Both the position numbers and the translations under genes were made by a program. Below are positions 1 through 64,000 of a stretch of DNA of 64,000 nucleotides, piece after piece. The notes beneath the pieces were generated by a model. The model was not told the DNA's origin, did no database searches, and saw nothing but the letters and a program-made list of their open reading frames with translations. Each line of letters begins with the position of its first letter. Within the stretch, counting starts at the first letter, position 1. Location: the NCBI RefSeq assembly GCF_001650195.1, contig NZ_LXYR01000006.1, positions 62,001 to 126,000 of the forward strand. The letters are read 5' to 3'. The DNA comes from Phormidesmis priestleyi BC1401 (lineage in GTDB: Bacteria; Cyanobacteriota; Cyanobacteriia; Leptolyngbyales; Leptolyngbyaceae).

Positions 1-1153
1 GTTCGGCATAGAGACACAGCCCTGGCAATAGATCGGGTGCCCCTTGTGAATGTTCGCGAATAAAGACGAGCGGTTCGTATTCTTGGCTGAGTTCCAACGC
101 ACGACTCGCTTCTTCGGTTTGCCCCAACAGCAGAGCGCAGACCGCCTGTTCGAGATGCACATCTTGCCGACTGCCCAACCGCATCAACATTGCCTTAGCG
201 CGACGAATCAGCGCAGGCTGCTGTTCGGCAAACCCGCGTGCCATCAGTGCATAGACGGCGAGATAAGTCGCCACTGCTGACGGACGACGCGCCTCTTCTT
301 CAAATAACGTCTGCTGTTCTTCGGCGGTGAGATAGCCGCGCAACTGCTGAATGAATCTCAGGAAGTCATCAATGCTCAATCCAGACTGATCGTTGCTCGC
401 ACCATCAATGCCGCCTCGCTCTCGCAGCATATCTTGCAGCAGTCTCAAGCCGTTTTGCCGCTCGATCGAGTCTTCGTCAGGCAACGCCAAGAGTTCTAAA
501 ATTCGATAGGGGCGCAGTTTGTAGAGATCAGACTGAATCTCGCCCCGAACGCTAGTGAATAGCCCTTCTCTCAGCAGCAATTCTTGTCCCGTTTCCAAAG
601 CCTCTGCCGCATTCTCATACTGTCCCTGCTGCCACTGTTCGCGACCTAGCTCAAGACACGACAGCGCCACGGTCAAGACAATATCTGACAAAACAATTCT
701 GGGATCGCCAAAGCGTCCATCTTTCAGATTCGCGTTGCCGCTGCTTAAATAAGGACGACCTAATTTGAGGACTAGCTCATATTCGCCCAATTCTTGCAAG
801 ATCAGCAGGGCACCAATGAGTTGCTTTTCTTGAATCTCAATGCTGGGCGATCGAGTGTCTGGGTCAGAGATCGTGCCATTCTGCGCTAACTCTGGCTGAC
901 TTAGTTCTGGCTCATAAGCAGTTGCCAAAAAGCCTGCATCATAACTTTGGCGTTGTTCTGGCTTCGACAGCACCGAATAGGCTTCATCAAGCAACTGACA
1001 ACGCGCCGCGATCGCCGCTTCAGAATATTCACGGCGAGGAAGTTGCAGGGTGCGATCGCGATGCGCCTGCTTTAATTGGTCGGCAGTAGCCTGGATGGGT
1101 AAACCCAGAATCCGATAATAATCGAGCGGAATACGCACGGTTGACTTCCCCAT
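1..1153 (-). CDS. zipN: Cell division protein ZipN/Ftn2 (ARC6 homologue), C-terminus cut by window edge
   Basis: The reading frame is open from an ATG at 1153 to the left edge, giving the first 384 residues. The N-terminus (residues about 6-70; PLDYYRILGL, then QLKQAHRDRTLQLPRREYS and LLDEAYSVLS) is the J-like domain of ZipN/Ftn2/ARC6. It is followed by the long helical repeat region (ELGEYELVLKLGRPYL and later helices) typical of the cytoplasmic part. The transmembrane segment and the IMS domain expected near the C-terminus lie outside the window. The family is an inner-membrane anchor that organises FtsZ and other divisome proteins in cyanobacteria and chloroplasts. It is divergent from pdhA across a 384-base spacer. 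The start agrees with the conserved RIPLDYYRILG opening; a GTG five codons later is a possible alternative. Confidence 0.88.
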   Translation of the reverse strand, partial: MGKSTVRIPLDYYRILGLPIQATADQLKQAHRDRTLQLPRREYSEAAIAARCQLLDEAYSVLSKPEQRQSYDAGFLATAYEPELSQPELAQNGTISDPDTRSPSIEIQEKQLIGALLILQELGEYELVLKLGRPYLSSGNANLKDGRFGDPRIVLSDIVLTVALSCLELGREQWQQGQYENAAEALETGQELLLREGLFTSVRGEIQSDLYKLRPYRILELLALPDEDSIERQNGLRLLQDMLRERGGIDGASNDQSGLSIDDFLRFIQQLRGYLTAEEQQTLFEEEARRPSAVATYLAVYALMARGFAEQQPALIRRAKAMLMRLGSRQDVHLEQAVCALLLGQTEEASRALELSQEYEPLVFIREHSQGAPDLLPGLCLYAE

Positions 1154-1537
1154 CGGTGAGCAATAAATAGTGGCGAAAACCAGGACAACAATCAATTGAG
1201 TGCCATCATACCCTGTAGATGCAAAGTCAGCAGATCACATTCGGGAACTCAGACGTGAGCATTCTCCCTGATCAGCGCTTCTTGAACTTTATGGATTTAA
1301 GATTCAGACGACTTATAATCTGATCCTTGACCTAACAGAACGGTATTCTAAACTAAATTATTAGGGTTGAACTCTGTATTGCGCTCGATCGTCAAGTTCA
1401 TTTTTCTAAGCGCCTAGCATAGAGCGTTAGAGTAGAGAGCAACTATTAACGATTTTAAAGAAAGCGTGCTTTACGATCGGGTTCACCGTTCAGATCATCA
1501 TCCAGTTTGGGTATTGCAGCGAGGTGTCTAAAAGCGC
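1154..1537. promoter_or_regulatory. Divergent intergenic region between zipN and pdhA
   Basis: This 384-base spacer separates two divergent genes and must hold both promoters. It is AT-richer than its flanks. I see no open frame of note, no tRNA and no strong hairpin. No promoter can be picked with confidence. Confidence 0.4.
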
Positions 1538-2569
1538 ATGGTACAGGAAAGAACGTTCCCGACAATTCAATCTGCTTCTGCCCAAGTCACCCAAGAAGAA
1601 GGGCTGCGCCTCTATAGAGACATGATCTTAGGGCGCTTTTTTGAAGACAAGTGCGCCGAAATGTATTATCGGGGCAAAATGTTTGGCTTTGTTCACCTCT
1701 ACAACGGTCAAGAGGCGGTCTCAACCGGAGTCATTCAAGCAATGCGCCCCGGTCAAGACTATGTGTGCAGCACCTACCGCGATCACGTTCATGCGCTCAG
1801 TGCTGGCGTGCCTGCCCGCAATGTGATGGCAGAACTGTTTGGCAAAGCGACGGGTTGCAGCAAAGGTCGCGGCGGCTCGATGCATTTATTTTCAGCAGAG
1901 CATAAACTATTAGGCGGCTTTGCCTTTATTGGGGAAGGCATTCCGGTCGCACTAGGAGCTGCATTTCAGTCAAAATATCGTCGCGAAGCACTGGGCGATG
2001 CCAGCTTTGACCAAGTGACAGCGGCTTTCTTTGGCGATGGCACAACCAATAACGGTCAATTCTTTGAGTGCTTGAATATGGCGGCACTCTGGAAACTGCC
2101 AATTCTTTTTGTGGTGGAGAATAACAAGTGGGCGATCGGAATGGCTCATGAGCGCGCCACGTCTCAGCAAGAAATCTATAAAAAAGCCAGCGTCTTTGGG
2201 CTTCCGGGCTATGAGGTTGACGGCATGGACGTGCTAGCAGTGAGAGCGATCGCTCAAGAAGCCGTGGCGCGTGCCCGTGCTGGAGAAGGTCCGACGCTGA
2301 TTGAGTGTTTGACGTATCGCTTTAGAGGTCACTCGCTGGCAGACCCCGACGAGCTACGATCGAAAGACGAAAAAGAAGCGTGGCTTGCCCGTGACCCGAT
2401 CAAGAAGTTTGCCGCTTACATGGTGGAGCAAAATTTAGCCGATCAGTCAGAATTGAAAGCGATCGAGAAAGAGATTCAAGCCGAAATCGACGAGGCGGTT
2501 GAGTTTGCGCTAGGAAGCCCTGAACCCGACCCTGCCGAATTGTATAAGTACATTTTTGCCGAGGATTAA
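1538..2569 (+). CDS. pdhA: Pyruvate dehydrogenase E1 component, alpha subunit
   Basis: The protein has 343 residues, the normal length for bacterial and plastid PdhA. It carries the thiamine-diphosphate motif beginning [15 protein letters not shown] at about residue 166 and closing with VVENN at about 192-196. The phosphorylation-loop region [12 protein letters not shown] of the E1-alpha family is also present. With the beta subunit (not in this window) it decarboxylates pyruvate and passes the acetyl group to the lipoyl E2 component, supplying acetyl-CoA. In cyanobacteria pdhA is usually a stand-alone gene, as here. A strong hairpin terminator follows directly. The start ATG is followed by family-like sequence from about residue 20 ([14 protein letters not shown]). 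Confidence 0.96.
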
Positions 2570-2590
2570 GCTCAGCTAAAAACAGTTATT

Positions 2591-2617
2591 AGGGATCATT
2601 CAGATGATCCCTTTTCT
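2591..2617 (+). terminator. Rho-independent terminator after pdhA
   Basis: AGGGATCAT at 2591-2599 pairs perfectly with ATGATCCCT at 2604-2612 across a TCAG loop and is followed by TTTTCTC. It lies 22 bases after the pdhA stop, between convergent genes. Confidence 0.85.
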
Positions 2618-2631
2618 CTGACCATCCGAAC

Positions 2632-3666
2632 TTATCTAGCGTGAGCTTGACGAATGTTCAACACGCTCATCACTTGCGCCTGGGTCATGCCGGGAGAAAT
2701 TTGAGGGTCATAGAGCATTCTGATCAGCGATCGGTCGATCGCTGAATATTGTGTCACGTCTGTCCACGGCTGATAAAACATGCTGTCTGCATATTTATAC
2801 GAATCCTGCATCAGCCCTAACGATTGGGTGAGTTCTTCTCGAATCAGGTGCGATCGTTCTTTTTGAGTGACTTTTGTCGTTGTGATTAAAATGTTGGCGT
2901 TGTTAAGCTTGTTATTTTCGTCCCAGCGAGTCCAAAAATAGCCATAGTTGCCAGGCTGATAGTTTGGCTCAAGTTGAGCAAATTGCGATAAGGGTGAGAA
3001 ATGAATCGTGACATTGGGATTGCGATCGACCAATTGCAGATGGATTCCGCCATTTGTCAAGTCATTGACTTCACTGATAATCGAGTTTAACGTTGCTAAA
3101 TCTGCACTCGTCGGAGACCCAAAATATTGAATGTTTACGTCGCCTTGCCATTTGCGGATTTTAGTGGCGCTGCTTGATTTAGAGAACTCTGCTCCCAATG
3201 CAATTTCTAGAAAGTAGCTGATTTGCTGTGGAGTAAACTCTCCGCTAGGAGCTTGAACAGGGTAAGTTTCGGGAATGACGCTGATCGCAGGTGAGGGTTG
3301 TTTTAAGACGGCGGGGCTTTTCACCTTCGATGATGGTGCGCCGACGATCGAACTCACTAAGTCGCTTCTCACCCAGCCTTTTGCCCCAGACTGATCAAAT
3401 GACACGTAATCCCAGATGTAGCCATCGGCGGCTTGGGTTTCTCTGACAATATCGACGCGATCGCCAACATTACCTCTGTAGGCAATATCCGATTGGGTAG
3501 AGGGATTCACCCGCACATTGATCTCACTGGTAGAAAGCTGCGCGGTGAGTCTGGCAGGTCTTGCCCAAGTTGGCAAAATCGTGGTGAGTGAAATGCCTGC
3601 TGCCAGGAGAATTCCAGTGATGATGGAGTGGCGCTTTGCAATACGGGCGAGGGGTTTCAACTGCAT
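2632..3666 (-). CDS. Secreted SH3-domain protein with DUF2927 domain
   Basis: The protein has 344 residues. A signal peptide is visible at the N-terminus (basic RIAKRHS, hydrophobic IITGILLAAGISLTTIL, then a small-residue region near WARPARL). Residues about 45-107 form a bacterial SH3 domain (INVRVNPSTQSD, GDRVDIVRE, GWVRSDLV). A Pro-rich linker leads to the C-terminal DUF2927-type domain at about 145-330, recognised by HLIREELTQSLGLMQDSYKY and SMFYQPW. DUF2927 proteins have a gluzincin-like flavour (an REELTQ helix close to HExxH-like motifs), but no catalytic activity can be asserted here. It is predicted to be exported to the periplasm or cell wall. It faces pdhA tail to tail. Confidence 0.8.
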   Translation of the reverse strand: MQLKPLARIAKRHSIITGILLAAGISLTTILPTWARPARLTAQLSTSEINVRVNPSTQSDIAYRGNVGDRVDIVRETQAADGYIWDYVSFDQSGAKGWVRSDLVSSIVGAPSSKVKSPAVLKQPSPAISVIPETYPVQAPSGEFTPQQISYFLEIALGAEFSKSSSATKIRKWQGDVNIQYFGSPTSADLATLNSIISEVNDLTNGGIHLQLVDRNPNVTIHFSPLSQFAQLEPNYQPGNYGYFWTRWDENNKLNNANILITTTKVTQKERSHLIREELTQSLGLMQDSYKYADSMFYQPWTDVTQYSAIDRSLIRMLYDPQISPGMTQAQVMSVLNIRQAHAR

Positions 3667-3890
3667 GGGTCTAGCATCCTGCGGTTATGGTTTGGGGGCG
3701 GCAGCAGAGTTTTTGTTAGAGTTCCCTAGAGTCGCGCAAATGTTTCTTCCTTCTAATTTAGGACATTTGTACTATATCAGAAAATCTGTTTTTGGTGACT
3801 TTGGTTACTCAGTTACTTTTAATACACGGCTACCCAATTAGATAAATGTTCGCTAGGTGTGACCCTCAATCGGGATATTCCTTCAATGTT

Positions 3891-4676
3891 TTATAGGAAT
3901 CTGCGAAGGTGATTTGCAAATGTTTGAGCATCTTCAAGGTGGATAGTGTGCCCCACATTTGGAATGATTTCGAGGTGAGCCGTTTTGCAGAGGTGAGCCA
4001 TTTCTTGGTTGATCGTGATGAATTTGCGATCGCACTCTCCGACCAACAGCAATAGCGGATTTTGACAGAGTTTCAACTGATCCCACAAACTCGGCTGCTC
4101 ACCTGTGCCGAGATGACGCAGCGATCGAGCCAGTTCTGACGGTCGATTTTTTAATCGCTGCTGCATAAGTTGTTCAAAATTTGGATGCTGTTTCAACGAT
4201 CGAAACAATGGCTGCTCATACCAATCTGCCAGAAACGCTGGAAGGTCGGACTCTAGGCGATCGGCAAGCTTTGCATCGTGTTGGTTTCGTGCCAAACGCT
4301 CCGATTCAGTTCTTAGTCCAGGAGATGCCGACTCTAAAACCGTTTTGGGGAACCGATCGGGAAACTGCAACGCTAAATACAACGCTAATCGTCCGCCCAT
4401 TGAATAGCCAATTAAATGACATTGAGAAATATTGAGACGATCGAGCAGATGAACGATTAATTCTGCCGTGTTCGACATCGTGTAATTCTCTTCTGCAACC
4501 TGAGTCTGACCGTGACCTGGCAAGTCAACACTCAAACAGCAAAAATTATCTGAAAGATGAGGAACGATCGCGTCAAAATCCTCACAATTGCCTAGAAACC
4601 CGTGCAAAAACAAAAGAACGGGCTGACGCTTGTCGCCTCGAATCGTGAAGTGAATCTGATTCGACAAGGTGCCCAT
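3891..4676 (-). CDS. menH: Alpha/beta hydrolase, likely SHCHC synthase MenH
   Basis: The 261-residue alpha/beta hydrolase has the oxyanion region LLFLHGFLGN at about 22-30, the nucleophile elbow GYSMGG with Ser92, and the C-terminal catalytic His in NVGHTIHLED. The GFLGN and GYSMGGRLAL signatures match 2-succinyl-6-hydroxy-2,4-cyclohexadiene-1-carboxylate synthase of the phylloquinone/menaquinone pathway, which makes the photosystem I quinone in cyanobacteria. It begins 30 bases after thrS on the same strand, so the two are probably co-transcribed. A general hydrolase of the same fold is the alternative. Confidence 0.82.
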   Translation of the reverse strand: MGTLSNQIHFTIRGDKRQPVLLFLHGFLGNCEDFDAIVPHLSDNFCCLSVDLPGHGQTQVAEENYTMSNTAELIVHLLDRLNISQCHLIGYSMGGRLALYLALQFPDRFPKTVLESASPGLRTESERLARNQHDAKLADRLESDLPAFLADWYEQPLFRSLKQHPNFEQLMQQRLKNRPSELARSLRHLGTGEQPSLWDQLKLCQNPLLLLVGECDRKFITINQEMAHLCKTAHLEIIPNVGHTIHLEDAQTFANHLRRFL

Positions 4677-4706
4677 TCTTTTAGAGTGCTATAAACGCCA
4701 GATGTC

Positions 4707-6524
4707 TTAGAAATTGGTGTAGTTTGCGATCGCACCCTTCATCCGTTCCAACACTTCAGCGACGGGCAGCGAACCCAACTCACCCGAAGCGCGAGTCCGA
4801 ATGCTCAAGGCATTAGCTTCAACTTCTTTGGCACCCACCACCGCCATCACAGGGATTTTTTCCTTCTCAGCATTGCGAATCAGTTTGCCCAAGCGATCGC
4901 CACTCAAATCGACCTCTGCCCGAATGCCGATCTCTTTCATCTGCTCAACGACTTGCTTGGCAAACGGCAAAAATTCATCGCCCACCGCCAGCAATCTGAC
5001 TTGAATCGGAGCCAGCCAGACGGGGAAATCTCCCGCATATTCTTCGATCAGAATGCCGATCAGCCGCTCTAACGACCCAAACGGCGCACGGTGAATCATC
5101 ACCGGACGTTTGCGAGTGCCATCTTCTGCGACATATTCCAAATCAAACCGCTCAGGTAAGTTGTAATCGACCTGAACCGTGCCGAGCTGCCACTCTCGAT
5201 CGAGCGCATCGCTAAAAATAAAGTCCAGTTTGGGACCGTAAAATGCTGCCTCCCCAATGCCCTCAAAGTAGTTCATGCCCAGCGTCTCGACCGCACGGCG
5301 GATGGCACCTTGCGCCTTTTCCCACGCCTCATCAGAGCCAATATATTTATCAGATGCCGGATCGCGGAAACTCAACCTCGCCTTAAAGTTTTTGAGTTGC
5401 AGACTTTTGAACACCGACAGGATTAAATCCACCACGCTAAGAAACTCTGAGTCGAGTTGTTCGGGCGTGACGAAGAGGTGCGAATCATCGACCGTAAAGC
5501 CGCGCACTCTAGTCAAACCACCCAATTCACCCGATTGCTCATAGCGATAGACCGTACCAAACTCCGCCAGTCGCATCGGGAGTTCTCGATACGATCGCAA
5601 CTCACTCTTATAGATCTGAATGTGAAACGGACAATTCATCGGCTTCATCACAAAGCCTTGTTCTGCCGCGCGAGATTCGTCATCCTCCGCCATCAGCGGA
5701 AACATATCCTCTTGATATTTCTGCCAGTGCCCAGACATCTTGAACAGATCGACTCTGGCAATGTGCGGTGTGACGACAGGCAGATAGCCGCGCTTGGTTT
5801 GTTCTTTTTGAAGGAAAGTTTCGAGGGTCGATCGCAGCACCGTTCCTTTCGGGGTCCACATCGGCAAACCAGGACCGACGAGATCTGAAAAGATGAATAG
5901 TCCGAGTTCTTTGCCGATTTTGCGGTGATCGCGCTTAATCGCCTCTTCTTTGCGGCGCTTATATTCAGTCAACTGTTCGGGCGTTTCCCAAGCAGTGCCA
6001 TAAATGCGTTGAAGTTGGGCTTTGGTTTCATCTCCGCGCCAATACGCCCCAGCAACGCTTTCGAGGTCGATCGCGTCTGCCTTCAGTTCCGCGGTGCTTT
6101 CTAAGTGAGGACCCGCGCACAAGTCCCACCACTGATCGCCCACATGGTAAAGCGTAATCGGTTCCTGCAAGCCTTCTAAAATCTCTAGCTTGTAAGGCTC
6201 GTTATTTTCTTTGATGCGACGTTCGGCTTCTTCACGGCTAACTTCTTCGCGAGTCACAGGCAATTTGCGGTTGATGATCTTGATCATCTCCTTTTTGATT
6301 GCCTTCAAGTCTTTTTCGGTGAATGGCTCAGGGCTATCAAAATCGTAATAGAAGCCGTTCTCGATCCAGGGTCCGATCGTCACTTGCGCCTTAGGAAACA
6401 ATTTCTGCACCGCCATTGCCATGACGTGAGAAGCCGTATGGCGAATTTTTTTCAACGCATCGGATTCACTGGTGCGAGGCAGATAGATTTTTTCGGGCTG
6501 ATTAGAAGATTCTTCGGCAGGCAT
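4707..6524 (-). CDS. thrS: Threonyl-tRNA synthetase
   Basis: The class II synthetase is 605 residues when started at the ATG at 6524 (MPAEESSNQP). It has the editing-domain motif HTASH near the N-terminus with CAGPH later, then the catalytic core (motif 2 region TRVRGFTVDDSHLFV, motif 3 region MIHRAPFGSLERLIGILIE) and the anticodon-binding domain (PIQVRLLAVGDEF). It attaches threonine to tRNA-Thr. The N-terminal TGS domain of the E. coli enzyme is absent, which is usual in cyanobacteria. An upstream in-frame ATG at 6698 would add 58 non-conserved residues and run into the divergent DUF2605 gene, so 6524 is preferred. Confidence 0.96.
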   Translation of the reverse strand: MPAEESSNQPEKIYLPRTSESDALKKIRHTASHVMAMAVQKLFPKAQVTIGPWIENGFYYDFDSPEPFTEKDLKAIKKEMIKIINRKLPVTREEVSREEAERRIKENNEPYKLEILEGLQEPITLYHVGDQWWDLCAGPHLESTAELKADAIDLESVAGAYWRGDETKAQLQRIYGTAWETPEQLTEYKRRKEEAIKRDHRKIGKELGLFIFSDLVGPGLPMWTPKGTVLRSTLETFLQKEQTKRGYLPVVTPHIARVDLFKMSGHWQKYQEDMFPLMAEDDESRAAEQGFVMKPMNCPFHIQIYKSELRSYRELPMRLAEFGTVYRYEQSGELGGLTRVRGFTVDDSHLFVTPEQLDSEFLSVVDLILSVFKSLQLKNFKARLSFRDPASDKYIGSDEAWEKAQGAIRRAVETLGMNYFEGIGEAAFYGPKLDFIFSDALDREWQLGTVQVDYNLPERFDLEYVAEDGTRKRPVMIHRAPFGSLERLIGILIEEYAGDFPVWLAPIQVRLLAVGDEFLPFAKQVVEQMKEIGIRAEVDLSGDRLGKLIRNAEKEKIPVMAVVGAKEVEANALSIRTRASGELGSLPVAEVLERMKGAIANYTNF

Positions 6525-6671
6525 GAGTCGTGCGGGATATAACTCTATCCATCTTACCGATCCGATCGCAATCAATGCCGCAGAGCGACAATTTCCGAGT
6601 AAGATGAGAAAGCATTGCGAAATGTAAACAGGTTTAGAGATTTCTGACGATTTCCGAGATGTTGCCGACCC

Positions 6672-6989
6672 ATGTTTAACTCTAATTTGCCAGAGCAAAA
6701 TTTGTTGAAGACCGTTTTAGAGCCTTTGCTAGAAGACTTTCAATATTGGTTTGGGCGATCGCGCACTCTGTTAGAATCAGAATCTATCCCTTTCCTCAAA
6801 GACGAGCAGCAGACCGACCTTCTGACACGAGTAACTCAAGCACAGCAAGAGGTTGGAACAACCCAAACTCTGCTGAAAGTCACTGATGGGCAGGTGGGTG
6901 TGGAAACCTCAATGTTGATGACCTGGCATCAGTTAGTCACCGAATGCTGGCAGATGAGGGTGCGATTGCGCTCAGACAAATCCGTCTAA
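6672..6989 (+). CDS. DUF2605 family protein
   Basis: This is a 105-residue, mostly helical, soluble protein. The opening NLLKTVLEPLLEDFQYWFGRS and the later FLKDEQQTDLL match my recollection of the cyanobacterial DUF2605 family. Its function is unknown. It is followed after 174 bases by a DUF2973-type membrane protein, a pairing seen repeatedly in cyanobacteria, which suggests a joint role. It is divergent from thrS. Confidence 0.75.
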   Translation: MFNSNLPEQNLLKTVLEPLLEDFQYWFGRSRTLLESESIPFLKDEQQTDLLTRVTQAQQEVGTTQTLLKVTDGQVGVETSMLMTWHQLVTECWQMRVRLRSDKSV

Positions 6990-7163
6990 AAAGAGATGTG
7001 ACAAGAACAAGAAATCTGAGAGACTATAAGCGATGATTAGACATAAAGATTAATTTTTAAACGGCTTGCATAAAACTTTGGGTTGATATGAAGTTCGCTT
7101 GAAGGCAGATTTGAAGGTCAACGCACTTGATTTTCAGTCGGCGTGGTTCAACAGAGAGGCGCT

Positions 7164-7475
7164 ATGGTATTACATTTTCTTTACATGTTGGCTTTCACCC
7201 TGCTTGCTTTTTTGGCGATCGGGAACCTAATTCGCAATTTATTAACGCTAGGGGCTGATTCTCAGCGTCACTATGCGCCGAGAAGCTATGACCCCTCTCG
7301 CCCGATGTCGTCATCTCGTGTGCGAGTCCCTCATCCTGAGCTGCTAGACGACGATGGCAAAATGATCAACGAGCCGCTTTTAGTGATGCGATCGATGACC
7401 GTTGAAGATGCGCGCGAGCAGCTTGATGCACTTTATCGCTCTTCTCCAGGCGGCGAGCCTCTTGAAGAGGTCTAG
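7164..7475 (+). CDS. DUF2973 family small membrane protein
   Basis: The protein has 103 residues, with one N-terminal transmembrane helix (LHFLYMLAFTLLAFLAIGNLIRNL, positions about 3-26) and a polar tail ending in a short acidic helix (TVEDAREQLDALYRSS). It resembles cyanobacterial DUF2973. The ATG at 7164 is chosen over an upstream GTG at 7143 because AGAGG lies at proper spacing before it and the hydrophobic segment then begins at once. It probably works with the DUF2605 gene upstream. No function is known. Confidence 0.72.
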   Translation: MVLHFLYMLAFTLLAFLAIGNLIRNLLTLGADSQRHYAPRSYDPSRPMSSSRVRVPHPELLDDDGKMINEPLLVMRSMTVEDAREQLDALYRSSPGGEPLEEV

Positions 7476-7592
7476 AGACCGTCGATCGTGAGCGGGAAGA
7501 CGATTCAGCTAAGTTTGGTTCTCTTACCTAGTCACGAAGAGCGAGATGCGATAGCTTTGAGAAGTTGCCCTTTGCGGAACTTCTAGACGATC

Positions 7593-8918
7593 ATGACTGA
7601 GCAACCCGAAGATAAACGTCAAGACTCTAGTACGCCTGAAAAAACTGATGAGTCTTCTCAGTTGGAGATTGCTCAAAACTGGTTTAACAAAGCACAGGGA
7701 CTCTGGGGAAACGTCACCTCAAATTTAAGCAATCGACTCCCGGTGCAGCAAGTTGCTCAGACCGTCACAGGCTGGTTTAGTGTTGACGAAGCTGAGATTG
7801 CTGAAATTCTCAAAGAGATTCGGGCAGAGTTGCCGACGACCGAAGCGCTTTTGATTGGTAAACCCCAAGCAGGCAAAAGCTCGATCGTGCGGGGTTTGAC
7901 AGGTGTCTCGGCTGAAATCATTGGTCAAGGATTTCGACCTCACACGCAGTATACACAACGCTACAGCTATCCGACGTATGACCTGCCTCTGCTGATTTTC
8001 ACAGACACTGTAGGTTTGGGAGACGGCACTCAAGAAACCAACGAGGTAATTCGAGAGTTAGTTGGCGAGATCGAGGTCAAGACAGCCCAAGCGAAAATCC
8101 TAATTCTGACGGTCAAAATTAATGATTTTGCTACCGATACTTTGAGACAGATTGCAGGTCAGATCCGACAGCAGCATCCCGAAGTGCCGTGTCTGTTGGC
8201 GGTGACGTGTCTGCACGAGCTTTACCCGGCGGATGTGACGAATCATCCTGATTATCCACCCGCTTATGAAGATGTGAGTCGGGCATTTGCTGAATTACAG
8301 CGTGGATTTGAGGGACTGTTCGATCGAGCCGTCCTAATCGACTTCACGTTAGCAGAAGATGACTTCTCCCCAATGTTCTACGGCTTAGATGCGCTGGCTG
8401 ATTCGCTCGCAGAATTGCTGCCCGAAGCAGAAGCTCGGACGATCTCGCAATTATTGAGCGATCGAGAAGCCGGAAAACAAATTAGCAATCTCTACCGAGA
8501 AGCGGGACGACGCTACATTTTGCCCTTCTCGGTGATGGCGGGTGCTTTGGCGGCAGTGCCCTTACCATTGGCGACGATGCCCGTTTTGACTGCGCTACAA
8601 GCCTCAATGGTGGGGCTGTTGGGACAAATTTATGGACAAACTCTCAGTCCGTCTCAAGCGGGGGGATTGGTGAGCGCGATCGCGGGCGGATTTGTTGCCC
8701 AAGCGATCGGACGTGAGTTAATCAAATTCATCCCTGGTTTTGGCAGTGTGATCGCGGCATCGTGGGCAACAACTTACACTTGGGCACTAGGCGAGACGGC
8801 GTGTGTCTATTTTGGGGATTTATTGGGCGGCAACACGCCTGACCCAAAGCGAATTCAGGCAGTGATGCGAGAGTCGTTTGAAGCGGCGAAAGAAAGATTT
8901 AAGACCGCGAAAAAGTAG
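7593..8918 (+). CDS. GTPase with C-terminal DUF697 domain
   Basis: The protein has 441 residues. A charged N-terminal segment leads to an Era/Der-like G domain: P-loop GKPQAGKSS at 89-97 and switch II motif DTVGLGDG at about 145. The usual NKxD is not evident; AVTCLHELYP occupies the expected place. The C-terminal third has hydrophobic stretches (FSVMAGALAAVPLPLATMPVL and GLVSAIAGGFVAQAIG) typical of DUF697, which associates with membranes. A second DUF697 GTPase lies at 61614-63221 with a canonical NKAD motif. The role is unknown; the family is common and multi-copy in cyanobacteria. Confidence 0.78.
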   Translation: MTEQPEDKRQDSSTPEKTDESSQLEIAQNWFNKAQGLWGNVTSNLSNRLPVQQVAQTVTGWFSVDEAEIAEILKEIRAELPTTEALLIGKPQAGKSSIVRGLTGVSAEIIGQGFRPHTQYTQRYSYPTYDLPLLIFTDTVGLGDGTQETNEVIRELVGEIEVKTAQAKILILTVKINDFATDTLRQIAGQIRQQHPEVPCLLAVTCLHELYPADVTNHPDYPPAYEDVSRAFAELQRGFEGLFDRAVLIDFTLAEDDFSPMFYGLDALADSLAELLPEAEARTISQLLSDREAGKQISNLYREAGRRYILPFSVMAGALAAVPLPLATMPVLTALQASMVGLLGQIYGQTLSPSQAGGLVSAIAGGFVAQAIGRELIKFIPGFGSVIAASWATTYTWALGETACVYFGDLLGGNTPDPKRIQAVMRESFEAAKERFKTAKK

Positions 8919-8927
8919 ACGATTCGG

Positions 8928-9164
8928 TTGAATAGCGAGAAACCCGGAGGTCAACTTCCTGCCCTTGCAGAAGCAGAGTTTGATGTGTTCATCACCATCG
9001 ATCGCAATTTGTCGTTTCAGCAAAATTTGCCCCAGTTCAATATTGCGGTCATTGTTTTGCAAGCACCATCTAATCGTTTAGCGGATCTGAAACCTCTAGC
9101 ACCGGCAATTTTAGGTATTTTACCTACCGTAGCAAAAGGGCAGGCTACAGTAGTCAGCGCATAA
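8928..9164 (+). pseudogene. Truncated DUF5615-like (PIN-type) toxin remnant
   Basis: From about residue 9 the frame reads QLPALAEAEFDVFITIDRNL and continues with SFQQNLPQFNIAVIVL. This matches my recollection of the second half of small DUF5615 toxins, which have PIN-like folds. The usual N-terminal part with the first acidic residue (a DEHLP-like segment) is missing, and only a TTG is available as a start. The GTPase gene ends ten bases upstream, where the missing half should be. I read this as the 3' remnant of a toxin gene rather than a working gene. Confidence 0.6.
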
Positions 9165-9350
9165 ATCCTGCAAGCTACTCTCGTTATCGCTACGAACCCC
9201 GATTAATGCTTGCTGCTAATTGACGGGTTCTTTAGTACCATTCCCGTCAAAAGACGAAGCTAGCCAACGTTTCTACTGCGCAATGGTAAATAGCTTCATA
9301 ACACAACCAATATATCTACCGGTTCGCTCTAGCAAGATTTTTAACTTGCA

Positions 9351-11111
9351 TCAATGGATTGTATCCTCCAACCACAACTCAGATACTTTAAGGACGCTAC
9401 GGCTGAGTTTTATACCTATTTCACCTTCAGAAGCGAATTCGATTACTTCATTATTCGACTGAATCTCTAGAATCTCTGCTCTAAACCAAGCCTCGTCATT
9501 ACAGATAATGATCGATGCACCCTTGTTGAGAGTGAAGTTATCAACGTTAAGTATTACAACTTGCCCTCCGTGATGAACTTCTAGAGGGTACCCAAGCAGA
9601 TTGGATTTCGATGGCTTGAATTGCACAAGTCCATATTCCAACAAAGAAAGCCTAGCATCTTCTTTTGTTATGAAACCTTCTTCAATATTGGAGTATAACT
9701 TGAAAATTTCATATGTAGTCAACAATCCTCTTTCATCCGATTGAGCATCAAGAATCTGTTGTTCACTAAAGGGAGGATTCTTTCTTTGAAGGGGAGGAAG
9801 ATATCTCTGATGGTTAACTACATATAGAGCAAAGACATCAAACTTATTTCGTTCTCTAGCTCTTCTATACTTAATCTTACTTATTTGTGAACACTCGCTA
9901 TCTTTAGAAGTACCACCGATACCTTTAACTTCTACAACTAATAAGCCGTTTTTTAAAGAAATCTGAAGATCTTCCTCTTTGATTTCTGGATTGGCTTCGT
10001 CCATGTTAACAATATTTTCAAAACCAAGCCAAATGAAAAAATGTTCAATAGATTTGACCAATAAATCACTCGTTTCAGTTATCAAGCTATGCAGAAATTG
10101 ATATTTGGATTGATTTATTTCGAGCTCTTCTTCTATCTCGTTTAAAGCTGATTTGTACTCATTTTCTAGCTTTACTTTTCTTGCGAGAAGATTTGCTTCA
10201 TTTGGAAGAATGTAACTTTCTAGCTTCAACCAAGAGAACTTCTTAGAGTAAGGGAAGATTTTAGGAAATAATTCAGGCAGTAATTCGTCAATAAGTTCAA
10301 GCAAAAAATCTTTCTTGCTATCCTGTAATTGAGGGAAAGCGAAAACCATTGATTTCTCTAAAGAAGAATCAATAACCCCAACAATTTCATTGTCAGAATT
10401 TAGCAGTAGAGGAACAAAATCATTCCTCTCAATCTGCTTCTGCTCATCCTGTGACCATTTCACAGGATGCTTAAACACAATTTCGTAAGTAAATTTTTTG
10501 TTATATTTTTGAAGGAAGTTTTTAATATTCTCTTCGATATCTGAAACCATCGTATTTTTGCCCGTTTTATTATAACTTCCCCTTAAACAGGGGATAAATT
10601 CATATAAGGAATGTTGTATAGGTTCTGCTTCGTAAGAGCTACTACGATTTAGTGTTACAGGATGATACTCACACGTCTCATCTGCGGAACAAAAAACAAC
10701 AATAAGAGTGTCTTTGGAAAAAAAGTCTCCTAATTTTCTTCTTAAAATACTTGATGATAGTGGTCTTGGATCAAAAATTGTTTCAGGATGGCTGCTCGAT
10801 AAAAGAGTTTGTTCACTTCCTTTGAAAAACGAGTGCGTGTGTTCAGACTTAATGTATTCAATCGGCTCTCGATCTTGCAAATCGACAATTACAATGTCGT
10901 ACTCGTGAAGATTGGGCGGAAAATCAAAGTTTAGCAAGCATGAATGCTGATCTCGCCTACCTGAATTCGGTACTTTAACTTGGGAACCTAACGTGCCAGG
11001 GAAACAATGCAAACCCTTAGCTTGTAAAGCCTCGATAATTTCTTGATCTAGATCAATCGCACAGATTTTAGGTCTTTCTTTTATTTGAATACTTAAAGAT
11101 TTGTCTGTCAT
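9351..11111 (-). CDS. Uncharacterised 586-aa protein with probable PD-(D/E)XK nuclease domain
   Basis: I do not recognise this as a named family. Visible regions are: residues 14-90, a Rossmann/receiver-like segment (ICAIDLDQEIIEAL, then YDIVIVDL); about 305-345, a charged coiled coil; about 350-430, a restriction-endonuclease-like core (WLGFENIVNMDE, Asp381 in EEDLQI, Glu394 and Lys396 in LVVEVKG); and about 505-583, a beta-rich C-terminus. The D...ExK arrangement fits a PD-(D/E)XK nuclease or a fold relative. The gene is clearly AT-richer than its neighbours and sits between a toxin remnant and a toxin-antitoxin pair, which suggests acquired DNA and possibly a defence role. That role is inference only. 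Confidence 0.6.
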   Translation of the reverse strand: MTDKSLSIQIKERPKICAIDLDQEIIEALQAKGLHCFPGTLGSQVKVPNSGRRDQHSCLLNFDFPPNLHEYDIVIVDLQDREPIEYIKSEHTHSFFKGSEQTLLSSSHPETIFDPRPLSSSILRRKLGDFFSKDTLIVVFCSADETCEYHPVTLNRSSSYEAEPIQHSLYEFIPCLRGSYNKTGKNTMVSDIEENIKNFLQKYNKKFTYEIVFKHPVKWSQDEQKQIERNDFVPLLLNSDNEIVGVIDSSLEKSMVFAFPQLQDSKKDFLLELIDELLPELFPKIFPYSKKFSWLKLESYILPNEANLLARKVKLENEYKSALNEIEEELEINQSKYQFLHSLITETSDLLVKSIEHFFIWLGFENIVNMDEANPEIKEEDLQISLKNGLLVVEVKGIGGTSKDSECSQISKIKYRRARERNKFDVFALYVVNHQRYLPPLQRKNPPFSEQQILDAQSDERGLLTTYEIFKLYSNIEEGFITKEDARLSLLEYGLVQFKPSKSNLLGYPLEVHHGGQVVILNVDNFTLNKGASIIICNDEAWFRAEILEIQSNNEVIEFASEGEIGIKLSRSVLKVSELWLEDTIH

Positions 11112-11282
11112 ATCTAATTTATTAAATGTATTTCTGCTCCACCTTAGGCTATTTTACACCTCTTGCTCCGTTAAAATAGCAGGTGATAAAGCGTGTATAA
11201 GTTAGTACTAGGGGTTATCCAATTCTCTCACCGCGAAATACCTGTCAGAATACTTGCGCATTAACAGCGCTCCTGATTGAGG

Positions 11283-11334
11283 TTGAAGCTGAATGTGATT
11301 AAAGGGTCACGGATTTGTCAAGTATCAGCTTCAA
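11283..11334. repeat. Ten-base perfect inverted repeat
   Basis: TTGAAGCTGA at 11283-11292 is the exact reverse complement of TCAGCTTCAA at 11325-11334, which is followed by TTTT. The 32-base spacer makes it a poor classical terminator. It lies in the non-coding gap (11112-11509) upstream of the 586-residue gene, where otherwise only the aminotransferase-end remnant is visible. Confidence 0.45.
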
Positions 11335-11357
11335 TTTTAGAAGTTGGCAGATTTCGC

Positions 11358-11450
11358 TTGTAGCTTGGGATCTTATTGTCATACAACTTCCTAAAATCTT
11401 GACTTCACATAGGCGGATAATCGATCGACACCCCGCTCGATCGCGATCAT
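11358..11450 (-). repeat. Direct repeat copy 1: remnant of aminotransferase 3' end
   Basis: These 93 bases match 12156-12248 without gaps at a constant offset of 798 bases and roughly 80% identity. On the minus strand it encodes [16 protein letters not shown] and a stop, nearly the same as the last residues of the intact aminotransferase ([16 protein letters not shown]). The similarity continues about 33 bases beyond the stop codon. The two copies bracket the BrnT/BrnA pair. Confidence 0.85.
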
Positions 11451-11509
11451 ACTAGATTCACAAGCCTGCTCCAACCGGATTTAGCCCGTTTACCGCAACC
11501 TTGTACGAT

Positions 11510-11767
11510 CTATTTGCCTACGCGGTCAAGTTCTTCGCGCAATACCCTTCGTAACGTTGCTTCTAGCGGCTCACGTCTTTGCTCAATATGCTGACGTAAC
11601 GCTTCGTTAATCAAACTTTGATAGTTGCCGCCACCCGCCGCATGAACCTGCTCTCGAAACCATGCTAAGACTTCATCATCCAACCGAATGGTGATACGAG
11701 TCTTGCCCGCACCCATCGGCTCAACTGCACCTCGCTGACCCTGACTAAAATCGTACTCTGCTTCCAT
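11510..11767 (-). CDS. brnA: BrnA-type antitoxin
   Basis: This 85-residue protein has a ribbon-helix-helix core (TRITIRLDDEVLAWFREQVHAAGGG, then NYQSLINEALRQHI), the DNA-binding arrangement of BrnA antitoxins. It is followed by a helical tail. The gene begins three bases after the BrnT stop codon on the same strand, the usual toxin-first order of brnTA operons. BrnA binds and neutralises BrnT and represses the shared promoter. Family assignment is by fold and context. Confidence 0.85.
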   Translation of the reverse strand: MEAEYDFSQGQRGAVEPMGAGKTRITIRLDDEVLAWFREQVHAAGGGNYQSLINEALRQHIEQRREPLEATLRRVLREELDRVGK

Positions 11768-11770
11768 GAT

Positions 11771-12037
11771 CTACCCCTTTTCATACTGTGTTTGTTCATG
11801 ACGTATGGCTTTTCGAGCCGAAATCAACCGAATCTCGTTGCCACGCCACGTATACACCACCACTAGGACTCGACCCAAAGCATCCATACCGATCGTGATG
11901 AACCGTTCTTCCTCGAACCGCTCATCGGTTATCGTAATCGCCAAAGCATCCAAAAACGTAGATACGGCATCTGCAAAATCGATTCCGTGTTTGTTTAAAT
12001 TGGCGGCAGCTTTTTCTCTGTCCCACTGGTATGACAT
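11771..12037 (-). CDS. brnT: BrnT-type toxin (ribonuclease)
   Basis: The 88-residue protein starts at ATG 12037 (MSYQWDREKAAANLNKHGI). It has the BrnT hallmarks: WDREKAAANLNKHGIDF, then DERFEEERFITIGMDA and IRLISARKAIRHE. BrnT is a RelE-like RNA-cleaving toxin that blocks translation under stress when BrnA is lost. An in-frame start at 12115 would add 26 non-conserved residues and is rejected. With brnA it lies between two copies of the aminotransferase 3' end. Confidence 0.9.
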   Translation of the reverse strand: MSYQWDREKAAANLNKHGIDFADAVSTFLDALAITITDERFEEERFITIGMDALGRVLVVVYTWRGNEIRLISARKAIRHEQTQYEKG

Positions 12038-12155
12038 GCCTTTATTATAGTATGCACATTTGTACACCGAGATGGTAGTGTGGCTATATCTAAAAGCGCT
12101 GGGACTGATCGACATTTTCTAAGTTACGTTCTTACTCAGCGTATAAGGGCGGACG

Positions 12156-12248
12156 CTGTAGCTTGGAATTTTGTTCTCATGCAATTCTCTAAAATCTTGA
12201 CTTCACGTAGGCGGCTAAACGATCGACACCCCGCTCAATGGTCGTCAT
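12156..12248 (-). repeat. Direct repeat copy 2: 3' end of the intact aminotransferase gene
   Basis: This is the partner of 11358-11450. It covers the last about 60 coding bases of the aminotransferase (stop at 12189-12191) and about 33 bases downstream of it. Alignment to copy 1 is gap-free. Confidence 0.85.
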
Positions 12249-13355
12249 GTCCGTCGCATAAGACAGCCGAATGTGATCATCTGCCCCAAACGCAATGCCC
12301 GGAATCAACGCAACTTGCTGTTCGTTCAATAGCCCATCGCAAAACTCAAGGGATGACATTCCCAATTTGCTGATGTTGATGAAGATATAGAAAGCACCAT
12401 TGGGCGTTAAACACGTTAAACCGGGAATCGCGTTCACTAGATTGAGAATCACTTGGCGACGATCGGCAAAGGCGAGACGCATTTGTTCAACACAGTCTTG
12501 TGAGCCTTCGAGAGCGGCGATCGCCCCATATTGGGCAAACGTACATACATTAGAAGTGCTGTGTCCTTGAATGATGCTGACGGCTTTGAGGAGTTCTAAA
12601 GGAGCCGCTAAATAGCCGACTCGCCATCCCGTCATTGAGTAAGCTTTTGCAAATCCGCTGCTGATGATCGTGCGATCGAACACTTCAGAACTCACTGCGC
12701 CAATACTCAAATGCTGGGCACCGTCATAGAGCAGCTTTTCGTAAATCTCATCCGAGACGACCAGAATATCGTGTTCGACGATCACCTCAGCGATCGCTCT
12801 CACTTCTTCTGGGGTGTAAACCATCCCCGTTGGATTTGAGGGCGAATTGAGAATAAACAGGCGCGTTTTGGGCGTAATAGCTTGTCGTAGTTGGTCAGGC
12901 GTAATTTTATAGCCGCTTTCTGCCGTGGTCTGGACGATTACCGGAGTTCCTTCTGCCAGCTTCACCATTTCGGGATAGCTCACCCAAAAAGGAGCCGGAA
13001 TAATTACTTCGTCGCCTGCCTCGATCAGCGCCATCATCAGGTTATAGAGCGAGTGTTTGCCCCCATTGGTGACAATGATGTTTTCGGCGCTGTAGCAGAG
13101 TTGATTGTCGGTTTGCAGTTTGTGGGCGATCGCCTCTCTCAGTTTCGGTTCTCCCGCCGCCGGACCGTATCGAGTTTTGCCCGCCATGAGAGCATCAACT
13201 GCCGCTAATTTAATGTGATCGGGTGTGTCAAAATCGGGTTCTCCTGCACTAAAGCTACAGACATCGATTCCGTCTCGCTTCATGGCTTTTGCTTTGGCAT
13301 CGATCGCCAACGTCAAAGAAGGAGTCACTTGCTTAACCCGTGCTGCCAGCTTCAT
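12189..13355 (-). CDS. aspC: Class I aspartate-type aminotransferase
   Basis: The 388-residue PLP enzyme of fold type I has the substrate region [10 protein letters not shown] at about 36, SPSNPTG at 171-177 with the PLP-facing Asn, SDEIYEKL at about 201, and the PLP lysine K237 in [17 protein letters not shown]. It most resembles AspC/subgroup I-beta enzymes that transaminate aspartate, and often prephenate, with 2-oxoglutarate. The length is normal. The gene is intact even though its 3' end is duplicated 798 bases downstream. Confidence 0.92.
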
Positions 13356-13358
13356 AGG

Positions 13359-13486
13359 ATTTTGAGTTATGAATTTTGAGTGCGTCGAGACATCAGAAGC
13401 TACGTCGAGACGAGATGCCCTAACGCTTGTGCTTAAGTCTTAAATCGTAACAGTGGATTCTAACTCAAAACTCAAAACTCAAAACT
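13359..13486. repeat. Intergenic inverted-repeat region rich in ACTCAAAACTC
   Basis: Between the aminotransferase start and the aldolase stop, TTTTGAGTTATGAATTTTGAG (13360-13380) faces three direct copies of ACTCAAAA at 13463-13486 in inverted orientation. Inside are two copies of GTCGAGAC. This type of repetitive spacer is common in cyanobacterial genomes. No gene is visible here. Confidence 0.5.
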
Positions 13487-13500
13487 TAAGTCTCGTTGCG

Positions 13501-14583
13501 TCACGCGATCGTGACATCGGGCGATAGGTAAACATCTTGAATCTGATGAAACAGCTTAACGCCTTCCTCAAAAGGGCGTTGGAATGTTTTGCGTCCAGAA
13601 ATCAAGCCGCTTCCTCCGGCTCGTTTGTTGATCACAGCCGTGCAGATCGCTTCTGCAAAGTCAGCTTTTCCTGACGCACCGCCTGAGTTAATCAGCCCAA
13701 CGCGACCTGAGTAACAGTTTAGAAGCTGATAGCGAGTCAAATCGATCGGGTGATCGGTCGTCAGATCAGAATAGACGCGCTTGTCGGTTTTGCCGTAACT
13801 TTTGCCCGTAGCTTGAGCAACCGCCCCATAGCCATTATTGACTTCGGGCAGTTTTTGTTTGATGATGTCGGCTTCGATCGTCACCCCCAAATGGTTTGCC
13901 TGACCTGTCAAGTCTGCCGCTAGATCATAGTCTTTGTCTTCCTTAAACGCGGGATTGCGGAGATAGCACCAGAGAACGGTTGCCATTCCTAACTCGTGGG
14001 CACGAGCAAACGCACGGCTGACTTCTTGAATTTGCCGACTCGACTCAGGCGAGCCAAAATAAATCGTCGCACCGACTGCAACCGATCCCAAATTCCAAGC
14101 CTGCTCAACTGAGGCGAACATGAACTGATCAAACTGATTGGGGTAAGTCAGCAGTTCGTTGTGATTAATCTTGGTGATAAACGGGATTCGGTGAGCATAT
14201 TTGCGAGACACACTGCCCAACACGCCCAACGTCGTCGCCACCGCATTGCACCCTGCTGCGATCGCCAACTTCAAAATATTCTCACTGTCAAAATAAATTG
14301 GATTCGGAGCAAACGACGCGCCTGCCGAATGCTCAATCCCTTGATCGACGGGCAAGATTGACAGATAGCCCGTGTTTGCTAGTCGCCCAGACGAGTAAAG
14401 TTGTTGAAGACTGCGAAGCACCTGCGGAGAGCGATCGCCGTAAGCAAAGGTGCGGTCGATAAAATCGGGACCGGGCAAATGTAAAAGATCTTTAGAAACT
14501 TTTGCCTGATGGGTGAGCAAGTCTTCTGCTTCGTCACCTAACCAAGCCTCGATCGACTGAGGTGCAGAGAGTGTAGCGGTCAT
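13501..14583 (-). CDS. fbaB: Class I fructose-bisphosphate aldolase (FbaB/DhnA type)
   Basis: The 360-residue protein starts at ATG 14583 ([10 protein letters not shown]). It contains [22 protein letters not shown], the conserved LPVDQG region of DhnA-type class I aldolases, the Schiff-base region around [12 protein letters not shown], and the phosphate-binding end [13 protein letters not shown]. It cleaves fructose 1,6-bisphosphate reversibly in glycolysis and the Calvin cycle. A TTG at 14598 would add five residues but is a poorer start. Many cyanobacteria carry this enzyme besides a class II aldolase. Confidence 0.9.
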
Positions 14584-14680
14584 TGCAAAAATCCCCAATT
14601 AAAGGACGAGTCACATCTTTAACCTCCCCAATTTAGCGTTTGTGTTAAATTCCGCTTGTGTCTAGAAGGGTATATTTTAG

Positions 14681-15046
14681 ATGGGATTAGCGCTGCGATC
14701 GGCATGGGTGACTTTAGCGGCAGGTGAATTTGCTCGATCGATCGGGTTTTACAGCCGACTGCTCGATCGAGAACCCGTCTCTCAGATTCCTAATCGCTAT
14801 GCAGAATTTCAGATCACTGGTTTGCGACTGGGAATTTATCAACCCCAACAAAATCAACCGCTTCTTTCAACCTCGTTTCCTGCCATCAGTTTGTGTTTGG
14901 AGGTTGAAGATTTAGAAGCGGCGATCGATCATCTGACTCAACTCGGCTATCCGCCGCCCGGAGAGATTCTCACGCCCTCACACGGCAGAGAAATCTACGC
15001 TTATGACCCAGACGGGAATCGATTGATTTTGTATCAGCGATTCTAA
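14681..15046 (+). CDS. VOC (glyoxalase/bleomycin-resistance fold) protein
   Basis: The 121-residue, single-domain VOC protein has the paired beta-alpha-beta-beta-beta motifs: WVTLAAGEFARSIGFYSRLLDREP at the start, ISLCLEVEDLEAAIDHL in the middle, and REIYAYDPDGNRLILYQRF at the end, where the family usually places a metal-ligand Glu or Asp. Substrate cannot be told from sequence. Its stop codon overlaps that of the convergent GH19-like gene by three bases. Confidence 0.82.
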   Translation: MGLALRSAWVTLAAGEFARSIGFYSRLLDREPVSQIPNRYAEFQITGLRLGIYQPQQNQPLLSTSFPAISLCLEVEDLEAAIDHLTQLGYPPPGEILTPSHGREIYAYDPDGNRLILYQRF

Positions 15047-15939
15047 GCCAGCAAAACCTCTTTCGCGACAGCTAAAAATTCTTGTCGATCGGCATAGCCA
15101 TTCAATCCGCCGTTGATGGTGCGAGTGATTAGCTCAACGTCATTGCGATCGGCAAGCTCGTTTAGCTGATTTTTCTGCCAAAACCAGCCTGCACTTAAGC
15201 AAGCCAAGTCATTATCTGAGAGCCGAGCCGGATTTTTGAGCAAATCAATGCCGAGATCTTGACCACAGGTGCCATAGTTGGTTCTGCCCGTGATCTGAAT
15301 TAGTCCTCTCCCTTTAAAGCGCCGACCATCGCCAAGTTCTGTGTTGCCTAGATCGGTTCTGCCTTCGAGATAATCACCAGGGTCAATTTCTTCTAAATAG
15401 CTAAATGAGCCAGACTCATGCGCCAACTGAGCGAGAAAATGCGACTGTCGCAGCGGCGTAGTGATTTGATAGCCTGCCATCGTCAGTTGCAGGTGAGGCA
15501 ACAATTCAGCTACTCGTGTCGCATCTGCATAAGGAGCAATCTCAAGAATCTGCTGAACGGTGATTTTGGGAATTTTGGCTTCAGCGAAAATCCCTGCATA
15601 AGGAGGACGATCGCTCGGTCGCGGCGGCAAATTTGAGAGCGATCGCAGCAGATCATCGACCAAGCCATCTTGAGCGCCAGATTCCCGAAGATTGATGATT
15701 AGTTGCTTGAGGCGATTAGCCACCTGAACGCGCCCGGCACTAATGGGCGAATTGGGAAACATGCCCTTAAACGGCTCACGATCGCTCGGTCGAGCAGGCA
15801 AATTAGTCAGCGATCGCAGCAGATCGTCAATCTTATAATCTCCAGGTTGGATCTCGTCGCCTGTGGTGCGATTGATCAAAATCAGTAAGCGATCGGCAGC
15901 TTGTTTTCTCCAGATAGTCAGTTGTTGCGGAGACAGCAT
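15043..15939 (-). CDS. GH19-like lysozyme/chitinase with duplicated N-terminal motif
   Basis: The protein has 298 residues from ATG 15939, which has GAGGTG at good spacing. The C-terminal half is the GH19 catalytic fold: FLAQLAHESGSFSYLEE with the catalytic Glu, then GRRFKGRGLIQITGRTNY and NDLACLSAGWFWQ. The N-terminal part carries two copies of a DDLLRSLxNLPxRPSDR motif at about 38-54 and 95-111. No signal peptide is visible. GH19-like proteins of this shape hydrolyse peptidoglycan or chitin and occur both in phage endolysins and in bacteria. The longer in-frame start (15996) is not supported. Confidence 0.82.
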   Translation of the reverse strand: MLSPQQLTIWRKQAADRLLILINRTTGDEIQPGDYKIDDLLRSLTNLPARPSDREPFKGMFPNSPISAGRVQVANRLKQLIINLRESGAQDGLVDDLLRSLSNLPPRPSDRPPYAGIFAEAKIPKITVQQILEIAPYADATRVAELLPHLQLTMAGYQITTPLRQSHFLAQLAHESGSFSYLEEIDPGDYLEGRTDLGNTELGDGRRFKGRGLIQITGRTNYGTCGQDLGIDLLKNPARLSDNDLACLSAGWFWQKNQLNELADRNDVELITRTINGGLNGYADRQEFLAVAKEVLLA

Positions 15940-16174
15940 TGAGCACCTCAATAGTGATTGACAAATTTTCCTCAGCGTTCCCCTAACAGGAATCATCGCC
16001 TCAGTAGATTCAACACTTCTCCAGCCTCAATTCCAGAATTCTTGCTGCTCAACCAGTAAAACTGCACGATCGATGCTCATTCTTTAGAGAGATTTGCATT
16101 CTGAGTAGTTATGAGAGAATTTTACATAATTTAATACTTATCTAATATACTTTTGATCAGAAGACGTAGAAATT

Positions 16175-16369
16175 ATGGAAAAGAAACGACGCGATTTAAT
16201 TCAGTTTTTGAGAGAGGAATTGGCGCTTCCGGTCGCCGCGATCGAGCTAGCCGCACGCCGCTCTGAGCAAAACACAACCGCACTGCCGATGGTGCTTTGG
16301 CAATATGGCTTAGTGACGCTGGCGCAGCTTGACCAAATCTTTGATTGGATGGAAACGATCAGTAGTTGA
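16175..16369 (+). CDS. DUF2949 family small protein
   Basis: The 64-residue helical protein (LIQFLREELALPVAAIELAAR, then LPMVLWQYGLVTLAQLDQIFDW) matches the cyanobacterial DUF2949 family as I recall it. The arrangement looks like a small winged-helix-like or helical domain. The function is unknown. Its 3' end overlaps the convergent ftsE gene by 11 bases. Confidence 0.75.
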   Translation: MEKKRRDLIQFLREELALPVAAIELAARRSEQNTTALPMVLWQYGLVTLAQLDQIFDWMETISS

Positions 16370-17096
16370 CAGATGATAGCCGCCCGTTGCGGATCTGCAC
16401 GACTGGATGATTGGAGAGCCGAATCAAACTCTCATCATGAGTCGTCACAATCACCGTAATGCCAATCTGGTTCAGCTTCTTAAGAATCTTGATCACTTGC
16501 CACGAATTATCAGGATCGAGATTTCCAGTCGGTTCATCTGCCAAGAGTAGCGGAGGAGTGCCAACGATCGCGCGGGCAATGCTGACTCGCTGCTGTTCGC
16601 CGCCCGACAACTCTTCTGGAAAACACTCTGCTTTGTGCTGCAAACCCACCATTTTGAGAGCAGCAGGCAAGCGTCGATTGATCTCCTTGCGGGTGTAGCC
16701 CTGCGCCCACAGCACAAATGACACATTTTCGGTCACCGTGCGCCGAGGAATCAGCTTGTAATCTTGAAACACAATGCCAATGCGACGACGCAATAACGAG
16801 AGGCGATCGCCCCGCAGTTTTGCCGGAAAGTCATTATCCACTTTGACTTCACCCTGAGACGCGCACTCTTCGCCGTAGAGCAGCTTGAGAAACGTCGATT
16901 TGCCAGAACCCGAAGGACCTGTCACAAACAAGAAGTCACCTCGCTTGACCTCTAAGTTGACATCAATCAGCGCCTGACTGCCATTGCGATAAGTCTTGCT
17001 GACGCTCTGAAGTTGAATGATGTTATCGACGGGCTTGCTAGGAGATTGGCGATCGCGCTGTGCGTTTCCAGAAGCATCGGTGAGAACTTGCGGCAT
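16359..17096 (-). CDS. ftsE: Cell division ATP-binding protein FtsE
   Basis: This 245-residue ABC ATPase has Walker A GPSGSGKS at 60-67, Q-loop VFQDYKLIP at about 109, signature LSGGEQQR at 163-170 and Walker B with [14 protein letters not shown] at about 184-196. The [16 protein letters not shown] and TGNLDP features point to FtsE, which with the membrane protein FtsX regulates peptidoglycan hydrolysis at the division site. FtsX is not adjacent. The N-terminus has an extra 25 polar residues before the ABC core. Confidence 0.86.
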
Positions 17097-17194
17097 GAGA
17101 CGTGACGATGAAAGTCAACCCATTAGAACACAAAGACCAGACTTCAGTGTTGCTAAATGTAGATATGAATGACCCTCCTCACGAAGTGGGGCAA

Positions 17195-17277
17195 GCCCTC
17201 GCCAACCCTTCTCCCTGGGGAGAAGGGAGCCAGAATTTTTGTTCCCTCTCCTTTTGGGAGAGGGCTAGGGTGAGGGC
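17195..17277. repeat. GC-rich palindromic intergenic repeat, copy 1
   Basis: This element has the layout GCCCTC, then CCCTTCTCCC pairing with GGGAGAAGGG, then GAGCCAGA or a close variant, then CCCTCTCC pairing with GGAGAGGG, ending AGGGTGAGGGC. A related copy lies at 37607-37704. It sits between ftsE and the WecG-type gene. It looks like a REP/MITE-like cyanobacterial repeat; short open frames across it are not genes. Confidence 0.8.
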
Positions 17278-17318
17278 AAAATCTGTGCTTCCTAGACAAA
17301 TTCAGCAACGCCCAACCG

Positions 17319-18170
17319 TCAAAATCTCGTGCTGATTGGGTTACGTTTTGTCAGCCGATAGAGAATCGATCGTCCCGCAAACTGCGGCAGTGCCATCATT
17401 CTCCGCCAGCGCCAGGGTTCTTGATAGAGACGATAAACCCACTCTAGATGGTTGTCTCTCAGCCACCCTGGGGCGCGGGTTTTGGTGCCCGCCCAAATAT
17501 CAAAGCTGCCGCCGACCCCAATCCAAAGCGCTTTAGGGCAGAGGTGACGATGCTGAGCAATCCATAATTCTTGACGAGGAACGCCCAAGCCTACAAACAT
17601 AATTTGAGGCTGTCGCATTTGGAGCATTTCCAGGAAAGCGGGTTCGTCTTCAGCCGAAAGATAGCCGTTTTGCACCCCCGCGATCGCCAACCCTGGTAGA
17701 CGTTTTTGCCACCGATCGGCGGCAGTTTGGGCTACCTCTGGAGCACCTCCAAAAAAGAAAACTGAGACAGCGGGAGTTGGAGAGGACTCGATCGTAGAGA
17801 CTCGATGAGGATGCAAAGAATTTTCAGACGGGGAAATGTCTCGTTGCTCAAGATTAAACAGAGCCACTTTTTTAAGAATTGACTCTGCCAGTTCAATACC
17901 GGGGCATCGGGCAACTCGCTTGCCATAAAGTCGCAAGTAAAATATGATCCCCGCCCCGTCAGGAATCACTAACTCAGCCTGGTGAATAATCTCTGCCAAA
18001 GCAGAATTTTGCTCGGCTTGCATCGTCATTTCTGCGTTGAGCGTCACCACATGGCAGCCCAACTGCTGATGAAGCAGATCGAACAACCAGCCCGAATAAT
18101 CGTCTAGCAAGTGCAGGGGCAACCCCATCACCGAAAATTGGCGGTCAGCCTTTGTTATCGGATTTCTCAC
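17319..18170 (-). CDS. WecG/TagA/CpsF family glycosyltransferase
   Basis: The 283-residue protein has the family landmarks VTLNAEMTMQAEQN at about 42, LVIPDGAGIIF at about 66, KRVARCPGIEL at about 83, and MFVGLGVPRQELWIAQHR with GVGGSFDIWAGTKTRAP at the C-terminal side. Members transfer ManNAc-type or related sugars to lipid-linked precursors of envelope polysaccharides. Residues about 105-145 form a non-conserved insertion. It is a GT26 enzyme acting at the cytoplasmic face of the membrane. Substrate cannot be inferred. Confidence 0.87.
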   Translation of the reverse strand: MRNPITKADRQFSVMGLPLHLLDDYSGWLFDLLHQQLGCHVVTLNAEMTMQAEQNSALAEIIHQAELVIPDGAGIIFYLRLYGKRVARCPGIELAESILKKVALFNLEQRDISPSENSLHPHRVSTIESSPTPAVSVFFFGGAPEVAQTAADRWQKRLPGLAIAGVQNGYLSAEDEPAFLEMLQMRQPQIMFVGLGVPRQELWIAQHRHLCPKALWIGVGGSFDIWAGTKTRAPGWLRDNHLEWVYRLYQEPWRWRRMMALPQFAGRSILYRLTKRNPISTRF

Positions 18171-18241
18171 GATCGTTCCTCACACCAGCTTATTCAGCTA
18201 TGGATTGTACCTGAATGGCACTCTTTGTACACCCTGAACTT

Positions 18242-18988
18242 TCACTCTGCATTCAAAAACTCTAAATAGGAATGGCTGATTTCTTTTACCGCCAGATCAT
18301 AGAACTGCTTGCCATGCTCAGGAGTCGCCAGCGCCGGGTTTGACCCCATTCGCCCATCGGGATATCGCCGCCGAAAATCGATCGCGCCATAAATTTTGTG
18401 TCCTTTAGAAACATCTTCGCTCAAAGGTGCTTGCTTAACTGCCTCAGGATAGAGGTATTGAGTCAGCGCCACCTCGCTTGGCGTGGCGTGAGAGCCTTCC
18501 TGATCGCCATATAGCTCTTTCGCCAGCTTATAGACTGAGCCGCACATATACCAATTGCTGACCTGACACTGCACTCGATCGGCTCCAGGAATGCCCAAAT
18601 CAGCGAGGTGAGCGTAAGTTTCAGAAAACGCAGCCTTCATCGTTGCCACATTGCCGCCGTGACCATTGATAAATAAAAACTTCTGAAATCCGCTTTTGGC
18701 AAGGCAGGTAATATAGTCTCGTAGCATTAAAATCATCGTGCTGGGTCGGAGGCTCATACTCCCCGGAAACGCCGTGTGGTGCAGCGCCATGCCGACATTG
18801 ATCGTGGGGGCAACCAGCCCATGAGTCGCGTCTCCGACTCCGCGCGCGATCGCTTCTGCACAAATCGCGTCCGTTCCAATCAGTCCGATCGGGCTGTGTT
18901 GCTCAGTAGACCCGATCGGGAGAATCATTCCTTTCGACTGCTCAAGATACGTTTCAACTTCTAGCCAAGTCGTGAGATGAAGCAACAT
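18242..18988 (-). CDS. Creatininase-family amidohydrolase
   Basis: The protein has 248 residues from ATG 18988 (MLLHLTTWLEVE). It has metal-binding motifs typical of creatininase/formamide-hydrolase proteins: LPIGSTEQHSPIGLIGTDA with the EQH ligands, FINGHGGN, and GDQEGSHATPSEVAL. The family includes creatininase, MftE-like peptidases and FAPy deformylases (ArfB); the substrate is not decidable here. Upstream extension to 19270 would run through the divergent btpA promoter and lacks conservation. It is transcribed divergently from btpA. Confidence 0.85.
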   Translation of the reverse strand: MLLHLTTWLEVETYLEQSKGMILPIGSTEQHSPIGLIGTDAICAEAIARGVGDATHGLVAPTINVGMALHHTAFPGSMSLRPSTMILMLRDYITCLAKSGFQKFLFINGHGGNVATMKAAFSETYAHLADLGIPGADRVQCQVSNWYMCGSVYKLAKELYGDQEGSHATPSEVALTQYLYPEAVKQAPLSEDVSKGHKIYGAIDFRRRYPDGRMGSNPALATPEHGKQFYDLAVKEISHSYLEFLNAE

Positions 18989-19106
18989 AGGCGCTTTAGT
19001 AAGGTTTCTCTCACTATAAGACCTAGCAGACGGCGAATTCAGGTACGGTAAACAGCTATGATTTGGATCAGTTGAACCTTTGCTGCTGAAGCCAAACATT
19101 GGGTAC

Positions 19107-19952
19107 GTGGATCTCAAACAAGTCTTTAAAACTCCTAATCCGATTATTGGTGTCGTGCATCTATTGCCCCTACCCACCTCTCCGCGTTGGGGTGGCAGTC
19201 TTAAGGCAATCATCGATCGCGCCGAACAGGAAGCAACCGCTCTAGCGGCAGGCGGCGTAGATGGCATCATTGTCGAAAATTTCTTCGATGCGCCGTTTCC
19301 GAAAGATCATGTCGATCCGGCGGTGGTTAGCGCGATGACGGTGGTGATCCAAAAATTGATGCACATGGTGACGCTTCCGATCGGGATCAACGTGCTGCGA
19401 AATGATGCTCAAAGTGCATTTGCGATCGCGGCTTGCGTCCAGGCTCAGTTTATCCGCGTCAACGTCTGGACGGGCATCATGGCAACTGACCAGGGCATGA
19501 TTGAAGGGCGCGCCCATGAGCTGCTGCGCTATCGTCGAGAATTGGGCTGTGATGTTAAAGTGTTTGCCGATGTGCTGGTCAAACACGCTCGCCCGTTGGG
19601 TTCGCCTAATTTGACAATGGCTGTGCAAGATACGATCGAGCGCGGGTTAGCCGACGCGGTGATTCTCTCTGGTTGGGCAACGGGCAACCCTCCGAGCTTA
19701 GAAGATTTAGAACTCGCCAGCGCTGCCGCTAATGGAACGCCCGTCTTGATTGGCAGTGGTGCCGATTGGGAGAATATTCCCAAGTTAATGACGGCAGCCG
19801 ATGGCGTGATTGTGTCGAGTTCGCTCAAGCGTCAAGGCAAACGAGAAAACTCGATCGACCCGATTCGAGTCAGCCGTTTTGTAGAAGCCACTCGTCGCAG
19901 TGTGCCTTCAGATCAAACAAAGTCGATTTCTTCGCTGAGTCTGCATTCCTAA
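19107..19952 (+). CDS. btpA: Photosystem I biogenesis protein BtpA
   Basis: The protein has about 281 residues from GTG 19107. It has the BtpA/SgcQ TIM-barrel features PIIGVVHLLPLPTSPRW, GGVDGIIVENFFDAPF, LPIGINVLRNDA and FIRVNVWTGIMATDQGMIEG. In Synechocystis BtpA is a thylakoid-associated extrinsic protein needed to stabilise the photosystem I reaction-centre proteins. The start is uncertain: a TTG at 19080 in frame would add nine residues. The Uma2 gene follows 16 bases later on the same strand. Confidence 0.92.
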   Translation: MDLKQVFKTPNPIIGVVHLLPLPTSPRWGGSLKAIIDRAEQEATALAAGGVDGIIVENFFDAPFPKDHVDPAVVSAMTVVIQKLMHMVTLPIGINVLRNDAQSAFAIAACVQAQFIRVNVWTGIMATDQGMIEGRAHELLRYRRELGCDVKVFADVLVKHARPLGSPNLTMAVQDTIERGLADAVILSGWATGNPPSLEDLELASAAANGTPVLIGSGADWENIPKLMTAADGVIVSSSLKRQGKRENSIDPIRVSRFVEATRRSVPSDQTKSISSLSLHS

Positions 19953-19968
19953 ATACAAACAGTAATCG

Positions 19969-20571
19969 ATGCTGCACTTTGACCTCCTAGAAAAACTTAT
20001 TGCTCAACCCGTGTCATCTGACGAAATAGAACGGCGATTTCTGATCAGTGGAGTCAGTTGGCAACAGTATGAAGCCCTGCTAGAGGACATGAGCGATGAT
20101 TTTTCAGGCTTGCGTGTGACTTATTTAGAAGGGACTTTAGAAATTATGGCTCCTAGCCGCAAGCATGAATTCAATAAGTCAGTCATTGGCTCTTTGCTAG
20201 AAGCTTATTTTCAAGAAACTCGAACTCGCTATTATCCTTTAGGCTCAACCACGTTTCGTAAACAGGCAAAAGCAAGAGGAGCAGAGCCAGATGAATGTTA
20301 TTGTGTCGGCTCAGAGAAAGAGTTTCCTGATATCGCGATCGAGGTAGTCAAAACAAATAGCATCCATAAATTAGACGTTTACAAAGGGTTAGAAGTCCCA
20401 GAAGTTTGGTTTTCGCAGAACGATCGCTTCTCAGTTTATCGGCTGCGAGGAGAGAGTTACGAATTGCTCGATCGCAGCGAATTTCTACCGAATCTAGATT
20501 TGAATCTATTAGCAACTTACGTTCTTCAAGCTGAACCGTTGGATGCAGTTTTAGAATTTCGAGGACGCTAA
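19969..20571 (+). CDS. Uma2 family (PD-(D/E)XK-fold) protein
   Basis: The 200-residue Uma2/DUF820 protein has YLEGTLEIMAPSRKHEFNKSVIG near residue 60 (the GxLExMxP..HE region), ARGAEPDECYCV at about 103 and the core DIAIEVVKTNSIHKLDVY at about 122 with the Asp and Glu of the nuclease-like fold; WFSQND follows. Uma2 proteins are hugely expanded in cyanobacteria, and no activity is firmly known. It is close behind btpA and may be co-transcribed. Confidence 0.88.
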   Translation: MLHFDLLEKLIAQPVSSDEIERRFLISGVSWQQYEALLEDMSDDFSGLRVTYLEGTLEIMAPSRKHEFNKSVIGSLLEAYFQETRTRYYPLGSTTFRKQAKARGAEPDECYCVGSEKEFPDIAIEVVKTNSIHKLDVYKGLEVPEVWFSQNDRFSVYRLRGESYELLDRSEFLPNLDLNLLATYVLQAEPLDAVLEFRGR

Positions 20572-20584
20572 CGGGCAATGCTCA

Positions 20585-21148
20585 TCAACGCTTACCGATT
20601 TTCAACCATGTAAAAACCTGATTTGGGGTTAGTGCTAGATTAATTCCATCGATAACTAGAAGCTGACGATCGCCTCTGCAAACTTCAGGTTCTTGATGTG
20701 GAGCAAACACTAAGATTGAGTAATCATCTGGATCAAGCATCCAACCTAACTTGCAGCCGTGCTGTAGACAGTGCAAGATGTTGTCGATTACGCGAGTTGC
20801 TCTTTGGTCAGGTGAAAGAATCTCGATCGTCCAATCGGGTGCTTTGATGAAATTGTCCTCTGGTTCCCCTACTTCATCGATTTGAATTTGCTCCCAGGCA
20901 ATGACTGCAACGTCAGGTACGACAGAACGCCCGCCAAACGTACACCGAAGTTCAGGTAGGGCTGTGTAGTCGCTGCTGCTCTTGTCTATTGCATTCAGCA
21001 GGCGTTTCTGCAAGATAGAATGTCGAGTCTTGGGCATCGGTTTCTGAAGCGCGACTCCGTGCACGTACTCCCATGCTGGCGATTCTTCCAAGTATGGCAA
21101 TTTGAGGAAGTCTTCAAGAACAAGGGCTTGAATGGGAGAGGATGACAT
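20585..21148 (-). CDS. Uma2 family (PD-(D/E)XK-fold) protein
   Basis: The protein has 187 residues from ATG 21148 (MSSSPIQALV). Core motifs are WEYVHGVALQKPMPKTRHS at about 25, LRCTFGGRSVVPDVAVIAW at about 68, and APDWTIEILSPDQRATRV at about 101, with the D...ExL variant of the nuclease-like active site. It is convergent with the preceding Uma2 gene, with stops only 13 bases apart, but the two belong to different sub-lineages (LRCTFGG versus GAEPDEC). The in-frame start at 21184 is less likely. Confidence 0.88.
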   Translation of the reverse strand: MSSSPIQALVLEDFLKLPYLEESPAWEYVHGVALQKPMPKTRHSILQKRLLNAIDKSSSDYTALPELRCTFGGRSVVPDVAVIAWEQIQIDEVGEPEDNFIKAPDWTIEILSPDQRATRVIDNILHCLQHGCKLGWMLDPDDYSILVFAPHQEPEVCRGDRQLLVIDGINLALTPNQVFTWLKIGKR

Positions 21149-21243
21149 AGTGCAAAAATTAGAGAGACATACTCTTAAATTCAAGTATAAGGGTGTGCAA
21201 AAGTTCTCTCTAAACTCTTCTAATAAAAAACCCGTCCATCAAG

Positions 21244-22029
21244 TTAAACCCATCCTCGCAGCCAATACACGGCAATTCCGACATACTCCTTTAAAGCTCT
21301 GGTGGTGCGTCGAAGCTGATCGGCATCGGGTAAAGCGTCGAGAACATTGGCTTCTAGGGTGATGGGTTGCTGCGGATCGATTTGAGTCGATGTAAAGTCT
21401 GTAGGAGCCGCGATCGCATCTATCCCCAACTTTCTAAAAATCATCAGCGATCGCGGTATGTGCATCGCAGAAGTTACCAGCAAAACGCGCCGGATTCCTT
21501 GAGCCTCCATAATTTGCTTGACGTTGACGGCATTCTCGCGCGTGTTGAGCGAGCTAGGGTCTTGCAGCATCGCCGATCGAGGAACGCCCATCGGCTCTAG
21601 CAAGATTGCCATATCTTCAGACTCTGAGCTGCCACTTTTGCGCCAATCAATCCGCCCGCCACTGAGAATTAGACGCGGAGCTTTCCCGTCTCGATAGAGT
21701 TTGGCAGCGTAGAGCACGCGATCGCCCTCCTCCTTAATTTCAACCCACGGTCGCGGATATAACGCAGGTTCCGTAGATCCACCGAGAACCACAATTGCAT
21801 CAGCCTTTGGCAAACTGGTGGGGAGATTTTGGAATTCTAGCGATCGCGCCAACCCATCGCTTATCCCAGCATTGCTGCTCAGTAAAAGAACCAGCAGCGC
21901 CATCGCAATTGGAATGGCAGCTAGACGTGGACGCTTCCACAACAGTAGAAACGCCATAAGCAGCAGCAGACATGATAGCCCCAGTGGGTAGAAAAACAGA
22001 GGCAGCAGTTTCGAGACAAAAAGAAACAT
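21244..22029 (-). CDS. YdcF/ElyC family membrane protein (DUF218)
   Basis: The 261-residue protein has two N-terminal transmembrane helices (LLPLFFYPLGLSCLLLLMAFLL and AIPIAMALLVLLLSS). It continues with the DUF218 domain: DAIVVLGGSTEP at about 78, APRLILSGGRIDW at about 116, NTRENAVNVKQIM at about 162 and RVLLVTSAMHIPRS at about 181. ElyC/SanA-type proteins affect envelope polysaccharide or peptidoglycan precursor metabolism. The substrate is unknown. A Uma2 gene lies downstream on the same strand. Confidence 0.87.
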   Translation of the reverse strand: MFLFVSKLLPLFFYPLGLSCLLLLMAFLLLWKRPRLAAIPIAMALLVLLLSSNAGISDGLARSLEFQNLPTSLPKADAIVVLGGSTEPALYPRPWVEIKEEGDRVLYAAKLYRDGKAPRLILSGGRIDWRKSGSSESEDMAILLEPMGVPRSAMLQDPSSLNTRENAVNVKQIMEAQGIRRVLLVTSAMHIPRSLMIFRKLGIDAIAAPTDFTSTQIDPQQPITLEANVLDALPDADQLRRTTRALKEYVGIAVYWLRGWV

Positions 22030-22188
22030 AGACAGTATGAGAATTTGTCAGCCGTTACGCTAAAGGTCACGCAGGATGTAGCTATAGTGAATGCATGTAT
22101 TTGATACTACCCGTACAACAGCGATAGATTGGTTCATTTCAGGGCACTCTTGACATTACATGATTATCGACCTATCACGGGCTGACCA

Positions 22189-23043
22189 ATGCGACGACAG
22201 CTTGCGCCTGCAATCACTTACTACATCCGTAGACTTCTCCATCAACATCGCGATCGGTTGACGTTTCCATTGGTTGACAGCACGGGCAATCAAGCCGATG
22301 CCAACACAAACTTAGGAGAGGTTCTCGCGAGTTTGTATGTCAAAGAGCAAAAAATTGACTCGGTGATGTTTGAAGTCGAGCGGCTTGCTTTGCTGCATCA
22401 ATCACTCAACCAAGCCAGTGTAAAAGACTCGCAAGACCTTCAAAACACTGAGAAACAGATCTTTGGGCTATTGGGCTGCGAGATCAAAGCCATTCATGGT
22501 GTCATGAGCATTCATGGAAATACGACGCTGCCTTACACGAGTCGCTACTCTAGCTGTGAGATCGAAAAAGCCTCGTTCAAAAACATTTTGCTTGTAGATG
22601 CTGAACCCGCCAGTCGCCATTTGCTGACAACTGCGTTGACCTATCACGGCTATCGAGTTCACACCTCTAATGATGGCGAAGAGGCACTAGAAAGCGCTCA
22701 GAGCCTTCATCCTGATGCGATCTTGCTGGATGTAGTGCTGCCCGACATGAACGGTTATGCTGTTTGCGAACAACTCAAGGTCGGTCGCTCTACTCAAAAG
22801 ATTCCAGTTTTGTTTGTGAGCGCTATCAATAACATTGCCAGTAAGGTTCAAGCTTTTCATGTTGGAGGGGTTGACTACATCACAAAGCCGTTCCAGATTG
22901 AAGAGGTTTTAGTGCGCGTTGAGCACCAGGTTAATCTTCGGATTGCACAAAAGCAGCAAGAAGAATGGACAAGCCAACTTCAGCGAGAAATTCAGGATCT
23001 CAAGCAACTGCGAGCACGATCGTATCAAACTACTTTGTCTTAG
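22189..23043 (+). CDS. Response regulator with helical N-terminus and no output domain
   Basis: The protein has 284 residues. Residues 1-128 are an unassigned, partly helical segment. Residues 132-247 are a receiver domain: phosphoacceptor Asp181 in LLDVVLPDMNG, Ser211 in the Thr position, and Lys233 in TKPF. The first acidic pocket has Asp137 but Ala138 where many receivers have a second Asp. The C-terminus is a short coiled coil (QKQQEEWTSQLQREIQDLKQL), which in many cyanobacterial proteins links to a kinase or GGDEF domain, but the frame ends here. It may act as a stand-alone signalling or scaffold protein, or be a truncated hybrid. Confidence 0.82.
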   Translation: MRRQLAPAITYYIRRLLHQHRDRLTFPLVDSTGNQADANTNLGEVLASLYVKEQKIDSVMFEVERLALLHQSLNQASVKDSQDLQNTEKQIFGLLGCEIKAIHGVMSIHGNTTLPYTSRYSSCEIEKASFKNILLVDAEPASRHLLTTALTYHGYRVHTSNDGEEALESAQSLHPDAILLDVVLPDMNGYAVCEQLKVGRSTQKIPVLFVSAINNIASKVQAFHVGGVDYITKPFQIEEVLVRVEHQVNLRIAQKQQEEWTSQLQREIQDLKQLRARSYQTTLS

Positions 23044-23227
23044 GTCGGGAGAACCCTATTTGGTTTCAGTCTGATGAGCGTTTGCTTTTCTTCTCTCTCT
23101 AGAGTTGGATTATGAATTCATTAAGCCTTCTTTTTGAGTCAGCCAACAGAAGGATGAATGGATCAGAAGGCTGTGTCAATCTTTAATGTGGATGCTGATT
23201 TCAATATCGATAATTGGAGAACGAAAA

Positions 23228-24268
23228 ATGGTAATGACGCTTGATGATACAAAGCGCATGGCGATCGCCACGAAGCTTGCTGATGTAAAGGCAATTCAAG
23301 AACTCCTAATCTCTAATGAAGAAAAATTTATTTCGGCTGTTAATGACAGTGCGATTGCTGATCGATTTAGAGATATGCTCAAAGATGACCACAAGAATCT
23401 GGGCATCATTGACACCACGATCGTTCAATATGGCGTGAAGTCAGAACCGAAAGACACCGTGGTCGAGATGGTCAAAAAAATCGACGAACTAATGTCTGGT
23501 TCTAAGCTGACGATTTATGAGAAGGTCTTTCAGCATGAACTGCTAAAGCACCAGCAGGCAATGACTGGCATTGTGATTCACAAGGCGGCTCAAAAGGTTG
23601 GCGCTGATGTGGATGCGGCTCTTGGTCCGCTTAACACAGTTAACTTTGAAAACCGCGCTCATCAAGAACAGCTCAAAGGAGTTTTAGAAGTTCTAGGCGT
23701 TCGCGAGCTAACTGGGCTAGAAGCAGATCAAGGTTTATGGGCACGAGTGCAGGACTCGGTTGCTGCACTGACCGGGGTTGTGGGCAGCGTGGTCACGCAG
23801 ACGAGCGACAAATCTGACATGAATCTTCAGGATGTGATTCGGATGGATCACAAAAAGGTGAACACTCTATTCATGGAGATTGACGCGACTCAAGATCCTC
23901 AAAAGCGGCAGGAATATTTTGGTCAACTCTACAAAGATTTGAACGCTCATTCTCGCGCTGAAGAGGAAATTGCTTATCCCGCAGTTCGGGGCAAATATCC
24001 CGATGGCGACCTGAAAGAACTCTACGACGAGCAAGCAGAGATGAAAGTCTTGCTGGATCAAATCCGCTCTATGAATCCTGCTTCTGAAGACTTTATGAAT
24101 GCGATTCATCGTCTGAAAGACATTGTGATGGATCATGTCCGCCAAGAGGAAAGCACCTATTTTGCGGCTATCCGTGAGAAATTTAGCAGCGAAGAAAGCG
24201 AGCAGTTAGCAACTCAGTTCAAAACAGCTAAGAGCAAAATCCAAGACGAAATGAGTTCTACGAAATAG
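23228..24268 (+). CDS. Hemerythrin-like protein with two helical-bundle domains
   Basis: The protein has 346 residues from ATG 23228, preceded by TTGGAGAA at good spacing. The C-terminal half (about 205-320) has hemerythrin-type metal ligands: MDHKKVNTLF, LNAHSRAEEEIAYPAV and VMDHVRQEESTYF. The N-terminal half is a second helical bundle with DDHKNLGIIDTTIVQYGVK and FQHELLKHQQAMTGIVIHKAAQ, resembling a diverged ferritin- or hemerythrin-like domain. Such proteins bind di-iron and sense or store oxygen or iron. A strong terminator follows. Confidence 0.83.
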   Translation: MVMTLDDTKRMAIATKLADVKAIQELLISNEEKFISAVNDSAIADRFRDMLKDDHKNLGIIDTTIVQYGVKSEPKDTVVEMVKKIDELMSGSKLTIYEKVFQHELLKHQQAMTGIVIHKAAQKVGADVDAALGPLNTVNFENRAHQEQLKGVLEVLGVRELTGLEADQGLWARVQDSVAALTGVVGSVVTQTSDKSDMNLQDVIRMDHKKVNTLFMEIDATQDPQKRQEYFGQLYKDLNAHSRAEEEIAYPAVRGKYPDGDLKELYDEQAEMKVLLDQIRSMNPASEDFMNAIHRLKDIVMDHVRQEESTYFAAIREKFSSEESEQLATQFKTAKSKIQDEMSSTK

Positions 24269-24330
24269 GCTCGATCGTCATTACTTTCTGAAGTAGATTG
24301 ACGTTGAGACCTAACTTTTTGTAGTCCGCG

Positions 24331-24368
24331 ATCGCGAGGGAGTTGTAATACTCTCCTCGCGATTTTTT
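24331..24368 (+). terminator. Rho-independent terminator after the hemerythrin-like gene
   Basis: ATCGCGAGGGAG at 24331-24342 pairs with CTCTCCTCGCGAT at 24351-24363 (one bulge), with an eight-base loop, and is followed by TTTTTT. It lies between this gene and glyK and incorporates a HIP1-like core. Confidence 0.88.
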
Positions 24369-24418
24369 ATGGTTAGATAATACGTTAAGGTTTCTCTTAC
24401 GCCTTAACCTTAAAGTTT

Positions 24419-25456
24419 ATGAATGCTCTAAGCCAGCTTTTGCAGGAGCTACTCACCGAACGACCCTCTGAGAAGATTGCTTCATCTCTTGAGGCATTAA
24501 CGTTAGCCGATCGCCGACGCGCCCAAGCATTTGATATCACTTCTGAAACGGTTCGAGCCGTTATCGATTTTAGAATTCAGCTCTTCAAGGCGATTCATTC
24601 TGATTTCACGAACCTCTGTCAGCAGACATTCAAGCTTGACACTCCTCTGGATGAAGCTCTGTGGAATTTGTGGTTGCCGTTAGCGATTCAGATTGCCGAT
24701 CGACATAAGCAAAAAAAACAGCCGTTTGTTCAAGGGTTTTTGGGTGGACAGGGCACCGGAAAAACCACGCTAACTGCTGTTTTAACCCTAATTTTGAGTC
24801 ATTTGGGATACCGAACGATCGGCTTATCTTTAGATGATTTGTATTTGACTTATCGCGATCGTCAACTCTTACAGTCCCAAGATCCGCGCTTGGCTCGTCG
24901 CGGTCCTCCCGGAACTCATGATCTTAAACTTGGACTAGATGTATTAACGCAACTCAAACAGGGCAATCAAACGGTAGAGATCCCCCGCTTTGACAAATCG
25001 CTGTGGAATGGAGCAGGCGATCGCACTCAGTCAGACGTGATTTCAAATGCCGATATTGTTTTGTTTGAGGGTTGGTTTGTAGGCGTGCGTCCGATCGATC
25101 CCGCTTCATTTGAGACAGCACCTGCACCCATTTTGACAGAATCCGATCGAGCCTTTGCTCGTGATATGAATGTCCGATTGCACGATTATTTACCACTGTG
25201 GCAGCAACTCGACCGACTCGCTGTGCTCTATGTGCCAGAGTATCGACTGAGTAAACAATGGCGCAAACAGGCAGAACATCAGATGATTGCCCAAGGCAAA
25301 CCAGGGATGTCAGACGCAGAGATTGATGAATTTGTTGACTATTTTTGGCGGTCGCTGCATCCCCAATTGTTCATTAAGCCACTCATTCAGACCTGCGATT
25401 TGGTGATCGAAATCAATGCAGATCACTCCTCTGGAGCCGTCTATCGCGGAGTTTGA
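24419..25456 (+). CDS. glyK: D-glycerate 3-kinase (GLYK type)
   Basis: This 345-residue P-loop kinase has Walker A GGQGTGKTT at 109-117, IGLSLDDLYLTYRDR at about 139, RGPPGTHDLKLG at about 161, and FDKSLWNGAGDR with VLFEGWFVGVR later. These are hallmarks of the plant and cyanobacterial glycerate kinase that returns photorespiratory glycerate to the Calvin cycle as 3-phosphoglycerate. The N-terminal 90 residues are a helical extension usual for this family. Its stop overlaps the convergent small membrane gene by 16 bases. An inverted TTAAGG...CCTTAA pair lies just before the start. Confidence 0.92.
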   Translation: MNALSQLLQELLTERPSEKIASSLEALTLADRRRAQAFDITSETVRAVIDFRIQLFKAIHSDFTNLCQQTFKLDTPLDEALWNLWLPLAIQIADRHKQKKQPFVQGFLGGQGTGKTTLTAVLTLILSHLGYRTIGLSLDDLYLTYRDRQLLQSQDPRLARRGPPGTHDLKLGLDVLTQLKQGNQTVEIPRFDKSLWNGAGDRTQSDVISNADIVLFEGWFVGVRPIDPASFETAPAPILTESDRAFARDMNVRLHDYLPLWQQLDRLAVLYVPEYRLSKQWRKQAEHQMIAQGKPGMSDAEIDEFVDYFWRSLHPQLFIKPLIQTCDLVIEINADHSSGAVYRGV

Positions 25457-25635
25457 GAAGATTTATTTTGAACGCGTCCCACAATCCATAATCCGATCAA
25501 AATGGGGACGATCGCGAGTCCATTTCTCAGTCCAACATCCATTTCTAAGCTAGAGAAGGCGTTGAAATATGCCATGCCCAACACCGCAAACCAAAAAATT
25601 AAGGTAGCCCGCTTTTGACGCTTAGAAGAAGACAT
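25441..25635 (-). CDS. Small conserved membrane protein, unknown function
   Basis: The 64-residue protein has a basic start (SSSKRQKRAT), a hydrophobic segment IFWFAVLGMAYFNAFSSLEM and a second one LAIVPILIGLWIVGRV, so two membrane helices are likely. I do not recognise a named family. It is convergent with glyK, with a 16-base overlap. The start lies 84 bases from the divergent dxr gene. Confidence 0.6.
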   Translation of the reverse strand: MSSSKRQKRATLIFWFAVLGMAYFNAFSSLEMDVGLRNGLAIVPILIGLWIVGRVQNKSSQTPR

Positions 25636-25718
25636 AAGGGATGGCAGAATCAGTAATCACGAATTTAGAGTGCCACGAAACCTTAAGATAATCCTAAAGT
25701 GTCATCGGATCAGCGATC

Positions 25719-26909
25719 GTGAAAGCAATCTCCCTCCTTGGTTCAACTGGCTCAATTGGGACTCAAACCCTCGCTATTGTTGCCCAATATCCCCAGCAGT
25801 TTCGGGTCGTCGGCATGGCAGCAGGGCGCAATGTCAGCCTATTCGCCCAGCAAATTCGTCAGTTTCGTCCTGAGATTGTCGCTATTTGTGACGAAGACAA
25901 ACTCCCCGAACTGAGAGCGGCGATCGCGGAACTCGATCCGCAGCCCATCATCTTAGCCGGAAGTGCGGGGGTCGTCGAGGTGGCTCGATACGGCGATGCC
26001 GAAGCCGTCGTGACGGGCATCGTGGGATGTGCGGGACTGCTGCCAACGATCGCGGCGATCAAAGCGGGTAAAGATATCGCCTTGGCAAACAAAGAAACGC
26101 TGATTGCAGGCGGTCCGATCGTGCTGCCTTTAGTAGAAAAGCATGGCGTAAAGCTTCTTCCTGCCGATTCAGAACACTCGGCTATTTTCCAATGTTTGCA
26201 GGGAGTCCCCAATGGCGGACTGAGAAAAATTCTGTTAACCGCATCAGGAGGAGCGTTTAGAGACTGGGCAGTCGAAAAACTTGCTGATGTCACCGTTGCC
26301 GATGCGCTCAAACATCCCAACTGGTCGATGGGACGCAAGATCACAGTAGACTCTGCAACGCTGATGAACAAAGGCTTAGAAGTCATCGAAGCCCATTATT
26401 TATTTGGCGTGGACTATGACGACATTGAGATTGTCATTCATCCCCAAAGCATTATTCACTCGTTGATTGAGCTACAAGACACCTCGGTGCTGGCTCAGTT
26501 GGGTTGGGCAGATATGCGATTGCCGCTGCTCTATGCGCTGTCTTACCCCGATCGGTTGCCCACCAACTGGGAGCGGTTAAATCTGGTTAAAGCAGGCAAT
26601 CTCACCTTTAGAGAACCCGACCATGAGAAGTATCCCTGCATGGGGCTTGCTTATGCCGCAGGTCGCGCAGGAGGCTGCTTACCCGCCGTTTTGAATGCTG
26701 CCAATGAACAAGCGGTTGCCCTCTTCTTAGATGAGAAAATCCGCTTTTTAGACATTCCTCGACTGATTGAGCAGACGTGCGATCGCTACCAGTCTCAAAA
26801 CCGAGCGACACCCAGCCTAGAAGACATTTTGGCGGCGGATGAGTGGGCAAGACAAGATTTATTGACCGCTAGCCAGGACGGCGATCGCAGCTATTTTCTG
26901 GTGAGATAG
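25719..26909 (+). CDS. dxr: 1-deoxy-D-xylulose 5-phosphate reductoisomerase
   Basis: The 396-residue protein has the NADPH-binding start [28 protein letters not shown] at about 124, [16 protein letters not shown] at about 147 with metal ligands, [22 protein letters not shown] at about 206 and IHPQSIIHS at about 239. This is the second enzyme of the MEP isoprenoid pathway, making 2-C-methyl-erythritol 4-phosphate for carotenoids, chlorophyll phytol and quinones. GTG serves as start. The length is normal. Confidence 0.97.
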
Positions 26910-27186
26910 AGTCAGGATGGTTCCGTAAGAGTCTGGCTTTTCTCAATCAAAATTAACAAACGACCTAAGTTCTCGACATTCCGTTGAAGAAGCTATAAAA
27001 CCTTGACAAAGTAATGATTTCTTTCCCCAAAGTTAAATAAATAAATGCCATACTAATTGGCTGATTGGTGATCTAAAAATCACTCTTTGGGTAGGTGTCA
27101 GACTTCTGAATCCTCCGCAATCTTACGCAGAGTTAGCCGTGATTTCTGCATGAGTCTTCAATCAGCCGTTTAGTTGCCATATTGAC

Positions 27187-27399
27187 ATGAACGATCGCTC
27201 CCACGTCAACACCCCCGGTTTTCCTCTTTGGGCTTATCTCAATCAACCGCTTTTTCATCCTGCTCAACCATTCTTCATTCGTCCAAAGCGATTTTGGCGC
27301 TACCACAACATTCAGCAGCTAGAGCATTGTTGGATACGATCGGAACTGTACCTGCTTGAAGATTGTTGGCGACAGGATTTGAACTCAGAAGATCAATAG
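27187..27399 (+). CDS. Possible small protein, unknown
   Basis: A 70-codon frame with an ATG start, rich in Trp, Pro and His (GFPLWAYLNQPLFHPAQPFF, later RFWRYHNIQQLEHCW). It fills most of the gap between dxr and the convergent GH25 gene. No ribosome binding site is obvious and I recognise no family. The unusual aromatic content is compatible with a real small protein. The 277 bases before it show only a short GTGAT/ATCAC hairpin. Confidence 0.4.
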   Translation: MNDRSHVNTPGFPLWAYLNQPLFHPAQPFFIRPKRFWRYHNIQQLEHCWIRSELYLLEDCWRQDLNSEDQ

Positions 27400-27471
27400 A
27401 GACTTAATTTTGGGTTTTGGATGAGTCTAGCTGACTGAGAACTCAGACGCTCAGAAATCCAAAACCCATCT

Positions 27472-28488
27472 TTAATTCTGCCGCCAACGCTTTGCAAACT
27501 CCTCGATCACCTCTTGAGGAATTTGTCCTTGAAGCCAGTTGAGCGCCTGATCTTGGTGAGGCAGCGATCGATAGCTTTTAGCGACATTTATTAAGCTGAT
27601 GCTCACTGGTGCAGGCGCGGGTGTAGGAGTCGGCATAGGGCTTGGGGTTGGGGTTGGGGTTGGAGTGGGCTGAGTCGATCGTAAGGCTGTCCAAGTTGCG
27701 GCTCCGACAATGCCATCAGGGGCGAGGCGTTTTGCTTGCTGATAGCCAACGACCGCAGACTTTGTTCGAGTGCCAAATGCACCATCGGGCGTGCCTGGAT
27801 CGAAACCATTGGCTTTTAGCAATTGCTGTAGTTCTAGCACCACTTGCCCTCTAGACCCGACCCGAAGCGGAACTTTGCCCTTGAGCAGTTTTTGCAAATC
27901 GTCAAGGGTGCCATTAAATTGGTTGAGATCGACATTGCCCTGAATGCCTTGTATTCTCCCAGATTCTGAGTATTGATGGAATGCCCAGGTTCGCCAAGCA
28001 CCAGGGACGAAGGGTGTGCGCGTCTCAAAATTAGCCACCCAGAGGGGATAGCTAGAAAACTGAGTGGGGTTGCCTAACTTATCTTCCCAAAAGACGGGAT
28101 AGGTATAGACGATCGGTTTGCGTCCGGTGGCAGTTTCGATCACCGAGATCCATTTCAGGGCGTTGTTGATTACCGTTCTGGCATCTAAGCCGTCTAGAAT
28201 TTCTAAGTCTAAAACAGGCGGTAAATCAGATGCCTCTAAGCTATTTTTGACCAACTGCAAAAAGTTGTTTGCCTGAACCGTCGGGTCTTTAGCAGGGCGA
28301 AAGAAGTGATAGGCACCTCGAACAACGCCAAATGTTTTCATATTCGTCCAGTTGCGACTGAAGGAAGGGTCGGTGCTGCTTGCGCCCTCAGTTGCCTTTG
28401 CAAATGCGTAGAGAATGCCTTGATTTGCCACCGTTGCCCAATCCACATCGCCTTGATAAGTAGAGACATCAATCCCTTCTAAAACCAT
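27472..28488 (-). CDS. GH25 lysozyme-like protein with peptidoglycan-binding domain
   Basis: The protein has 338 residues. Residues 1-195 form a GH25 muramidase domain (GIDVSTYQGDVDW, FAKATEGASSTDPSF, AYHFFRP, VLDLEI with catalytic acids). A PG_binding_1 domain follows at about 205-265 (LRVGSRGQVVLELQQLLKANG, PDGAFGTRTKSAVVGYQQ, GIVGAATW). Then come a Thr-Pro linker (TPTPTPTPSP) and a short helical C-terminus. It should cleave the MurNAc-GlcNAc bond. No signal peptide is visible, which is notable for an enzyme that acts on the wall. Confidence 0.9.
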   Translation of the reverse strand: MVLEGIDVSTYQGDVDWATVANQGILYAFAKATEGASSTDPSFSRNWTNMKTFGVVRGAYHFFRPAKDPTVQANNFLQLVKNSLEASDLPPVLDLEILDGLDARTVINNALKWISVIETATGRKPIVYTYPVFWEDKLGNPTQFSSYPLWVANFETRTPFVPGAWRTWAFHQYSESGRIQGIQGNVDLNQFNGTLDDLQKLLKGKVPLRVGSRGQVVLELQQLLKANGFDPGTPDGAFGTRTKSAVVGYQQAKRLAPDGIVGAATWTALRSTQPTPTPTPTPSPMPTPTPAPAPVSISLINVAKSYRSLPHQDQALNWLQGQIPQEVIEEFAKRWRQN

Positions 28489-28536
28489 GCTTTTTCCTCC
28501 AAAGTTCTGCTTGTTCTACTGATTCAGTCACGAGAT

Positions 28537-29466
28537 TTAGGATTCCTGAATCGTCTTGCCGATTAACTCACTCACCCGTTCATTTCCGATCGGATTGAGG
28601 TGAATGTGATCATGGTAAACGTCTTTCGGTGTTTTGATTTCTGCATTAAAAACCGTCAAAAAATCGATATATTGAATCGATTCTATCTGAGCGAAGGCTG
28701 AAAGACGTTGACGGGCAACGAGTTCGTAGTCTCTGGGGGCTTGTTCAAGTTCTCTCAAGAGCGGGGTCATGACGAGCAAAAATCGAGCCTTGTTTTGACG
28801 AGTGAGGTGATCAATTTGACGAATCGCGTCTAGAATGATGCCAACTCGATCGCCGCCTTTTGTCTGCACTGCCTTCAACGCGTCTGACATGGGCGGAGTT
28901 GGAAGTAGATAGCGGCTAATCACTTCGGCAAGGGCAGATGGCGGTTTGCGGTCGGGATAGTTGCGATCGTGCCCCACAGATAGAGAAGTCGGAGCCGTCG
29001 CAAACAAATCGTCGGTGTTGATTACCAGCACCAGGATCTGAGACTGAAACAGTCCAAAGCGCTGAAGATACGCCAACTCATTTCGGGGACTCCAAGAGTT
29101 TGCGGAGGCGTTGAGAACCTCTACAGAAGGTTTAAACGCGGTTAAGTAAGTTGCCAGAGTTTCAGAGAGAGTGTCTTTTTGATCAGTCCACCAGCCGCCG
29201 TTGACGATCGAGTCTCCGATCATCAAAACCCGCAAAGTTGAGTCGGGTCGGGTTGCCGCGATCGTGCCGCTTCGCATTGAGTATTCGTTAATTTGGATGC
29301 GGTTGCCAAACCGACGGACGTTTTGATTGGGCGCTAACAGGTAGCCGATCTGGCGATCGCTTACATACAGTAAAGGATTTCCAAATCCAAACGCTGACCG
29401 TAGAAAGACCTCTAAAAAAATTAACCCGACGATGAGAATTCCCCCAGTCAGCAGCACAAGTTTCAT
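28537..29466 (-). CDS. Membrane-anchored SGNH/GDSL hydrolase
   Basis: The 309-residue protein has one N-terminal transmembrane helix (LVLLTGGILIVGLIFLEVFL) followed by an SGNH domain. The nucleophile block is VLMIGDSIVNGG at about 81 and the final block is DHIHLNPIGNERV at about 286, with the Asp and His. The hydrolase domain probably faces the periplasm. Such proteins deacylate or modify envelope sugars or lipids; the substrate is unknown. It lies 49 bases upstream of the GH25 gene on the same strand, so the pair may be an envelope-maintenance operon. Confidence 0.8.
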   Translation of the reverse strand: MKLVLLTGGILIVGLIFLEVFLRSAFGFGNPLLYVSDRQIGYLLAPNQNVRRFGNRIQINEYSMRSGTIAATRPDSTLRVLMIGDSIVNGGWWTDQKDTLSETLATYLTAFKPSVEVLNASANSWSPRNELAYLQRFGLFQSQILVLVINTDDLFATAPTSLSVGHDRNYPDRKPPSALAEVISRYLLPTPPMSDALKAVQTKGGDRVGIILDAIRQIDHLTRQNKARFLLVMTPLLRELEQAPRDYELVARQRLSAFAQIESIQYIDFLTVFNAEIKTPKDVYHDHIHLNPIGNERVSELIGKTIQES

Positions 29467-29676
29467 CGGCAGTGAGGTCTACAAAATTGCCTTTCTATCT
29501 TGGCGTGTAGGGTGAGCGATCGTAATTTCAAGATCACATGAAATGGTGATATTAGAGGCACCTATCAGAGACAGAAGCTAAAATGGTGCTTAAGAAAGAG
29601 TAACAAACTCCTTTTTCTTGACTAACTTAGAGTCGGTCATGTCGTTTCTACACTACATCAGAAGGGAGTTTCTAGA

Positions 29677-29817
29677 ATGTCGGACTTAAATCGAGGCATC
29701 ATGAAGTTTGAGGGTGCAGACAGTGCAGTCGCTCTCACAATTTCTGCAACGGTCATTTTAGGCGGCATTGCAGTCTTGATTTTGTGGGCACTCAAGTCCG
29801 CCTACACGATGGGTTAG
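29677..29817 (+). CDS. 46-residue single-pass membrane protein
   Basis: This short gene starts at ATG 29677 with GAAGGGAG eight bases upstream, a very good ribosome binding site. The product reads MSDLNRGIMKFEGADSAVAL, then one transmembrane helix (ISATVILGGIAVLILWAL) and a short tail ending YTMG. I remember similar small proteins in cyanobacteria, but cannot name it with certainty. It looks like a small subunit of a membrane complex. A perfect terminator follows at 29846. Confidence 0.72.
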   Translation: MSDLNRGIMKFEGADSAVALTISATVILGGIAVLILWALKSAYTMG

Positions 29818-29845
29818 GGTTTGACTATTGACTGATTCCGATCAC

Positions 29846-29884
29846 AAAAGGGGCGTATTTCACGAGTGAAATACGCCCCTTTTG
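29846..29884 (+). terminator. Very strong rho-independent terminator
   Basis: AAAAGGGGCGTATTTCAC pairs with its exact complement through the GA loop at 29864-29865 and ends in CCCCTTTTGT. A similar stem sequence (GGGCGTA...TACGCCC) recurs after the RNA-binding protein gene near 60755. Confidence 0.9.
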
Positions 29885-29916
29885 TAAGGTTGCTATAAAG
29901 CACCTAACACGACTGC

Positions 29917-30290
29917 CTAAACTGAGCCGCGTCCGCCAAAGAGACTGACTCCCCCAATCACGGTAGCGGAGATCGCGTTCAGCAACAGAGTGGCACTAAT
30001 TTGAGTAGCGACGGTAGTGCTTCGAGAGGTCAGCATAGTGATCACTACAGGCGCTAGCATCAATGCGACCGCGAATCGTGGCAAGCTCTGTTGTAAATTC
30101 TTCGTGAAGTCGTTGACGGGTTGACAAATCTCCTTTTTTCACCAAGTCAGCCGTTGATGCGGCGACCAGTTCGGTGAAGATGGGATCTGTTCATAGTCTT
30201 GCAAGGTTGTTGTGTTGCGATCGGCTGCAAACTTGTCATTTCGATCGTAACTTTCAGTGTCGGGCGAGAGAACTTCGCTGAGGTCTTACA
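29917..30290 (-). pseudogene. Decayed iron-uptake porin (SLH/OprB type) remnant
   Basis: On the minus strand a broken frame reads DPIFTELVAASTADLVKKGD and continues with LSTRQRLHEEFTTELATIRG and RIDA. This matches the N-terminal coiled-coil region that follows the SLH domain of cyanobacterial iron-uptake porins. A frame change near 30055 leads to LTSRSTTVATQISATLLLNA, ending at a stop at 29917; another frame break lies near 30190. I count at least two disruptions and no start codon. The beta-barrel part is gone. Family recall is by eye and moderate in certainty. Confidence 0.5.
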
Positions 30291-30401
30291 GCAGCCTCTT
30301 CACTGCGATCGTGTCCCGCCCGTGAATGGAATTCCGGGCTAGCCTTGCGAAGTCCATTGAAATGGACTGAATTACCTCAATCCCTCTTTCAGTCCCTTGA
30401 G

Positions 30402-30537
30402 TGGACTTCGCACCGTTAGACCGTGATTTTTAATCAAGGGCGGGTGAATGCTAGCCACGAGGGAGTCTTAATCGGGTGCAAGATTTCAGCTTCAACGGAC
30501 TTCCCCTAGTTAGCCCGAACTTCAGTTCAGGGCGGGG
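30402..30537. repeat. Two diverged copies of a cyanobacterial GGACTT...GGGCGGG intergenic repeat
   Basis: Unit 1 (about 30402-30446) begins GTGGACTTCGCACCGTTAG and ends AATCAAGGGCGGG. Unit 2 (about 30493-30537) begins CAACGGACTTCCCC, continues TAGTTAGCCCG and ends TTCAGGGCGGGG. A GCGAAGTCCA at about 30346 is the inverted partner of TGGACTTCGC in unit 1. These are non-coding, palindrome-rich repeats of a type often scattered in cyanobacterial genomes. Confidence 0.55.
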
Positions 30538-30552
30538 CAGAATCGCAGTTTT

Positions 30553-30804
30553 GAAGTTGAAGCAATTCTATGGGAAGTTGAACGATCGTGCCCTGAACTC
30601 GAAACTTTGACCTCTGAACTCGAACGATCGCTCTTTGAAGTTGAACGATCGCCCTTCAAACTCGGACGATCGACCTTTGAACTCGGACGATCGTCCTTTG
30701 AACTCGGACAATCGTGCTTTTTGCTCGGAACTTCGACCTCTGAACTCGGACGAACACGTAGTGAAGCGCAGCTACCGTGCTTTGAACTCAAAACTCCGAC
30801 CTTT
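30553..30804. repeat. Tandem array of twelve 21-bp units
   Basis: Twelve contiguous 21-base units can be laid end to end exactly from 30553 to 30804. The consensus starts GAACTCGGACGATCG and ends with a six-base tail close to ACCTTT. Units 4-8 are the best preserved; the outer ones are diverged. Because 21 is divisible by three, several frames stay open and produce apparent repetitive proteins on both strands, but none has a credible start. Each good unit contains CGATCG, the core of the HIP1 octamer. Confidence 0.85.
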
Positions 30805-30955
30805 GAGGGGAAATTGTTGAAGATGGATTAAGAAAAGCGGGGTTCGCAAAAGCAAGCGTCATAGTTTAGACAGCATTGCTGGTGTCCGTAAAATAATGTT
30901 TTGGGCTTGTTGACGATCGAATTGCTGTGCTTGCCCCTTATTTGCAGCTTAACCT

Positions 30956-31051
30956 ATGGTTTGCCCCCGACGTTTGCAGAAACAGCCCGCTTTTTACCGC
31001 TTACTGGTTGTGGTTTGTTTGACGATCGGGCTGTTGGTTGCCTCTCCCTAG
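30956..31051 (+). pseudogene. Orphan signal-peptide fragment
   Basis: A 31-residue frame reads MVCPRRLQKQPAFYRLLVVV, then CLTIGLLVASP and a TAG. This is a textbook signal peptide with nothing after it. Past the TAG the frame remains open for about 27 more codons (GAKNEAAAKAARLAKGGQ). It is probably the 5' scrap of an exported protein gene, stopped by a nonsense change. The source gene is unknown. Confidence 0.35.
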
Positions 31052-31185
31052 GTCGGCGCAAAGAATGAGGCAGCAGCCAAAGCCGCAAGATTGGCAAAGG
31101 GAGGTCAGGTCGCTTACAATTCCCAGTAGGATTACAGACAAAATTCTAACTACGTGATCTAGGCTTCCTTAGAGGGCGTGTGCTA

Positions 31186-31533
31186 ATGACGACGAAGTTA
31201 ATCAGGCTGCAAGATGGCACATTGGTAGAAGTAGAGGTTTCACCAGGCGAAGCGCAACAAATTGCTGGCGGCTCTATGGCAAAGAGAGTCGACTCTACTT
31301 TTGAAAAAATCAAACCTACATTAATAAATGCTTGTCGCCCCATTGCAGATGTCTGGCAAGAACTCAGTAAAGATATGCACATTTCTCAAGCTGAGGTTGA
31401 AATCGGTTTGAGCTTTGCGATTGAGGGCGACATTTACATCGCTAAATCTAAGGCTGACGCTAATCTTAAAGTGAAGCTGACTCTTAAACCAAAGGAGGCA
31501 ACAGAAGAGTCAACGGTCAACAGTAAGGAGTAG
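31186..31533 (+). CDS. Trypco1 (trypsin-co-occurring domain 1, CU044_2847) family protein
   Basis: The protein has 115 residues from ATG 31186. It starts with a beta-rich segment (TKLIRLQDGTLVEVEVSPGE), has a central helical stretch (FEKIKPTLINACRPIADVWQ) and a C-terminal segment ISQAEVEIGLSFAIEGDIYI typical of Trypco1, ending in an Ala/Lys/Thr-rich tail. Trypco1 proteins were described by Aravind and colleagues as partners of trypsin-like proteases in prokaryotic conflict systems, thought to be regulators or effector-associated domains. The trypsin-like gene starts five bases after its stop, so they are one operon. Confidence 0.82.
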   Translation: MTTKLIRLQDGTLVEVEVSPGEAQQIAGGSMAKRVDSTFEKIKPTLINACRPIADVWQELSKDMHISQAEVEIGLSFAIEGDIYIAKSKADANLKVKLTLKPKEATEESTVNSKE

Positions 31534-31538
31534 TGTAA

Positions 31539-32603
31539 GTGAATTCAGATTTAGATGATTCAGTTACTTTAATCACTAGCGAAAGTAGCGAAATACCTGA
31601 TTTCGGGAGCGGCTTCGTGATTCATCAAGATGAAGGCACAACTTTCTTATTGACCTGCGCTCATGTTGTAAAAGATGTTGGCGGTACAACAAGAGTTAAA
31701 GTTGGTGCAGATCTTGCCGAGGTCTTTAGATTGGGCGAAAAGGACGGGTGCGACTTAGCCATTCTTAAAGTTGATGGGCTAATGAGAAAACCACCGCTCA
31801 AGCTATCTAATTCTGCTACTAAAGGTAAGCGAATCATCATAGCAGGCTATTATCAAAACGAGACAAAAGTAAAAATCTTAAGAAGAATTTCAGGCGTTAT
31901 TGGTGAGCGCATTGTTTTTGAGTTAGATGGCGATCGCACTGTTGTATGGGATGTGGAGATTGATGAGAGCAGTAAGTATTTTTTACAGCCTGGATACAGT
32001 GGTTCTCCGGTAGTAGACGAGCAGACCGGAGCAACGATTGGTGTCATGAGCCAGCGTGTAGGAACAGGAAGGCAAGGATTAGCTATATCTATAGAGGCAG
32101 TGAGGAAAATCTGGCAGGATATTCCAAGTTCATTACTACAAAATGAGCTAAATTACTTGCGTAACGAAATCGCTATTAAAGAGAGAAGAATTGAGAAAAG
32201 TAGAGAAGAGCTAAACCAGGTTGAACTTTATTTAAGAAGTAGCGCTAATCAGCAGTTTAACAAATCTCTACGCTGGTTGAGTAATCGAGGTTGGCTAGCA
32301 GAGAAAATTGGAAGAGAAGCTCTAAAACAGTTTTCTGATACCGCAAAATATTTGGAAGAAAATAATTATACTAGACGTTTTTACTTGGAAATTAAGTTGT
32401 ATTTAGACTTCATCTATTACTCCTTAGTAACAAAGCGATTTAACTTGTTGCATGAACCAGTTGTTTCTCAGTGTCAGTCTAATCCTGACGTGTATATACT
32501 AGCTTTGCAAATCCTTAAACAAAGAATTCCAGGACACATTGTTGAAGATGAGAGGAAAGCGCTAGAAGCCCGAATCGATTATTTAAAGAGCAGACTTCTT
32601 TAG
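31539..32603 (+). CDS. Trypsin-like serine protease with unassigned helical C-terminal domain
   Basis: The protein has 354 residues from GTG 31539, preceded by AAGGAG at eight bases. Residues 10-195 form a trypsin-like fold with a complete triad: His42 in LLTCAHVV, Asp72 in CDLAIL and Ser154 in PGYSGSPVV. No signal peptide is present, so it acts in the cytoplasm. Residues 200-230 form a coiled coil; 235-354 are helical and unassigned (FNKSLRWLSNRGWLAEKIGR, then YLEIKLYLDFIYYSLV). Trypco1 is immediately upstream. By analogy with known Trypco-trypsin modules it may be a suicide or effector-activating protease triggered by infection. Confidence 0.85.
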   Translation: MNSDLDDSVTLITSESSEIPDFGSGFVIHQDEGTTFLLTCAHVVKDVGGTTRVKVGADLAEVFRLGEKDGCDLAILKVDGLMRKPPLKLSNSATKGKRIIIAGYYQNETKVKILRRISGVIGERIVFELDGDRTVVWDVEIDESSKYFLQPGYSGSPVVDEQTGATIGVMSQRVGTGRQGLAISIEAVRKIWQDIPSSLLQNELNYLRNEIAIKERRIEKSREELNQVELYLRSSANQQFNKSLRWLSNRGWLAEKIGREALKQFSDTAKYLEENNYTRRFYLEIKLYLDFIYYSLVTKRFNLLHEPVVSQCQSNPDVYILALQILKQRIPGHIVEDERKALEARIDYLKSRLL

Positions 32604-32623
32604 ATCAAAATGCCGAAGACTTT

Positions 32624-32782
32624 TCAGCTTTCAAAACTGTATCCTCTGCATCGAAGAATTTCTTCAATTGCCTGGATATTCCAGTTTAAGTTGTCAAGAC
32701 TTTGTTCAGCTATTGCTAACTTCTGGACGAGTTTCTCTAACTCATCCATGAGTTCATCATCTGAGAGGGAGTCGTAGGGCAT
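32624..32782 (-). CDS. Small coiled-coil protein, unknown
   Basis: A 52-residue frame starts at ATG 32782 (MPYDSLSDDELMDELEKLVQ) and continues LNWNIQAIEEILRCRGYSF. The sequence is strongly amphipathic and acidic, with two predicted helices. It is too short for most gene callers. It is convergent with the trypsin gene (20 bases between stops). No family is recognised. Confidence 0.5.
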   Translation of the reverse strand: MPYDSLSDDELMDELEKLVQKLAIAEQSLDNLNWNIQAIEEILRCRGYSFES

Positions 32783-32897
32783 AGCTTAGATGTAGTTAAT
32801 TTTACTACTAACGATTTCTAGCTATTAGGTGATGATCCGGATCGCAGAAAAAGTCTTAGTTCAGGATGAAAAACTCATGAAGTTTCTGTAAAAGGCT

Positions 32898-33059
32898 CTA
32901 GTTTTTCCGGTCTTGCTCCTCTAACTCTTCGAGTCGATTTTTCAATTGTCGAACACGTTGTTCGGACTGGTGTTTCTGAATTACTAGTCTTTCAAGTTTG
33001 TCGCAAGCTTCATCTCGTTCACCTCTTTGCTCAGGTCGCGGCGATTCTTCCGGCTGCAT
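32898..33059 (-). CDS. Small charged coiled-coil protein, unknown
   Basis: A 53-residue frame starts at ATG 33059 (MQPEESPRPEQRGERDEACD). A heptad-like helix follows (LERLVIQKHQSEQRVRQLKN, then RLEELEEQDRKN). It lies 115 bases upstream of the other tiny gene, on the same strand. The helix pattern suggests a coding origin, but no ribosome binding site stands out. Confidence 0.45.
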   Translation of the reverse strand: MQPEESPRPEQRGERDEACDKLERLVIQKHQSEQRVRQLKNRLEELEEQDRKN

Positions 33060-33176
33060 AATGTCCTTTTAATAGTACATATGCTCTAATATACGTAGGT
33101 TTTTTGTACTATCAGGAAAAGTGTAAAATTCTTAAAACTTTGGAAAGACAGCAAAGGCGAAGCCCAGCACGGATAG

Positions 33177-33425
33177 TATTTTCGCCACGACAAGATCATA
33201 AAATTCTTCATTGTGCAAACCTTCCTCGGTGACGCACCCCAGGCACAAAACCGCCTGCTCGATCACATGGGCGATCCACGCTTTCGGGGAGTCTACTTCC
33301 TCCTCGCCACCCTGCTTCCTCTTGCTGATGCTCAAGACCTACGCGAACGGCTGATCCAATACGCCGCAGACACCAAAGATCACACTGTCAGCGATACTTT
33401 TGTCCAACTGTTGCGAACACGATAA
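33177..33425 (+). pseudogene. C-terminal stub of a probable STAND (NACHT-like) NTPase
   Basis: The frame, open after a TAG at 33174-33176, reads YFRHDKIIKFFIVQTFLGD, later RLLDHMGDPRFRGVYFLLAT and ends DHTVSDTFVQLLRTR. The FRHDKI..FFIVQ...DPRFRGVYFLLA...YAADTKDHTVSDTF pattern is one I associate with the C-terminus of large cyanobacterial STAND NTPases. The ATPase part is missing and the frame is interrupted by the TAG. A GTG at 33213 could start a 70-residue product, but this is more likely a remnant. The opposite-strand frame here is ignored. Confidence 0.5.
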
Positions 33426-33433
33426 CGATGAAC

Positions 33434-35788
33434 CTAAGTTGCATTCAAAGCGATGAACTCTAATCGCTGGGCGTTGCCGTGATCGATAAACGTCTGTTCA
33501 CCTACGTCAACTAATTCGACAATGACTTCTCGATCGCCCACATTCCACTCACCCTGACGCGCCTCCACTTCGACAATCACTTCTGTCTCCACTTCTCTAA
33601 CTCGATACGTTGTGGTTGCCCAAGCTCCCGATCGAAACTCAAAACTCTCTCCGTCGTCTTCATACAGCGTGAATGCTCCATTGCCTGCCCAAACTTTGAG
33701 ACGAAGCTGCTCGATCGGACGTTCGCCTACAAACTGCATCACAGGCTGCATCGGGATAATGGCTCCTGCTTTGACATAGAGCGGCATCTGTTCGAGGGGA
33801 GAGTGGGCAAGAATGGAAGTTTTGCCTTCGTAGCGATCGCCGCTCCACCAGTCATACCAAACGCCTTCGGGGAGATAAACCGCCCGATATTCAACACCCG
33901 GACGGCACACCGGAGCCGCCATCAGCCAAGCCCCCAACATCACCTGATCGTGCAGTGCGTAGGTTTTAGAATCGTTGGGATAGTCATACAACAACGGACG
34001 CAGAATCGCTTCGCCTGTGGTGGCAGCGTTCCAGAATAGGGTGTAGAGATAGGGTAAAAGTTGATAGCGAAGATTGATGTAGTCGCGACAAATGGCTTCG
34101 ACCCGATCGCCAAACATCCACGGCTCATGAGGCTTTGATTTTAGGGCAGAATGACCTCGCATAAAGGGATACAGCATTCCCACCTGCATCCATCGCGCAA
34201 ATAACTCTGGCGTTGCATTTCCAGCAAATCCGCCGATATCTGCGCCAATAAAGGCGATTCCCGACAGGCTTGTATTGCAGAGCATCGGCAGCGATATTTC
34301 TAGATGCTCCCACAGCGATTGGTTGTCGCCCATCCACACCGACGACCAGCGCTGAATTCCGGCAAAGCCCGATCGCGTTAAAACAAACGATCGCTGGTTG
34401 GGTCGCAGTTTTTCTAAGCCCTGATAAGAGGCTTGAGCCATTGTGATGCCATAGAGGTTATGAGTTTCGGCGTGGGTGCCGCCTTCGATCGGGTCGCCTT
34501 GGGGCGCATTCATCGGGAAGAAAATTTTGTTGCCGTTGTCGCCAAATGGGCGATCGTCAAGGGTCGGCTCGTTCATGTCGTTCCAAATACCCACAACACC
34601 CGCATCGGTCAGGATTTTTTGGCGATCGCCCCACCACTCACGCACCTCTGTCTTCAAAAAGTCAGGAAAGACCGATTTGTCAGCCCACACATAGCCATAA
34701 ACGAGCTTCCCGTCAGCATCTCGAACAAAATATTCGTTCTCTAACCCTTCGTGATAGATCGGATATTCGCCATCTGGTTCGTACTTGACTCCTGGATCAA
34801 CGATCGGAATTACTTTGAATCCATCTTGCTTTAAATCGCCGATTAGTTTAGCCGGATCAGGAAACCGTGTCGGACTCCACGTAAACACTCGATAGCCCTG
34901 CATATAGTCAATATCCAAATGAATCACATCACAGGGAATCTGACGATCGCGAAACTCTTTAGCAAGGTTTCTCACCACATCTTCTGATTCATAACTCCAT
35001 CGACACTGGTGATAGCCCAGTGCCCATTTTGGCGGCAGAGGCATCCGTCCGGTGAGTTGAGTGTAAGTGTCAAGAATATCGGCAGGAGTTGCCCCAGAAA
35101 GGATGTAGTAGTCCAACTCAGGGCTGTTTGCCTGCATCTGCCACACGTCAGATTTTGCGGCTCCTAAATCGAACTGGCTCCAGAAGCTTGAGTTGAGAAA
35201 AATCCCGTAGATCAAACCCGGACGCAGCGTCAGAAAGAATGGAATCGCTTGATACATCTCATCGTCGATCGACGAATAATCCAGCGCGTCAACTGTCCAA
35301 TTGGTTTTGACTTCAAAGCGTTTGTCGAGCAGCCCCGATCGTTCTCCAAATCCATAAAAATGATCGTCGGCATGAATCGTTTTCCACGCTGAAACCTGTC
35401 CAGTTTTCCATCCCATTCCCATCTCGGCATCGTGGGCAAATGGCTGTCCCGCTGAGTCATAGCAGGCAATTCGGCACGGGCGACGCTGAATCTCGACGCG
35501 CATCTTCTCAGTTTGGATCGTGATCGTGTCGTCGGTTTGCTGCACCTCAAATTTAGGAATATCCCACTGATCATCCTCGCGAGTCACTGCCCACGATCGG
35601 CGCGGCAAAAACTCACCTTGAGGCGCTAATCGAACCCGAATCAGCTTTGGAGAGAGAATGCTGAGTTTGAGTTGAGCCTCGCCGCAATCGAGATGAAGGT
35701 GGCGATCGACAAGTTCAAAATTCTGCACGTCTCCTAACGTTGTCCAAGGCTGATTAGTCGTCGGCAGCTTTCCAAAAACTTGCGGCAT
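33434..35788 (-). CDS. GH31 alpha-glucosidase family protein
   Basis: The 784-residue protein has an N-terminal beta-sandwich and a central (beta/alpha)8 barrel. Key motifs are FGFGERSGLLDKR (printed here as YGFGERSG in the protein), PPKWALGYHQCRWSYESEDVV, IHLDIDYMQGYRVFTW, GIWNDMNEPTLDDRP with the nucleophile Asp, and FIGADIGGFAGN with the acid/base region. The C-terminal sandwich follows (LYEDDGESFEF). It hydrolyses alpha-glucosidic, or less likely alpha-xylosidic, bonds. No signal peptide is present, so a cytoplasmic role in glycogen or maltodextrin turnover is likely. Confidence 0.93.
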   Translation of the reverse strand: MPQVFGKLPTTNQPWTTLGDVQNFELVDRHLHLDCGEAQLKLSILSPKLIRVRLAPQGEFLPRRSWAVTREDDQWDIPKFEVQQTDDTITIQTEKMRVEIQRRPCRIACYDSAGQPFAHDAEMGMGWKTGQVSAWKTIHADDHFYGFGERSGLLDKRFEVKTNWTVDALDYSSIDDEMYQAIPFFLTLRPGLIYGIFLNSSFWSQFDLGAAKSDVWQMQANSPELDYYILSGATPADILDTYTQLTGRMPLPPKWALGYHQCRWSYESEDVVRNLAKEFRDRQIPCDVIHLDIDYMQGYRVFTWSPTRFPDPAKLIGDLKQDGFKVIPIVDPGVKYEPDGEYPIYHEGLENEYFVRDADGKLVYGYVWADKSVFPDFLKTEVREWWGDRQKILTDAGVVGIWNDMNEPTLDDRPFGDNGNKIFFPMNAPQGDPIEGGTHAETHNLYGITMAQASYQGLEKLRPNQRSFVLTRSGFAGIQRWSSVWMGDNQSLWEHLEISLPMLCNTSLSGIAFIGADIGGFAGNATPELFARWMQVGMLYPFMRGHSALKSKPHEPWMFGDRVEAICRDYINLRYQLLPYLYTLFWNAATTGEAILRPLLYDYPNDSKTYALHDQVMLGAWLMAAPVCRPGVEYRAVYLPEGVWYDWWSGDRYEGKTSILAHSPLEQMPLYVKAGAIIPMQPVMQFVGERPIEQLRLKVWAGNGAFTLYEDDGESFEFRSGAWATTTYRVREVETEVIVEVEARQGEWNVGDREVIVELVDVGEQTFIDHGNAQRLEFIALNAT

Positions 35789-35870
35789 AGGAATAATTTT
35801 GCGGTTTGATAAGACATCCCTAAACCTCGAATCACGAAAAACTTAGGGAACGTTTAGAACTTCTATAGAA

Positions 35871-36653
35871 CTAACCTTTGATTAGTGATTCTGCACCGTC
35901 GATCCAGACTTCGGTGCCTGTGATGTGGCTCGACGCATCAGACGCTAAAAAAGCCACCAGTTGAGCGACTTGTTCAGCCGACCCAGGCGCACCATCGGTT
36001 AATGAAATCATACCTTCAGGAAACTCGACGGGTTCTCGAATCGATTCAAGATTACGATGCTGAGAACTATTTTCGATGTTGGTTTCAATCTTTCCCGGAC
36101 ATACTACGTTCGCTCTAATCTTATGTTTTGCCAATTCTACTGCTATTAATTTTGTGAATGCGACCTGTGCTGCTTTTGTGCACGAATAGGCAGTTGAGCC
36201 AGTGTTGCTAAAAATTCGCGTCCCATTCACTGAAGCGGTAACGATAATAGACCCACCTTGTTGCTTAAGATAGGGCACTGCATATTTTACGGTTAGGAAT
36301 GTTCCTTTCAAATTTGTGTTGATTGTTTTGTCCCATTCTTCTGGCTCAAGCTGGTCGATCGGTGCCCACACGCCGTTAATTCCAGCGTTCGCAAATACGA
36401 TATCAATTTTGCCAAACTGCTGGGCGATTTTGTCGATCGCAGACTGCACTTGATCGGGTTGAGACACATCAGCAATCGTTGAGATTCCCTCACCGCCCTG
36501 TTGATTGATCTCGTCGATCGTGGCTTGCCCCTCTTTAGGTGTGTGGTCGATCGTGCCCACCTTTGCCCCTTGTGCCGCAAATAATAGTGCGGTTGCTTTG
36601 CCAATTCCTGATCCTGCGCCTGTGACGATCGCGACCTTGCCTGTAAGCTGCAT
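35871..36653 (-). CDS. Short-chain dehydrogenase/reductase
   Basis: The 260-residue classical SDR has the cofactor motif TGAGSGIG at 11-18, NAG in IVFANAGINGV at about 88, ITASVNG with the catalytic Ser and YSCTKAA with Tyr and Lys, then VCPGKIETNI. It ends with the typical HITGTEVWIDGAESL. The Asp-containing TIDHT after beta strand 2 suggests NAD(H) preference. Substrate unknown. Confidence 0.9.
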   Translation of the reverse strand: MQLTGKVAIVTGAGSGIGKATALLFAAQGAKVGTIDHTPKEGQATIDEINQQGGEGISTIADVSQPDQVQSAIDKIAQQFGKIDIVFANAGINGVWAPIDQLEPEEWDKTINTNLKGTFLTVKYAVPYLKQQGGSIIVTASVNGTRIFSNTGSTAYSCTKAAQVAFTKLIAVELAKHKIRANVVCPGKIETNIENSSQHRNLESIREPVEFPEGMISLTDGAPGSAEQVAQLVAFLASDASSHITGTEVWIDGAESLIKG

Positions 36654-36846
36654 AATTATCCATTAAAGAGCGAAGGATGAGGAATTTAGAACTGAATCTC
36701 AAACCCTTGTTCCTTATCCCTCAGTGTTTACTCAACCTGATGCAGCAGATACCTCCATCTGAAGTTAGGTTACAAAGTCTCCCTTTAGCGAGGCGAAGAT
36801 TTTTGGCTCATTTGATAGTTTTCAAGAGGTTAAATATGAGGTTTTT

Positions 36847-37347
36847 ATGACATACACCACGTCAAACACTGAAAACGAATTGTCCAGTGCTTTTGGAAGT
36901 TTAGACACCGATCAGCAGCTTGCACTGTTCTATTTCATCTATAAAGAGATGGGAAACACCATTACTCCTGCTGCTCCCGGCGCAAGTACCGCATCTCCTG
37001 AAATCGGAGAAGCCTATTTCAACCGAGTCAAAGAGCTACCCCATGATCAGCAGCTAGAACTACAGCGAGATTTGATTAATCGCAAAAACACTGAATTTTC
37101 TCGCGAGTACGGGGCACTTAGCGACACCACAAAGCTTTTATTCTGGTATTTGCTAGCTCAAGGAATGGATAATCAAACGATTATTCCAATGCCTTCTAAT
37201 TATGAATTGGTCTCTGAAGCCACTACTCTATTGGAGCAGATCAAAGGATTGGCATTTGAGCAACAAATCACGCTGTTCCGCGATATCGTCTCCCCAATGG
37301 GTGTAGACCCCAACGCGGTTGAACACGACTCTGAAACTGGTTTATAA
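36847..37347 (+). CDS. Helical carotenoid protein (OCP N-terminal-domain homologue)
   Basis: The 166-residue protein consists of only the all-helical carotenoid-binding domain of the orange carotenoid protein: LSSAFGSLDTDQQLALFYFI at the start, AYFNRVKELPHDQQLELQRD in the middle, and LFWYLLAQGMDN with FEQQITLFRDIVSPMG near the end. The NTF2-like C-terminal domain of full OCP is absent, so it belongs to the HCP family. HCPs bind ketocarotenoids and quench singlet oxygen; some quench phycobilisomes. A hairpin terminator follows. Confidence 0.92.
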   Translation: MTYTTSNTENELSSAFGSLDTDQQLALFYFIYKEMGNTITPAAPGASTASPEIGEAYFNRVKELPHDQQLELQRDLINRKNTEFSREYGALSDTTKLLFWYLLAQGMDNQTIIPMPSNYELVSEATTLLEQIKGLAFEQQITLFRDIVSPMGVDPNAVEHDSETGL

Positions 37348-37356
37348 GATAGATTG

Positions 37357-37400
37357 AGGCGATCGTTCTATGTAGGAGCGATCGCCTGTTGGTAGATTTT
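37357..37400 (+). terminator. HIP1-containing hairpin, likely terminator of the carotenoid protein gene
   Basis: AGGCGATCG at 37357-37365 pairs perfectly with CGATCGCCT at 37379-37387. A T-rich run (TTTTTATTTAT) follows about ten bases later. Confidence 0.6.
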
Positions 37401-37467
37401 TATTTATAAATGCAATAGGTTTGTGAACTGAGAAGCGATCGCCGCCGCAAACACATCAAAATTAGAA

Positions 37468-37566
37468 TTAGTTGTCTTTCTCTTTCCTGATTCTCGAAGC
37501 TTTTTCGCGACTTACGATCGCTTCTTCGTAAGGTTTTAGTTTTTCGAGAGCAACACCACGGTTGTA
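37468..37566 (-). pseudogene. Single-unit TPR remnant
   Basis: The minus-strand frame reads YNRGVALEKLKPYEEAIVSR and then EKASRIRKEKDN and a stop. This is one TPR unit of the WYNRG.AL..L..YEEAI type common in cyanobacterial repeat proteins. It is only 32 codons long, with a stop just upstream, so it is a leftover of a larger gene. Confidence 0.5.
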
Positions 37567-37586
37567 CTAAGCTAACTCATTAAACT

Positions 37587-37720
37587 TCTTGCAAAAGTCC
37601 GAAGATGCCCTCATTCCCCAACTCCTTCTCCCAAGCTTGAGAGAAGGGGAGCCAGATTTCAAAGTCCCTCTCCCAAGCTTGGGAGAGGGATTTAGGGTAA
37701 GGGCAGAAACTTTTGCAAGA
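37587..37720. repeat. MITE-like palindromic repeat, copy 2, with terminal inverted repeats
   Basis: The outer ends are TCTTGCAAAAGT (37587-37598) and its perfect complement ACTTTTGCAAGA (37709-37720). The core 37607-37704 matches the element at 17195-17277 in layout. It includes the perfect palindrome formed by CCCTCTCCCAAG and CTTGGGAGAGGG. Open frames reported across it on both strands are artefacts of the palindrome. Confidence 0.8.
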
Positions 37721-37859
37721 GGTCTATTGTCTGGGTTGAGAATGAGCAGGCTTGATGTATCGAAGTCAACGCCTACATTCCGGCAAATAGAAGCGTGATT
37801 ATGACAGCAACTCACCAGCCGAACAGAGCAGTGAATTGTTTATCAACCCACGATCGCTT

Positions 37860-38415
37860 CTACAACACCAGCCAACTCAAAATCTGTTCTGTCGTTAGAG
37901 TCAACGTAAGTCCTTCCAGCACAGGCAACTGAGTTGCGCTTTCAAACACCTCCACTCGCTGCCCCGGAGACACTGCAAATACCGATCGTCTGGCGCAATC
38001 AGCCAACCCACTCAGTGCCGTGCTGTGAACAATGCAGCAAGCTTCTCAACACTTTCGTCAGGCTTTGATCAGGAGACAGAATCTCGATCGCCCAGTCGGG
38101 ATGAATACTAAAGCGATTCGCAATCCGTCCAGACGGCTGTGTTGGGATTTTCCCCCAGCGAAAGACGGAAATATCAGGCACGATCGAGACTCCACCAAAT
38201 GTACAGCGCAACTCTGGAAACGCCTTCGCAATCTTCTGAGGCTGCACAACTTGATCAATGGCTTTGCAAAGCTCGATTTGGATTAAGCTGTGTTCTCCTT
38301 GGGGCGTGGGTTTCTGAATGATTTCTTCACTGATGAATTCAGAAGCAGGTTTCGTTTCTGGCTGTTCTAGAAACGCTGCAAGGGTTAATCTTGATTCAAG
38401 AGTAGGTGCGTTCAT
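37860..38415 (-). pseudogene. Frameshifted Uma2 family gene
   Basis: From ATG 38415 the frame gives MNAPTLESRLTLAAFLEQPE through LRCTFGGVSIVPDISVFRWG and HPDWAIEILSPDQSLTKV to LLHCSQHGTEWVG and a stop at 37999. The expected continuation is then found in other frames: a GWLIAPDD-like piece just downstream, and SVFAVSPGQRVEVFESATQL and the C-terminus to a TAG at 37860. At least two frameshifts separate these. Up to the break it closely resembles the intact Uma2 gene at 20585-21148. Confidence 0.75.
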
Positions 38416-38542
38416 AGCAACATTACAAATCGATCTACGCACATTGTAATCAAACTCAAGATTCCCTTTTGGCGATCGTCACCCAGAAACCAGTATCGTT
38501 TTTTTAAGACCAAACCCTGACTCCGATACCCCACGAAACCCG

Positions 38543-40510
38543 ATGTCTGAATCGAGCATTGAATCTATTTTGCAAGAAACGCGCCTCTTTCCGCCCAGTG
38601 CAGAATTTTCTCAAAAGGCGCAGATCAAAAGCTTAGAAGACTATCAGGCACTTTACGATCGTGCCCAAGCTGACCCACAAAAATTTTGGGCTGACCTCGC
38701 AGAACAGGAGATGCACTGGTTCCAAAAATGGGATGCCGTGTTGGACTGGAGCAATCCTCCGTTTGCCAAGTGGTTTGTCAACGGCAAAACGAATCTTTCT
38801 TATAACTGTCTCGATCGCCATTTAAACACCGATCGCCGCGACAAACCCGCGATCGTCTGGGAAGGCGAACCCGGAGATTCAATCACCCTCACCTACGTTC
38901 AACTCCACGCCGAAGTCTGCAAGTTTGCCAACGTTCTAAAGCAACTGGGCGTGCAGAAAGGCGATCGGGTGGCGCTGTATATGCCGATGATTCCTGAAGC
39001 GGCGATCGCGATGCTGGCGTGCGCTCGAATCGGTGCCGCTCATACCGTGATTTTTGGGGGCTTTAGCGCCGAGGCACTGCGCGATCGCTTGATTGATTGT
39101 CAGGTTAAAGTCGTCGTTACTGCCGATGGAGGCTGGCGCAAAGACGCGATAGTGCCACTTAAAGATCAGGTCGATAAAGCCTTAGCCGATCCTAAAGTGC
39201 CTGTTGAGAAAGTGCTGGTCGCCAAACGCACCGGGCAGGAAATTGTGATGAAGAGCGATCGAGATTTTTGGTGGCACGACTTAAAAGAAACCGTCTCCGC
39301 CGACTGCCCTGCCGAACCGATGGACAGCGAAGATATGCTGTTCATTCTCTACACCTCTGGCAGCACGGGCAAACCGAAGGGCGTAGTGCATACGACGGGC
39401 GGCTATAACCTCTATGCCCACATGACGACCAAATGGATTTTTGACCTGCAAGAAACCGATGTGTTTTGGTGCACCGCCGACGTGGGCTGGATTACCGGAC
39501 ACAGCTACGTCGTGTATGGACCTTTATCAAACGGCGCAACCAGCGTCATGTATGAAGGTGCCCCTCGCGCTTCCAATCCCGGCTGCTTTTGGGATGTGAT
39601 TGAAAAGCACAAAGTCACCGTCTTCTACACGGCACCGACCGCGATTCGCGCCTTTATCAAGATGGGCGATGAGCATCCCAACTCCCGCGATTTGTCGTCC
39701 CTACGATTGTTGGGCACCGTTGGCGAACCGATCAATCCTGAAGCCTGGATGTGGTATCACACCGTGATTGGGGGCGAAAAATGCCCGATCGTTGATACCT
39801 GGTGGCAAACCGAGACCGGAGGCATTATGATCACTGCGCTTCCAGGGGCAATTCCGACTAAGCCGGGTTCTGCGACGCTGCCCTTCCCTGGCATTTTGGC
39901 AGACGTGGTGGACTTAAACGGTAACTCGATCGGAGTGAATGAAGGCGGCTATTTAGCCATTCGCCACCCGTGGCCCGGTATGATGCGGACGGTGTTTGGC
40001 GACCCCGATCGCTTCCGTCGCACTTATTGGGAGCACATCCCGGTTAAAGACGGTCACTACACTTACTTTGCAGGGGATGGCGCACGCCGCGACGAAGACG
40101 GATATTTTTGGGTGATGGGTCGCGTTGATGACGTGATTAGCGTTGCCGGACACCGTTTAGGCACGATGGAAATCGAATCAGCGTTGGTGTCTCATCCCGC
40201 CGTTGCAGAAGCGGCAGTGGTCGGCAAACCTGACGAAATTAAGGGTGAAGAAATTGTGGCATTTGTCACGCTTGAAGGCACCCATCAGCCCAGTGACGAT
40301 CTGGCAAAAGAACTGAAGAAACACGTCGTTCAGGAAATTGGCGCGATCGCGCGTCCGGGTGAAATCCGATTTGCCGATGCGTTGCCCAAGACTCGATCGG
40401 GCAAAATTATGCGTCGCCTTTTGCGCGATCTTGCCAGTGGCACCGCCATTTCGGGCGACACCTCGACGCTAGAAGATCGCAGCGTGTTAGACAAACTTCG
40501 CGAAGGTTAA
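38543..40510 (+). CDS. acs: Acetyl-CoA synthetase
   Basis: The 655-residue ANL-superfamily enzyme has [20 protein letters not shown] at about 271-290, [16 protein letters not shown] at about 313, [10 protein letters not shown] at about 418, [20 protein letters not shown] at about 526 and the acetylatable Lys in [15 protein letters not shown] near the C-terminus. It converts acetate, ATP and CoA to acetyl-CoA, scavenging acetate. Length and N-terminal ACAS domain are normal. A terminator follows. Confidence 0.97.
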
Positions 40511-40520
40511 GCGAGCCAAC

Positions 40521-40556
40521 GGACGATCGTGCAATTCCCTCCGATCGTCCATTTTT
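40521..40556 (+). terminator. Rho-independent terminator after acs
   Basis: GGACGATCG at 40521-40529 pairs perfectly with CGATCGTCC at 40542-40550, followed by ATTTTTC. Confidence 0.85.
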
Positions 40557-40599
40557 CAACCAATATCTCACACCAAACCAATCGATGAACGCCACCGTA

Positions 40600-40622
40600 G
40601 AGACGTTCCGGTGGAACGTCTC
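40600..40622. repeat. GAGACGTTCC palindrome (cyanobacterial dispersed repeat)
   Basis: GAGACGTTCC (40600-40609) and its perfect complement GGAACGTCTC (40613-40622) flank a three-base loop. Palindromes of the GTAGAGACGTT...AACGTCTC type are dispersed in many cyanobacterial genomes. Between convergent acs and cysH it could also end cysH transcripts. Confidence 0.7.
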
Positions 40623-40678
40623 CCAGTCGATCGCGCCATGACCAACCGATCTGTCACATTCAAAAATTGAATCGGCTA

Positions 40679-41422
40679 TTAATCATCCTGAGTCGGTGCG
40701 TGCAGTCCACACTCTTTCTTCGTCGCATCTTCCCACCACCAGCGCCCTTCTCGCTCGTGTTGTTGAGGCAGCGTCGGGCGCGTACACGGTTCACAGCCAA
40801 TGCTAATAAAGCCGCGCTCATGAAGCGGATTGTAGGGCACTTCATACGATCGGATATACATCCAAACGTCGGCGGATGTCCAGTTTGCAAGTGGGTTGAA
40901 CTTGATTAAAGTCCGATCGTCATTTGAGAACGCCTTGTCGATTTGAACCACAGGCACGTTGGCACGAGTCGGACTTTGATCCTTACGCTGACCTGTGATC
41001 CAGGCATCTAAGGTAGACAGCTTGCGGCGCAGAGGCGCAACTTTGCGAATACCGCAGCATTCTTGGTGTCCATCTTCGTAGAAGCTGAACAGTCCTTTGG
41101 CGGAGACTAGATTTTCGAGTTGAGTCGCATCGGGATACATTACGTCGATCGTGATCCCATAATGCTTTCTGACTCGCTCAATAAACTGATAGGTTTCGGC
41201 ATGAAGCCGACCCGTATCAAGGCTGAAAACTTTGATGTCTTGGTTGATTTTGTGCGCCATGTCGATCAACACGACATCTTCAGCACCGCTAAAAGAGATC
41301 GCAATGTTGTCAAACTGACTAAGGGCAGTTGCAAGAATCTTTTGTGGGCTTTGGCTCGAAAGGTTGGCATCGAGGCTAGAAATATCTAGGTTTTGACTGG
41401 GCTGCGCGGTCAACTGCGCCAT
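40679..41422 (-). CDS. cysH: Adenylyl-/phosphoadenylyl-sulfate reductase
   Basis: The 247-residue PAPS-reductase-fold enzyme has [17 protein letters not shown] at about 42, [13 protein letters not shown] at about 66, [15 protein letters not shown] at about 177, and the catalytic ECGLH motif near the end. It also has the two cysteine pairs [14 protein letters not shown] and GCEPCTRP, which in the family coordinate a [4Fe-4S] cluster and mark enzymes able to use adenylyl sulfate directly. It makes sulfite in assimilatory sulfate reduction. Confidence 0.92.
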
Positions 41423-41586
41423 GATAGTGTTCTCCGCTGATCCGTCTGAATTCCATTCTCTATTCTATCGGCTTGTCAGCACCCCTGTGTTTTTGGAAAA
41501 CGTGTCAAACCCTTCATACTTTGCTTTTCAAAAAAAATAGTTCGGTATACTAATCTTGTCTTCTTCCTAAGCATGAACTAACAGCA

Positions 41587-42201
41587 ATGTTCAATCCTGC
41601 GAAAGTCGGTCAACTCAAAAGCAACGCCCCCGATGTAGACACAGTGAGAATTCGCACCAGTCCAGATTTGACCTCTGATTTTGTCTCAAAACCTGTCGGC
41701 ACTCGTGTCATGGTGACGGATCAAACGCTAGGGGCAGATCCGGCTGGCTTTTATTGGTATCGAGTCACCTTTGACGGCACAGAAGATGGCTGGGTCAGAG
41801 ATGATGTGATTGATGTCTCTACAAACCCAACTCCGTCTCCATCACCGACCCCGACTCCAACTCCATCCCCAACTCCAAATCCGATTGATGCCCACACGCG
41901 CCTGTTTTTTGAAACCGACACTCGACAGGTCAGAGTGTTTGAAGAGGGAGTCAGCGTTTTCATGAATATCTACAACAAAAAGACGGCATCCACTGAGCTA
42001 AATCACGTCTTTGCGACTAAATTGTCGGGTGGAGATTCGAGAGGATGGGAGAATTATCTGTCCACCAAAGATGGACGAGCTTATCAAGCCTCAATGATTC
42101 AGCGGGGTACCACGCAACTCAAAATCACCAATAGCAGCACTGGTCTCGATGTTGAACCGATCGAGTCTGGCTTCAAAGCTTGGGGAACCGAGTATCAGTA
42201 A
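41587..42201 (+). CDS. SH3-domain protein with Pro/Thr/Ser linker, unknown
   Basis: The protein has 204 residues. Residues about 15-78 form a bacterial SH3-like domain (VRIRTSPDLTSDFV, GFYWYRVTFDGTEDGWVRDDVI). A linker TPSPSPTPTPTPSPTPNP at about 82-99 is followed by an unassigned 100-residue domain (AHTRLFFETDTRQVRVFEEG, DSRGWENYLSTKDGRAYQASM). No signal peptide is visible. TATACT at about 41543-41548 could be a promoter -10 element. The linker type matches that of the GH25 protein. Confidence 0.7.
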   Translation: MFNPAKVGQLKSNAPDVDTVRIRTSPDLTSDFVSKPVGTRVMVTDQTLGADPAGFYWYRVTFDGTEDGWVRDDVIDVSTNPTPSPSPTPTPTPSPTPNPIDAHTRLFFETDTRQVRVFEEGVSVFMNIYNKKTASTELNHVFATKLSGGDSRGWENYLSTKDGRAYQASMIQRGTTQLKITNSSTGLDVEPIESGFKAWGTEYQ

Positions 42202-42296
42202 AGCAGGGTCTCGATCGTTGAATAGTTTGCTCAAACCTCATCTCTGCATCTTGCATGAGTCGGTAGGATTAGAGAGAAGTCGTGATCTGATGTTTG

Positions 42297-43751
42297 ATGC
42301 CTCCTACCGAATCTGTGAATCCTTTGCTTAATCTCAACTACGAATCGGCGCTAGAAGTGTTGGGGGATGATTTTTTTGATGTCGTCGCGGCGGCTGAGTT
42401 TCCTCAACAGATTTTGCGGTTTCGCAACGATGAGGTGTTGGCTCAACTGGGGCTGACTCCCAAATCGGTAATGGATGCCGATTTTATTGAGGCGTTTGGC
42501 ACGTTTCAAGGACGGCAGCCGTTTCTGGCACTACGATATCACGGCTACCAGTTTGGAGAATATAACTCCGCTTTGGGAGACGGCAGGGGCTTTCTCTATG
42601 GGCAAGTCAGAGGCATAGATGGCGAACTCTATGACTTTGGCACTAAAGGATCGGGGACAACGCCCTATTCGAGAGGTGGTGACGGGCGGCTGACGCTCAA
42701 AGGCGGTGTGCGAGAAGTGTTGGCATCTGAGATGCTGCACCGTCTGGGCGTTAGGACTTCTCGATGTTTGAGTTTGATTGAGACGGGAGAACCGCTCTGG
42801 CGAGGTGACGAGCCGTCGCCGACTCGATCGTCGGTGATGATTCGCTTTAGTCGATCGCATATTCGGTTTGGCACGTTTGAACGATTGGGAACGCTCGATC
42901 GCAAAGACCTGATCGCCATTTTGTTGGATCATGTGATTGAGGTTTACTATCCTCACTTGGCTGGAGAGCGCGATCGTTACGCTCTGTTTTATGCGGAATT
43001 GGTGCAGCGAGTCGCAGAGTTAGTCGCGCAATGGATGTCATCGGGCTTTTGTCACGCAGTTCTCAACACCGACAATATGTCGATTACGGGTGAGAGTTTT
43101 GATTACGGTCCGTTTGCCTTTATCGAGACGTATAATCCTCAGTTTACGGCGGCTTATTTTGATTATTCTGGGCGCTATTGTTACGGCAATCAGCCTTCGA
43201 TTTGTCGGTTGAATTTAGAGATGCTGCAAGCTCCTCTCAAGCGAGTGATTGATCTCGCAGACATGGAGGCTAGTCTGTCAAAATTTGAGACTTATTATCA
43301 GAAAGCTTATCAGCAGAGAATGCTCGATCGACTCGGTTTTAATCAGCTAGAACCATCCCTTTCAAAAGAGCTAGTTGAGCGGACTATCGAGTTCTTAAAG
43401 AAGTCACAAGTCGGATATCAAAGTTTCTTTTGGGAGTTGACCACGCAGTTTTCTAAAATGTGGCGAGAGTCAGAAAATCACATTTTTAGCGAGTTAGACA
43501 TTCCTGATCAATCGCTTCAACACTACCTTAAAGCTTGGCAAACAGCCTATCATCAAGCTTTAAACCAACTGCCAGAGAATGAGATGCTAGACGTTGCGAA
43601 TCGGCTCTATCAGCACAATCCCAGTGTGAATCTGATTAGACCTGCGATCGAAGCAGTTTGGCAACCCATCACTCAAGACGATGACTGGCTTCCTTTTGAG
43701 AATTTGCTCAATCAGATCCAAGCTCGACCCCTTCTTAAAACATCTATTTAA
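42297..43751 (+). CDS. selO: SelO-family protein adenylyltransferase
   Basis: The 484-residue pseudokinase-fold protein of the SelO/YdiU family shows [23 protein letters not shown]-type N-lobe sequence, the glycine-rich and basic segments [20 protein letters not shown], and C-lobe motifs [23 protein letters not shown]. SelO transfers AMP to protein Ser/Thr/Tyr residues under oxidative stress. The C-terminal selenocysteine or Cys-tail of some members is absent. ATG 42297 is preferred to the TTG before it. Confidence 0.9.
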
Positions 43752-43765
43752 TCATCGATTCAGTC

Positions 43766-44332
43766 ATGATCGAAGCGCCTGTATTTGTTACATCAAGGCT
43801 GATTGTGCGGCTCTTGTCACAACGCGATATTCCTGCGGTCATTCACTACTACAAAGAGAATAAATCGTTCTTAGAACCGTTTGAGCCAGTTAAGCCAAAA
43901 AACTTCTACAACAGAGAATTTTGGTCTCATCAAATTGACAAAAGTTTGATTGAGTTTAGCTACGATCGGTCTCTACGTCTATTCATTTTCCGAAAGGATC
44001 AGCCTGATAAAATCATTGGTGGCACTAATTTCACTCAAATGATTCAAGGCGTGTCCCATTCTTGCTGTCTCGGCTATAGTCTCGCTGAATCTGAACAGGG
44101 ACATGGCTATATGACAGAAGCCGTTCAAGCGTCGATTCAATATGTGTTTGATGACCTAAATATGCACCGAATTTGTGCTAACTATATGCCTCACAATCGC
44201 CGCAGCGCCAGTGTCTTAAAACGGCTCGGATTTGTGATTGAAGGCTACGCAGGAGACTACATCTTAATTAACGGCAAGTGGGAAGATCACATTCTCACCA
44301 GTTTAACGAATCCCAATTGGGTAGAGCGGTAA
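43766..44332 (+). CDS. RimJ/RimL-type GNAT acetyltransferase
   Basis: The 188-residue GNAT protein begins with the RimJ-like [21 protein letters not shown], has [13 protein letters not shown] and the acetyl-CoA binding region [20 protein letters not shown], then [19 protein letters not shown] and the ending [12 protein letters not shown]. Such enzymes acetylate protein N-termini, often ribosomal proteins. It lies between selO (14 bases) and mnmE (4 bases), suggesting one operon. Confidence 0.88.
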
Positions 44333-44336
44333 AAAA

Positions 44337-45716
44337 ATGGCTGGAATTGGAGAAACTATTGCCGCGATCGCGACTGCCATTATTCCTAAACAGGGCAGCG
44401 TTGGCATTGTTCGGCTATCGGGCGAAAATGCGGTGACGATCGCTCACGCACTCTTTCGTGCCCCCGGCAATCAAACCTGGGAAAGCCATCGGATTCTCTA
44501 TGGGTATGTGCGTGTCCCGCAGTCTCGGCAAGTTATTGACGAAGCCTTGCTGTTAGTGATGTTGGCTCCTCGCTCCTACACTCGCGAAGATGTGGTCGAG
44601 TTTCACTGTCACGGGGGCATTATGGCGGTTCAGCAAGTGTTGCAGCTTTGTCTAGAGCAAGGCGCACGACTCGCACAGCCCGGAGAGTTTACGCTGAGGG
44701 CGTTTCTCAACGGACGATTGGATTTAACTCAAGCCGAAAGCATCGCTGACTTGGTGGGGGCACAGTCGCCCCAAGCGGCTCAAACGGCGCTTGCTGGCTT
44801 GCAGGGCAAACTCGCCCAGCCGATTCGACAACTGCGGATCACCTGTCTAGACCTCTTGGCAGAAGTCGAAGCCCGGATTGACTTTGAAGAAGATTTGCCG
44901 CCGCTCAACGAGACAGAGATTCAAGCCCAACTAGAGAACCTGCTGGCAGAAGCGACGCAAATTTTAGCCACTGCCGATCGTGGAGAACTGCTGCGATCGG
45001 GCTTAAAAGTCGCGATCGTCGGTCGTCCCAATGTCGGCAAATCGAGTCTTCTCAACGCCTGGAGTCGCAGCGATCGGGCGATTGTGACCGATCTTCCGGG
45101 CACGACTCGCGATGTGGTGGAATCTCAACTCGTCGTGGGTGGCATTCCAGTGCAGGTGCTTGACACGGCAGGAATTCGAGAAACCGACGATCGGGTGGAA
45201 AAAATTGGCGTAGAGCGATCACGATCTGCGGCTCGATCGGCAGATTTAATTCTATTGGCGATCGATGCCCAAGTCGGTTGGACAGATGCCGACCAAGAAA
45301 TTTATCAGCAGGTGCAGCATCGTCCGATCATTTTGCTGGCGAACAAGATCGATTTAGTGAGGACACCGATCGCCCCGCTAAACTGTCCGTCAGAAATCAC
45401 TCGCATCGTCAAAACTGCCGCCCCTCTCAGCCAAGGCATTGAAGATTTAGAACACGCCATTCTTGAAGCCGCCCACGCCGGGGAACTGCAAGCCGCAAAT
45501 TTGGATCTCGCCATCAACCAACGCCAAGCCGCTGCTTTAACCCGTGCAAAAGCCTCGCTTCAACAAGTGCAGGAGACGATCGCCCATCAACTCCCGCTTG
45601 ACTTTTGGACGATCGATCTTCGCAGCGCCATTCAAGCTCTCGGCGAAATTCTCGGTGAAGACGTGACGGAATCAGTGCTCGATCGCATCTTCAGTCGCTT
45701 TTGTATTGGCAAGTAA
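44337..45716 (+). CDS. mnmE: tRNA uridine-5-carboxymethylaminomethyl modification GTPase MnmE
   Basis: The 459-residue protein has the tetrahydrofolate-binding N-domain ([37 protein letters not shown]), a G domain with P-loop GRPNVGKSS at about 224, DTAGIRE and NKID, and the invariant C-terminal FCIGK whose Cys is the catalytic feature of the family. With MnmG it installs cmnm5 at U34 of certain tRNAs. Start and length are normal. Confidence 0.97.
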
Positions 45717-45799
45717 GAGATTTGTTGTCAGGTATGGAGTGTACGCTATAGGCACACCCCTTTTTAGTCCTCGATCGAGCCGTTAGGAGGCGATCCGCT

Positions 45800-46387
45800 A
45801 TGACCGTCGCAACTCGCAAACTCACCTTTGAAGAATATCTCACCTACGACGATGGGACAGGAACCCGTTATGAATTAGTGAATGGAGAACTCGTCCCAAT
45901 GGCAGTCGGAACCGGAAAACATGGAGCCATTATTGAGTTCCTCAACGAGCAGTTTAAAGACGCAGCCAAAAGCGAAAACCAACCCTGGACTTCTAAAGAT
46001 ACAAAGATCGCCGTCCGTTCTCCTCGCGGTGGACGCTGGGACACTGCGCGAATTCCTGATGTGACAGTTCTCTCGATCGCTCAATGGGAGGCAATGCAAG
46101 AGCGAGAAGCCGTCATCGAACTCAACACTCCGCCGCCCATCCTCGTTGTAGAAGTGGTGAGCGAGTCTACTGCCTCTACCGACTATCGAGCAAAGCACAC
46201 TGAATACTCAGTTTTAGACATCTTGGAATATTGGATCGTCGATCCATTAACGGCAACCGTGACGATCTGCCAACTCAATGAAGGACGCTATGATGATGCG
46301 GTGTTTACGGGAGAGATGGCGATCGTCTCCGCTATTTTTCCGACTCTAAAGCTAACCGCCATCCAAGTATCAGCCGGAAAACTCTAA
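45800..46387 (+). CDS. Uma2 family (PD-(D/E)XK-fold) protein
   Basis: The 195-residue protein starts MTVATRKLTFEEYLTYDDGT. The GTRYELVNGELVPM and GKHGAI segments form the N-terminal half of the active region; RIPDVTVLSIAQW and PPPILVVEVVSESTASTDYR form the core, with YWIVDPLTATVTIC at the end. A GGAGG ribosome binding site lies seven bases before the start. This is the intact, commonest Uma2 layout. Confidence 0.92.
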   Translation: MTVATRKLTFEEYLTYDDGTGTRYELVNGELVPMAVGTGKHGAIIEFLNEQFKDAAKSENQPWTSKDTKIAVRSPRGGRWDTARIPDVTVLSIAQWEAMQEREAVIELNTPPPILVVEVVSESTASTDYRAKHTEYSVLDILEYWIVDPLTATVTICQLNEGRYDDAVFTGEMAIVSAIFPTLKLTAIQVSAGKL

Positions 46388-46462
46388 TTTGGCGAAAGCC
46401 AGGACATAAGCGTCTCGCTCATTTCTCTTCAACAATGCCCCCCTGCTCTCAATCATTCGCTA

Positions 46463-48793
46463 TTAGAAGGGCGGAGGCTCAGTAGGCGGCAGTTCTTCAG
46501 CACCAAAGCCTTCAGCCCAAATTCGGGTTTCAGCCGCCGTCTCTTCCTCCGCCGAAGGAGTTATGAACTCCTGGTCTAACTGCAACATCGTGAAGTTAGA
46601 CAGCCTTTTCAACGCTTGCAGGGTCGCGATCGTCGATTGATATCGCTTTATAGAGTCGTAGCAAACCATTTTAGACAACACGGCTGCGAGTCCGCTGCTG
46701 ACTACGGCTTTTTCTTGCCACCGAATCTCTCCTGTTTGAGAATCGGGTTTTAGCTGGCTAGGAGGCAAGCCCGTCAACGCCTGAATGCCGATCATGCCCA
46801 CCGCATAGATATCGCTGTTGTGCTGAGGTTTGCCTGCCGCTTGCTCAGGAGCCATATAGCCCTGGGTGCCAATGCCGATCGTCAGATTATTGCTGGTTTC
46901 CTCGGCAGCGAGCTTGCTGTATTGATCTTTGACGGCTCCAAAATCGATCAGGACTAATTGGCGATCGGTCTGACGACGAATAATATTGCTGGGCTTAATA
47001 TCTCGATGAATCACCTTCTCACTGTGAACAAAGCTGAGAATCTGAAGCAGTTCTTGCAAGATATCGATCACTCTGGCTTCAGGCAACTGTCTGCCTAACG
47101 AAAGCTCTTGGCTCAACGAGTGTCCAGGGATATATTCCTGCACCAAATAAAACTCTCCATCCTCCTCAAAATAAGCCAGCAGGCGAGGAATTTGTTCGTG
47201 TTTGCCCAACCGCTCCAAGGTTTCGGCTTCTCGATCGAACAGTCGGCGCGCCAGTCTCAAATGACTGGGGTTATTGGTAGCAGGGCTGAGTTGTTTGACC
47301 ACACACTGCGGACTTTGAGGACGCTTGATGTCTTGCGCGATATAGGTTTCGCCAAAGCCGCCGTGACCCAAAATTTGGGTGATTTTATAGCGACCCCCCA
47401 GGGTTTTGTTCGCGAGTTCGAGTTCTCGTTCTCGCAGCAGATCTTCTCGATCGCTGCGCTGACTCACCATCTCGATCGTTCTAGAAGAGCGCTTAACTTC
47501 TTGGCTGATGCGCTTGTTGCGCTGGTTAATCAAATGTCCGGCGGCGGAGCCTGTGAGCCAATAAGAGATGCCAACTAGCCCGATCGCCCCGATCGGCACT
47601 GCCATCGGCAAAATCACCAATCCGCTGCCAAAGGCGACATAGCAACTGCTGCCCCACGCTAGCCCAATCACGACTGCCCAAAACAACCGAAATAGAGGTC
47701 GTCTCGCTCGGCTTTGCAATAACCCTGCTGTGAAGATCACCAGCAGCACCAGTCCACCCGCCATTGCAGGGTCGGCAAACGCTTCGCGAATAGATCGGTC
47801 TTGTAGCAGAGTCGCGATCGCATTGGCGTGGATTTCGACCCCCGACATTTCGCCGACTGGAGTCGGATGAAAATCTGGACTCGATCGAGTGATCACCCCA
47901 ATCAAAACAATTTTATCTTTGAAATACTTGCCTTTTTGGAGATACTCGCTGTTCCAGTTTTGAGGAGAGATAACGTTCCAAAAGGGGACGGGCTTAAAGG
48001 TGCCAGCCCCTCCATAAAAGAAAATGTTGTCTCCTTGAGGCTGTGGATATCTAGTTTTCGTCGCTCGCAGGGCAGCTTCAGCCAACGAGGGCACCTTTGC
48101 AGATTTAATGAGATCTGCTTCTTGCAGAGACAGCTTTTCTAAAAACCGACTGCCCAAAAGATGGATGCGAGCGTTAGGTTCTAACAAGAAGTTAATGAAT
48201 CCGATCGGAGTGCGCTCACTCTGAAAGGGCGCATAAGGCAAGCTGAGATTAGACTGCTCTCCCTGGCGGTTATCACCCCGCACAAAATTTGCCGCCAGAG
48301 CCACTTTTCCCTCATAGCGTTGAAGCACGGCTTGTAGCTGCTGATCGTCGTCTGATACGATTCCTGCCCCAGGATCACTGTAGCCATAGCTGCTAGGCAA
48401 ATCCCACAAGATATCCGCGACGACTGCCTTTGCCCCCGCCCGCATCAGTTTGTCGATCGCGTCTGCATACACGGCTCGTCGCAGCGGCAGACTAGAAAGC
48501 TGCGCGATCGAGTCTTCGTCGATCGCCAAAACCACAATCTCGCTAGGCGGCGGAACGGTGCCTCTGACTTTAAACAGCAAACTCTGAGCCTGTCGCTCTG
48601 CTACCTGCACCGATGGCGGATTTGAGGCAGTCAGCACGGCTGCCCCGATCGCCCACATCACCATCAAAACGTGCCCCAAGCGATCGAACCTAAATCGATG
48701 ACTCGATCGTTCGGGTCGGGTGGTGTCGTTAGCGGGCGTGAGTTGACCCTGGGGTAGGGGTTCTGTGAGAGGGGCTGACGGCTTTTCGGGCAT
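46463..48793 (-). CDS. CHASE2-domain serine/threonine protein kinase
   Basis: The protein has 776 residues. One N-terminal transmembrane helix ([18 protein letters not shown]) precedes an extracytoplasmic CHASE2 sensor domain at about 65-335 ([35 protein letters not shown]). Three transmembrane helices follow (about 345-420), then a kinase domain from about 470: [40 protein letters not shown] and [10 protein letters not shown]. It should sense an envelope signal and phosphorylate cytoplasmic targets. The CHASE2-kinase layout is common in cyanobacteria. Confidence 0.93.
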
Positions 48794-49399
48794 ATCCTGT
48801 CTGGCAATAGGGGCTACTCATCGCGGGTCTCATCTGCACCTGTTGCGGAGGATCTCTTCAGTTGACTACCCTCCCGTTCATACGATAGTCTCACTTACTT
48901 CAAAAAGCGACTGTGCTCGATCGTGCTTCTTTCTCAACTTGGCACGCCTTAAAAATCAGAACTTTCCCAAACCTTTCACCCTTTTTAAAATATTTGTGAT
49001 AATTGAATGAACTCGAAATCTGTCTTATAGGTGAGGAATCTCATTTATAGCTCAGAGTTCACTTTATAGAGATCAACACTAAGAGATGCTATGAACGATG
49101 GCTTTAGGTAATAGGAGAGAGGCTTAAACAAACAGGTAAATTTAGTCACTTACTACGCAGAGCTAGAACTTTTCATCTCTAAAAACGTCTACCTTTAGAC
49201 AGTTCTAGACTCAACTCCTACTAAGGAGGGGATCAGGTCTTGATAGAGGAAACTTTAGGTCAACGTTTAACTACAGAGCCACTCAAATTGTCCAGAGGGT
49301 TAATACTTGAAGCGCTATTCTCAGGAATCAACTGAATTTTGCGTTGCTAGAATTAATTATCGCATTTTTGATTCTACAAATTATAGGTCTCAAATTTTT
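48794..49399. other. Non-coding gap upstream of the NYN gene
   Basis: About 600 bases without a credible gene. Three TTATAG hexamers occur at about 20-base steps (49025, 49045, 49064). A CTCCTACTAAGGAGG hairpin-like sequence lies at about 49213-49227. No tRNA or known riboswitch was recognised. Confidence 0.4.
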
Positions 49400-49411
49400 A
49401 TGCATTACGCC

Positions 49412-49918
49412 ATGAACCGTCTCTCTATCTTTGTAGACGGAAACAATATGTTCTATGCCCAGCAGAAAAATGGATGGTTCTTCGATCCTAAACGAGTGTT
49501 GGAGTATTTTGTTAGTGAACGAGACATTGAGTTAGTCAACGCTTTTTGGTATACGGGGTTGAAAGATCCTCAAGATCAAAGAGGCTTTCGAGATGCGCTG
49601 ATCAGCCTGGGTTACACCGTCAGAACGAAAATTCTTAAAGAATATTATGACGATACATCGGGTCGCTATTCGCAAAAAGCAAATCTCGACATAGAGATTG
49701 TGGTCGATATGTTTAACACCGTCGATCAATACGATCGAGTGATTCTCTTCAGCGGCGATGGCGATTTTGAACGGGCGATCGAGCTGCTGCGTTCAAAAAG
49801 TACGCACATCACAGTAGTCTCCACCGAAGGCATGATCGCGAGAGAATTGCGAAATGTTACCGATCGCTACATCGATCTTAATGACATTCGTCCTCATATT
49901 GAAAAAGCCGATTACTGA
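49412..49918 (+). CDS. NYN-domain (LabA/DUF88-type) putative ribonuclease
   Basis: The protein has 168 residues from ATG 49412 (MNRLSIFVDGNNMFYAQQKN). It has the PIN-like acidic residues of NYN domains: Asp in FVDGNN, the DIEIVVDMF segment and FSGDGDF. It ends with VSTEGMIARELRNVTDRYID. LabA/DUF88 family members include putative RNases; cyanobacterial LabA affects the circadian output pathway, but the present gene cannot be called LabA itself. An alternative ATG at 49400 adds four residues; longer starts are not conserved. Confidence 0.85.
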   Translation: MNRLSIFVDGNNMFYAQQKNGWFFDPKRVLEYFVSERDIELVNAFWYTGLKDPQDQRGFRDALISLGYTVRTKILKEYYDDTSGRYSQKANLDIEIVVDMFNTVDQYDRVILFSGDGDFERAIELLRSKSTHITVVSTEGMIARELRNVTDRYIDLNDIRPHIEKADY

Positions 49919-50016
49919 AAGCAACCTTCCCCGATTCGCCATCCGTCTACTGTCTCAAAGTAGATTTGCATACTAGAATAAACCTTAAGATCGTGACCTG
50001 AATATCGAGTATTTCG

Positions 50017-50070
50017 TGAGGGAGACATTTTGTCCGTTCTCTGACGTGAGCGGGCAAACCGCCTACCTCA
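50017..50070 (+). promoter_or_regulatory. Possible structured leader upstream of leuA
   Basis: TGAGG (50017-50021) can pair with CCTCA (50066-50070), enclosing GACA-TTT-TGTC and GCGG-GCAAA-CCGC hairpins. The fold ends about 50 bases before the leuA start. It resembles a multi-stem leader element, but matches no class I can name. Confidence 0.3.
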
Positions 50071-50120
50071 AATAAATATAGGGTCTCTATCTATTCCCCA
50101 CTACTCAACCCTATTGAGCC

Positions 50121-51731
50121 ATGAACGTTCCATCACCAGACCGGATCATCATTTTCGATACGACTTTGCGTGACGGGGAGCAGTGTCCCGGAGCCACTCT
50201 CAATGTCGATGAAAAGCTGGCGATCGCTCGGCAACTGGCGCGACTTGGCGTAGATGTGATTGAGGCGGGTTTTGCCTATGCCAGCCCTGGAGATTTTGAG
50301 GCAGTTAAGCGCATTGCCAAAACTGTCGGCACCGAAGACGGTCCGATCATTTGCAGTTTGGCGCGGGCGATTCCGGCTGACATCAAAGCGGCGGCTGATG
50401 CTCTCAAACCTGCTGCCCATGCCAGAATTCATACCTTTATCTCGACCTCGGACATTCACCTTGAATATCAGTTGAAGAAGACTCGATCGGAGGTGTTAGC
50501 GATCGCGGAGGAAATGGTCGCCTACGCAAAGTCGTTTGTCACCGATGTTGAGTTCTCGCCGATGGATGCGGCGCGGTCTGACCCAAAATTTCTATATCAA
50601 GTGTTAGAACGGGCGATCGTCGCTGGCGCAACGACGATTAACATTCCCGATACGGTGGGCTATCTGACACCGAGCGAGTTTGGTGACATGATTCGCGGCA
50701 TTCGAGAAAACGTGCCGAATGTCGATCGGGCGATTATTTCGGTTCACGGTCACAACGATTTGGGGTTAGCGGTTGCCTGTTTTCTTGAAGCGGTGAAGAA
50801 TGGCGCACGACAGCTAGAATGCACGATCAACGGCATCGGCGAACGTGCCGGAAATGCTGCTCTCGAAGAGTTGGTGATGGCGCTGCACGTCAGACGGCAA
50901 TATTTCAATCCATTTTTGGGTCGCCCTGCTGAGTCAGAAACGCCGCTCACGCAAATCAACACTCAAGAGATTTATAAAACCTCTCGCTTAGTGTCCAACT
51001 TGACGGGAATGTTGGTGCAGCCTAACAAAGCGATCGTCGGGGCAAACGCTTTTGCTCACGAGTCGGGCATTCACCAAGACGGAATGCTCAAAAACAAGCA
51101 AACCTACGAGATTATGGATGCTCAGTCGATCGGGCTGACGAGCAACCAGATTATTTTGGGCAAGCACTCAGGGCGCAATGCGTTTCGCACTCGTCTGAAA
51201 GAGTTGGGCTTTGACCTGGGCGACAACGAGCTAAACAAGGCATTTGTTCGCTTCAAAGATTTAGCCGACAAGAAAAAAGAAGTCACCGATTGGGATCTAG
51301 AGTCGATCGCCAATGATGAAGTGCAGCAAGTTCCCGAACTGTTCCGGTTAGAAATGGTGCAGGTGTCATGTGGCGATCGAGCGTATCCAACTGCCACCGT
51401 GAGATTGCGAAATCCGCAGGGCGAAGACCTCACCGACGCTGCGACGGGGACAGGTCCAGTAGATGCCGTTTATAAAGCGATTAACCGCGTTGTGAATGTG
51501 CCAAACCAACTGATCGAATTCTCAGTCCAATCCGTGACAGCGGGAATTGATGCGATCGGAGAAGTGACGATTCGATTGAAGTATGGCAGTCGAATTTTTT
51601 CAGGTCACGCGGGCAACACCGATATTATTGTGGCATCGGCTCAGGCTTACGTGAATGCGCTGAATCGCCTCTATGTCGCGCTGCAATCGACTCCGAGTGA
51701 GCAAGCAGAAGCAGTGGTTGAAACTCGGTAA
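50121..51731 (+). CDS. leuA: 2-isopropylmalate synthase
   Basis: The 536-residue protein begins with the HMGL-like barrel: [21 protein letters not shown] at about 13 and later [17 protein letters not shown] and [20 protein letters not shown] with metal-binding His residues, then the signature [19 protein letters not shown]. The C-terminal LeuA dimer domain (VTVRLKYG-like; [14 protein letters not shown]) provides leucine feedback inhibition. It condenses 2-ketoisovalerate and acetyl-CoA in leucine synthesis. Confidence 0.97.
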
Positions 51732-51802
51732 AACCGCATCTCGTCAAAATTAGTGCTACTTTGTGGGGTGGCATCTTGTCCACCCCTGATTTTTGAGGCG
51801 CT

Positions 51803-52603
51803 ATGCAAGAAGACATTTTACGGAAAGAACAAGACTTTCACGATCGCTGGGCAAGCACGATCGACGTAGATGGCATTCGAGTTGCCGACTATTTTGAAGC
51901 CTGCACTGCGCCCGAAAATCGCTTTATTCTCCGACAGTTGGGCGACGTAAAGGATAAATATTTGCTCGATCTCGGCTGTGGTGCCGGAGAAAACAGCGTT
52001 TATTTTGCCCTATTGGGGGCGCGATGTGTGGCAACAGATTATTCGCCGGGAATGGTTGAGGTCGCACTAAAATTAGCCGAAATAAATGGCGTGCAGATTG
52101 AAGGGCGAACGGTCAACGCAATGGATATTGGCTTCCCTGATAACACGTTTGATATTGTCTATGCCTCCAACTTGCTGCATCACATTCCTTATCCCGAAAT
52201 AACGCTCAAAGAAATGCATCGAGTGCTGAAGCCGGGAGGAAAAGCTTGTTTCTGGGACCCGCTTAAGCACAATCCGGTGATTAATGTCTATCGTCGGATG
52301 GCAACCGAAGTCAGAACCGAGGATGAGACACCGCTCGATATTAATCTGGTGAACTACATCCGATCGCTCTATTCTAAAACTCATTACGATACGTTCTGGA
52401 TCGCGACTCTCTGGATCTTTTTGCAGTTTTATCTAATCGAAAAAGTCAATCCCAATAAAGAGCGCTATTGGAAGAAAATTATTCTCGAACAGGTGCGGCT
52501 CGAAAAACCCTATTTGCGTCTAGAAAAGCTAGATAAATGGCTGAAGAAACTGCCGCTGATGAAACGATTTGCCTGGAATTTAGCCGTCGTCGCTACTAAA
52601 TAA
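51803..52603 (+). CDS. Class I SAM-dependent methyltransferase
   Basis: The 266-residue protein has SAM-binding motif I LLDLGCGAGENSVYFALLGA at about 53, motif II ATDYSPGMVE, motif III with FDIVYASNLLHHIPYPE, and MHRVLKPGGKACFWDP. The C-terminal part (about 175-266) is helical, with a hydrophobic stretch FWIATLWIFLQFYLI. The substrate is unknown. It lies 11 bases before a sugar-type ABC permease. Confidence 0.88.
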   Translation: MQEDILRKEQDFHDRWASTIDVDGIRVADYFEACTAPENRFILRQLGDVKDKYLLDLGCGAGENSVYFALLGARCVATDYSPGMVEVALKLAEINGVQIEGRTVNAMDIGFPDNTFDIVYASNLLHHIPYPEITLKEMHRVLKPGGKACFWDPLKHNPVINVYRRMATEVRTEDETPLDINLVNYIRSLYSKTHYDTFWIATLWIFLQFYLIEKVNPNKERYWKKIILEQVRLEKPYLRLEKLDKWLKKLPLMKRFAWNLAVVATK

Positions 52604-52614
52604 GTTTGCACCCG

Positions 52615-53448
52615 ATGAAACAACGCTCTCAGGTTTGGCGATCGCTTCTCAATTATGGAGTGTTGAGCACGATCGCGGTTTTCATGCTGATTCCGCTCGT
52701 CTGGCTGGTCAGCACTTCGTTCAAGTCTCCGTCTGAAGATATTTTTCAGTTTCCACCGCAGTTATTGCCCCGTCAGCCCACGATCGAGAACTTTGTCACA
52801 GTTTGGCAGACTAATCCCTTTGGGCAATATTTGTTTAACAGCACGATCGTATCGGTGTTGACGGTAGCGTTAAATCTATTGTTTTGTTCGTTAGCCGCTT
52901 ATCCATTAGCAAGACTGAGTTTTAAAGGGCGAGAAGTGATCTTTAGCGCGATCGTGGCTACAATTTTGATTCCATTTCAGATTGTGATGATTCCGCTATA
53001 CGTTCTAGCAGTGCAGTTAGGATTAAGAAATACTTACTTAGGAATCATCTTTCCAGCGATCGCGTCTGCGTTCGGCATCTTTTTACTACGACAGGCATTT
53101 CAGGGTGTTCCTAAAGAGTTAGAAGAAGCCTCTCGAATGGATGGCTGTTCTGATCTGGGCGTGTGGTGGCATGTGATGTTGCCGTCAATCCGCCCCGCGT
53201 TGGTGACGTTATCGATCTTTGTGTTTATCGGCTCTTGGAGCGATTTTCTTTGGACTTTGATTGTGGTCGATCGTCCAGAGCTATACACCCTACCGCTCGG
53301 AGTCGCAAACCTGGCAGGAACCTTCACGCTAGACTGGCGACTGATAGCAGCCGGGTCGGTGATCTCGATCGCGCCCATTCTCCTCTTCTTTCTGGCAATG
53401 CAGCATTACATCGTGCCGTCTGAGACAGGCAGCGGTGTAAAAGGATGA
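52615..53448 (+). CDS. Carbohydrate ABC transporter permease (MalG/CUT1 type)
   Basis: The 277-residue protein from ATG 52615 has about six transmembrane helices and the cytoplasmic EAA loop ELEEASRMDGCSDLGVWWHV, then MLPSIRPALVTLSIFVFIGSW and NDFLWPL-like SDFLWTLIVVD. It would pair with a MalF-type partner, a binding protein and an ATPase of the CUT1 class, none of which is encoded beside it. Transcription with the upstream methyltransferase is possible. Confidence 0.92.
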   Translation: MKQRSQVWRSLLNYGVLSTIAVFMLIPLVWLVSTSFKSPSEDIFQFPPQLLPRQPTIENFVTVWQTNPFGQYLFNSTIVSVLTVALNLLFCSLAAYPLARLSFKGREVIFSAIVATILIPFQIVMIPLYVLAVQLGLRNTYLGIIFPAIASAFGIFLLRQAFQGVPKELEEASRMDGCSDLGVWWHVMLPSIRPALVTLSIFVFIGSWSDFLWTLIVVDRPELYTLPLGVANLAGTFTLDWRLIAAGSVISIAPILLFFLAMQHYIVPSETGSGVKG

Positions 53449-53482
53449 TCTGATATGGCTTCTCTACAGACTGGAAACGTTG

Positions 53483-53782
53483 CTATTGGAGCAATGCCCC
53501 AATAATCAGATCTGAAATGCTGTAGAGAGTGGTTCCTAGTCCTAATACGAAAAGAAGCACCAACGCAAATAAACTGAATTGAGAACCCTCAAGTGTCTTC
53601 AGATCTGGAAAGAAATTACTGAAAATATGGAATCCGTCTAGTGGCGGAATCGGCAACAAATTAAACAAGCACAATGCAAAGTTTGTTTGTGCACCTAAAC
53701 GGAAAAACTCAACGCTGATAAATTCAACACGCATCGCGATCGCTAAGAATCCAACAAACCCAAACCCAAAAATAGGTTGCAT
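53483..53782 (-). pseudogene. Site-2 protease (M50) gene missing its N-terminal half
   Basis: The 99-residue frame begins at ATG 53782 and contains IFGFGFVGFLAIAMRV and then the conserved C-terminal motif FNLLPIPPLDGFHIFSNFFP, followed by a last helix. The HExxH zinc motif that should precede it is absent; directly upstream lies a transposase remnant. The gene looks truncated by that insertion and cannot be a functional protease. Confidence 0.7.
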
Positions 53783-53794
53783 AGAGGATCTGCC

Positions 53795-54109
53795 GCCGAT
53801 ACCAATACATCACCACTGAGCTTACCACTGGATGCGACTCGATTTGCGGAGGCTGTGCGGGGTCACTGGGGGATTGAAAATCAACTGCATTGAATTCTTG
53901 ATGTCGGCTTCCGAGAGGATGACGCTCGTGCGACTCAGAGCTATAGTGCAGAAAACTTAGCCGTCATTCGTCATCTAGCCGTTAACTTATTGACTCAGGA
54001 GAAGACGGCGAAAGGGGGCACCCATGCCAAGCGGCTCAAGGCAGGGTGGAATGATCACTACCTCACTAAGGTTTTGTCTCAGACCTCTGCACCTTCTCGC
54101 AAATTGTGA
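53795..54109 (+). pseudogene. ISAs1-family transposase remnant
   Basis: The frame ending at TGA 54107 reads SLPLDATRFAEAVRGHWGIE, NQLH, an in-frame TGA where Trp is usual, then ILDVGFREDDARATQSYSAE, NLAVIRHLAVNLLTQE and KRLKAGWNDHYLTKVLSQ. This is the C-terminal end of an ISAs1-type DDE transposase. The N-terminal two-thirds are missing and I find no second end of the element. It abuts the truncated site-2 protease. Confidence 0.8.
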
Positions 54110-54583
54110 AGAAACGTATGCGTAAGCCCTGTGTCGAATGTATTTGTTATTAACAGACTATCGTTTTGTGAGCTTTTCTGCTTCTCAGACATCCTCTAAT
54201 GGTGGCGTTCAAACTTGTGCATAGGGCATTCTCGATCGAGTTCTCAAAATTTGCAAGATTGGGTTTCCACTAAACTCCGGTCTCGCCTATCGTTTGATCT
54301 GTCTGAAACGGGCTTATCCCGATTGCAGCGATCGCGTCAGACGGTCTTCGAGCAAATTGGAAGACAACTCTGAGCCTGACATCCCTACCGTGCGATCTTC
54401 TATTCAGCAACGTTAGAAACCTCTCCGAAAGAACACGGTTTCGGTTCTCCTTTACCTAATTTTTACACTATGACTTATGTTGAATTGGTGAGTAGACTCG
54501 TCTAATAAGTTTTAAATCAGCGATCGCACCACGGAGGAATCAACGCGCTAGATTCCTCATTTGATATCTCAATCAGGGGTTCT
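54110..54583. other. Non-coding gap after the transposase remnant
   Basis: About 470 bases with short open frames only (for example 54200-54374) and no credible start. It may be further debris of the insertion. No RNA gene is recognised. Confidence 0.4.
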
Positions 54584-55798
54584 ATGTACGATTTTGCGAT
54601 TGTTGGCGGCGGCATCATTGGGTTATCGACCGCGATGGCATTGGGAGACCGCTATCCAGATGCCAAAATTTTGCTATTAGAAAAAGAGAGCCGATGGGCA
54701 TACCACCAGACGGGCAACAACAGTGGAGTGATTCACTCTGGCATTTACTATCAGCCAGGAAGCTTTAAGGCAAAGTTTTGCCGCGCTGGGAGCCAGTCAA
54801 TGGCGCAGTTTTGCCAAGAACACGCGATCGCTCACGAGGTATGTGGTAAAGTCATTGTCGCCATTGAGCCAGATGAGCTACCGCGATTAGAAAATCTTTA
54901 TCAACGGGGGCTGCAAAACGGTCTCAAAGTTGAACGCATTACGCCAGACCAAGTGCAGGAGATTGAGCCTCACGTCCGCTCTTTAGCAGGAGTCCGCGTC
55001 TATTCAACAGGTATTGTCAGCTACAAGCAGGTCTGTCAAAAATATGCAGAACTCGCGACTGTTCAAGGAGCCAATCTGCGCCTCAACACGCGAGTCGAAA
55101 CCCTGCTTAAAACCAGCAACGGCTATGATATCGAGACCACAAACGGCACCTTTAGCACCCAATTTGTGATTAACTGTGCGGGGCTGCACTGCGATCGTAT
55201 GGCTCAACTCGCTCACACAAAACCCCCTGCCAAAATCGTCCCCTTCCGAGGTGAATACTACGAGCTAACTCCAGAAAAGCGCTATTTAGTCAAGCATTTG
55301 ATCTATCCAGTCCCCAATCCCGATTTCCCTTTTTTGGGCGTTCACTTCACGCGGATGATTGATGGCACGGTTCATGCAGGTCCCAACGCGGTGTTGAGCT
55401 TTAAGCGAGAAGGTTATAAAAAAACAGATTTTGACCTGCGTGACTTTGCCGAAGTCATAACCTATTCCGGTTTTTGGAAGCTGATGTCAAAGCACGCAGA
55501 TCAAGGACTTCAAGAGATGATGCGATCGTGGAGCAAGGCATTATTTGTGCAAAGTCTGCAACGACTGATTCCAGAAGTGCAAGCCAAAGATTTAGTGCCG
55601 ACTCATGCTGGAGTGAGAGCGCAAGCCCTGATGCCCAATGGCGAGCTTGTCGATGATTTTTTGATGGTGCAAGAGGGCGACGCGCTGCACGTCTATAACG
55701 CTCCTTCTCCAGCAGCAACCGCCTCGATCGAGATTGGTCACGCGATTGCAAATCAGGTTCCGTTCATGACTTCATCTAGCGTTGCGTTTAGCGCCTAA
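54584..55798 (+). CDS. lhgO: L-2-hydroxyglutarate oxidase
   Basis: The 404-residue FAD-dependent oxidoreductase starts with the dinucleotide motif DFAIVGGGIIGLSTAMALGD, has HQTGNNSGVIHSGIYYQPGS at about 45, KFCRAG and the C-terminal QALMPNGELVDDFLMV with SPAATASIEIG. This is the LhgO/YgaF pattern. It oxidises L-2-hydroxyglutarate to 2-oxoglutarate, removing a side product of central metabolism. Confidence 0.94.
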   Translation: MYDFAIVGGGIIGLSTAMALGDRYPDAKILLLEKESRWAYHQTGNNSGVIHSGIYYQPGSFKAKFCRAGSQSMAQFCQEHAIAHEVCGKVIVAIEPDELPRLENLYQRGLQNGLKVERITPDQVQEIEPHVRSLAGVRVYSTGIVSYKQVCQKYAELATVQGANLRLNTRVETLLKTSNGYDIETTNGTFSTQFVINCAGLHCDRMAQLAHTKPPAKIVPFRGEYYELTPEKRYLVKHLIYPVPNPDFPFLGVHFTRMIDGTVHAGPNAVLSFKREGYKKTDFDLRDFAEVITYSGFWKLMSKHADQGLQEMMRSWSKALFVQSLQRLIPEVQAKDLVPTHAGVRAQALMPNGELVDDFLMVQEGDALHVYNAPSPAATASIEIGHAIANQVPFMTSSSVAFSA

Positions 55799-55872
55799 TC
55801 TTTATGCCCACGCGACCAACGAGCGATCGCATTCAAAAACAGATAGAGAATAAACGTTAAACCCTAAGTGCT

Positions 55873-56679
55873 CTAGCCGAAACGACCGCTGACATAGGCT
55901 TGCGTCGCTTGCTCTTGGGGACTTTGGAAAATCACCTCAGTCCGATCGTATTCAACGATATATCCCGTTCTTTGACCTTTGGCGTTGGCTTCTACGTTAA
56001 AGAAAGCGGTACGATCGGAGGCGCGCGAGGCTTGCTGCATGTTGTGCGTCACGATCAAAATCGTATACTTCTCTTTGAGTTCTTGCAGCAAATCTTCGAC
56101 TTTGAGGGTCGAGATCGGGTCAAGCGACGAACAGGGTTCGTCCATCAAAATCACGTCGGGCTGAACGGCGATCGCACGAGCAATACACAATCGCTGTTGC
56201 TGACCCCCTGATAGGTCGGTCCCCATCTCTTTGAGCTTGTCTTTAACATCATCCCAAAGCGCCGCCTGCTTGAGAGAACGCTCGACCAACTCATCCATAT
56301 CGCCTTTATAGCCCAACAGACGCGGACCAAACGCAATATTGTCGTAGATAGACTTGGGGAACGGATTTGGCTTTTGAAACACCATCCCGATCTGTCTCCG
56401 CACCTCGACGGGATCAATCTCAGCCGCGTAGAGATCTTGATCGCGGTAGAAAAGTTTGCCGTCCATGTGAAACGACTGAATCAAGTCGTTCAATCGATTA
56501 AAGCAGCGCAGCACCGTGCTTTTGCCGCAGCCAGATGGACCGATGAACGCCGTGATCTTGTTTTTATGAATCTCGATCGTGATATCCCTGACCGCCAAAA
56601 AATCACCGTAGTAAATGTTGAGATTCTCAGTCCGAAACACGGTGTCGGTTTTGCGAGCGTTCTGAAGTTCGGGAGCCAT
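55873..56679 (-). CDS. pstB: Phosphate ABC transporter ATP-binding protein PstB
   Basis: The 268-residue ABC ATPase starts at ATG 56679 ([10 protein letters not shown]). Walker A GPSGCGKS at 47-54, [15 protein letters not shown], and the Walker [16 protein letters not shown] are clear, with the PstB-specific [14 protein letters not shown]. It drives high-affinity phosphate import with PstA and PstC. A longer in-frame start at 56817 overlaps pstA and is rejected. It is the last gene of the pst operon. Confidence 0.96.
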
Positions 56680-56773
56680 AAAGTGAGTGGGGTAGAGGTT
56701 GCTAAGTGCGTAACCGGATCGAGAATTTGAATCGAGAAACCTAATTAAAAGCCAGATAACAGCGCCACAGAGA

Positions 56774-57646
56774 CTATCGCTTTCTGACGATCCAGCGAGA
56801 AAGAATGCTCGTTGCAAGCACCAATGTCACTAACACTAATGACCCTGCCCATGCTAACTCTTGCTGGCGCTCATATGGGGCAGTGGCAAAGTCAAATACC
56901 AATCGAGACATCGTTGCGGTTGGCTCCCAGATTGATCGTACCCAATAGCGGCTCGTCGATGCCGTAAACAAAATGGGTGCGGTTTCTCCTGCTGCGCGAG
57001 CAATTGCTAATATCACACCTGTAATAATCGCGGGCAGTGCCGCTGGTAGCACAATCCTCAAGGTAGTCTGAAAGCGAGTTGCCCCTAGTCCGATCGCGGC
57101 TTGTCTAAAATCTCCGGGCACAGACTCCAACGCTTCGGTTGCCGTTCTAACGATCGTAGGCAGCATCAAGACCGCTAATGCAAAGCCGCCTGCTACCGCA
57201 GAAAAGGTTCCGGTTGAGAGCACCACGAGCGCGTAAGCAAATGCGCCAATCACGATCGAAGGCACCCCGCTCAACACATTCGTCAAAAAATTAATTGTTT
57301 CTGCTAGTTTTGTGTCGCGATAAAATTCTGCCAAAAAAATCGCCGCCATTACCCCAAACGGGATGCTCAAGACTGAGGCGATCCCGACGGTCAATAGAGT
57401 GCCGACGAGCGCGTTACCAAAACCGCCGCCCTTTAAACCGGGTGCAGGCGGAAGTTGGGTAAAGACATCTAGCCTGAGACTAGATGCCCCGTTGATCAAG
57501 ACGTAGGACAGCACTGCAACAAGCGGAATCAATGCCAGAGCCGCGCACGCAAAGGTGACAACCGTCATCACCGACGAAAATAGCGTTCGAGGCGACGTTG
57601 GCGATCGCTTCATGTTAGGTGCCGTTGCCAATTCTGAGCTTGCCAT
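56774..57646 (-). CDS. pstA: Phosphate ABC transporter permease PstA
   Basis: The 290-residue membrane protein has six hydrophobic segments and the EAA-like cytoplasmic loop [20 protein letters not shown] followed by [19 protein letters not shown]. The start of the hydrophobic core ([21 protein letters not shown]) and [10 protein letters not shown] are typical of PstA. It lies between pstC and pstB on the same strand. Confidence 0.95.
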
Positions 57647-57722
57647 AGTGAGTTAAGAGGTATCAGAGTTTGAGTATCGGGATTTGGGTATCAAGTTGGA
57701 CGGTTAAGTCTGACTCTGTTCT

Positions 57723-58673
57723 CTAGAGTTTTAGGCTAAAGCGGCGCACGATCAGCTCGGCTAACACGTTGACGACTAACGTCAGCCCAAACAGAATCAA
57801 GGCGGCATACATCAAAGACGAGACCTGTAGACCTCCGGCTTCAGCAAACTGGTTTGCCAACAGCGAAGACACGGTGGAACCTTGAGACAGAATTGAAAGA
57901 TCAATGGAGTTGGAGTTACCGATTACCATCGTCACCGCCATCGTTTCTCCCATTGCTCGACCTAGCGCCAACATAATGCCGCCCACAATCCCCGAAAACG
58001 CTGCCGGAAGAATAATCTGAAAGATCGTTTCCCAGCGCGTTGCTCCCAAACCGTAAGCCGCTTGGCGAATTTCTGTAGGCACTGCAACCAGAGCATCGCG
58101 TGAAATCGCCGCAATAATTGGCAAGATCATGATCGACAAGATGATCCCCGCCGCATAGATACCTGGACCAGCAGGGGCAGTGCTAAAGATAGGAATCCAG
58201 CCGAAGTTAGCGTTGAGCCAAATGCCAAACGGTCTAAGCAGGGGAATTAACACAAATATACCCCACAGCCCATAAACGACACTGGGGATCGCTGCCAACA
58301 GCTCGATCAAAAACACGATCGGCTGTTTGATGCGCGGTGGCAGATAATCTTCGCTGAGAAATAGCGCCACCCCAATGCCGATCGGGACGGCGATCAGCAG
58401 CGCAATAAACGAAGTCACCAGCGTTCCATAGATCTGGGTCAGCGCTCCAAAGACTTCATCGTTAACGCTCCAGCGAGTAGTGGCTAAAAAGCCTAACCCA
58501 AATCTTTGAATTGCTGGAAGAGAGTCAGTGCCGACTCGATAGGCGATCGCCAACAAGACAAGACCGACCCCGATCGCAAACGCCCCAGTCACCCAAACGA
58601 AGCCTTTGTCCAATAAGCGCGACGAATTCGATCGCTGGGTCGGCATTGCAGTGCGGGAAGTTGACGTAGCCAT
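57723..58673 (-). CDS. pstC: Phosphate ABC transporter permease PstC
   Basis: The 316-residue membrane permease has LLAAIPSVVYGLWGIFVLIP, and the EAA loop VAVPTEIRQAAYGLGATRWE followed by TIFQIILPAAFSGIVGG. The ATTRWSVNDEVFGALTQIYG region and GRAMGETMAVTMVIGNS are PstC hallmarks. It is downstream of pstS and upstream of pstA. Confidence 0.95.
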   Translation of the reverse strand: MATSTSRTAMPTQRSNSSRLLDKGFVWVTGAFAIGVGLVLLAIAYRVGTDSLPAIQRFGLGFLATTRWSVNDEVFGALTQIYGTLVTSFIALLIAVPIGIGVALFLSEDYLPPRIKQPIVFLIELLAAIPSVVYGLWGIFVLIPLLRPFGIWLNANFGWIPIFSTAPAGPGIYAAGIILSIMILPIIAAISRDALVAVPTEIRQAAYGLGATRWETIFQIILPAAFSGIVGGIMLALGRAMGETMAVTMVIGNSNSIDLSILSQGSTVSSLLANQFAEAGGLQVSSLMYAALILFGLTLVVNVLAELIVRRFSLKL

Positions 58674-58742
58674 AAAATCTACTGAAGTGTGAACAGATTA
58701 TTGAGGGTGAGGAGCAAACCGATAGTGTGAGAAGGTCGCAGA

Positions 58743-59852
58743 TTATTTAGCAGCTACCTTGATTGTGTCTAAAGTCCCTGAAACCTTAGTGACTAATTCG
58801 TCAGGCAGCGGAAGGTAGCCCAATTCATCAGCATATTGCTTACCGTCTTTGTAAGCCCACTTTAAAAACTCTGTTAGGGCTTTTGCTTTTGCAGGATCTT
58901 GAGGTTTCTCATACAGCAGCATCCAGGTCAAGCTGACGATCGGGTAGGCATCTGTTGCTTCTGGATCAGGGACTTTCACCGCATAGTCAGCCGGAACCGT
59001 AACTCCAGATAATGCTTTTGCCGCCGCATCAGGAGTAGGGGGCACAAATGTACCTGCCTTGTTTTGCAGCGTAGCGGTCTTCAGCTTAATTTGCTTGGCG
59101 TAAGAATACTCGGTGTATCCGATCGCGCCTTTAGTCTGCTGAATATTGGCAGAAACTCCCTCGTTGCCCTTGGCACCTGTTCCAGTAGACCATTCAATGG
59201 TTTTACCCGCGCCAGCTTTCCAATTTGGGCAAGCCTTAACAAGATGGTGGGTGAAAATATCAGTGGTGCCGCTACCGTCTGAGCGGTGAACAAAGGTAAT
59301 CGGTTCGTTGGGCAGCGTTACTCCAGCATTGTCTTTGACAATTTTAGGATCGTTCCAGGTTTTGACTGACCCATCAACAATTCCACAAAAGGCTTCACGG
59401 GAAAGCTTTAAGTTGTCAACGCCATCAAGGTTATAGGCAAAGACAATAAATACGCCCGTCGTCGGGACTTGAATTGCACTGCCTCTCGCGCTAGGGAGTT
59501 TGCTCCGCTCTTCTGGTTTCAGCACTGCATCGCTGGCGCCAAAATCAACGGTTTGGTCTAAAAAGCGCTTGACCCCAGCCCCACTGCCCACGGAGTCATA
59601 GCTGATTTGAACGGTTGGGTTTTGTTTATTATATTCTTGAAACCAGCGCTGATAGAGGGGGTTAGGAGCCGTTGCCCCTGCTCCACTAATAGAAATCGTG
59701 GCACCGCCTCCACTTGCAGGAGCAGGACTGCTTCCGGTCGAGGTGCTAGGAGGAGCAGATGGCGTTTGGGGGGTGCAAGAAGCCAAGCCCAGCGCAAGGG
59801 CGATCGCTGGAACCGAGAATCTCCAACAGGTTGCACTTAGAGAAAAAGCCAT
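58743..59852 (-). CDS. pstS: Phosphate-binding lipoprotein PstS
   Basis: The 369-residue protein has a lipoprotein signal (AIALALGLASC, Cys26) and a Pro/Ser-rich spacer. The PstS fold follows: ISGAGATAPNPLYQRWFQEY, SYDSVGSGAGVKRF and HRSDGSGTTDIF, which bind phosphate, and AIGYTEYSYA. It captures phosphate in the periplasm for PstCAB. A Pho-box-like array lies about 45 bases upstream. A single copy is seen in this window. Confidence 0.96.
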   Translation of the reverse strand: MAFSLSATCWRFSVPAIALALGLASCTPQTPSAPPSTSTGSSPAPASGGGATISISGAGATAPNPLYQRWFQEYNKQNPTVQISYDSVGSGAGVKRFLDQTVDFGASDAVLKPEERSKLPSARGSAIQVPTTGVFIVFAYNLDGVDNLKLSREAFCGIVDGSVKTWNDPKIVKDNAGVTLPNEPITFVHRSDGSGTTDIFTHHLVKACPNWKAGAGKTIEWSTGTGAKGNEGVSANIQQTKGAIGYTEYSYAKQIKLKTATLQNKAGTFVPPTPDAAAKALSGVTVPADYAVKVPDPEATDAYPIVSLTWMLLYEKPQDPAKAKALTEFLKWAYKDGKQYADELGYLPLPDELVTKVSGTLDTIKVAAK

Positions 59853-59887
59853 AAGTTCTAAATGGTCTTGTAAATAACCTTATCAGG

Positions 59888-59917
59888 TTACATCGCGACA
59901 TTAAAGACCAGGTTAAG
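59888..59917 (-). promoter_or_regulatory. Pho-box-like repeat upstream of pstS
   Basis: On the minus strand, reading toward pstS, CTTAACCT (59910-59917) is followed after three bases by CTTTAATG and later by GATGTAACC. The spacing of 8 plus 3 bases matches cyanobacterial PHO boxes, direct repeats close to CTTAACCT bound by the SphR/PhoB regulator. The first unit is perfect and the others are degenerate. Confidence 0.55.
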
Positions 59918-60277
59918 ACGGGCAGAAATGTAATTTTAATTGCTGAAATTATTGCTCGAAAGCTGTTTTTATTTCCTTAGAACCTCAAGTTCAGCAATAT
60001 TTTTCTTGAGTTTGTGTAATTGTTAATACCCTGAAATCCGCATTCTACGGAAAGTTTTTCTGAGTCAAAGAAACATGACTTTCAGACTAGCATTCATAAA
60101 ATTTGCAAAGCTTTGTAAACTTTGATTCAAATCACCCGCCAGATTGAATTTCGAGAAATAAACCATAATCATCTGTCGGATTTCAGATAAGTTTTGACCC
60201 CGTTATTGATAAGAATTCGTCTGTTTATCACTAGACTAAATGCAGCGTTTGTGCTTCTCTTTCAGAAAAGATTCCGT

Positions 60278-60283
60278 TATAAT
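60278..60283 (+). promoter_or_regulatory. Perfect -10 promoter element of the RNA-binding protein gene
   Basis: TATAAT lies about 105 bases before the start of the RRM gene, leaving an untranslated leader of about 95 bases. No strong -35 box is evident. A long leader is common for cold-inducible cyanobacterial rbp genes. The rest of the 59853-60387 gap is AT-rich and non-coding. Confidence 0.5.
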
Positions 60284-60387
60284 AATTCGCGAACAAGAGT
60301 TCGGCTACAGTTGCTAAGGACAACTAGCAGTCTGCTGCATCCAAAGCACTTACCGAGTTCGCCCTCGCATTTGGTTTGGAGAAAACT

Positions 60388-60684
60388 GTGACTATCTACG
60401 TTGGAAATTTAGCATTTCAGGCGACAGAAGACGATTTAAAGGAAGTGTTTGCTGAATATGGTGCGGTGAGCCGAGTCAGCCTCCCAACCGATCGAGAGAC
60501 GGGCAGAAAGCGAGGCTTTGCGTTTGTCGAGATGGAAGACGAAGCCAAAGAAGATGCCGCGATCGCAGAATTGGATGGGGCAGAATGGCTCGGTCGGGAG
60601 TTGAAAGTCAACAAGGCAAAACCACGAGAGCCTCGCAGTGGAGACGGCGCTCCTAGCAAAACGTTCACCAAGTCTCGATACTAA
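60388..60684 (+). CDS. RRM-type RNA-binding protein (Rbp)
   Basis: The protein has 98 residues from GTG 60388, with GGAG seven bases upstream. One RRM domain: RNP2 TIYVGNLAF at 2-10, RNP1 KRGFAFVEM at about 41-49, and LDGAEWLGRELKVNKAKPRE at the end. A short Gly/Ser/Pro tail follows. Cyanobacterial Rbps of this class bind RNA, several are cold-induced and some help position mRNA at thylakoids. The downstream hairpins at 60755-60815 separate it from a convergent gene. Confidence 0.93.
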   Translation: MTIYVGNLAFQATEDDLKEVFAEYGAVSRVSLPTDRETGRKRGFAFVEMEDEAKEDAAIAELDGAEWLGRELKVNKAKPREPRSGDGAPSKTFTKSRY

Positions 60685-60754
60685 GGGAATTGCGGATTAC
60701 TAGAGAGTTCTAGCCAACTGGGATTCAATTTTCGCGCAAGTTTCTAAAACAAAA

Positions 60755-60815
60755 GGGCGTACTTCCTGGAAAATACGCCCACTGACGTTTGAGTCAAATG
60801 ATATTTTCAAACGTC
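60755..60815. terminator. Two hairpins between convergent genes
   Basis: GGGCGTA (60755-60761) pairs with TACGCCC (60774-60780). Then GACGTTTGA (60784-60792) pairs with TCAAACGTC (60807-60815). Each can end transcription from one side (the RRM gene or the DUF937 gene). Confidence 0.7.
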
Positions 60816-60836
60816 GTTTATTCAGTCCGCAAGGAG

Positions 60837-61364
60837 TTAACCTCGCTGACCGAGAAACTGTCCTGCCATTCCCATTAGATCTCCTAAATCCACATTTCCA
60901 TCTTGGTTTGAATCCAAAAATGTGTTGAGAACAGGATTTCCGGCTTGGGCATTTTGGGTGTTAGAACCACTTTGCAAAAGATTGAGCACGATCGGCACTA
61001 ACACAGGCAACATCGATTGAATCGTACCCGCATTCAAGCCAGTTTTCTGAGCGAGATCATTGGCAACTTGCTGTTGCTGATCTTGAGAAAACACCGCCTG
61101 AACGGCATCAGGATTGTTGCCTAATCCACCGTATTGATTTACCAAAGATTGCACTTGATCGCCGCCCATTGAGGCTTGCTTATCTTGCAGCGACGATCGT
61201 ACATAGTTGCCAACTGTAGACATAATCATTTGAGTCGTTCCAGCATCGACTCCATGGCTATTGCCCAATTGCTGCGCCATGCCAAGAATGCCTCCTAACT
61301 GATCGGGGCTGGCTTGCTGCTGAGGATTTCCAACAGCGCTAAGAATCTGATCAAAAAGGCTCAT
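60837..61364 (-). CDS. DUF937 protein with C-terminal EF-hand-like loop
   Basis: The 175-residue protein opens MSLFDQILSAVGNPQQQASP and is a Gln-rich helical DUF937 protein (QQVANDLAQKTGLNAGTIQS, then MLPVLVPIVLNLL). Near the C-terminus, DSNQDGNVDLGDL is a perfect DxNxDGxxDxxDL calcium-binding-like loop of dockerin/EF-hand style. Function unknown; DUF937 proteins resemble YidB. The loop suggests calcium may regulate it. Confidence 0.82.
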   Translation of the reverse strand: MSLFDQILSAVGNPQQQASPDQLGGILGMAQQLGNSHGVDAGTTQMIMSTVGNYVRSSLQDKQASMGGDQVQSLVNQYGGLGNNPDAVQAVFSQDQQQQVANDLAQKTGLNAGTIQSMLPVLVPIVLNLLQSGSNTQNAQAGNPVLNTFLDSNQDGNVDLGDLMGMAGQFLGQRG

Positions 61365-61613
61365 AATTTCCCTGCTTCAACAACTTTGAAGAATTTTAAG
61401 CTTTGGATGACTACATTTCAACTTAAGCATCCGATTAGCCTCTAGAGAATAGAAAACTCATCCTTCAAAGTCAACGATCGGACGTTTAGATTTTGATTCA
61501 GTCTCACAAATCTCATTCTTGAGAGACTCTTTGCACTAGACGAATGAAGGAGAATAGAGAAGAATTTTGATTCGCGTTTGCGAAGTCCATTTGACTAGAA
61601 TCGGGTTATCTTC

Positions 61614-63221
61614 ATGCCGTTGCCTCGCCTGCTGACACTGATCTTTGGTCTCACGCTCATTTTGGGGCTGATGATTTGGCTGATCGATTCTCTCTCTCGG
61701 TTATCTTGGCAATTGGCTTACTATCCACTGCTCGGACCGATTTTGATCTTCTTGATCATTGCCCTGCTGAGCGTGCTGATTGGGGCATTTGTCTACTACT
61801 TTTTTCTCCTGCCTCGCAAGCAGCAGCGCAACCGCTCCCGTCGCATCTCTCCTAAAGTTTCGCCTATCAAAGCAGAAGCTGCCGAAGAGAATCTCAAAGC
61901 CGTCCGTCAGCAGTTAAAGCAGATTCAAGATGAGGTGACGCGACGCGAGATGCTGACTCGATCGCGCGAAATCGAGCAAAATCTCGCCCGTGGTGAACTA
62001 ATGGTCGTCGTCTTCGGGACGGGATCATCGGGCAAAACCTCTGTGGTGAATGCGCTGATGGGGCGAATGGTGGGCAAAGTGGGCGCACCGATGGGCACTA
62101 CCGAAGTTGGAGAAACCTATCGACTGAAATTAAAGGGAGTCGATCGAGAGATCATAATCACCGATACTCCCGGAATTTTAGAAGCCGGAGTCGCCGGAAC
62201 GGAACGAGAAAAGCTGGCTCGCCGCCTTGCAACGGAGGCAGATTTGCTGCTGTTCGTGCTCGACAACGACCTTCGACAGTCAGAATATGACCCGATGAAG
62301 ATGCTGGCAGAGATTGGCAAACGCTCGATCGTGGTCGTCAACAAAGCCGATCTCTACACAGAAGACGATTTAGAAACGATTTTGGCTCGGCTGCGAGAGC
62401 GGGTGCGCGGCGTAGTTTCGACCCATGACGTGATCTCGATCGCTGCCAATCCCCAATCGGTGAAGCTAGACACCGGGGAAACCATCCAACCCGAATCGGA
62501 TATCATGCCACTGATTCGGCGAATGGCGGCGATTTTGAGGGCAGAAGGTGAAGACTTGCTGGCAGACAATATTTTGCTGCAATCGCAACGGCTGGGCGAA
62601 GAGGCACGTCGCTTAATTGATGGGCAACGGCGACGACAGGCAGAAAAAATCGTCGAGCGGTTTCAGTGGATCGGGGCTGGCGTGATTGCGGTGACTCCGC
62701 TCCCCGTGGTGGATTTGTTGGCAACAGCGGCTGTCAATGCCCAAATGGTCGTCGAGATTGGCAGAGTTTACGGCTGCGAAATCAACATGGAGCGCGGACG
62801 AGAGATGGCTCTATCGCTGGCAAAAACGTTGGTTAGTTTAGGCGTGGTAAAAGGTGCGATCGAGCTTCTCAGCACTGCTCTACAGTTGAGCGTCGGCGGA
62901 TTTCTGTTCGGACGCGCCATTCAAGGCATCAGCGCGGCTTATCTGACTCGCATCGCAGGCAAAAGCTTTATCGAATATTTTCGGCATGACCAAGATTGGG
63001 GCGATGGCGGCATTACTGAAGTCGTGCAGCGTCAGTTTCAACTCAACCGTCGCGACGAATTTATCAAGTCGTTTGTGCAAGATGCCATCACAAAAGTTAT
63101 CAAACCCCTACAGCTTGAAGCCAAAATCGAAGACGATGACGAACCCGGTGCCTTAGTGCAAAGAGAACCAGAACTGTTGGAAATGGAACCCCTCGAAGAC
63201 ACGATCGACGATTGGCATTAG
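61614..63221 (+). CDS. Membrane-anchored GTPase with DUF697 domain
   Basis: The 535-residue protein has two N-terminal transmembrane helices (about 7-23 and 37-66), a basic/coiled segment, and a G domain: P-loop GTGSSGKTS at 135-143, DTPG at 184-187 and NKAD at 243-246. The DUF697 region follows (VERFQWIGAGVIAVTPLPVV, DLLATAAVNAQMVVEIGRVYG), with a C-terminal acidic tail. It is a second, canonical relative of the GTPase at 7593-8918. Its 3' end overlaps a small opposite-strand gene by 69 bases. Confidence 0.85.
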   Translation: MPLPRLLTLIFGLTLILGLMIWLIDSLSRLSWQLAYYPLLGPILIFLIIALLSVLIGAFVYYFFLLPRKQQRNRSRRISPKVSPIKAEAAEENLKAVRQQLKQIQDEVTRREMLTRSREIEQNLARGELMVVVFGTGSSGKTSVVNALMGRMVGKVGAPMGTTEVGETYRLKLKGVDREIIITDTPGILEAGVAGTEREKLARRLATEADLLLFVLDNDLRQSEYDPMKMLAEIGKRSIVVVNKADLYTEDDLETILARLRERVRGVVSTHDVISIAANPQSVKLDTGETIQPESDIMPLIRRMAAILRAEGEDLLADNILLQSQRLGEEARRLIDGQRRRQAEKIVERFQWIGAGVIAVTPLPVVDLLATAAVNAQMVVEIGRVYGCEINMERGREMALSLAKTLVSLGVVKGAIELLSTALQLSVGGFLFGRAIQGISAAYLTRIAGKSFIEYFRHDQDWGDGGITEVVQRQFQLNRRDEFIKSFVQDAITKVIKPLQLEAKIEDDDEPGALVQREPELLEMEPLEDTIDDWH

Positions 63222-63347
63222 TTCCACGATCGGCGCGGGGATCATCTCGCCTCGCATATCCAGAAACTGCACTAGAACCAAATAACCGACACCTAGAATT
63301 AGCGCGATCGCCCCTGTCAACACCGCCACAAACTTCGAGCGATCCAT
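63153..63347 (-). CDS. Small membrane protein overlapping the GTPase gene
   Basis: The 64-residue protein has one strong transmembrane helix (KFVAVLTGAIALILGVGYLVLVQFL) and a short, Pro/Glu-containing tail (RGEMIPAPIVELMPIVDRVF). The conserved-looking MDRSKFVAVLTGAI opening argues for a real gene. Its last 23 codons overlap the end of the GTPase gene on the other strand; they may be an extension past an ancestral stop. The divergent ABC gene starts 134 bases further on. Confidence 0.55.
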   Translation of the reverse strand: MDRSKFVAVLTGAIALILGVGYLVLVQFLDMRGEMIPAPIVELMPIVDRVFEGFHFQQFWFSLH

Positions 63348-63481
63348 AAATTACTCATCCCTAGAATTCTCTTAAATCAAGTCTAAGCAAGATTTGCCAA
63401 ACGCGGGATCTGCAAACCCAAAATCAGCCGAATCGAAAATCCGATAAAGTGGTTTAATGTCTACACATCGCTGAAGACAAG

Positions 63482-64000
63482 ATGGACGCTGCTGTAGATT
63501 TACCGAGTCAAACCCCTGAAAACGATCGCCCGATCGTGATCCAAACCTACGACCTGAGCAAACGCTACCGCACTGGATTTTGGATGAATCAGACGGTGGC
63601 GTCGCTCAAAAACGTCAGTCTGACCGTCTACGAGGGCGAGACCTTTGGGCTGTTGGGACAAAACGGCGCAGGCAAAACCACTCTGCTCAAAACCCTGTTG
63701 GGAATTGTGCGTCAAACCTCTGGACGGGCAACTTTGTTAGGAAAACCCCTGGGCGATCGGGTTGTCAAACAACGCATCGGCTATTTGCCCGAAAATCCTT
63801 ATTTCTACGACTATCTGACAGGTTGGGAGATTTTGCAGTTTGCAGCAGGACTGTTTCAGGTGCCCCGATCGATTCAACGCAAACGCATCCCCCAACTGCT
63901 CGACTTAGTGGGACTCGCGCAATCAACCGCCCGAAAAAAACAACTGCGGCAATACTCCAAGGGAATGCTGCAACGGATTGGCATGGCACAGGCGTTAATC
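63482..64000 (+). CDS. ABC transporter ATP-binding protein, cut by window edge
   Basis: The first 173 residues are present. The ABC core begins at about residue 20 (IQTYDLSKRYRTGFWMNQTV), with Walker A LLGQNGAGKTTLLK at about 59, IGYLPENPYFYDYLTGWEIL at about 99 and the signature start QYSKGMLQRIGMAQALI at the edge. The YSKGM signature is that of exporter-type ABC-2 systems (NatA/CcmA-like). The permease presumably lies downstream outside the window. Confidence 0.9.
   Translation, partial: MDAAVDLPSQTPENDRPIVIQTYDLSKRYRTGFWMNQTVASLKNVSLTVYEGETFGLLGQNGAGKTTLLKTLLGIVRQTSGRATLLGKPLGDRVVKQRIGYLPENPYFYDYLTGWEILQFAAGLFQVPRSIQRKRIPQLLDLVGLAQSTARKKQLRQYSKGMLQRIGMAQALI

Follow-up and report, generated by a model that had tools for sequence, protein, structure and literature searches.

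The gene at positions 9351-11111 of the window, the 64 kb stretch of DNA analysed here, probably encodes a stand-alone anti-phage nuclease of an uncatalogued predicted family. An anti-phage role for the predicted nuclease is in itself likely, and the features that point to it were computed: the fold of the protein, the invariant residues of its nuclease core, the lack of a partner gene, the mobility of the family and its location at defence hotspots. As a candidate defence family it is widespread yet uncatalogued, occurring in nine phyla, on plasmids and in P2-like and other prophages.

An AT-rich gene in a cyanobacterial genome

The first-pass annotation had placed a 586-aa ORF here and had described its base composition as sharply different from that of its neighbours; the coordinates, strand and length of the ORF are borne out (Table 1), and so is the contrast. 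The GC content of the gene is 0.357, compared with 0.487 for the window outside the gene, and none of the 1,174 other 1,761-nt windows of the 64 kb is as low. GC3 is 0.31, against 0.50-0.56 in the neighbouring genes. The host is a cyanobacterial genome, judged from the nearest family members and the relatives. A search for terminators and sigma-70 promoters gave no signal above chance.

Elsewhere in the window, an AT-rich island at 31539-32603 (+), with a GC content of 0.395, carries a gene for a 354-aa trypsin-like protease with a C-terminal helical part, which may be another accessory or defence gene. An AT-rich stretch at 49307-49918 (+) contains a gene that reads as coding for an NYN-domain (LabA-like) protein.

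Table 1. Coordinates of the predicted nuclease gene, its domains and the flanking features in the window
Feature	Position	Strand	Evidence
Left border, GTPase gene	7593..8918	(+)	91% identical in same-genus genome G001, same contig as right border
Small ORF, possible toxin remnant	8928..9164	(+)	No Pfam toxin match; DUF5615-type toxin end by eye only
Predicted single-gene defence nuclease P0001	9351..11111	(-)	Intact ORF, 586 aa, ATG start; 59-member alignment A2; AF2
EF-Tu-domain-2-like beta barrel, residues 494-584	9360..9632	(-)	hhalign PF03144; Foldseek; HEPN_MAE_28990 proteins
PD-(D/E)XK nuclease core (predicted), residues 338-482	9666..10100	(-)	AF2 secondary-structure order; BFVD Foldseek matches
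Catalytic motif (putative) E380-D381 ... E394-V-K396	9924..9974	(-)	E380, D381, E394, K396 invariant in 59/59
Coiled-coil helix, residues 305-336	10104..10199	(-)	AF2 secondary structure
N-module, residues 10-300, class I glutamine-amidotransferase-like fold; predicted sensor or pseudo-enzyme	10212..11084	(-)	AF2, Foldseek
92-nt direct repeat, outer copy (duplicated aminotransferase gene end)	11359..11450		76% to aminotransferase end in G001
BrnA antitoxin	11510..11767	(-)	PF14384, E 8.7e-12
BrnT ribonuclease toxin	11771..12115	(-)	PF04365, E 2.7e-28
92-nt direct repeat, inner copy (true 3' end of aminotransferase gene)	12157..12248		83% identical to 11359-11450
Right border, aspartate-aminotransferase-like gene	12189..13355	(-)	93% identical in G001, same contig as left border

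A predicted nuclease core with invariant putative catalytic residues

The full-length protein was modelled with AlphaFold2 (AF2) from the alignment of 59 members. The model (mean pLDDT 91) has four parts, an N-terminal module of 280 residues (N-module), a coiled coil, a PD-(D/E)XK core and a C-terminal barrel. Its pTM is 0.56, and the relative placement of the domains is therefore unsure. In the core, secondary structure follows the order helix-strand-strand-helix-strand, which is that of restriction endonucleases, with D381 beside strand 382-386 and E394-V-K396 within strand 389-397. Foldseek matches among viral structures (BFVD) included several restriction endonucleases and an Mrr-type protein. 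The PDB list for the full model was occupied by EF-Tu, eIF5B and SelB; the fold of the core rests on the AF2 order and the BFVD matches.

Residues D371, E380, D381, E394, K396, G397, G400-T401-S402, D404, Q409 and K412 are invariant in 59 of 59 homologues, as are Y430, V432, N433, R443, P447, Q452 and T466 across the same alignment. The nuclease residues are thus fixed while the N-module varies among homologues. With motif, structure model and fold matches all backing the core, we consider it very likely that the product is a PD-(D/E)XK nuclease, as predicted. The residues picked out by the first-pass annotation (D381, E394, V395 and K396) are present, three of them (D381, E394 and K396) in every homologue. 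The coiled coil and the beta-rich C-terminus that it had proposed also appear in the model, at residues 305-336 and 500-585; what can be added is that the latter is an EF-Tu-domain-2-like barrel found in HEPN-type systems as well.

An amidotransferase-like N-module

Modelled alone, the N-module reached an AF2 pTM of 0.88. Its best PDB match by Foldseek was lin1909 (E 1.2e-4), followed by aminodeoxychorismate (ADC) synthase, anthranilate synthase, PuuD and the carbamoyl-phosphate synthetase (CPSase) small subunit. The six PDB matches with E <= 0.001 are all of amidotransferase type, as local matches with a query-normalised TM of about 0.37. The proposal of a Rossmann/receiver-like N-terminus therefore stands only for the alpha/beta fold, in a module that runs to about residue 285; a response-regulator receiver was rejected, since among solved structures the module matches class I glutamine amidotransferases best. 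Profile-profile comparison of the N-module gave no GATase match and, because sequence profiles fail to detect GATase, the amidotransferase link rests on the fold.

At position 141, the putative nucleophile, the 59 homologues have Cys (24), Ala (21), Ser (6) or Gln (6); in the F-x-H-P motif near 215 the His is present in 31 of 59 and the following Glu (217) in 1 of 59, all these positions being set by topology and motif. These column counts over the 59 homologues revealed no conserved Cys-His-Glu triad, and an active amidotransferase was rejected on that ground. Since the triad is not conserved, the N-module seems to be a derivative without catalytic function that may bind a ligand or a protein. 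Apparently, the glutamine-amidotransferase fold has been reused as a non-catalytic module in a predicted nuclease.

A C-terminal barrel shared with HEPN proteins

Compared by hhalign with PF03144 (GTP_EFTU_D2) members of the same genome, the barrel (residues 494-584) scored 81.6% (E 1.1e-5), control families scoring <1%, and Foldseek of the full model against the PDB returned EF-Tu, eIF5B and SelB at E about 1e-6. In Pfam itself the barrel lies below hmmscan detection. With good confidence, the C-terminal barrel can be called EF-Tu-like.

A family profile run against cyanobacterial genomes picked out proteins of about 350 aa that share only the barrel, at their C-terminus. The bodies of these proteins are HEPN_MAE_28990 (PF18737) and the adjoining gene is GmrSD_N (PF03235), in 4 of 4 genomes checked. 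That the barrel is common to the nuclease family and the HEPN_MAE_28990 proteins is indicated by hmmsearch (E 1e-9 to 1e-12) and hhalign (98.6%, E 5e-16). We found no description of a HEPN_MAE_28990-barrel fusion. MAE_28990 HEPN genes, operonic with ParB-type nucleases and methylases, have been described as conflict systems (PMC3710099). The barrel, being fused to HEPN RNases too, is therefore a module exchanged between unrelated nuclease effectors of conflict systems, swapped in this case between PD-(D/E)XK and HEPN effectors.

HEPN_MAE_28990-barrel proteins lie next to GmrSD_N at loci L141, L142, L143 and L144. On Pantoea agglomerans megaplasmids (L077, 3998-4330, and others) a stand-alone 110-aa gene corresponds to the barrel part only; it is possibly a remnant or a case of independent use.

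A rare and mobile family

By tblastn, the family was found on plasmids of Synechocystis PCC 6714 (70%) and of Klebsiella, Serratia and Pantoea (about 30%), and a faecal prophage scaffold carries a member (37%). A profile-guided scan gave at least 44 loci in 84,980 species genomes and at least 21 in viral contigs, both numbers being lower bounds with exact motif words required. A single-sequence query against the viral contigs gave no match; an alignment-based query then found members. The named loci span nine phylum-level groups. Among relatives of the host the gene is present in 2 of 97 genomes, in one of them as a copy broken by a frame change, and the window's own copy is the only full-length one among 386 cyanobacterial genomes. 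The family is rarely carried and is horizontally spread across bacteria, plasmids and prophages.

The second cyanobacterial copy (L139, 11559-13318, genome G033) is split into two overlapping frames. It sits between gyrA-like and deaminase-like genes, flanked by one full and one broken DUF5615 gene.

A DNA search of 5,426 E. coli genomes with two enterobacterial members as queries, from which distant members could escape, found no close copy. There is therefore no tested homologue in E. coli to lean on, and the same absence may explain why E. coli-based screens missed the family. Searches of Pfam, NCBIfam, PADLOC, PHROGs and PDB sequences gave the protein no match better than chance, and none of the PADLOC 2.0 models (2023 release) matches the family, apart from one member's stray hit to Cas8a (E 0.0045). 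Nothing was found in the literature on the protein accessions of the family or on its architecture, in a search that covered mainly open-access journal papers and may have missed a recent description.

Placement at defence loci of prophages and plasmids

Four P2-like prophages (L059, L060, L075 and L076) carry the gene with replication gene A (phrog_91) on one side and portal gene Q (phrog_68) on the other, and at a Nitrosomonas locus (L034) it follows a gpA-like gene. Rousset et al. 2022 (PMC9122126) defined the gpA-gpQ site as an anti-phage hotspot, occupied in P2 by old and tin, and several systems from this site were found in a functional selection (PMC9519451). In Pseudomonas-type prophages the family gene adjoins CI-type repressors and in enterobacterial prophages UmuD/UmuC-type genes. 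It neighbours PifA (PADLOC E 2.1e-261) on a Klebsiella michiganensis plasmid (L006), a PifA-like protein at L039 and the defence reverse transcriptase DRT UG39 (E 1.7e-165) at L041. On a Pantoea plasmid, presumably a P1-type phage-plasmid by its looks, it lies amid phage head-processing, tail, lysis and ddrA genes. The prophage and plasmid copies are thus often placed at defence hotspots of mobile elements. In chromosomal neighbourhoods a recognisable defence gene was seen in a minority only, as counted in raw neighbour scans that have no background rate for comparison.

At L043 (6799-9728) the homologue and the end of a gene that looks like HsdS, a type I restriction specificity subunit, overlap by 4 nt, which places this copy inside a restriction operon. 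A PADLOC pAgo match at the same locus was rejected as an Argonaute; the protein reads as AlbA_2/Schlafen-type.

An all-against-all comparison of 605 neighbour proteins found no recurrent partner gene or antitoxin, in agreement with the lack of a partner noted for the window. What recurs is mainly phage structural, replication, repressor and SOS-type genes, and most family copies stand alone. Cotranscription was rejected: a same-strand gene ends within 50 nt upstream at 7 loci only, and one starts within 50 nt downstream at 2. The earlier reading of a candidate single-gene defence nuclease with a D381...E394-V-K396 core is supported. It had set two outcomes against itself, a predicted structure lacking the PD-(D/E)XK fold and homologues that are core genes in synteny, and it survived both because the fold is present in the AF2 model and the homologues, scarce and mobile, frequently sit at defence loci of prophages or plasmids.

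The locus in the window

BrnT and BrnA, which the first-pass annotation had read as a toxin-antitoxin pair, are clear by Pfam; of the toxin remnants that it proposed, the small ORF at 8928-9164 is a possible one, with no Pfam toxin match and a resemblance to a DUF5615-type toxin end by eye only. The BrnTA pair lies between the two copies of the 92-nt repeat, on the aminotransferase side of the gene, and this repeat suggests that a cassette was inserted here and the end of the aminotransferase gene duplicated.

In the same-genus genome G001 the interval between the two border genes is without the nuclease and BrnTA. It holds a gene for a 1,316-aa protein, a VapC-type PIN-domain toxin gene (E 1.8e-17) immediately preceded by a small gene, and a DUF433 gene (E 3.7e-26). 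The locus is thus itself a hotspot, the nuclease and BrnTA being swapped for a predicted NACHT-like NTPase and a PIN toxin in G001. The 1,316-aa protein (C32; L138, 1617-5567) reads as a NACHT-like STAND NTPase with no Pfam or PADLOC match, and is possibly an uncatalogued defence protein.

Proposed mechanism and alternatives

In the mechanism that we infer for a stand-alone anti-phage nuclease, the N-module, lacking a conserved triad, would most likely act as a sensor by binding either a phage protein or an infection-linked ligand. The coiled coil would keep subunits together in an oligomer, the PD-(D/E)XK core would cut nucleic acid upon activation, and targeting would fall to the EF-Tu-domain-2-like barrel. 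The outcome could be direct clearance or abortive infection. The occurrence of the barrel in fusions with HEPN RNases makes an RNA target, or one linked to translation, conceivable, with cleavage of phage DNA just as possible. In its most specific form, that of a single-protein immune nuclease in which an eroded amidotransferase is the infection sensor and the HEPN-shared barrel steers unrelated nucleases towards the translation machinery or a phage mimic of it, the proposal is tentative and less likely than not. If the barrel does read a translation component, the choice of RNA or ribosome targets by some defence nucleases would be directly testable.

The protein may instead be a stand-alone type IV-like restriction enzyme whose barrel reads modified DNA and whose core cuts it, with no infection trigger. 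Such an enzyme would fit the PD-(D/E)XK fold and its BFVD matches, among them restriction endonucleases and an Mrr-type protein, the position of barrel-bearing HEPN proteins beside GmrSD_N, a modification-dependent restriction family, and the homologue directly after the HsdS-like gene at L043. However, neither Mrr_cat nor any other restriction family is matched by sequence, the barrel is most closely related to translation-factor domains and not to known base readers, and the 280-residue amidotransferase-like module would be superfluous. On balance we regard this as unlikely, if worth keeping in view.

An abortive-infection nuclease that docks through its barrel on tRNA, a translation factor or the ribosome, and cuts RNA with its core, is a doubtful reading of about the same standing. 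PD-(D/E)XK enzymes are mostly DNA cutters, and EF-Tu-type barrels are common and can bind proteins; against this stand the relationship of the barrel to EF-Tu domain 2, its occurrence in HEPN RNase proteins, and the precedent of CoCoNuT III-A nucleases, for which an OB fold with EF-Tu domain II among its best DALI matches and an RNA target have been predicted (PMC11090510).

It is improbable that the gene is a maintenance or addiction nuclease of mobile elements without a role against phages. The occurrence of the family on plasmids and prophages, and the BrnTA, VapC-type and DUF5615 toxin genes nearby, would suit that role; yet no antitoxin or other partner accompanies the gene, and it fills sites of known anti-phage genes. 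A housekeeping DNA-repair or recombination nuclease, for which the generic nature of the PD-(D/E)XK fold would speak, is highly improbable for a gene found in 2 of 97 relatives, in an AT-rich island, without conserved synteny and absent from the same locus of a same-genus genome.

Comparison with known systems

Shedu (SduA, PF14082) is likewise a single-gene defence with a PD-(D/E)XK nuclease and a variable N-terminal part, but its N- and C-terminal domains differ from those of the protein described here. Membership in Shedu was rejected, with no Pfam or PADLOC match to SduA_C/DUF4263 and an hhalign score of 0.1% against 14 SduA_C members. Mrr and other type IV restriction endonucleases (PF04471) also share the PD-(D/E)XK core, a viral Mrr-type model matching at TMt 0.46 and rmsd 3.2. 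They are without the amidotransferase-like and EF-Tu-like modules, and membership was again rejected (no Pfam Mrr_cat match; hhalign 0.2% against 15 members).

The systems of HEPN_MAE_28990 and GmrSD_N (DUF262/ParB-like) have the same C-terminal barrel in four cyanobacterial genomes, but there a HEPN RNase is the effector, and the system has a second gene. CoCoNuT likewise combines a coiled coil with a nuclease, and the OB fold predicted for type III-A is most similar to EF-Tu domain II (PMC11090510); these systems differ in being multi-gene and McrBC-derived, with a GTPase and tandem nucleases. Class I glutamine amidotransferases (lin1909, PuuD, TrpG/PabA) share the fold of the N-module, in which the Cys is kept in 24 and the His in 31 of 59 homologues and the following Glu is nearly absent. 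The old and tin genes of P2 occupy the same gpA-gpQ hotspot as the family gene in P2-like prophages; Old is an ATPase-TOPRIM protein. The architecture, an eroded amidotransferase-like predicted sensor joined to a predicted nuclease and an EF-Tu-like piece, is absent from the libraries searched; its individual domains and its lifestyle are known.

Follow-up and report, generated by a model that had tools for sequence, protein, structure and literature searches.

The array at 30553–30804 of the window (the whole analyzed stretch of DNA, 64,000 nucleotides) is one copy of a dispersed tandem-repeat family of filamentous cyanobacteria. The family combines a 21-bp period and a common phase with self-complementarity, dispersal, conserved position with changing length, and no codon-position signature. 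The explanation that we favor, with a confidence somewhat above an even chance, is that of an old dispersed cyanobacterial family, a higher-order relative of the heptanucleotide repeats, in which the phase is kept by homology-driven turnover of whole units. The window array most likely has no gene-specific job at its locus.

The Window Array and Its Surroundings

The array and the features around it were assigned as follows (window positions):

30178–30286, minus strand: short, weak Uma2-like stretch of about 30 aa (tblastx matches of 30–33 aa to G001 and G003; the intact G001 gene matches Uma2)
30553–30804, no strand assigned: array as initially annotated, with CGATCG at 30583, 30625, 30646, 30667 and 30688
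30574–30820, no strand assigned: 21-bp tandem array of about 12 units with no phase jump and a nearly self-complementary unit (cyclic HMM, TRF, unit list; HMM bounds converted from L042 3574–3820)
30780–31096, plus strand: array edge, conserved flank and 5′ end of a HEAT-repeat gene (82% DNA identity to G001)
31180–32603, plus strand: Trypco1 gene and trypsin-like peptidase gene between the ends of the HEAT-repeat gene (Pfam PF19493, PF13365)
33141–33425, plus strand: 3′ end of the HEAT-repeat gene (87% DNA identity to G001)

The initial annotation had described contiguous, in-register 21-bp units over 252 bases, and this description held. The array is free of indels, comprises about 12 units and has an identity of 0.63 at lag 21, versus a maximum of 0.397 in 5000 mononucleotide shuffles (best lag, 5 to 63). 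It is the strongest 21-bp signal within the 64-kb window; TRF scored it 139 for a period of 21 and 176 for one of 63. Two further statements had to be corrected. The units were said to be mostly built around CGATCG, but the 252 bp contain just five exact CGATCG (and five GATC). At least three frames were said to remain open on both strands, but only two of the six are stop-free, one on each strand (+ frame 0 and − frame 1), the remaining four having 1, 12, 2, and 2 stops. Upstream of the array, at 29677–29817, lies an ORF of 46 aa with one hydrophobic stretch (read by eye), which we take to resemble a small photosystem protein.

A Dispersed Family

The proposed search for the same unit elsewhere was fruitful. 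In its own genome, BLAST with the window array returned 14 matches, itself included; an 18-base pattern with up to two mismatches gave 26 matches (control pattern, 0), and a sequence model built from 38 trimers gave at least 98 matches with E values no higher than 1 after the scoring of 150 of the 2152 candidates. Among other genomes (own genome included in each count), BLAST with a query taken from the C2 array found matches in 15 of 39, the sequence model in at least 14 of 29, and a phylum-wide search under stricter filters in at least 12 of 292. A degenerate two-unit pattern, scanned over one genome per GTDB species, matched at least 112 stretches; the 80 listed were all cyanobacterial by title. 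The listed matches came mainly from Nostocales and also from Tildeniella, Stenomitos, Myxacorys, a Lyngbya, and a Leptolyngbyaceae MAG. Among the literature matches listed, from a library with few subscription journals, no paper dealt with the 21-bp family by title or abstract start.

Anatomy of the Unit

When trained on both strands of 70 selected loci, a cyclic 21-state model yielded 71 arrays scoring above 40 (19,919 bases). The loci of this first set, also used for gene arrangement, stops, folding, and column pairs, were picked from the best matches and so favor well-kept arrays; one array (L126) duplicates a G001 locus. The unit, with a consensus of about AGTTCNGAACTCGAANNTTCG, consists of three degenerate heptamers, is close to its own reverse complement, and carries two dyads 10.5 bp apart. 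The lowest conservation within the unit falls at the dyad centers.

The units are diverged (7623 of 18,428 adjacent-unit positions differ), and the phase is well held: no jump was found in 61 of the 71 arrays, and three of the ten jumps were by 6 bp. For 56 arrays scoring above 60, with no jump and of at least 150 bp, mean identity was 0.41, 0.40, 0.59, and 0.63 at lags 7, 14, 21, and 42, respectively, and about 0.19 at lags 9–12. The best reverse-complement self-match (mean 0.48) fell in one register in 54 of these 56 arrays, with 0.35 in the registers shifted by 7 and 0.16–0.30 in the others; training on both strands favors a common register, not the height of the match.

A second set of 121 arrays came, with the model fixed, from 109 of the 112 loci of the GTDB pattern scan. 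Its origin from an exact pattern favors conserved arrays, and at least four loci (L256, L274, L291, and L314) overlap the first set. Mean identity was 0.51, 0.50, 0.79, and 0.79 at the same four lags, 117 of the 121 arrays had no phase jump (four had one), and the same reverse-complement register was best in 100 of 121. A 7-bp periodicity is thus present in both sets (lag-7 identity of 0.41 and 0.51 versus about 0.16–0.20 at lags 9–12), but jumps of 7 bp occurred in 1 of 121 and 0 of 71 arrays. Pure AACTCAA-type runs were found near the edge of 6 of 192 arrays, versus 1 of 840 in the control; since such runs are rare, the argument for a heptamer origin draws mainly on the lag-7 identity. A short pure heptamer run, AACTCAA × 3.6 (TRF), also lies at 13462–13486 of the window, the same heptamer being seen at a few array edges.

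Conserved Positions, Changing Lengths

The window array is also present in G001 and G003, beside the conserved flank, with a length of 247 bp in G000, 81 bp in G001, and 321 bp in G003; in G001, a PIN gene pair separates this array from a second piece of 68 bp. The Uma2 gene adjoins the array in G003 and in G001 stands past the PIN-domain gene pair and the second short piece. The PIN-domain gene and its partner thus sit between two short array pieces in G001 (L093 3583–4441), G000 and G003 each having one continuous array. The HEAT-repeat gene, intact in G001 (1033 aa; HEAT repeats match, AAA/NACHT matches only below the cut-off), is broken at 30780–33425 of the window, with the Trypco1 and trypsin-like genes between its ends. 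Elsewhere in G000 (C26, L040 2242–3428), a gene pair that by eye looks RelE/HigA-like is enclosed by two similar arrays with similar outer flanks, an arrangement suggestive of a duplication of array plus flank around the pair.

Orthologous arrays hold their position across genera while their lengths change. Their mean similarity was 0.955 (12 pairs), versus 0.915 for arrays at other loci of the same genome (272 pairs) and 0.907 for those of different genomes (1994 pairs), in a comparison omitting L126 and arrays scoring below 50, hence also the G001 ortholog of the window array. The higher value for orthologs points to descent plus local homogenization. A genome-wide dialect or a recent burst found no support, other-locus pairs being only slightly more alike within genomes (0.915) than between them (0.907).

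In the favored explanation, units would be gained and lost in whole 21-bp steps via homology-dependent slippage or unequal exchange, and this exchange would homogenize each array locally. It would also keep the 21-bp phase, because neighboring units are much more alike at lag 21 than at lag 7. The unit would be open enough to persist as a linker wherever an array falls in coding DNA. Several observations, besides the rarity of AACTCAA-type runs, run counter to this explanation. The same consensus is found at unrelated loci of distant cyanobacterial genera, which in-place slippage does not explain, so that dispersal or constraint of some kind must also be invoked. Stops are deficient in most frames relative to column-shuffled arrays (z −4.4 in the best frame). 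Finally, phase jumps occur in 10 of 71 arrays, and gaps are rarely multiples of 21: in global alignments of eight orthologous pairs, such gaps made up 9 of 65 within arrays and 0 of 121 in flanks, the gaps in the aligned arrays probably being misplaced owing to the divergence of the repeats.

CGATCG as a Local Flavor

CGATCG occurs 300 times in the window, versus 14.6 predicted by base composition. Its number per 21 bp ranged from 0.35 to 1.0 in 7 of the 12 scored arrays of the own genome, and was 0.59 in the only array scored from G001, which belongs to the same genus, and at most 0.56 in G029; per unit, it was 0–0.25 in G004, 0–0.39 in G005, and 0–0.07 in G020. The G003 ortholog of the window array has none. 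CGATCG is therefore a local flavor of the unit, a mark of the copies in this genus and not of the family. As to the putative methylation platform, conservation within the unit does not center on GATC. The suggestion that the array is a HIP1-seeded expansion survives only in part: the CGATCG core of the window units may reflect the abundance of the motif in the window, but HIP1 as the seed of the family is ruled out by the arrays of the relatives, most of which have little or no CGATCG, and by the G003 ortholog.

Arrays and Genes

By simple ORF calls, 41 of the 71 arrays lie between genes in tandem, 12 between divergent and 10 between convergent genes, and 8 within an ORF; arrays inside long ORFs are a minority in the second set as well (12 of 121). 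Arrays inside genes have a 7-residue period. Among the 20 jump-free arrays of both sets whose ORFs comprise more than 200 residues beyond the array (L140 and L256 being one gene, and several Nostoc cases having a similar protein context), 18 use one frame. In these 18 arrays, the unit-difference rates at codon positions 1, 2, and 3 were 0.248, 0.266, and 0.313, versus 0.256, 0.273, and 0.316 in the 158 others, hence no sign of selection on the peptide.

The G004 array lies within MenC and is absent from all nine usable proteins among the 14 other MenC loci aligned (the five others were read in a wrong frame and set aside), two of the nine having a short insert at the site. In G004, G005, and G020 (L138, L147, and L176), an array stands between two glycosyltransferase-9 domains of one ORF; these domains are encoded by separate neighboring genes in G000 and G006. 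In G013 they share one open frame of 715 residues with a short gap and no array match, so the fusion need not stem from the array. Further arrays were found in or adjoining histidine-kinase and nSTAND domains. A gene of about 160 aa with an array at its 3′ end was observed in G005, G011, and, as another family, G029 (L150, L157, and L167).

The cassettes between paired arrays prompted the idea of an association with toxin–antitoxin or defense genes, but Pfam counts showed no clear enrichment. The 103 flanking ORFs (hand-pruned from 119 candidates, two swapped for likely TA genes) included PIN 2, Uma2 2, and NACHT 3, and the 94 control ORFs (from 119 drawn out of 263) Uma2 3, PIN and NACHT not being among the control families listed; the best 25 of 160 flanking and 25 of 124 control families were listed.

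Alternative Explanations

The arrays could be a putative platform for a cooperative dimeric DNA-binding protein, which would be suited by dyads 10.5 bp apart facing one side of the helix. We judge this improbable, though worth serious attention. Such a protein remains a candidate, as the phase corresponds to two turns of the helix and the arrays share their dyads; the single best reverse-complement register in 54 of 56 and 100 of 121 arrays, the conservation minimum at the dyad centers, and the phase held also outside genes fit the idea. However, the both-strand training of the profile favors a common register, the registers shifted by 7 match too (0.35 versus 0.48), arrays of the same genome are barely more alike than those of different genomes, and no gene arrangement is preferred. 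In a broader version, which we regard as slightly less probable still, the unit would be a functional DNA module, its repetition offering a continuous one-sided surface to a putative dedicated dimeric protein of cyanobacteria, and binding would keep both the phase and the consensus across orders; the same estimate covers jointly the nucleoid-organizing, partition, or boundary functions envisaged for it. A Gram-positive LexA-type box was rejected because its spacing is a poor fit.

That the arrays are mobile or horizontally spread, copied as units to new sites and also between cyanobacterial orders, appears distinctly unlikely. One consensus is found in Nostocales and Leptolyngbya-like genera, the array in G004 MenC is absent from all nine usable relatives, and the distribution is patchy (at least 12 of 292 genomes under the strict filters, own included). 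Yet no sharp ends, target duplication, or enzyme stood out on informal inspection, the window array matched no plasmid or phage sequence, and no burst within a genome was seen.

We give very little credence to a general coding origin, in which the arrays are present or recent coding sequences for SELGTST-type heptapeptide repeats. The common frame of 18 of the 20 arrays in long ORFs (one gene counted twice) speaks for it, as do the orthologs in G000, G001, and G003, which by eye are open in a common frame and have similar C-termini. In the 49 other arrays (the recount omits L134 from the 50 intergenic ones), that frame has 45 stops, where column shuffles predict 69.1 (z −4.4; C1, z −3.7). On the other hand, stops are below expectation in four other frames too (z −2.0 to −3.7; G0, −1.1), so linkage inside the units may explain part of the deficit. 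Over the 4544 codons of the 50 intergenic arrays, stops per frame ranged from 45 to 344; in 25 of the 50 the best frame contains stops, and in the other 25 it is open, versus 20.4 expected to be open from column shuffles. Furthermore, no codon-position signature was found even in genes, and the ORF at 30607–30828 in the window array had no Pfam match. The stop deficit, which we counted for the coding explanation, reflects either linkage inside the units or a trace of translation. The coding repeat is therefore not supported as a general account, nor is it cleanly rejected. The initially proposed decayed coding repeat fares accordingly: stops in the best frame of half of the 50 intergenic arrays oppose it, the deficit (45 versus 69 stops) and the related arrays translated inside genes agree with it, and past translation of some arrays is possible.

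An RNA element, i.e., a hairpin-forming transcript that terminates, stabilizes, or regulates, is just as hard to credit as the coding origin, and selection for RNA hairpins found no general support: the low folding energies relative to dinucleotide shuffles (38 arrays of 140–280 bp, 16 shuffles each; median z −2.81, 25 of 38 below −2), the usually far more stable fold of one strand, and the excess complementarity at column pairs 4–6 (z 2.7) and 15–16 (z 3.5) are set against the comparison with column-shuffled arrays (median z on the stored strand −0.2, with 1 of 38 below −2, and on the stronger strand −0.19, with 3 of 38), no clear excess in 7 of the 10 dyad column pairs (716 units), depletion of pair 14–17 (z −4.3), and the lack of Rfam matches with E ≤ 0.1 at 29400–31700. 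In most arrays, the strand with the far more stable predicted fold is the one richer in G and T.

Comparison with Known Systems

Heptanucleotide tandem repeats of cyanobacteria are known as STRRs. The palindromic elements of Rickettsia are, like the 21-bp family, self-complementary and found in frame inside genes, but they are longer single insertions and not tandem arrays of 21 bp. In 2008, Elhai and others reportedly described small dispersed repeats of 21–27 nt in Nostoc, often within heptameric repeats or HIP1; these are said to be single mobile insertions, unlike the tandem 21-bp arrays. Palindromic coding insertions combine dyad symmetry with an in-frame position inside genes; the 21-bp family has dyads, its copies inside genes are a minority (8 of 71 arrays in the first set, 12 of 121 in the second), and no mechanism of insertion came to light.

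In the P6b region of the trnL intron, the class II heptanucleotide motif is NNTGAGT (PMC4476775), which resembles the AACTCAA-type runs found at the edges of a few arrays. STRR-type repeats share with the 21-bp family the 7-bp sub-period and the pairing of heptamers with complementary heptamers (PMC4476775), but the 21-bp unit has its own dyads and single-heptamer changes are almost absent. With a 7-bp periodicity and almost no 7-bp steps, the 21-bp family is a relative, not a member, of the STRR-type repeats. The GGGNATC and GGGGA(C/T)T repeats of Xanthomonas and Nostoc (PMC4692102) are likewise dispersed heptameric arrays with a non-coding excess and variable copy number, but differ in sequence, potential G-quadruplexes, and a period of 7 instead of 21. 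The TAACTGA direct repeats of Beggiatoaceae, Cyanobacteria, and Bacteroidetes (PMC4679880) resemble the family in being intergenic and patchy, with long arrays in some cyanobacteria; their heptamer is another one, with a period of 7.

PARCELs (palindromic amphipathic repeat coding elements; PMC2996958) are also patchy, dyad-symmetric tandem repeats that are translated. They encode 25-residue units in ORFs, whereas the 21-bp units are mostly intergenic; no 25-residue coding repeat was found, the period in ORFs being 7 residues and most arrays lying outside long ORFs. HIP1, GCGATCGC, has its CGATCG core in common with the Phormidesmis priestleyi units, but is a dispersed octamer, and CGATCG is not the core of the 21-bp family; HIP1 may be related to methyltransferases recognizing GATC and CGATCG (PMC4390886).

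In prokaryotes of many kinds, tandem heptamer repeats are described as the most abundant intergenic periodic DNA repeats, with no evident clue to what they do (PMC6344855). The family presented here is locked to 3 × 7 bp, that is, to two helical turns and seven codons, it has dyads, its positions are conserved between genera, and its arrays lengthen conserved enzymes. It offers a concrete system for telling apart slippage, protein binding, and tolerance in translation.
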